Below are positions 1 to 20,695 of a stretch of 20,695 bases of DNA, in pieces; position 1 is the stretch's first letter, and each line of letters begins with the position of its first letter. Both the position numbers and the translations under genes were made by a program. The stretch comes from Deltaproteobacteria bacterium (GTDB taxonomy: Bacteria; JAUYMQ01): positions 1 through 20,695 of the forward strand of contig JAUYMQ010000306.1 in the NCBI GenBank assembly GCA_030698575.1, given 5' to 3'. A model generated the notes under the pieces. It made no database searches, was not told the DNA's origin, and saw only the letters and a list, made by a program, of their open reading frames with translations.

Positions 1-191
1 ATTCCCGACACGAAGACGGTCTGTTCCGGCGGAAGCTGCTCGGCCTCCAGCACTCGTTGCACACCGGTGAGAATGGCGTGGTCCCCGCAGCCGGGGCACC
101 ATCGCGGCGCGCCGCTGGAGTAATCCTGAAGGCCGTACTCATGCTCCTCGTCCTGTCCTGCCGTGAGCAGCGAGCAGCTGTTTCCCCTCAT
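1..191 (-). CDS. korB: 2-oxoacid:ferredoxin oxidoreductase subunit beta, N-terminal part (runs off window)
   Basis: This is the thiamine-diphosphate-binding beta subunit of a 2-oxoacid (probably 2-oxoglutarate):ferredoxin oxidoreductase, which decarboxylates the 2-oxoacid to its acyl-CoA and reduces ferredoxin in the cytoplasm. Only the first 63 residues are in the window. They contain the family hallmark RWCPGCGDHAIL, with Cys32 and Cys35 as expected [4Fe-4S] ligands, and a stretch ending in VFVSGI just before the ThDP site. The ATG (191-189) overlaps the stop of korA as ATGA, and GGGGAGG lies 5 nt upstream inside korA, so the start is well supported and translation is likely coupled. The rest of the gene is cut off by the window edge. 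Substrate assignment to 2-oxoglutarate is inferred from the subunit type and is less certain than the family. Confidence 0.92.
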   Translation of the reverse strand, partial: MRGNSCSLLTAGQDEEHEYGLQDYSSGAPRWCPGCGDHAILTGVQRVLEAEQLPPEQTVFVSG

Positions 192-2104
192 GCGGTCCTC
201 CCCTTGAGCAGAACGTTGCGGATGACCTCGTGGATCCGTCCCGGTCTGAGCGGCTGGCCCGGCACCCGGGTCCAGCAGTCGACATCGACGAGCGTATTCG
301 CCCGGAGAAGCCACGCGAGCTGGCCCATCCGCCGGTTCTCCGGCGTGATGTAGGGCGCGTCCGGTGCGTCGCTGTAGTTGATCTCCACCGTCATGACACG
401 ATTGAAGCGGCCGAAGATTTCCTTCAGGCCGGGCTGGAGCGGCGACAGGAAGGTGATGTTCGTCGAGGACACCCGATACCCCTCGGCCCTCGCCCGGTCG
501 ACCGCTTCCTCGATCGCCCCCTTGGTGCTGCCCCAGCCCACCACGAGGAGATCCCCGTCGGGGTCGCCGTGCAGGGCCGGCGGCCGGAGGGCCTTCTGGA
601 TCACTGCGAGCTTGCGGCTCCGCATGGCGCAGCCGCGCTCGTGTGCGTCCGGGTCATAAGCGATCTCGCTCGATTCGTCGTGGGCCAGACCCGTGAGCGT
701 GTGCATGCCCCCGGGTTGGCCCGGGATGATCCGGTGCGAGAGCCCGGTGTCTGGATCCCAGTCGAAGGGGCGGGCGCCCTGCGCCACCGGACTCTGGTCG
801 ATGGGCCCCGCCATCCAGCGCGGGTCGACTTCCGGCCGCGGATAGGGCTGGACGCCTGAGGCAAGGTTTGCGTCCGAGAGCACGATGACGACGCACCGGA
901 ACGTCTCGGCAATGCGCCGCGCGGTGATCATGAGATGAAAGCACTCGTCGATGGTGGCCGGCGCGATCACCACCCGCGGCGCATCGCCCGGCTGGCCGAA
1001 CAGCGCGGCGAGCAGGTCGGACTGCTCCACCTTCGTGGGCAGCCCCGTGCTCGGCCCTCCCCGCTGCACGTCGACGACCACCAGGGGGATCTCGCCCATC
1101 ACCGCGAGACCCAGAAACTCGGTCTTGAGGGCGAGCCCCGGTCCCGACGTGACCGTGAAGGCGACCTTGCCCGCGTAGGACGCCCCGATCGCCACGCCCG
1201 CCGCTGCGATCTCGTCCTCGGCCTGGTGAACCATGCCGCCGAACTCTTCGAAGATATCGCTCAGGTAGTGGCTTACGCTGGTCGCGGGCGTGATGGGATA
1301 CATCGCGCAGAGATCCATCCCGGCCGCAATCGCGCCGAGGGCCACGGCCTGGTTCCCGTTGGTCACCAGCATTGGCCCCTCTGGTTTGGTGGCGGGCACA
1401 TCGAAACGAAAGTCGAGATTGTCGTTGGCCCAGCGGTATCCGAGATCGAGGAGATCATGGTTGATCTTCACGACGTCCGGGGACTTCTTCCGGAAGGACT
1501 GCGCGATGAGGTCCATGATGAGCGCGACGTCTCGCTGGTACAGGCAGGCCAGCATCCCCAGAACGAACATATTCTTGCCGCGGCGGGGCGTGTCAACGAT
1601 CTCGAGGCACGCCTCCTCTATAGGCACCTCGATCAGCCTGTAGGAACGGCCCGCCAGCTCCTTCATCCCCTTTTGCCACTCCTCGCGGATGCGCTCGTCG
1701 TCGTGCCTGGACCAGAGGCTGTCGAGCAGGATGATCGCGTCATCCGACAACGCATCCAGGCGGTGGCGCCCGAGCAGAACTTGCTCGTTGAACGCGACGA
1801 CCAGGCCGGCCTGATCGCCCCAGTTCGTGACCGGTCCGCTGCCGATCCGGATCCGGTTGCCGCTCCCGCCGGCCGGCGAGCGGGCCGGCGGCTGAATTTC
1901 GGCCGGGATGATCTCCACGGTCCACACGCCGTTGCCCATGCGCGCGGAAACCTGCCCGAAGATCTGGCCGCACTTCTGCGCGCCCTCTCCGGGGTCGGAA
2001 ACTATCTCGATGGTATGCTCGGAAAGCTTGATGAGGCGGGGTTCAGGCGGCGCCACGCCCGCGGCACCGCCGTCGGGAGCCGAGGTAGAAGGGGTCTCCG
2101 TCAC
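188..2104 (-). CDS. korA: 2-oxoacid:ferredoxin oxidoreductase subunit alpha (gamma-alpha fusion)
   Basis: Alpha subunit of a KorAB-type 2-oxoacid:ferredoxin oxidoreductase, partner of the downstream beta subunit. From the GTG at 2104 the protein has 638 residues. A gamma domain covers about residues 25-205 (SDPGEGAQKCGQIFG region at 36-50). It is followed by the pyruvate-ferredoxin-oxidoreductase-type alpha domain, with MLVTNGNQAVALGA at 245-258 and the YPITP motif at 269-273. A transketolase C-like domain forms the end. I prefer the GTG at 2104 (GGAG 3 nt before it, protein begins VTETPSTSAP) over an upstream in-frame ATG at 2170, which has no visible ribosome site and adds an arginine-rich stretch that does not look like the family. 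The gene ends inside the korB start (4-nt overlap). Such enzymes serve an oxidative or reductive TCA cycle; the direction here is not visible. Confidence 0.93.
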   Translation of the reverse strand: MTETPSTSAPDGGAAGVAPPEPRLIKLSEHTIEIVSDPGEGAQKCGQIFGQVSARMGNGVWTVEIIPAEIQPPARSPAGGSGNRIRIGSGPVTNWGDQAGLVVAFNEQVLLGRHRLDALSDDAIILLDSLWSRHDDERIREEWQKGMKELAGRSYRLIEVPIEEACLEIVDTPRRGKNMFVLGMLACLYQRDVALIMDLIAQSFRKKSPDVVKINHDLLDLGYRWANDNLDFRFDVPATKPEGPMLVTNGNQAVALGAIAAGMDLCAMYPITPATSVSHYLSDIFEEFGGMVHQAEDEIAAAGVAIGASYAGKVAFTVTSGPGLALKTEFLGLAVMGEIPLVVVDVQRGGPSTGLPTKVEQSDLLAALFGQPGDAPRVVIAPATIDECFHLMITARRIAETFRCVVIVLSDANLASGVQPYPRPEVDPRWMAGPIDQSPVAQGARPFDWDPDTGLSHRIIPGQPGGMHTLTGLAHDESSEIAYDPDAHERGCAMRSRKLAVIQKALRPPALHGDPDGDLLVVGWGSTKGAIEEAVDRARAEGYRVSSTNITFLSPLQPGLKEIFGRFNRVMTVEINYSDAPDAPYITPENRRMGQLAWLLRANTLVDVDCWTRVPGQPLRPGRIHEVIRNVLLKGRTA

Positions 2105-2271
2105 GTTCTCCGATCCTTGTCCGATGCGTCCAGGCCGTCGTGCTCGATCATGCGCCCCCGGCGGATGCATCCGGAATGGGCCGGCAGGGCGCAGCCTGCC
2201 CTAAGCTAGTCACTCTCATGTGTTTTGCCACTCCCCTACCGATTTTATCGACCAGTGGCTCCCTCTTAATT

Positions 2272-2287
2272 AGCAAGATTCATGCCC
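2272..2287 (-). promoter_or_regulatory. Candidate sigma54 (-24/-12) promoter for korAB
   Basis: On the minus strand the sequence reads GGGCATGAATCTTGCT. It has the invariant GG and GC pairs separated by exactly 10 nt, 5 of 7 matches to TGGCACG at -24, and an exact TTGCT at -12. Transcription would start near 2260, about 155 nt before the korA GTG. No upstream activator site was recognised and no sigma54 activator gene is in the window, so this is a pattern match only. Confidence 0.35.
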
Positions 2288-2337
2288 ACTCTTCTTGCGG
2301 AACGAACTGGAGATCCTCTGGGATTTCGACCGCAGGT

Positions 2338-2365
2338 TTTACACTACCGAAGGCAGCGCTGTGAA
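2338..2365 (-). promoter_or_regulatory. Candidate sigma70-type promoter for korAB
   Basis: On the minus strand TTCACA (5 of 6 to TTGACA) is followed after 16 nt by TGTAAA (4 of 6 to TATAAT). It sits in the AT-rich patch upstream of korA and would start transcription near 2331. It competes with the sigma54-like element about 60 nt downstream as the explanation for korA expression. Confidence 0.35.
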
Positions 2366-2410
2366 AAATTTGCACGGATTGGGCCCGCCGGGAGGGGAAA
2401 GTCTGGAAGC

Positions 2411-3619
2411 TTATTCGTAGCGGAGGGCTTCGATGGGATCCAGCCGGCTTGCCTTGCGGGCGGGATAGACGCCGAAGAATACGCCTACGATGAGCGAGAA
2501 GGACCAGGCCAGCAGGACGGACCAGAGGGGCACTTCAGCGGGGAGGTTCTCCGCCAGCGAGCGCACGAGCGCGGCGCCACCCACGCCGAGCAGGATGCCG
2601 AGCGTCCCGCCCACCGAGCCGAGCACGGCCGCCTCCACGAGAAATTGCCGCAGGATGTCGGAGCTGCGCGCGCCCACGGCCTTCCGCACGCCGATCTCGC
2701 GGGTTCTCTCCCGCACGCTCACCAGCAGGATGTTCATGATTCCGATTCCGCCCACGAATAGCGAGATGCCCGCGATGCTGCCGAGCGCGTAGGTGAGGAT
2801 GTTCATGATCCCCTCGAGCGTTTGAAGCATGCTCGCCTGGCTCGTGATCGTGAAGTCCTCCGTGTCGTTGTGCCGATCCTTGAGAATGCGGCGGATCTCC
2901 CCCGTCGCCTCGTCAAGTTCGGCATGCGAGGACACCTTGACGAGAATCTCGAAGAGCCCCTCTTTCTGGAAGAGATCCTGCGCGCTGCGAACCGGGAGAT
3001 AGACCAGATCATCGACGTCGAAACCGAGGGAGCGCCCCTTGGGCTCCATGAGGCCGATCACCCGATACTTTCGCTCGCTCACCCGCACGAACTTCCCGAG
3101 CGGATTGTCTCCCCCGAACAGCTCCCGCGCCACGACCCGCCCGAGCAGGGCGACCCGCCGTCGGGCTTCCACGTCTTCCCGCGTGAAGAAACTCCCCACG
3201 TCGGCGTGGATGCCCCGCACCTCCTGGAACTCCTCGTTGACTCCGATCACGTTCACATCGCGGGTGCGGTTGGCGAACTTGACCTCGGCGGTGCCGAAGG
3301 CGACCGGCACGACCCCGGAGAGATTGCGCGCCTGCCGGCGCAGGTAAGTGGCGTCGCGGTAGGTGAGCTTGTGAACGTTGTCGGAGCCGAACTGCGGGGC
3401 GACGCCGCGGGTCTCGATCTTGCCGGGCGTCACGATGAGCAGGTTCGTTCCCATGCCGGCGAACTGATCGTAGACGTAGTTCTTCGCGCCCTGGCCGATC
3501 CCGACCAGGAGGATGACGCTCGCGACGCCGATGGTGACCCCGAGCAGGGTGAGCCCGGTGCGGACCGGGTTCACGCGCGCGGTCTCGAGGGCCAGTCGGA
3601 AGGCTTCGGCAATGGACAT
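2411..3619 (-). CDS. ABC transporter permease, FtsX/MacB family
   Basis: Inner-membrane permease of a MacB-like tripartite exporter, 402 residues from the ATG at 3619. A first membrane segment (about residues 25-45, LTLLGVTIGVASVILLVGIG) is followed by a large periplasmic MacB-type core domain. Three C-terminal membrane helices include the conserved SVRERTREIGVRKAVGA loop and the family-typical end PARKASRLDPIEALRYE. The nucleotide-binding domain is a separate gene here, unlike E. coli MacB where both are one protein. The ATG at 3619 lies 19 nt after the ATPase stop with GGGG 5 nt upstream. An in-frame GTG at 3658, which would overlap the ATPase gene by 20 nt, is the alternative start (415 residues). 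It is the last gene of the tolC operon. The exported substrate cannot be read from the sequence. Confidence 0.93.
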   Translation of the reverse strand: MSIAEAFRLALETARVNPVRTGLTLLGVTIGVASVILLVGIGQGAKNYVYDQFAGMGTNLLIVTPGKIETRGVAPQFGSDNVHKLTYRDATYLRRQARNLSGVVPVAFGTAEVKFANRTRDVNVIGVNEEFQEVRGIHADVGSFFTREDVEARRRVALLGRVVARELFGGDNPLGKFVRVSERKYRVIGLMEPKGRSLGFDVDDLVYLPVRSAQDLFQKEGLFEILVKVSSHAELDEATGEIRRILKDRHNDTEDFTITSQASMLQTLEGIMNILTYALGSIAGISLFVGGIGIMNILLVSVRERTREIGVRKAVGARSSDILRQFLVEAAVLGSVGGTLGILLGVGGAALVRSLAENLPAEVPLWSVLLAWSFSLIVGVFFGVYPARKASRLDPIEALRYE

Positions 3620-3638
3620 GGATGCCCCACTGGCGGTG

Positions 3639-4346
3639 CTAGGAGGCGCGGTGGTCACTCACCGCAAGTCCGTCCCGGATCTCCACGATGCGGCGGGCGC
3701 GGGCGGCGACGTCGGCTTCATGCGTGATCACGATGAGGGTCATCCGGGTTTCTTCGTTGAGCTGCTGGAACAGATCGAGGATCTCGGCCCCCACCTTGCT
3801 GTCGAGGTTGCCCGTCGGCTCGTCGGCCAGCAGAATTTCCGGCCGCTGCACGAGGGCCCGGGCGATCGCCACGCGCTGGCGCTGGCCGCCCGAAAGCTGC
3901 GCCGGAACGTGCGTCATCCGATCTTCTAGCCCGACGCGCAGCAGCGCCTCTTCGGCGGCGGCGCGACGCGCGCGCCTGTCCGGCGGCGCCCCGGCTTCGC
4001 CGATGTGCGGGCGGCGGTAGAGCAGGGGGAGGGCGACGTTCGCGAGGGCGTCGTAGGCGGGGAGGAGGTTGAAGGTCTGGAACACGAACCCGATCTTCTC
4101 GTTTCGTATCCTGGCCAGCTCGTCGTCGTCAAAGGCCGAGACGTCACGGCCGTCGAGCAGGTAGGTCCCCGAGGTGGGCGAATCGAGGCACCCGAGCAGC
4201 GCCATGAGTGTGGACTTGCCCGATCCCGAGGGTCCCATGACGGAAAGGAACTCGCCTCTCTCCACCCGCAGTGTGACGCCGCGCAGTGCATCGACGCGGC
4301 CATGGGGGGTCTCGTAGGTCTTCGTGATGTCCCGGGTGTCGATCAT
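3639..4346 (-). CDS. ABC transporter ATP-binding protein (MacB/LolD-like)
   Basis: Cytoplasmic ATPase that powers the adjacent FtsX-like permease, 235 residues. Walker [10 protein letters not shown] is at 38-46, ABC signature LSGGQ at 151-155, Walker B ILLADE at 171-176, and the switch histidine is His209 (ITHEAD). The residues expected for hydrolysis are all present. The start at 4346 ([12 protein letters not shown]) matches the normal LolD/MacB N-terminus; the open frame extends 29 codons further upstream, but that part is low-complexity and lies largely in the adaptor gene. The stop is followed after 19 nt by the permease start. A charged insertion of roughly ten residues (around [15 protein letters not shown]) precedes the signature motif. 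Substrate is unknown; the tripartite context points to export of a drug, lipid, peptide or siderophore-like compound. Confidence 0.94.
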
Positions 4347-4365
4347 TTGCTTACCGGTCTGGCGC

Positions 4366-5544
4366 TTACCCGCCTGGCTTCTCGCCCGACTCCTCCACGC
4401 TGACCCGGGCGCCCTCGCGCACCGACTTGTCATTCAGCGACGTTATCACCAGCTCGCCTTCCGAGAGGCCCGAGGTGACTTCCGAGGTTTCCCAGTTGGA
4501 AAGTCCCGTCACTATCTCTCGCTCCCGGGCCCTTCCCCCCTCGGCCGTGAGCACGAATTTCTTTCCCGAGCGCTCGATGACGGCGAAAGTCGGAACGTAG
4601 AGCACCGAGTCGTTCTGCGCCAGGATGACCTCCACGTCCACGCTCATGCCCAGCTTGAAGGCCCCGATGCCCCCGCTCTCATCCTGCGTGCCTCCGGGGT
4701 CGTCCCTGTCCAGCGCGACCTTGATCTGGATGGTCCGGTTGGTTTCCGTGCCCGTCGAGACAATCGGAGAGATCTCGTACACCCGGCCGTAGAAGACCTG
4801 ATCAGGGTAGGCGTCGGGGATGAGCCTTGCGCGCTGCTCCAGCCGAACCTTCGCGGCGTCGATCTCGTCGATCGGCGCCGCGACGTGCGTCCGCGAGTCG
4901 TCCGCGACCTCGAGGATCTTGCTCCCGATCGTGACGGTGTCGCCCTCATCGATGTGAATTTCCGTCACGATCCCGTCGAAGGGCGATTTCACCTCCGCCT
5001 TGTCGTGCCGTATGCGGGAGACCGCGACCCGCCGGTCGAGCTCGGAAGCCGTCGCTTGCGCTTCCTCGACCCCGCGCGCCGAAACCTTGGCCTCGAGAAC
5101 GGCCGCGTCGAGGAGGCGCCGGGAAAGGACGCGCTGCTGGTAGAGCGCCTCGGTGCGGCGGAGCTCGCGTTCGGCTTCCTTCCGCTTCGCCACCGCCTGC
5201 GCCAGCCGGGCGCGCGCCGCGGCGCGGCCGGCCACTGCCGCGGCCAGCTCCTCTTTGCGCTCCTCCGGATCCAGCGTCACCAGCACCTCTCCGGCCCGAA
5301 CGCGCTGTCCTTCCTGGACGCGCTTTTCCATCACGCGCGCGATGAACTCCGCGCTCAGACTCGCGCTTGCCCGCGGCTCGACCGAGCCCGATGTGGTGCT
5401 GGTGATCGTCGACACCACGGGGCCGCGCTGGACGGCGGCCACGCGCACAGGTATCGCGCTGCCTGAGCGTGAGAGGAAGAGATAAGCGAGTACCGCGAGG
5501 ACGAGGAGGGTGGCGAAAAGGGCTTTATGGCGGGGCAGGATCAA
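4366..5544 (-). CDS. Periplasmic adaptor (membrane fusion) protein, MacA/HlyD-like
   Basis: Membrane fusion protein linking the inner-membrane ABC pump to the TolC channel. It has 392 residues, with an N-terminal membrane anchor at about 8-26 and a first half-lipoyl segment around 50-92 ([18 protein letters not shown]). A long Ala/Glu/Arg-rich alpha-helical hairpin follows at roughly 93-175, then the second half-lipoyl segment ([20 protein letters not shown]) and beta-barrel domains to the end. The start appears to be TTG at 5544, because no ATG or GTG fits. GGAGGAG overlaps the tolC stop 12 nt upstream, which suggests coupled translation. It begins 9 nt after tolC ends and stops 19 nt before the ATPase start. 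Family assignment is secure; orthology to E. coli macA specifically is not claimed. Confidence 0.92.
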
Positions 5545-5553
5545 TGACCGGAA

Positions 5554-7461
5554 TTACTCCTCCTTGAGGAAGTCGATGTCGAGGTTGTCCAGGGTGGCGC
5601 CGGTGGCGCGGGCGAGCTCGGAGAGCGCGATCTTGTGCGCGGTCAGCGCCCCGATCTCTTCGCGGCGCCGCTCGGTGAGGTCCGTCTGGAAAGTGAGGAC
5701 CTCGAAGTTCGTCGAGAGCCCCACCGCCAGCTTCTTTTCTTCGGCGATGAGCTGTTCCTCGGCCAGGCGGCGCGCTTCACGCGTCGAGAGAACGGCCCGC
5801 GCGCTGGCCTCGAGGGTGTCGATCACGTCCTTCACCTGGAGCGTGGCGGTCTGCTCGGTTTGGGTGAGCTTCTTCTCCGACTTGTTGAGCTCGAGCTTGC
5901 TCCGCGCATGCAGCGCCCGCGCCTCGCGGTTGCCGATCGGGTAGGTGATGAAGAGCCCGACCGACCAGAAGCTGAACTGGTCGTCGTCGAAGAATGTGCT
6001 CGTGGAGTCGAGGAAGCTCGACTTGCCCGCGAAAGGAGTGAAGGGGACGCCCGCTCCCGCAGGCAGCGGGCTGAATGGGGTGATAATCGAACTGGGGTCG
6101 CCGGCCAGCCCCTGGAGGCCCGTCGAAGCCCGCAACTCGACCGAAGGGAGCAAGTTGTTCTTGGCGCCCTTCTCGGCCAGCGTCTTGTCCTGCACCTCCA
6201 GGGCCGCCACATGCAGGTCCGGCCGGCGGGTAAGCGCGGTGTCGAGGCTCTGCTGGAAGTCGACCTCGCGGGGCGTGAAGACAGGCTCGTCGGTCGTCTC
6301 GATGCGAACGTCCTGCGTGAGAAGCCGGTTGTCGCCCGTCGTCAGGCGCAGGAGGTTGTTCTGCGCCTTCCGCACGTCGTTCTCGGCCACGATCACGCTG
6401 GTCTCGGCGGCCTTCATCTGCGCCTCGGCCTGGAGGACGTCGATGGGCGCCATGGTGCCGACCCTTACCTGAATCTGATTCTGCCGGAGGAGATCCTCCG
6501 CCAGCCTGAGCCCGAGGCGCTCGACCTTGAGGGTCTCCCGCGCCTGGACGAGCCGCCAGTAAGCCGACTCGACCTCGAACATCGAATTGATCACCTGCTG
6601 CCGCAGCGCCTCTTCCGACTGCGACCGGCCGATCTGTGACCGGCGCAGCAGAATCCGGTTGACGTTCCATCCGAAATTCTTGGCGAGGTTCTGCGAGATT
6701 GAGAGCGCCAGCACCGGCTCGAAGGTGTCGACGAGGCTCGAGATGGGCGAATTGGTGTCCGTTCGCACGGTCAGCAACTCGGCCCGCACGATGCCGCCGA
6801 TGGTCGTGGGCTGGTTCACGCCGAAGGACCACTCGGTGATCTGCTCCGAGAGCGCGCCGGTGGGGAAGAAGATGCTGGCGACCGGCGTGTCCCGATCGGT
6901 GTAGTTGATGCTCGAATCGAAGATGGGATCGAAAAGCCGGGCCTTGACGGCGACCACGTCGCGATCGAGGAGCAGCGGGTTGTAGCGCTCCACCACGATG
7001 TCGAGGTTGTAGGCGAGCGCGGCCTCGACCGCCTCCTTAAGCGAGAGCTTGATGAGCCGTCCCGCCGGCGGGAAGGGCGCGCCGGCGTACTCCGCCGACT
7101 CCTCCCGGCGCGCCTTGCGCGACGCTTCCGACTCGAATTCTCCGGCAAGCCCCAGCATCGCGCCCGTGACGTCGGAAGAATCTGCTTCGTCCCCGGACGC
7201 AGCGGCAGCTTCATCGCTCGCTGTGTCCGCCGTCCCCGCGTCCCGTGGCGGAGCGGCGGGAACATCGACGGGGTCCGTGGCTCCCCCCGCACCCAGGAAT
7301 TTGGTCTCCTCGGCGCCCGCGGGCGGGGCGGCCAGGAGGAAGGCGATCGCGACGAGCAAGATCGCCACGGCCTGAGCCCCGCGAACCGTCCGCGCGGGCG
7401 CGGCCGTTTCCGGATCAATGCAGGACGATCTCGTGATTGAATCGAACGGAAACGAGCGCAT
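5554..7461 (-). CDS. TolC-family outer-membrane efflux channel
   Basis: Outer-membrane channel of the tripartite exporter and first gene of its operon. From the ATG at 7461 it has 635 residues, against roughly 450-500 for typical members. A signal peptide with a long basic n-region is followed by a hydrophobic core (VAILLVAIAFLLAAPP) and a likely cut after AGA at residue 50. Next comes an unusual Ala/Asp/Ser/Glu-rich segment (about 55-125). Two OEP repeats then begin at LIKLSLKEAVEAALAYNLD, with long amphipathic helices and the typical R-P-D-L motif (TRRPDLHVAALEV). Start choice: 7461 has GGAG 10 nt upstream and puts the signal peptide nearest the N-terminus. In-frame ATGs at 7545 and 7617 would add arginine-rich residues, and 7617 lies within the best promoter match. 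It is followed after 9 nt by the adaptor gene. Confidence 0.92.
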   Translation of the reverse strand: MRSFPFDSITRSSCIDPETAAPARTVRGAQAVAILLVAIAFLLAAPPAGAEETKFLGAGGATDPVDVPAAPPRDAGTADTASDEAAAASGDEADSSDVTGAMLGLAGEFESEASRKARREESAEYAGAPFPPAGRLIKLSLKEAVEAALAYNLDIVVERYNPLLLDRDVVAVKARLFDPIFDSSINYTDRDTPVASIFFPTGALSEQITEWSFGVNQPTTIGGIVRAELLTVRTDTNSPISSLVDTFEPVLALSISQNLAKNFGWNVNRILLRRSQIGRSQSEEALRQQVINSMFEVESAYWRLVQARETLKVERLGLRLAEDLLRQNQIQVRVGTMAPIDVLQAEAQMKAAETSVIVAENDVRKAQNNLLRLTTGDNRLLTQDVRIETTDEPVFTPREVDFQQSLDTALTRRPDLHVAALEVQDKTLAEKGAKNNLLPSVELRASTGLQGLAGDPSSIITPFSPLPAGAGVPFTPFAGKSSFLDSTSTFFDDDQFSFWSVGLFITYPIGNREARALHARSKLELNKSEKKLTQTEQTATLQVKDVIDTLEASARAVLSTREARRLAEEQLIAEEKKLAVGLSTNFEVLTFQTDLTERRREEIGALTAHKIALSELARATGATLDNLDIDFLKEE

Positions 7462-7587
7462 CTCGGGAAGACTCCGGGAGCGGTGCGCCTGCCATCGCGA
7501 TGGGATCCGCCTGGCAGACGTCTTGATGCGTAGCCAATCGGTCATGTGGCTCGGGTTCGGGGGGTGAACTGTTTCGGCCGGCGCTGC

Positions 7588-7617
7588 AAGATAGCGCAAA
7601 ATCCCTCCCGGTGTCAT
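7588..7617 (-). promoter_or_regulatory. Predicted sigma70-type promoter of the tolC export operon
   Basis: On the minus strand ATGACA (5 of 6 to TTGACA) is followed after 18 nt by TATCTT (4 of 6 to TATAAT). Transcription would begin near 7581, giving a leader of about 120 nt to the chosen tolC ATG at 7461. Transcription from here would exclude the in-frame ATG at 7617 as the start codon. Confidence 0.45.
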
Positions 7618-7721
7618 CGCAATAGGGGGGGCGGTTTCCCGGGAGGACCTACAGGGTGTAGCCGAAAGCGGATCGGGAAGTCAAGTCCCCGTTATGAAAC
7701 GGAAAAAATGGGAGATTGCGT

Positions 7722-7750
7722 TTGACGCTCTCCCGGTGTGGGGCTAGATT
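7722..7750 (+). promoter_or_regulatory. Predicted sigma70-type promoter of the PIN-TRAM/universal stress operon
   Basis: TTGACG (5 of 6) is followed by an optimal 17-nt spacer and TAGATT (4 of 6). The predicted start is near 7757, leaving a leader of about 110 nt before the ATG at 7867. It is the best sigma70-type match that I noticed in the window. Confidence 0.55.
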
Positions 7751-7866
7751 GGAGGCATGGTCGCTTCAATACATCCTGTCATCGCCCCCTGGTGCGTGCC
7801 GGCGTTTCATTCATCCCTGGAAGTCACTTCTACTAGGCCGGTACCGGGGTGGCCCGGAGGTCAATC

Positions 7867-8856
7867 ATGTCCGCGGTCATCGTTCTACGGACACTGCTCG
7901 TGCTGTTTTGCACGATCACCGGCAGCCTGGCCGGAGACGCCATCGGCGGCCCCTACGGGGGGGCCACCGGTGCTGCCCTCGGCGTGGTCATCGCATTCGC
8001 CGCCTTCGGCCTGGAGCGGCAATTCAGGAACGCTCCCCTCAAGGTCGTGGTGGGAGGGCTCGGCGGGCTAGCCGCCGGCCTCGTCGTCGGGAACCTGATC
8101 GGCTTTGCCTTCCTCCTCTCGCGGCTCGGCCAGCCGCGCCTGGAACTTCTTGCCTACTTCACCGTCACGCTCCTCGCGGGCTACCTCGGGCTCCGCGCGG
8201 GCGCCCAGCAGGGGCTGGCCTACAAGCGACCAAAGGGTGAGGGGGAAGACGACACGAACGTAGGCCTCAAGATCCTCGACACAAGCGCGATCATCGACGG
8301 CCGCATCGCGGACATCTGCGATACCGGATTCCTCGAAGGAACGATCATCATTCCGCACTTCATTCTGCAGGAACTTCAGTACGTCGCCGACAGCTACGAC
8401 GGCTCGAAGCGGGCCCGGGGGCGCCGCGGACTGGACATCCTGAAGCGCATTCAGGGGCAGCAGCATGCCCGGGTCTCCATCATCGATCGCGATTTTCCCC
8501 AAATAAAGGAGATTGACGCCAAGCTGGTCGCGCTTGCGCGCGCCATGGGGGCGAAGATAGTCACGAACGACTTCAATCTGAACAAGGTTGCCGAGCTGCA
8601 GGGAGTCCTGTCCCTGAACATCAACGATCTGGCGAATGCCCTCCGGCCGGTGGTTCTGCCGGGCGAGATGATGAACGTCTACGTGCTGCGGGAAGGGAAG
8701 GAACCCGGGCAGGGGGTGGCCTACCTCGAGGACGGCACGATGGTGGTGGTGGACAACGCGAAGCGGCAGGTTGGCAAGAACATCGAGGTGACGGTGACCA
8801 GCGTGCTGCAAACGACGGCGGGCCGGATGATCTTCACCCGCCTGAAGGAGGAATGA
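7867..8856 (+). CDS. Membrane-anchored PIN-TRAM domain protein (YacL-like putative ribonuclease)
   Basis: A 329-residue protein of the YacL type. The first roughly 115 residues hold three or four Gly/Ala-rich membrane helices. A PIN nuclease domain starts at KILDTSAIIDGRI, where Asp138 and Asp144 are the first acidic residues, with later acidic positions in FILQELQ and in TNDFNLNKVAEL. A C-terminal TRAM domain (about 265-325, beginning at PGEMMNVYV) should bind RNA. PIN domains are metal-dependent RNases; the biological target of this family is not established, so cleavage of RNA at the membrane is an inference. The ATG at 7867 is preceded by GGAGG at good distance; an in-frame GTG at 7849 lies upstream of that ribosome site and is less likely. 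It is followed after 40 nt by a universal stress gene on the same strand, probably one transcript. Confidence 0.93.
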   Translation: MSAVIVLRTLLVLFCTITGSLAGDAIGGPYGGATGAALGVVIAFAAFGLERQFRNAPLKVVVGGLGGLAAGLVVGNLIGFAFLLSRLGQPRLELLAYFTVTLLAGYLGLRAGAQQGLAYKRPKGEGEDDTNVGLKILDTSAIIDGRIADICDTGFLEGTIIIPHFILQELQYVADSYDGSKRARGRRGLDILKRIQGQQHARVSIIDRDFPQIKEIDAKLVALARAMGAKIVTNDFNLNKVAELQGVLSLNINDLANALRPVVLPGEMMNVYVLREGKEPGQGVAYLEDGTMVVVDNAKRQVGKNIEVTVTSVLQTTAGRMIFTRLKEE

Positions 8857-8896
8857 GCGGCGTCCGCGCCGCCGTCCCGACCTGGAACAGGAGCCC

Positions 8897-9796
8897 ATGA
8901 AGCTTAAGCACATCGTCGTTGCAACGGATTTCTCCCCGATCTCCCGCCGGGCCGTCGAGGCGGGGCTGGCGCTCGCCGCGAAGGCCGGCGCGAAGCTCAC
9001 GATCGCGCACATACTCCCCTCGGTCGTGCCGATCTACGCGGCCCTTCCGACGCAGATATCGAAGGATCTCTCGGCGAAACAGGATGCGGTCAAACGCACT
9101 CTCCACGCGCGCCTCGAACGGTTGATCGAAGAGGCCGGGAAGGCGGGTGTGCGGGCAACCGCACTCTTCGAGACGGGGGATCCGGTCGCCCGGATACTTC
9201 ATCTGGCCGCCGCGAAGCGCGCCGATCTTATCGTGGTCGCGACGCACGGACGGGGCGCCGCGGCCCATTTGCTGCTGGGGAGCGTGGCCGAGAAGATTGT
9301 CCGCCAGGCGCCCTGCTCTGTGCTCGTAGTGAAGAAGGGCAAGTGGCGCGCGAAAGGGCGGGCGCTGATCGCGCTAGATCGATCAGCCGTGACGCCGCGG
9401 GTTCTGAAGGGCGCCGCCCAGCTGGCCGAGCAGATCGGCGCGCGCCTGTCGGTCGTTCACGTCATCAACGATACGCGCCAGGTGGCCGACGCGCTCGCGT
9501 CATCTCATCCGGGTAACATCCTCGACGCGATCACGAAGCTTGGGATTGAACGGGCGCGGAAAGGCATTGGCGAGACGCTGTCCGAGGCGGGTGTGCGAGT
9601 GAAGCCGGCGGACATTCTCATCAGGGAGGGGCGGCCGCAGGACGTCATCGAGCGCGAGAGCGCGAAGGGCGTCATGCTGACGATTGTCGGAACGCACTCC
9701 CGCAAGGGAGCCTCACGGCTGTTCCTGGGGAGCGTGGCCGAGGCCGTGGTGCGGAGCGCGCGCTCGCCGGTGCTGGTGCTGAAGGGGCTGCACTGA
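8897..9796 (+). CDS. Universal stress protein with two tandem UspA domains
   Basis: Cytoplasmic stress protein of 299 residues made of two UspA repeats, about 1-146 and 152-299. Each repeat ends with the nucleotide-binding signature: THGRGAAAHLLLGSVAE in the first and THSRKGASRLFLGSVAE in the second. The first lacks the exact G-x2-G spacing of the ATP-binding type but keeps the GS pair; the second fits the pattern less well at its first glycine. ATP binding is therefore plausible but not proven. AGGAG lies 3 nt before the ATG. It sits 40 nt after the PIN-TRAM gene, with a small GGCG/CGCC stem between them, so co-transcription is likely. Its stop lies 10 nt from the stop of the convergent GST gene, with no obvious terminator. 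Confidence 0.94.
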   Translation: MKLKHIVVATDFSPISRRAVEAGLALAAKAGAKLTIAHILPSVVPIYAALPTQISKDLSAKQDAVKRTLHARLERLIEEAGKAGVRATALFETGDPVARILHLAAAKRADLIVVATHGRGAAAHLLLGSVAEKIVRQAPCSVLVVKKGKWRAKGRALIALDRSAVTPRVLKGAAQLAEQIGARLSVVHVINDTRQVADALASSHPGNILDAITKLGIERARKGIGETLSEAGVRVKPADILIREGRPQDVIERESAKGVMLTIVGTHSRKGASRLFLGSVAEAVVRSARSPVLVLKGLH

Positions 9797-9806
9797 ACGG
9801 CGCTTC

Positions 9807-10424
9807 TCAGCCCTCCGGCCCGGCGCTTTTCGTGTAGGAAGGGCGCGCTTTCAGGCGCTCGACCCAGGCCGAGAAGCGCGGGAACCGGTCGCCCACCTCG
9901 ATTCCGATCAGACCCAGAACGGTCACGTGAGGCGCCAGCGCGGCGTCGGCCAGCGTGAACTCGCCCGCCAGAAACGGACCCGATCCGAACCGCTTGTCGA
10001 GCTCCGCGACGGCACGCTCGATCGCCTTCGTCCGCCGGGTGATCATCTCCTTGTCGCGCTGCGGCTCTGGCTTCAGCAGGCTTTCCACCAGCACCGGGCC
10101 GAGGTTGGCGTGAAGATGCTGATTGGCCCAGTGGATGACCTGGCGCACGCGGGCACGGTCCGGCGCCCCCTCAGGCATGAGCGGCGGATCGGGGTAGTGC
10201 TCGTCGAGATAGCTGTTGATGATGTTTGATTCGTAGATCGTCAGGTCGCCGTCCACGAGGACCGGCACCTTTCCGAAAGGGTTCATCGCGAGAAACTCCG
10301 GCGTGCGGGTCTCCCCCTTCATGACGTTCAGGACTTTCGACTCGAAGTCGAGCCCCTTTTCCGCGAGAACAATGCGCACCTCGCGGCTGTTGCCCGATTC
10401 CCAGAAGTGGTAGAGCGTGATCAT
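9807..10424 (-). CDS. Glutathione S-transferase family protein
   Basis: A 205-residue GST with an N-terminal thioredoxin-like domain (about 1-80) and a C-terminal all-helical domain (85-205). The glutathione site is indicated by the SGNSREVRIVLAEKG segment near the N-terminus (Ser10/Ser13 are candidate catalytic serines), the cis-proline motif GKVPVLVDGD, and the ES pair in IYESNIINSYLDE. The helical domain carries the usual FTLADAALAP motif. Its ATG overlaps the hemY stop by 4 nt, and GGGAGGGAG lies 8 nt upstream within hemY, so it is the last gene of the heme operon. That position suggests a role in binding or detoxifying porphyrins or heme, but that is inference. The protein alone says only GST. 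Confidence 0.92.
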   Translation of the reverse strand: MITLYHFWESGNSREVRIVLAEKGLDFESKVLNVMKGETRTPEFLAMNPFGKVPVLVDGDLTIYESNIINSYLDEHYPDPPLMPEGAPDRARVRQVIHWANQHLHANLGPVLVESLLKPEPQRDKEMITRRTKAIERAVAELDKRFGSGPFLAGEFTLADAALAPHVTVLGLIGIEVGDRFPRFSAWVERLKARPSYTKSAGPEG

Positions 10425-11935
10425 CGCGTTGACTCCCTCCCGTTGAGATTCTCGAGGAGCGCTTCACCCGCCCCCTCTCTCCTCGCTTCGCCTGCCAGCT
10501 CGCCTGCCAGCTCGCCTGCCAGCCCGCCTGCCAGCGCGCCTGCCAGCTCGCCTGAATGAACGCTGTCGGGAATCCCCACGCCCTCCAGCCAGTTTCCCGC
10601 AAGAGCGAGGCCCCGATGCCGCGCCGCCGCGCGGCGGATCGCCTCGACACGCCCCAGGTGTCCGGGCTCGTACTGCGGCATCGAGGCGGGGTGGCGATGG
10701 ACCGCCGAGAAGATCGGCGGCTTCCGGACGCCCAGGATCTCCCCCAGCTCCGCGCAGGCCGCCTCGACCAGTGACGAATCCGGCGCTTCGAGTGAGCCGG
10801 GCGCGAGATTCCCGCCGAGGAAGGCGCGGATCAGCGCAACGCCCGGCGGCGAGCGCCCGTCGAACTTCACGCTCGAGAACGTCACCGCCAGGATTCGCCG
10901 CTTCTCCACCTGCGGTGCGACGAAGCCGAAGGCGTCGAGCGGGTGAGGGACGTCCTCCCGCGCCCAGGCCAGCGTCACGATGGCCGACGACGCCGTGCGG
11001 ATCGAGCCGAGGAGTGCGGACAGCTCCGGATCGAGCTCCGACAGCAGGCGCGCGCTCGCGGCGGCAGGCAGGGCCAGCAGCACCGCGTCGGCAGGAAGGC
11101 TCTCACCGCCGGCGAGGCCGAGCGCGAAGACGCCGTTCCGCCGGCCAAGGGACTGCGCCTCGACACCGAGCCGCAACCGGTCGGGCCCGATGACGCGGGC
11201 CAGGGCACCGGTCAGCGTCTGCATACCGGCGTCGAAAGAGGCGAAGAGCCCGTAACGTGCGCCGGAAGCGTTGCGCTGCTCGCCCGCGGTCGCGCGCAGC
11301 CCGCGGACGACGCTTCCGTAGTCACGCTCGAAGGCAGCGAAGCGTGGGAGGGTTGCGCGGAGGCTCAGCCCATCTGGACTGCCCGTGTAGATGCCCCCGA
11401 CGAGGGGTTGCGCGAGGCGATCCAGGCATTCCCGTCCCAGCCGGCGCCGGACGAACGCCCCCACGGATTCGTCCTCTTCCGCGGCGGCGCCACGGCGCCG
11501 GGGGATGAATGGCTCGCAGGCCGCCCGCAACTTTCCCCGCCAGGACAGCAGCGGGGTCGCGAGGAAAGCCGGCCATTCGGCCGGCGCCAGCAGCTGGAAG
11601 CCCTGCGGGACGGGGAGAAGCCGTCCCCGGTGCAGGATAAGGGCCCGGCGCGTGCGCGGATCGTCCCGTGTGGCCACCAGGAGTTCGCCGAGACCAAGGC
11701 GCCGCGCGAGGTTCTCCGCCCAGGGCTTTTCCGTGAAAAACGAATCGGCTCCCCACTCCACGAGGATTTCGCCGAGGGGTGTCGACTCGCGCGTCGTCCG
11801 GATGCTTCCGCCCGGGCGATCGGCCGCGTCGATCACCTGGAGATCGAGCGGTGCGCCGGCCGCTGCTGCCAGCTCCAGCACGCGGTGGGCCGCCGCGAGC
11901 CCCGTGATGCCGGCCCCGATCACGATGAGCTTCAC
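10421..11935 (-). CDS. hemY: Protoporphyrinogen/coproporphyrinogen III oxidase, FAD-dependent (HemY type)
   Basis: Oxidises protoporphyrinogen IX to protoporphyrin IX, or coproporphyrinogen III to coproporphyrin III, using FAD and oxygen. It has 504 residues. The Rossmann motif GAGITGLAAA is at 7-16, with DAADRPGGSIRT following, and the C-terminal FAD motif ALAGNWLEGVGIPDSVHSG closes the fold. The start is a GTG at 11935 that overlaps the hemH stop (GTGA), with no clear ribosome site, which suggests coupling. After the normal end of the fold a 43-residue tail (462-504) begins with five xLAG repeats encoded by a 12-bp tandem repeat. This tail is not part of the enzyme family. Whether the enzyme acts on copro- or protoporphyrinogen cannot be read from the sequence. 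Confidence 0.93.
   Translation of the reverse strand: MKLIVIGAGITGLAAAHRVLELAAAAGAPLDLQVIDAADRPGGSIRTTRESTPLGEILVEWGADSFFTEKPWAENLARRLGLGELLVATRDDPRTRRALILHRGRLLPVPQGFQLLAPAEWPAFLATPLLSWRGKLRAACEPFIPRRRGAAAEEDESVGAFVRRRLGRECLDRLAQPLVGGIYTGSPDGLSLRATLPRFAAFERDYGSVVRGLRATAGEQRNASGARYGLFASFDAGMQTLTGALARVIGPDRLRLGVEAQSLGRRNGVFALGLAGGESLPADAVLLALPAAASARLLSELDPELSALLGSIRTASSAIVTLAWAREDVPHPLDAFGFVAPQVEKRRILAVTFSSVKFDGRSPPGVALIRAFLGGNLAPGSLEAPDSSLVEAACAELGEILGVRKPPIFSAVHRHPASMPQYEPGHLGRVEAIRRAAARHRGLALAGNWLEGVGIPDSVHSGELAGALAGGLAGELAGELAGEARREGAGEALLENLNGRESTR
10489..10548. repeat. 12-bp tandem repeat, five copies, in the 3' end of hemY
   Basis: Five head-to-tail copies of CGCCTGCCAGCT, in which only the last base varies (T, T, C, G, T), followed by a half copy. 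The unit is a multiple of three, so on the coding (minus) strand it reads as repeated ELAG, with ALAG and GLAG variants, and copy number changes would keep the hemY frame. Confidence 0.95.
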
Positions 11936-12858
11936 TGGAGCGCCCGCACCGCGTCCGCGAGGGCGCGGATGAAGCGGGGGTGATCGAGGACGGTTCGCGC
12001 GCGGATGAGGCGGAGATCGAGCCTCTGCGCCGCGTCGGCGGCCTCTACGTCGAGATCGTAGAGGACCTCCATGTGATCCGACAGGAATCCGATCGGTGCG
12101 ACGACGGCGATGCGCGTTCCCCGACGCTTCTCGTCCGCCAGGGCGTCGCAGACGTCGGGTTCGAGCCAGGGGTCGGAAGGGCGCCCGCTACGGCTCTGGT
12201 AGACGAGCCGCCAGCGGCGCGGGCGCACCCGGGCGGCGACCGCCTCGCAGCTCTCCTCGAGCTGGGAGACGTAGGGCGTGGCCTTCGCGGAGGCGGTGGG
12301 GATGCTGTGCGCCGTGAAAAGCAGGACGCCGTCTCCGGCCCGGGTCGCCCTGAAGCCGGGGTCTGCCTCGCCTATCCGGTCGGCGACGGCGTCGATGAAG
12401 CCGGGATGGGCGTGAAACGATTCGGTGTAGACGACCTCCGGCGCCCGCTCCCCCAGTGCCGCGCGCGCGTCCTCGACGGCCTTCACGTACTTGTCGTAGG
12501 ACGCCGCGCCCGAACGCTGGGCGGCCATCACCACGCCGGCGGTCCGCCGGGCGCCGCCATCGACGAGCTCACGCAGCGCCTCGGCGGCGAAGGGCTTCCA
12601 GTGGCGGTTCCCCACCCGGACCGGCACGTCCAGGCCGTCCTCGCGTAGCGCTGCCTCGAGCTCCCGCGCCTGTGCAAAGGCGTGCTCGTTGATGGGCGAT
12701 CGCCCTCCGAAGTGCATGTAGTGCGGCGCGATCTCGGAAATCTTCCCGGCCGCTCCCGGCACGTTCCGGAGCACGTTTTCGAGAAAGGGAACGACGTCGT
12801 CGGGGCCCTCGGGCCCGCCGAAGCTCACGAGGATCACGCTGTCGATGGGCTCAGCCAC
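11932..12858 (-). CDS. hemH: Ferrochelatase (monoderm-like)
   Basis: Inserts ferrous iron into protoporphyrin IX or coproporphyrin III. It has 308 residues, the size of the soluble Bacillus enzyme. The predicted catalytic residues fall at His184 (FTAHSIP) and Glu264 (GFLSDHMEVLYDLD), almost the same positions as in Bacillus subtilis. The YQSRSGRPSDPWLEPDV motif is intact. The N-terminus (SFGGPEGPDDVVPFLENV) resembles actinobacterial-type coproporphyrin ferrochelatases, but the C-terminal cysteine cluster that binds [2Fe-2S] in many of those is absent. The start is GTG at 12858, overlapping the end of the hemDE fusion by 8 nt; the stop overlaps the hemY start by 4 nt. Confidence 0.94.
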   Translation of the reverse strand: MAEPIDSVILVSFGGPEGPDDVVPFLENVLRNVPGAAGKISEIAPHYMHFGGRSPINEHAFAQARELEAALREDGLDVPVRVGNRHWKPFAAEALRELVDGGARRTAGVVMAAQRSGAASYDKYVKAVEDARAALGERAPEVVYTESFHAHPGFIDAVADRIGEADPGFRATRAGDGVLLFTAHSIPTASAKATPYVSQLEESCEAVAARVRPRRWRLVYQSRSGRPSDPWLEPDVCDALADEKRRGTRIAVVAPIGFLSDHMEVLYDLDVEAADAAQRLDLRLIRARTVLDHPRFIRALADAVRALQ

Positions 12859-14800
12859 GTCGCGCGCTCATCTCGTGCACCGCCTCGACCAGCGCGATGG
12901 CGTGATCGACTGAGGTCTGCGGGAGGATGCCGTGCCCGAGGTTGAAGACATGGCCCGGCCGGCCGTCGGCGGCGTCGAGGATGGCCCGCACGCGCTCGCG
13001 AATGGTTTCAGGCGGCGCGAACAGCACCATGGGATCGAGGTTGCCCTGCACCCCGCGATCGTGCCCGACGCGCGCCCATCCCTCGGCCAGATCCAGGCGC
13101 CAGTCGAGGCCGATCACGTCGCCGCCCGCCTCGCGCATGAGATGAAGGATGCCCGCCGTTCCCGTCCCGAAGTGGATGACGGGGACGCCGGGGGTGAGCG
13201 AGCGGATCAGATCCCGGGTGTAGGGAAGCGCGTGGTCGGCGTAGTCGCGAGGCGAGAGGGCGCCGACCCAGCTGTCGAAGATCTGGACCACCTGCGCCCC
13301 CGCCGCGATCTGGGCGTTCAGGTGCCGGCCCAGGGTCCGCGTCAGCTTCTCCATGAGCGCGCGCCACGCGCCTGGATCGCGGTACATGAGCGTCTTCGTC
13401 TGCTCGAAGCTGCGTGAAGCGCCGCCCTCGCAGACATAGGAGGCGAGCGTGAAGGGCGCGCCGGCGAACCCGATGAGTGGAATGTCGGGTGGGAGCGCAT
13501 CGCGCGTGAGGCGAATGCCCTCGTAAACGTGGGGGAGAAACTCCAGGGGATCGATCTCCCGCAGCGCGTCGACGGCGCCCGCGCTGCCGACAGCGCCGTG
13601 AAGCACCGGCCCATCACCGGCCACGAACTCCAGCCGCGCGCCCATTGGATCGAGCGGCAACAGGATGTCCGAAAAAATTATGGCGGCGTCGACGCCGAGC
13701 CGCTTGGCGGCGGTCACGGTCACCTCGCAGACGAGCTCGGGGCGGCGGCAGAGATCGAGGAACCCGACCTTGGCCCTGACGGCGCGGTACTCGGGCATGT
13801 AGCGCCCCGCCTGGCGCATGATCCAGATGGGCGTGTAGGGAGCCGGCTTCAGGCGGCATGCCTTCATGAAGGGGCTTTCTTCGAGGCGCGCCTGGCGGTC
13901 GGCCGCCGGAGCGGCGCGCGCTTCCCCGCGGGGCATCTCGACGGCGGGCCCGAGCGCCGCCTCGCGCTTCGCCGCAAGCCACTCCGCGGCGCCCTCGGCG
14001 GTCTCGCGGATGAGCGGTCCCATTTTCGGATGAGAGGGTTCGAAGTCCACCGGGCACCTCTCGCGCCGGAGCGCCTCGGAGCAGACCGGGCCGACGGAGG
14101 CGACGACCATGGAGGCCAGGGCGCCGCGGAGTTCATCTTCGAGCGATTCCTCGCGCGCGATCCGGAAGAGATGATCCACCTGCGTGGCGTTTGTGAACAT
14201 CGCCACCTGTACCCGCCCCGCGGCGATCTCCCGCACGGAGGCGCGAAGCGGCCCGGTGTCCTCGGGCAGGGCCCAGCGGTAAATCGGCACGGGCAGCACC
14301 TCGGCCCCCCTGGCTTCGAGCCCCCGGACGAGATCGGCGTTGGAGACGCCGTATTCCTGCACTGCCACCCGCTTGCGGGAGAGCGGCGTGGCGGCGTCGA
14401 GCGCCGTGAGAAGTTCGCGCCAGGTGTTCGGTTCCGGCACCAGGATGTCGACCCGCGCTCCCAGTTCGCGGAGCGCGGCGACAGGCTTGGGACCGCGCGC
14501 CACGACCAGCGTGCCGCCAAGGGCCTCGGCGAGGGCCTCGCGCGGGAACGAGGGCGCCAGGGCAGTCGCCAGGGTCCGGGTGCCGACGCCGGTCAGGAAG
14601 ATGACGACGTCGATGGTTCCGGCGCGCAGAGCTTCGAGGAAGGGCTGGAGGGCGGGCGGGTTCTCGATGGGAATTTCGCGGAGACTCGGCACGACGAGAG
14701 GAACGCCGCCATGGCGTGCAATGCTCTCGGACATCGTTTCAGCGTGGCGGCTCTCGGGAGAGAAGACTCTGAGACCGCCGAAATTAGCGCGCTCCCTCAT
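12851..14800 (-). CDS. hemDE: Fused uroporphyrinogen-III synthase / uroporphyrinogen decarboxylase (HemD-HemE)
   Basis: One uninterrupted frame of 649 residues with two heme-pathway enzymes. Residues about 8-272 are HemD-like (cyclises hydroxymethylbilane), with SPESRHAETM, VVIFLTGVGTR, VAVQEYGVSN, PIYRWALPEDTGPLR and FTNATQVDHL. A linker of roughly 38 Ala/Arg/Glu-rich residues follows. Residues about 308-649 are a full-length HemE (decarboxylates uroporphyrinogen III to coproporphyrinogen III), with RQAGRYMPEYR at 329-339, catalytic Asp378 in FSDIL, IFDSWVGALSP and FNLGHGILP. The HemE part has no credible start of its own: the only nearby ATG (13936) lacks a ribosome site. The ATG at 14800 precedes the HemD fold directly but also has no clear ribosome site. 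It heads the operon hemDE-hemH-hemY-gst. A base-call error joining two genes is the main alternative. Confidence 0.9.
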   Translation of the reverse strand: MRERANFGGLRVFSPESRHAETMSESIARHGGVPLVVPSLREIPIENPPALQPFLEALRAGTIDVVIFLTGVGTRTLATALAPSFPREALAEALGGTLVVARGPKPVAALRELGARVDILVPEPNTWRELLTALDAATPLSRKRVAVQEYGVSNADLVRGLEARGAEVLPVPIYRWALPEDTGPLRASVREIAAGRVQVAMFTNATQVDHLFRIAREESLEDELRGALASMVVASVGPVCSEALRRERCPVDFEPSHPKMGPLIRETAEGAAEWLAAKREAALGPAVEMPRGEARAAPAADRQARLEESPFMKACRLKPAPYTPIWIMRQAGRYMPEYRAVRAKVGFLDLCRRPELVCEVTVTAAKRLGVDAAIIFSDILLPLDPMGARLEFVAGDGPVLHGAVGSAGAVDALREIDPLEFLPHVYEGIRLTRDALPPDIPLIGFAGAPFTLASYVCEGGASRSFEQTKTLMYRDPGAWRALMEKLTRTLGRHLNAQIAAGAQVVQIFDSWVGALSPRDYADHALPYTRDLIRSLTPGVPVIHFGTGTAGILHLMREAGGDVIGLDWRLDLAEGWARVGHDRGVQGNLDPMVLFAPPETIRERVRAILDAADGRPGHVFNLGHGILPQTSVDHAIALVEAVHEMSARRG

Positions 14801-14815
14801 GGCGGGAAGAAATAC

Positions 14816-14833
14816 CACCCTTCCGGAGGGGTG
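14816..14833. promoter_or_regulatory. 18-bp imperfect palindrome upstream of hemDE (possible operator)
   Basis: CACCCTTCC joined to GGAGGGGTG, 8 of 9 pairs complementary with no spacer, centred about 24 nt before the hemDE ATG. It could bind a dimeric regulator or fold in the leader RNA next to a start that lacks a Shine-Dalgarno site. No regulator family was recognised from the motif. Confidence 0.35.
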
Positions 14834-14893
14834 TCCACGCGGGTCGCTCCGCGGATCACGGCCGGCCCCATACCCCACGAAAGCTGCTCGAGG

Positions 14894-14902
14894 TGCTATA
14901 GA
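14894..14902 (+). promoter_or_regulatory. Candidate extended -10 promoter of the alpha/beta hydrolase gene
   Basis: TGCTATAGA is an extended -10 element (TGn followed by TATAGA, 4 of 6). No -35 match lies at the expected distance, which extended -10 promoters can tolerate. The predicted start is near 14909, about 27 nt before the ATG at 14936. Confidence 0.35.
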
Positions 14903-14935
14903 GTAAGAGACCCCGTTCAGGAGGGCCTCCGGTCC

Positions 14936-15688
14936 ATGAAAAGCAGTGACAGAAACGCCTTCATCACCCGCCCGTCGGTCTGGAACCTGCTCGGAGAAAT
15001 ACGCTGGGTGGGGGAGTGGGTCGCGGGGAGCCTGCGGCGGGAGATGACCGATCTGCCCGAGGGTGACGGCCACGCTGTGCTCCTTCTGCCGGGCTTCCTT
15101 GCCTCTGACCGCTCGCTCGCGCCCCTGGCGCGCACGCTCCGCCGGCTGGGCTACATCACCTACCGTTCGGGGTTCAACCCCAACCCCGGGCCGACGCGCC
15201 CGGCCCTGGACTGGCTGCGCGGTCGTGTGGTCGAGGTCATGGAGCGCGCCGAGACCCCGATATCGATCGTGGGCCAGAGCCTCGGCGGGATTTACGCGCG
15301 GGAGATCGCCCGGAACTACCCGTCGCGGGTTCGATGCGTAATCACGATGGGGAGCCCGTTCCAGGCGCCCGAGAACACCAACGCCTCGCTGGTCGCGACG
15401 GCGCTCGGGCGTTTCTGGGGCCGGGAGGAGAGAGAGTCTCGCCCCGCGCTCTCCGAGCCGCTCACAGTGCCGACCACCAGCGTCTTCAGCCGATCCGATG
15501 GCGTCGTTCCCTGGGAAGCCTGCATCGAGGCGCCCGGCCCGCAGCGGGAGAACATCGAAGTCCGCACGAGCCACATCGGCATGGCCGTTCATCCGGCGGT
15601 GATCCGCATCGTGGCCGACCGGCTCGCGCTTCCGCGGGGCGGATGGCGTCCCTATGCCTCCTCCGAAGGCTCGGCCGGAACCGCCTGA
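14936..15688 (+). CDS. Alpha/beta hydrolase (lipase/esterase-like)
   Basis: A 250-residue serine hydrolase of the alpha/beta fold. The oxyanion-region motif LLLPGFLAS (49-57) is followed by the nucleophile elbow GQSLGG with Ser115. The probable acid is Asp188 (SRSDGVVPW) and the base His213 (TSHIGMAVHP). The layout resembles triacylglycerol lipase/PGAP1-like esterases, which act on acyl esters; the true substrate is unknown. No signal peptide is visible, so it is probably cytoplasmic. The ATG at 14936 follows AGGAGG by 11 nt. The open frame runs far upstream through the antisense of hemDE, but the family similarity begins only after this ATG. It is divergent from hemDE, sharing a 135-nt control region. 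Confidence 0.88.
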   Translation: MKSSDRNAFITRPSVWNLLGEIRWVGEWVAGSLRREMTDLPEGDGHAVLLLPGFLASDRSLAPLARTLRRLGYITYRSGFNPNPGPTRPALDWLRGRVVEVMERAETPISIVGQSLGGIYAREIARNYPSRVRCVITMGSPFQAPENTNASLVATALGRFWGREERESRPALSEPLTVPTTSVFSRSDGVVPWEACIEAPGPQRENIEVRTSHIGMAVHPAVIRIVADRLALPRGGWRPYASSEGSAGTA

Positions 15689-15760
15689 CGGTCGGGCGTT
15701 TCATCTTTGCGCGATCAGCCGGGACGATCTTTCTCATCGCCCTTCTCACAGGAACCGCGC

Positions 15761-16165
15761 ATGCCCGCCCCAAGCATCGAGGAGCGCCCGATCGCCCTTG
15801 CCGCTTTCGGGAAGGGCTCTCGGCCCGCCATCGCCCGCGTACGCCTGTGGGGACGGGGTGAGCGGATGGGCCGCGCCGCCAAAGGTCTCCTGGCTTACTG
15901 GGCGCTGGCGGCCGCGGGGGCCTTCATCCCCGTCGCGCATCTGTTTCTGGTGCCGGGATTCCTGATAGGCGGGATCGTGGTGGGGCTCCGCCGGTCGGGC
16001 GAGGATGCAACCTTCGAGGAGGTGCGGGGCGCCTGCCCGCTTTGCGGAGTCGAGGGCGAGTTCAGGGTGCGCGGAAAGTTTGCACTGCCGAGGGAAACGG
16101 ACTGCGCCGGTTGTGGCGGGCGGGTGATGCTCCGGGAACCGGAGCTGGAAACGCGCATCGGGTGA
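15761..16165 (+). CDS. Small membrane protein with C-terminal zinc ribbon (unknown function)
   Basis: A 134-residue protein that I do not recognise as a named family. A basic N-terminal part is followed by a hydrophobic hairpin (about 43-76, two short membrane helices separated by proline residues), then a cytoplasmic-type zinc ribbon with Cys92/Cys95 (CPLC) and Cys115/Cys118 (CAGC). The knuckle spacing fits a four-cysteine zinc site. The ATG at 15761 has AGGAA about 7 nt upstream; an in-frame ATG at 15707 adds 18 residues and has no clear site. It follows the hydrolase gene by 72 nt on the same strand and is convergent with the radical SAM gene. Function is unknown. Confidence 0.75.
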   Translation: MPAPSIEERPIALAAFGKGSRPAIARVRLWGRGERMGRAAKGLLAYWALAAAGAFIPVAHLFLVPGFLIGGIVVGLRRSGEDATFEEVRGACPLCGVEGEFRVRGKFALPRETDCAGCGGRVMLREPELETRIG

Positions 16166-16195
16166 AGCAGGTCGCCCGGCCCGGCACCGGACCGG

Positions 16196-17767
16196 TCAGG
16201 GCGAGGCCTTCTCCGGGAGCAGGCCGGGCTGCATCGGGGCCAGCTCGTCGGGAATCTCGCGGAGCTGGATGATCAGCTCGTCGAGCCGCTCGTTCACGTG
16301 CCCCGCGTACTCGTAGAAGTGCTTGTGGACGAGGGCGAAGAAGACGGCTTCCCGCAGGGCGGCGGGCCGGCGAAGAGCCGTCTGGACCACCATCGAGATC
16401 GTCATCCAGGCCCGCCTCGGCGAGGCGTTGAGCACGCAATCGCGGAACATCCTGAAGAGAACGCCAATGTCTTCCCGCCGCGTCGTGATCTTTCCCGTAA
16501 CCTGCCGCCCGCGCCGCATGAGGTAGTCCATCGTCCGCTGCTTGTAGTTCCGGTAGTCGTAGAGCCGCTCCAGCAACGCCCGGTAGCCCTCGTAGAGCTC
16601 GAGGCGGCTCATCGCCTTCGGAATGACGTTCGTAAAGACGAACTGATCGCCGACACTTTCCGCGATGAGCCGGCCCGCCTCGCGAAGCCGCTGGTGAAGC
16701 GGCGTTTTCGGCATCGCGTTGAGCATTCCCGTCATCGACACCGGAATGCGCGCGTCCTGGATGAACCGGAACTGCTCGTCGAAGATGTCGGTGTCATCGT
16801 GATCGAACCCGACGATCATCCCCGCCTCCACCTGGATGCCGAAGGACTGGATGTGATGGACGTTATCCAGGATGTCGCCCCGGGCATTCTGCGTCTTGTG
16901 GGTCTCGAGCAGCGATTCTTTTCGAGGGCTCTCTATGCCTACGAAGATGGTGGTCATGCCCGCGTCGCGCATGAGCGCGAGCAGTTCGTCATCCCCCGCC
17001 ACGTTCAGCGAGACCTCGGTGTTGAACTCGATGGGGTAGCCCCGCTCTTGCTGCCAAGCCGTGATCGCCCGGAGCAGCTCCTTGGCCAGTTTCTTGTTCC
17101 CGATGAAGTTGTCGTCGACAAGGAATATGCCGGTCATTCCCAGGCGGTAAACCTCTTCGATCTCGGCCATCACCTGCGCGACGCTCTTCGCGCGCGGCTT
17201 GCGCCCATACATGACGATGATGTCACAGAACTCGCAGTTAAACGGGCATCCGCGCGCGAACTGGATGGTCATCGTCTGGTAGCGGTCGGTCTTCATGAGG
17301 TCGAAACGGGGGAGGGGAGAGTCGAGCATGCTGGGCTTCTCGACCTGCCGGTAGACCTCGAGATGCTCCCCGCGGGCATAGTCCTCGAGGAACTGCGGCC
17401 AGGTGTACTCCGCCTCATCGACGAAGCGCACGTCGACCTTCCCCTCCAGCTCCTCCGGGCAGAGCGAGACGAAGGGCCCGCCGACGACCACGAATTTTCC
17501 CCGCCGCTTGAACTCCGCCGCGATCTCGAGAATGCGGTTCTTGTGGACGATGAAACCGGTGATGCCGATGATATCGGCGTCGGTGTCGAAGTCGACGTCT
17601 TCCACATTCTCGTCACAGAGAACGACCTCGTGCGCGCGAGGCGTGATGCCGGCGACGGTTGGCAGCGAGAGGTTCGGGAAGACGCAGCGTTTTCCCAGGC
17701 TCGACAGGATCCGATCCATGGTCCAGAACGACTCGGGGTTTTTGGGCGCGATGAGATAGATCTTCAT
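16196..17767 (-). CDS. B12-binding-type radical SAM protein (DUF4070-like C-terminus)
   Basis: A 523-residue protein related to cobalamin-dependent radical SAM enzymes. Residues about 1-145 form a Rossmann-type B12-binding-like domain (DADIIGITGF, FVVVGGPFVSL) without the DxHxxG motif. The radical SAM barrel starts near 160 with Cys174, Cys178 and Cys181 (CPFNCEFC) for the [4Fe-4S] cluster, and includes DDNFIGNKKLAKELL and VGIESP. A helical C-terminal region (about 375-510) looks like the DUF4070 domain shared with hopanoid methylase HpnP-like proteins. It probably alkylates or methylates an unactivated carbon in a lipid or similar substrate, but the substrate is unknown and HpnP identity is not claimed. 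The ATG at 17767 has GAGG 7 nt upstream; the frame continues upstream without family similarity. Confidence 0.9.
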   Translation of the reverse strand: MKIYLIAPKNPESFWTMDRILSSLGKRCVFPNLSLPTVAGITPRAHEVVLCDENVEDVDFDTDADIIGITGFIVHKNRILEIAAEFKRRGKFVVVGGPFVSLCPEELEGKVDVRFVDEAEYTWPQFLEDYARGEHLEVYRQVEKPSMLDSPLPRFDLMKTDRYQTMTIQFARGCPFNCEFCDIIVMYGRKPRAKSVAQVMAEIEEVYRLGMTGIFLVDDNFIGNKKLAKELLRAITAWQQERGYPIEFNTEVSLNVAGDDELLALMRDAGMTTIFVGIESPRKESLLETHKTQNARGDILDNVHHIQSFGIQVEAGMIVGFDHDDTDIFDEQFRFIQDARIPVSMTGMLNAMPKTPLHQRLREAGRLIAESVGDQFVFTNVIPKAMSRLELYEGYRALLERLYDYRNYKQRTMDYLMRRGRQVTGKITTRREDIGVLFRMFRDCVLNASPRRAWMTISMVVQTALRRPAALREAVFFALVHKHFYEYAGHVNERLDELIIQLREIPDELAPMQPGLLPEKASP

Positions 17768-17773
17768 GAGCGA

Positions 17774-17806
17774 GCCTCGTGAGGCACCCGGGCGCCTTTC
17801 GAAAGG
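17774..17806. promoter_or_regulatory. Three contiguous palindromes in the radical SAM leader
   Basis: In 33 nt the sequence holds GCCTC-GT-GAGGC (17774-17785), GGCACCC/GGGCGCC with one mismatch (17783-17796), and the perfect 12-bp CCTTTCGAAAGG (17795-17806). They abut or overlap by one to three bases. The first contains the GAGG ribosome site of the radical SAM gene, so alternative pairings could hide or expose it. Confidence 0.5.
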
Positions 17807-17838
17807 TTCACGCGGTCCGGCCTGGAAGCAGTCGTTAG

Positions 17839-17867
17839 CTACTATCACGCCAACCCCGCGTTGGCAA
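17839..17867 (-). promoter_or_regulatory. Candidate promoter of the radical SAM gene with embedded operator-like repeat
   Basis: On the minus strand TTGCCA (4 of 6) is followed after 17 nt by TAGTAG (3 of 6). The overlapping GATAGT is a better -10 but sits at only 15 nt. A perfect inverted repeat, GCCAAC-5 nt-GTTGGC (17849-17865), overlaps the -35 and spacer, which is a usual place for a repressor site. The predicted leader is about 65 nt and would include the three palindromes. Confidence 0.35.
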
Positions 17868-18065
17868 GCGCGGGAACGCCGACCGACGCTCTCCTCCAGC
17901 ATCGCCGGCGACGCTACTTTCGCGGCGCGCGATCGGCTATGCTGGCCGCTCCCCGGGAGGCGAGACCCGTCGCCTGCTGCTTCAACAGGGCGGGCAAGCT
18001 CGGCCGCTGGCGTCGTCGAGTCATCCTTACGAATCATCACTATTCAAGCGAAGGAGTTCCGGATC

Positions 18066-19220
18066 ATGAATCGCAGGTCGTTTCTCAAGAGTGCGGGCGC
18101 TGTCACGGTGGTCGCCATGGCGGGCGGCGTGTGGCAGGCCTGCGGGAAGGGCGACGCGGGACCCGAGGGCGGCGTGGCGTTCGAGCCCTGGCGGAACTGG
18201 CAGGGAACTCCCGAAGAGGGGCCGCTCGCGCTTGTGCGCGCCGGCATTCTCGCGGCGAGCCCGCTGAACACGCAGCCCTGGATCTTCCACGTGACGGAGG
18301 ATCGCATCGACGTCTTCCTCGACACCGCGAGGCTGCTTCCCGCCACCGATCCCTTTCAGCGGCAGGCGCACATGGGCCTCGGCTGCGCGGTGGAGAACAT
18401 GGTGGAAGCCGGAAGCCCGAACGGCTACCGGGTGCAGGTGACGCTGCCGGCGGCGGGCGACGCCGCCGCCGGAGCGGACAAGCAGGCACCCGTCGCCCGT
18501 CTCGATCTCGAGCGCGTGAGGCCTGGGTTGCCTGTATTTCTCCATCTGGTTTCCAAGCGCCACACGAACCGGGGGCCTTACGATCCCGCCCGGGCGATAT
18601 CGGAGGAGTTCCCGCTCTCGATGAAGCTCGGGATGGAGACCTATCCGAGCATGGACCTCGTCTACCACCTGGAACCGCCTGCGCGGGATCGTCTCGGGAA
18701 GGGCCTCCTCGAGGTCACCGAGGCGCTTCTATCAGAGGATGAAGTTCTCCAGGAGATGATCCGCTGGTCCCGGCGGGACCCGGCCGCCGCGAACAAGTCC
18801 CGCGATGGCGTGATGCAGGGTGCCGCAGGCGGGTCAGGCGGCGATGCGCCGGAGGCCGTGGCGGAAGCGGCGCGCCGCGCCGCGAAAGAGCAGATTTCCT
18901 CGGCGGCGTGCCTGGGCGTTCTGGTCTCCAACAACCCCTACGATCGGCGCGAGGCCGTGGCGGCGGGGAGGCTCATGCAGCATTTCTACCTCTGGTCGAC
19001 GAGTTTTGGCATCGCGATGCAGCCGCTCTGCCAGCCCATCACCTTTCTGGACCGGGAGCGCGCGCGGAACGACGCACGCCCGCTGCCAGCCGATCTGACG
19101 TCGCTCCTGCCGCCGATCGGCTGGCAGCCGATGTTCGCGTTTCGCATGGGATACGCCCTGTCCCCCGCCGGACCGAGCCCCCGTCGGGGCCTCGAGGATG
19201 TCGTGAAGAAAGGGCTATAG
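18066..19220 (+). CDS. Tat-exported nitroreductase-family (Acg-like) flavoprotein
   Basis: A 384-residue nitroreductase-fold protein of the Acg type. A twin-arginine signal (RRSFLK at 3-8, then a hydrophobic stretch) ends near Cys26 in WQAC, which resembles a lipoprotein site but has Trp and Gln instead of the usual small or aliphatic residues at -3 and -2. The mature protein has the FMN-site motif SPLNTQPWIF (65-74), an HTNRGPYD segment (about 160-167), and a late region MQHFYLWSTSFGIAMQPLCQP typical of the family's second half. Export by Tat fits a folded FMN protein acting in the periplasm or attached to a membrane. Substrate is unknown; Acg proteins may sequester or reduce flavins and nitro compounds. 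AAGGAG lies 9 nt before the ATG. It is followed after 42 nt by the enolase-superfamily gene. Confidence 0.87.
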   Translation: MNRRSFLKSAGAVTVVAMAGGVWQACGKGDAGPEGGVAFEPWRNWQGTPEEGPLALVRAGILAASPLNTQPWIFHVTEDRIDVFLDTARLLPATDPFQRQAHMGLGCAVENMVEAGSPNGYRVQVTLPAAGDAAAGADKQAPVARLDLERVRPGLPVFLHLVSKRHTNRGPYDPARAISEEFPLSMKLGMETYPSMDLVYHLEPPARDRLGKGLLEVTEALLSEDEVLQEMIRWSRRDPAAANKSRDGVMQGAAGGSGGDAPEAVAEAARRAAKEQISSAACLGVLVSNNPYDRREAVAAGRLMQHFYLWSTSFGIAMQPLCQPITFLDRERARNDARPLPADLTSLLPPIGWQPMFAFRMGYALSPAGPSPRRGLEDVVKKGL

Positions 19221-19262
19221 AACGGAGCTGTCATTGAAGTTGGAGTAACGGGGGTATTGCTT

Positions 19263-20513
19263 TTGCCCACCATCGCCCGCATCGAGTTGTTCCACGTTGC
19301 CATCCCGCTTCCGGCCCGGTTCTATCCGAGCTGGATCCCCGGCTTCCCACAGACCGAGAACCGATTCGACCTGGTCAAGATCACGACCGACGACGGCGTC
19401 GAGGGCTACAGCGCCGGGCCTGCGCTCGGGCGCGAGCGCGCGGGGCTGGGGGACCTCCTCGGCCCCTATCTCATCGGCGAGGGCGCGACCGACATCGCGC
19501 TCGTGCAGCAGCGCCTTCGCGAGATCTCCTATCTGGGCTGGCGCAACTGGTGGGTGGAGCCTGCTTTCTGGGACATCAAGGGGAAGATCGCGGGGAAGCC
19601 CGTTTACGAGCTGCTCGGCGGGAAGCCGTGCCGGGTGCCGCTCTACGCCTCCACAGGAGAGTTGAAGAATCCTGCAGCGCGCATCGAGGAGGCGGAGGCG
19701 CGCTACGCGGAGGGGTTCCGGGCCATCAAGCTCCGCGTGCACGATTTCGATCCGGCTGTGGACGAGCGGCATGTGATCGAGGTGGCCAAAGCCGTCGGCC
19801 ACAAGATGAAGATCGGCGTGGACGTGAACCAGGCCTGGCGCGTCGCCGTCATCGCCGACGCGCCGCTCTGGAATCTCGATCGCGCCAAGCGGTTCGCGGA
19901 CGTCTGCGCCGAGGTGGGCGTGGCCTGGATCGAGGAGCCGCTCCCGATGGACGCCTACGACGATCTCACGGCGCTCACGGCCTACAGCCGGGTGCCCATC
20001 GCCGGCGGCGAGCTGCACACGCAGGGGCTCGCGGAGATCCGCATGATGATCGCGCGGCGCTGCTACCGCATCTTCCAGCCCGACGCCATCTTCTCCGGCG
20101 GCATCGCGCAGACCATCGAGATTTCCCGGCTCTGCCGCGAGGCGGGCCTCCTATACACGCCGCACACCTGGACGAACGGAATCGGCTTTGCGGTGAACCT
20201 CCAGCTCATGGCGGCCAGCGGCTTCGCAGGGGAGAAGGAGCTGGAGTATCCGATCAATCCCCCCGGCTGGACCGTCGAGGCGCGCGACGGGATCCTCGAG
20301 TCTCCCTTCCGCCACGAGAAGGGCTCGCTCGAGATGCCCGCCGCGCCGGGCCTGGGGTTCACCATCGATCGGAAGGCGCTCCGCCGCCACGGGAAGCGCT
20401 TCTTCGTCATGGACAAGAAGCGGCTCGTCTGGTTCTCGCTGCGCAACCGCGGGCTCAAGGTCTCGATGGAGATGGACCGCGTCCGCAAGGCCCGGAAGGC
20501 TGCTGGCGATTAG
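19263..20513 (+). CDS. Enolase-superfamily enzyme (mandelate racemase / acid-sugar dehydratase-like)
   Basis: A 416-residue member of the mandelate racemase subgroup, which abstracts the alpha proton of a carboxylate with Mg2+. The predicted metal ligands are Asp187 (VDVNQ), Glu224 or Glu225 (WIEEP) and Glu250 (GGELH). Base candidates are Lys156/Arg158 (KLRVH, a KxR variant of KxK) and His301 (PHTWTNG), paired with Asp274; the Asp-His spacing of 27 matches mandelate racemase. Racemase versus dehydratase cannot be decided. A basic tail of about 35 residues follows the normal end. The start is uncertain: TTG at 19263 gives MPTIARIELF with GGGGG 8 nt upstream; another TTG lies at 19257. It is probably co-transcribed with the nitroreductase gene. 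Confidence 0.9.
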   Translation: MPTIARIELFHVAIPLPARFYPSWIPGFPQTENRFDLVKITTDDGVEGYSAGPALGRERAGLGDLLGPYLIGEGATDIALVQQRLREISYLGWRNWWVEPAFWDIKGKIAGKPVYELLGGKPCRVPLYASTGELKNPAARIEEAEARYAEGFRAIKLRVHDFDPAVDERHVIEVAKAVGHKMKIGVDVNQAWRVAVIADAPLWNLDRAKRFADVCAEVGVAWIEEPLPMDAYDDLTALTAYSRVPIAGGELHTQGLAEIRMMIARRCYRIFQPDAIFSGGIAQTIEISRLCREAGLLYTPHTWTNGIGFAVNLQLMAASGFAGEKELEYPINPPGWTVEARDGILESPFRHEKGSLEMPAAPGLGFTIDRKALRRHGKRFFVMDKKRLVWFSLRNRGLKVSMEMDRVRKARKAAGD

Positions 20514-20695
20514 GCGAGGTGCTTCGCCGCCTCGGCGGGCTTGATGTCCTCGTAGCGCGTGAGCGCGTGGTAGAGATCGAGCACGACGCGATCGTCGCGC
20601 CTGATCTCCCGGACGGCGTCCGGCGACAGGCGCTCGCGCGCAAAGAGCGCCGCCACGATCGCCTTGCGGGCCAGGCCGCGCTCCGCCAGCTCCCA
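20510..20695 (-). CDS. Unrecognised protein, C-terminal 61 residues (runs off window)
   Basis: An open frame enters from the right edge and ends in TAA at 20512-20510, sharing 4 nt with the convergent enolase-superfamily stop. The visible part is rich in Ala, Arg, Glu and Leu and should be helical (WELAERGLARKAIVAALF to the end EAAKHLA). The composition and smooth end suggest a real gene rather than a shadow: no competing frame here is better. I do not recognise the family, and too little is visible to suggest a function. Confidence 0.55.
   Translation of the reverse strand, partial: WELAERGLARKAIVAALFARERLSPDAVREIRRDDRVVLDLYHALTRYEDIKPAEAAKHLA

Follow-up and report, generated by a model that had tools for sequence, protein, structure and literature searches.

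A HEM4-HemE fusion in a haem operon recurs beside a second, canonical HemD

A single open reading frame in the stretch of DNA analysed here (the window, 20,695 nucleotides from a Deltaproteobacteria bacterium) joins a uroporphyrinogen-III synthase-like (HEM4) domain to uroporphyrinogen decarboxylase (HemE). This fusion recurs in other genomes beside a second, canonical HemD that is usually fused to CobA, which suggests a private supply step for each branch of the pathway. The routes to haem and to sirohaem and vitamin B12 diverge at uroporphyrinogen III, and how cells divide it between them is little understood. We lean towards the view that the HEM4 half is a second, haem-dedicated synthase (HemD2) linked to HemE, and that CobA-HemD serves the sirohaem and B12 branch.

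The fusion and its parts are located as follows.

12851..14800, (-) strand: hemD2-hemE fusion ORF, 649 aa with no internal stop, with full-length orthologues in other genomes
14009..14737, (-) strand: HEM4 (uroporphyrinogen-III synthase-like) domain of the Thermus/NnaR-type subfamily, residues 22-264 by Pfam
13880..14008, (-) strand: linker of about 43 residues (265-307), the gap between the Pfam domains
12872..13879, (-) strand: URO-D (HemE) domain, residues 308-643 by Pfam

A preliminary description had placed both domains in one 649-residue frame, and translation is indeed uninterrupted, with both halves well above their Pfam cutoffs (125 bits versus 27.5 for HEM4 and 419 bits versus 23.9 for URO-D); Pfam found no CobA domain in the ORF. 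It had also held that the HemE half lacks a start codon with a ribosome site of its own, in agreement with the absence of a clear Shine-Dalgarno sequence at either of the ATGs at residues 289 and 312. The linker that it described is present, but its length by Pfam boundaries is about 43 residues rather than about 38; in the predicted model it forms a helix (about residues 260 to 283), a low-confidence loop (284 to 293) and a further helix (299 to 307). The model of the whole protein (pLDDT 91, pTM 0.61) leaves the relative orientation of the domains uncertain, with no reliable facing of the active sites. The frame stays open upstream to 913 aa, but the upstream part underlies a divergent alpha/beta-hydrolase gene (14936-15688, + strand), and fusion orthologues begin near residue 1 of the 649-aa ORF.

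The window's genome is a draft of 653 contigs, in which a sequencing or assembly error might have fused two separate genes. The chance of this is negligible. Fusions that are 57% and 48 to 49% identical end to end occur in genomes of other families, excluding a frame error and establishing that the fusion is real. Thirty-six other full-length fusions, 46 to 58% identical, come from independent assemblies, and the coding pattern of G+C by codon position runs unbroken across the HEM4/URO-D junction; together these also rule out a chimaeric assembly.

The HemE half scored 400 bits against the hemE equivalog model (NCBIfam TIGR01464, cutoff 303) and is the sole URO-D match in the genome. Its active-site motifs line up with those of solved UROD sequences. 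Across 37 fusions R329, R333, D378 and Y455 are invariant and H623 is nearly so; we take the first four to be the counterparts of human UROD R37, R41, D86 and Y164. The model of this half folds as UROD (Z of about 51 to UROD structures), and Foldseek matches to cobalamin-independent methionine synthases were set aside as reflecting its shared barrel fold. Judged by its sequence, the HemE half looks fully functional. As the only URO-D protein, with this score, these motifs and this fold, it must be the cell's working HemE if haem is made by this route, a conclusion drawn from the gene content of a draft that is 92% complete.

The fusion is followed by three overlapping genes.

11932..12858, (-) strand: hemH, ferrochelatase (PF00762, 249 bits), its first 8 bases shared with the end of the fusion
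10421..11935, (-) strand: hemY, protoporphyrinogen/coproporphyrinogen oxidase-like flavoprotein (PF01593), with a 4-base overlap with hemH
9807..10424, (-) strand: glutathione S-transferase-like gene, with a 4-base overlap with hemY

The glutathione S-transferase-like gene is probably the final gene of the fusion-hemH-hemY operon. The order hemD2E-hemH-hemY was seen in the window and at most fusion loci. Elsewhere in the window, positions 188-2170 (- strand) encode the gamma and alpha parts of a 2-oxoacid:ferredoxin oxidoreductase as a single polypeptide of 660 residues, with POR and POR_N domains. Downstream of the hydrolase gene, on the opposite strand, is a gene for a radical SAM protein that also has B12-binding and DUF4070 domains (16196-18040, - strand), and a 484-aa open frame at 17766-19220 (+ strand) had no Pfam match at E <= 1e-5.

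The N-terminal half had been described as HemD. The domain is HEM4, but it is a divergent second paralogue, and the canonical HemD sits elsewhere in the genome: a second HEM4 match (216 bits, where the fused HEM4 half scored 128) lies on contig C227, as a CobA-HemD fusion flanked by hemC and hemB, and this chain also carries the genome's sole CobA match. Given this CobA-HemD, the HEM4 half cannot be the sole HemD of the cell. The HEM4 half fell below every NCBIfam synthase equivalog cutoff (135 bits against 273, 121 against 233, 77 against 246 and 25 against 275), its highest-scoring model, at 135 bits, being that of the NnaR family (NF005568). When the HEM4 half alone was searched against the PDB with phmmer there was no match, and a profile was required. 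The profile of its subfamily, which we label HEM4f, matched Thermus thermophilus UROS at E 2e-16 and other solved UROS only at E 0.05 to 0.08.

The model of the HEM4 half has the uroporphyrinogen-III synthase fold, superposing 251 residues on 1wcx (Z 24.1, rmsd 3.9). Residues invariant in the 37 fusions, the window's included, are E16, R18, T70, G71, G73, R102, K105, Q148, Y174 and Q207, among others; we take Y174 to be the cleft tyrosine, the counterpart of human Y168. In a tree, HEM4f, Thermus-type and NnaR proteins separated from canonical HemD with full support. Within that group, Thermus-type proteins and fusions retain Q207, which is absent from all three NnaR sequences; G71 is kept in the fusions and gone from two of the three.

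We found the fusion in many other genomes, so it is not unique to the window's. The genomes of the 36 others that we aligned are unrelated and bear about a dozen phylum names, and both Pfam domains were confirmed in the four fusions checked. Among 98 broadly sampled genomes, G031 (57% identity) and G070 (49%) had full-length fusions, each followed by hemH, and a HEM4-HemE-sized frame (at least 642 residues) occurred in 10 of 386 sampled genomes. When the HEM4 half was used to scan named genomes, 80 of 350 relatives were kept, and 27 of the 80 were fusions, most of them followed by hemH and/or hemY. Since the search was seeded with fusions, these counts are not prevalences. The 27 fusions are from records named, among others, Tectomicrobia, Omnitrophota, Acidobacteria, Latescibacterota, Armatimonadetes, Abditibacteriales, Binatia, Dadabacteria, Planctomycetota, Thermodesulfobacteriales and FCPU426. 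One Omnitrophota genome (G138, loci L231 and L110) carries one HEM4f fused to HemE and another that stands alone, plus a canonical CobA-HemD.

In the HemE tree the fused HemEs formed one group with seven separate HemEs nested in it (SH-aLRT 91, or 95 without the window's row), and the row nearest to the window's was an Armatimonadota fusion, 69% identical. In the HEM4 tree the fusion label changed 10 times, at least four of the changes being forced by supported branches, and in several close relatives (L065 and L108 among them) the hemD2-type and hemE genes are separate and overlapping. Both trees are compatible with a single ancient fusion that was later split several times; repeated fusion is the alternative.

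To look at the two HemDs together, we surveyed 68 genomes: 50 with HEM4f that were reached by loci and 18 from broad samples, of which 15 had HEM4f or Thermus-type HEM4 and three had NnaR. A canonical HEM4 was also present in nearly all of them, being missing only from G112, G119, G137 and G262. The contig ends at that point in G262, which accounts for its missing copy; G112 and G137 also lack hemC; and G119, which may be incomplete, has hemC and lacks both CobA and canonical HemD. None of the 68 was a clean genome with HEM4f as its sole HEM4.

Where both neighbourhoods could be read, hemE-linked HEM4f was paired with a CobA-fused canonical HemD in 40 of 40 cases. By contrast, where the gene linked to HEM4f or Thermus-type HEM4 was cobA, SirC or a sirohaem reductase, canonical HemD was CobA-fused in none of ten cases and unfused in all ten (one of them, L171, judged from a congener). 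Relatedness leaves one to three independent contrasts on the tree behind this pattern, which is also partly forced, since a CobA beside HEM4f cannot at the same time be fused to HemD. A CobA-HemD-sized frame was found in about 32 of 64 genomes with a single HEM4 and no HEM4f, so a rate of 40 in 40 is above background. In Thermus genomes the crystal-type UROS adjoins sulfite/nitrite reductase, SirC, PAPS reductase and CobA, and canonical HemD adjoins hemA. In the Thermus-like genomes G019 (loci L237 and L261) and G216 (L238), this Thermus-type synthase, the one with solved structures, is in a sirohaem/sulfate-assimilation cluster, and a second, canonical HemD is beside hemA.

Other placements of HEM4f were also seen. 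Nitrospirota (L050, L051, L057-L059, L066, L072 and other Nitrospira loci) have a stand-alone HEM4f in addition to a CobA-HemD fusion; neither haem nor sirohaem genes lie within 4 kb of the HEM4f gene. In G382 a HEM4f gene lies inside a nitrate-assimilation cluster. At locus L232 (G104:C349, 823-2388, - strand) a HEM4f-GAF-ANTAR protein is encoded next to genes for a nitrate transporter, an assimilatory nitrate reductase and a NirB-like protein; it is apparently a HEM4-based nitrate regulator of a second kind, independent of NnaR.

If the HEM4 half is HemD2, it would cyclise hydroxymethylbilane to uroporphyrinogen III, which the tethered HemE would decarboxylate to coproporphyrinogen III for HemY and HemH, encoded downstream of the fusion. 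The CobA-fused canonical HemD would supply the sirohaem/cobalamin branch, and at uroporphyrinogen III each branch would then have a separate synthase joined to the enzyme of its first committed step. Channelling between the two halves, raised in the preliminary description, might accompany such an arrangement. A broader proposal, which we make tentatively and rate at somewhat less than an even chance, is that many bacteria partition uroporphyrinogen III in this way, with CobA-HemD and HemD2-HemE as two dedicated, branch-attached synthases, a general and undescribed device.

The main rival to HemD2 gives the HEM4 half no catalytic role: it would be a ligand-binding domain for sensing hydroxymethylbilane or uroporphyrinogen III and would tune or load HemE, all uroporphyrinogen III coming from CobA-HemD. 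Such a role is in keeping with the top-scoring NCBIfam model, since the HEM4 domain of the nitrate/nitrite regulator NnaR reportedly has no HemD activity (PMC6277429, PMC11162112). The HEM4f-GAF-ANTAR protein beside nitrate/nitrite assimilation genes would be another regulatory use, and the sub-cutoff scores against all the synthase models, the near-universal retention of canonical HemD and the want of a clean genome with HEM4f alone all point the same way. The fused HEM4 nevertheless keeps residues that NnaR has lost (Q207, and G71 in two of three), and some stand-alone relatives adjoin cobA or sirohaem genes, an enzyme-like placement. In addition, a member of the same clade, Thermus UROS, was reportedly crystallised together with its product (Schubert 2008). 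We therefore regard a sensing role as unlikely, at roughly a one-in-four level of belief.

Both halves might instead be active and fused only for equal expression or local concentration, the two HemDs being interchangeable, with neither dedication nor channelling. This would accord with the view, cited in PMC4921024, that enzyme fusion alone did not promote channelling, and with the separate, overlapping genes of close relatives. Yet both HemD paralogues have been retained across many phyla, with hardly any losses, and each keeps to its own gene partners. Interchangeability predicts neither, and we consider this explanation improbable. A dedicated HemD2 remains the reading that we prefer.

A fusion survey of 12,000 genomes lists CobA-HemD and HemC-HemD in its Table 3 and has no HemD-HemE (PMC4921024). 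The earlier remark that no characterised HemD-HemE fusion was known thus still stands: we found no description in the open papers searched, though the architecture may be catalogued elsewhere without having drawn study. With HemD2-HemE and CobA-HemD in one cell, dedicated supply is open to direct test by two knock-outs. The arrangement would also caution against labelling every HEM4 protein a housekeeping synthase; by its gene neighbours, the Thermus enzyme used as a structural model appears to be the sirohaem-side copy.

Among known systems, CobA-HemD and HemC-HemD likewise join HemD to a neighbouring pathway enzyme, but they use canonical HemD, whereas the fusion here pairs HEM4 with HemE, an enzyme of the haem branch. 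Its C-terminal half is a HemE above the curated cutoffs (PF01208, TIGR01464), 47% identical to the Pseudomonas aeruginosa structure 4wsh; it differs in its added N-terminal HEM4, which we found in no described HemE. The nearest solved relative of the HEM4 half is T. thermophilus UROS (1wcw, 3d8n), with which it has the TG-G, RG-K, Q-x-YG and Y motifs in common; that enzyme, however, stands alone, and its gene adjoins sirohaem and sulfite/nitrite reductase genes, not hemE. NnaR, a HEM4 domain with an OmpR-type DNA-binding domain, provides the top NCBIfam synthase score (NF005568), but it lacks Q207, and the fusion has HemE (URO-D) in place of the DNA-binding domain and scores 135 bits, below the NnaR cutoff of 273.
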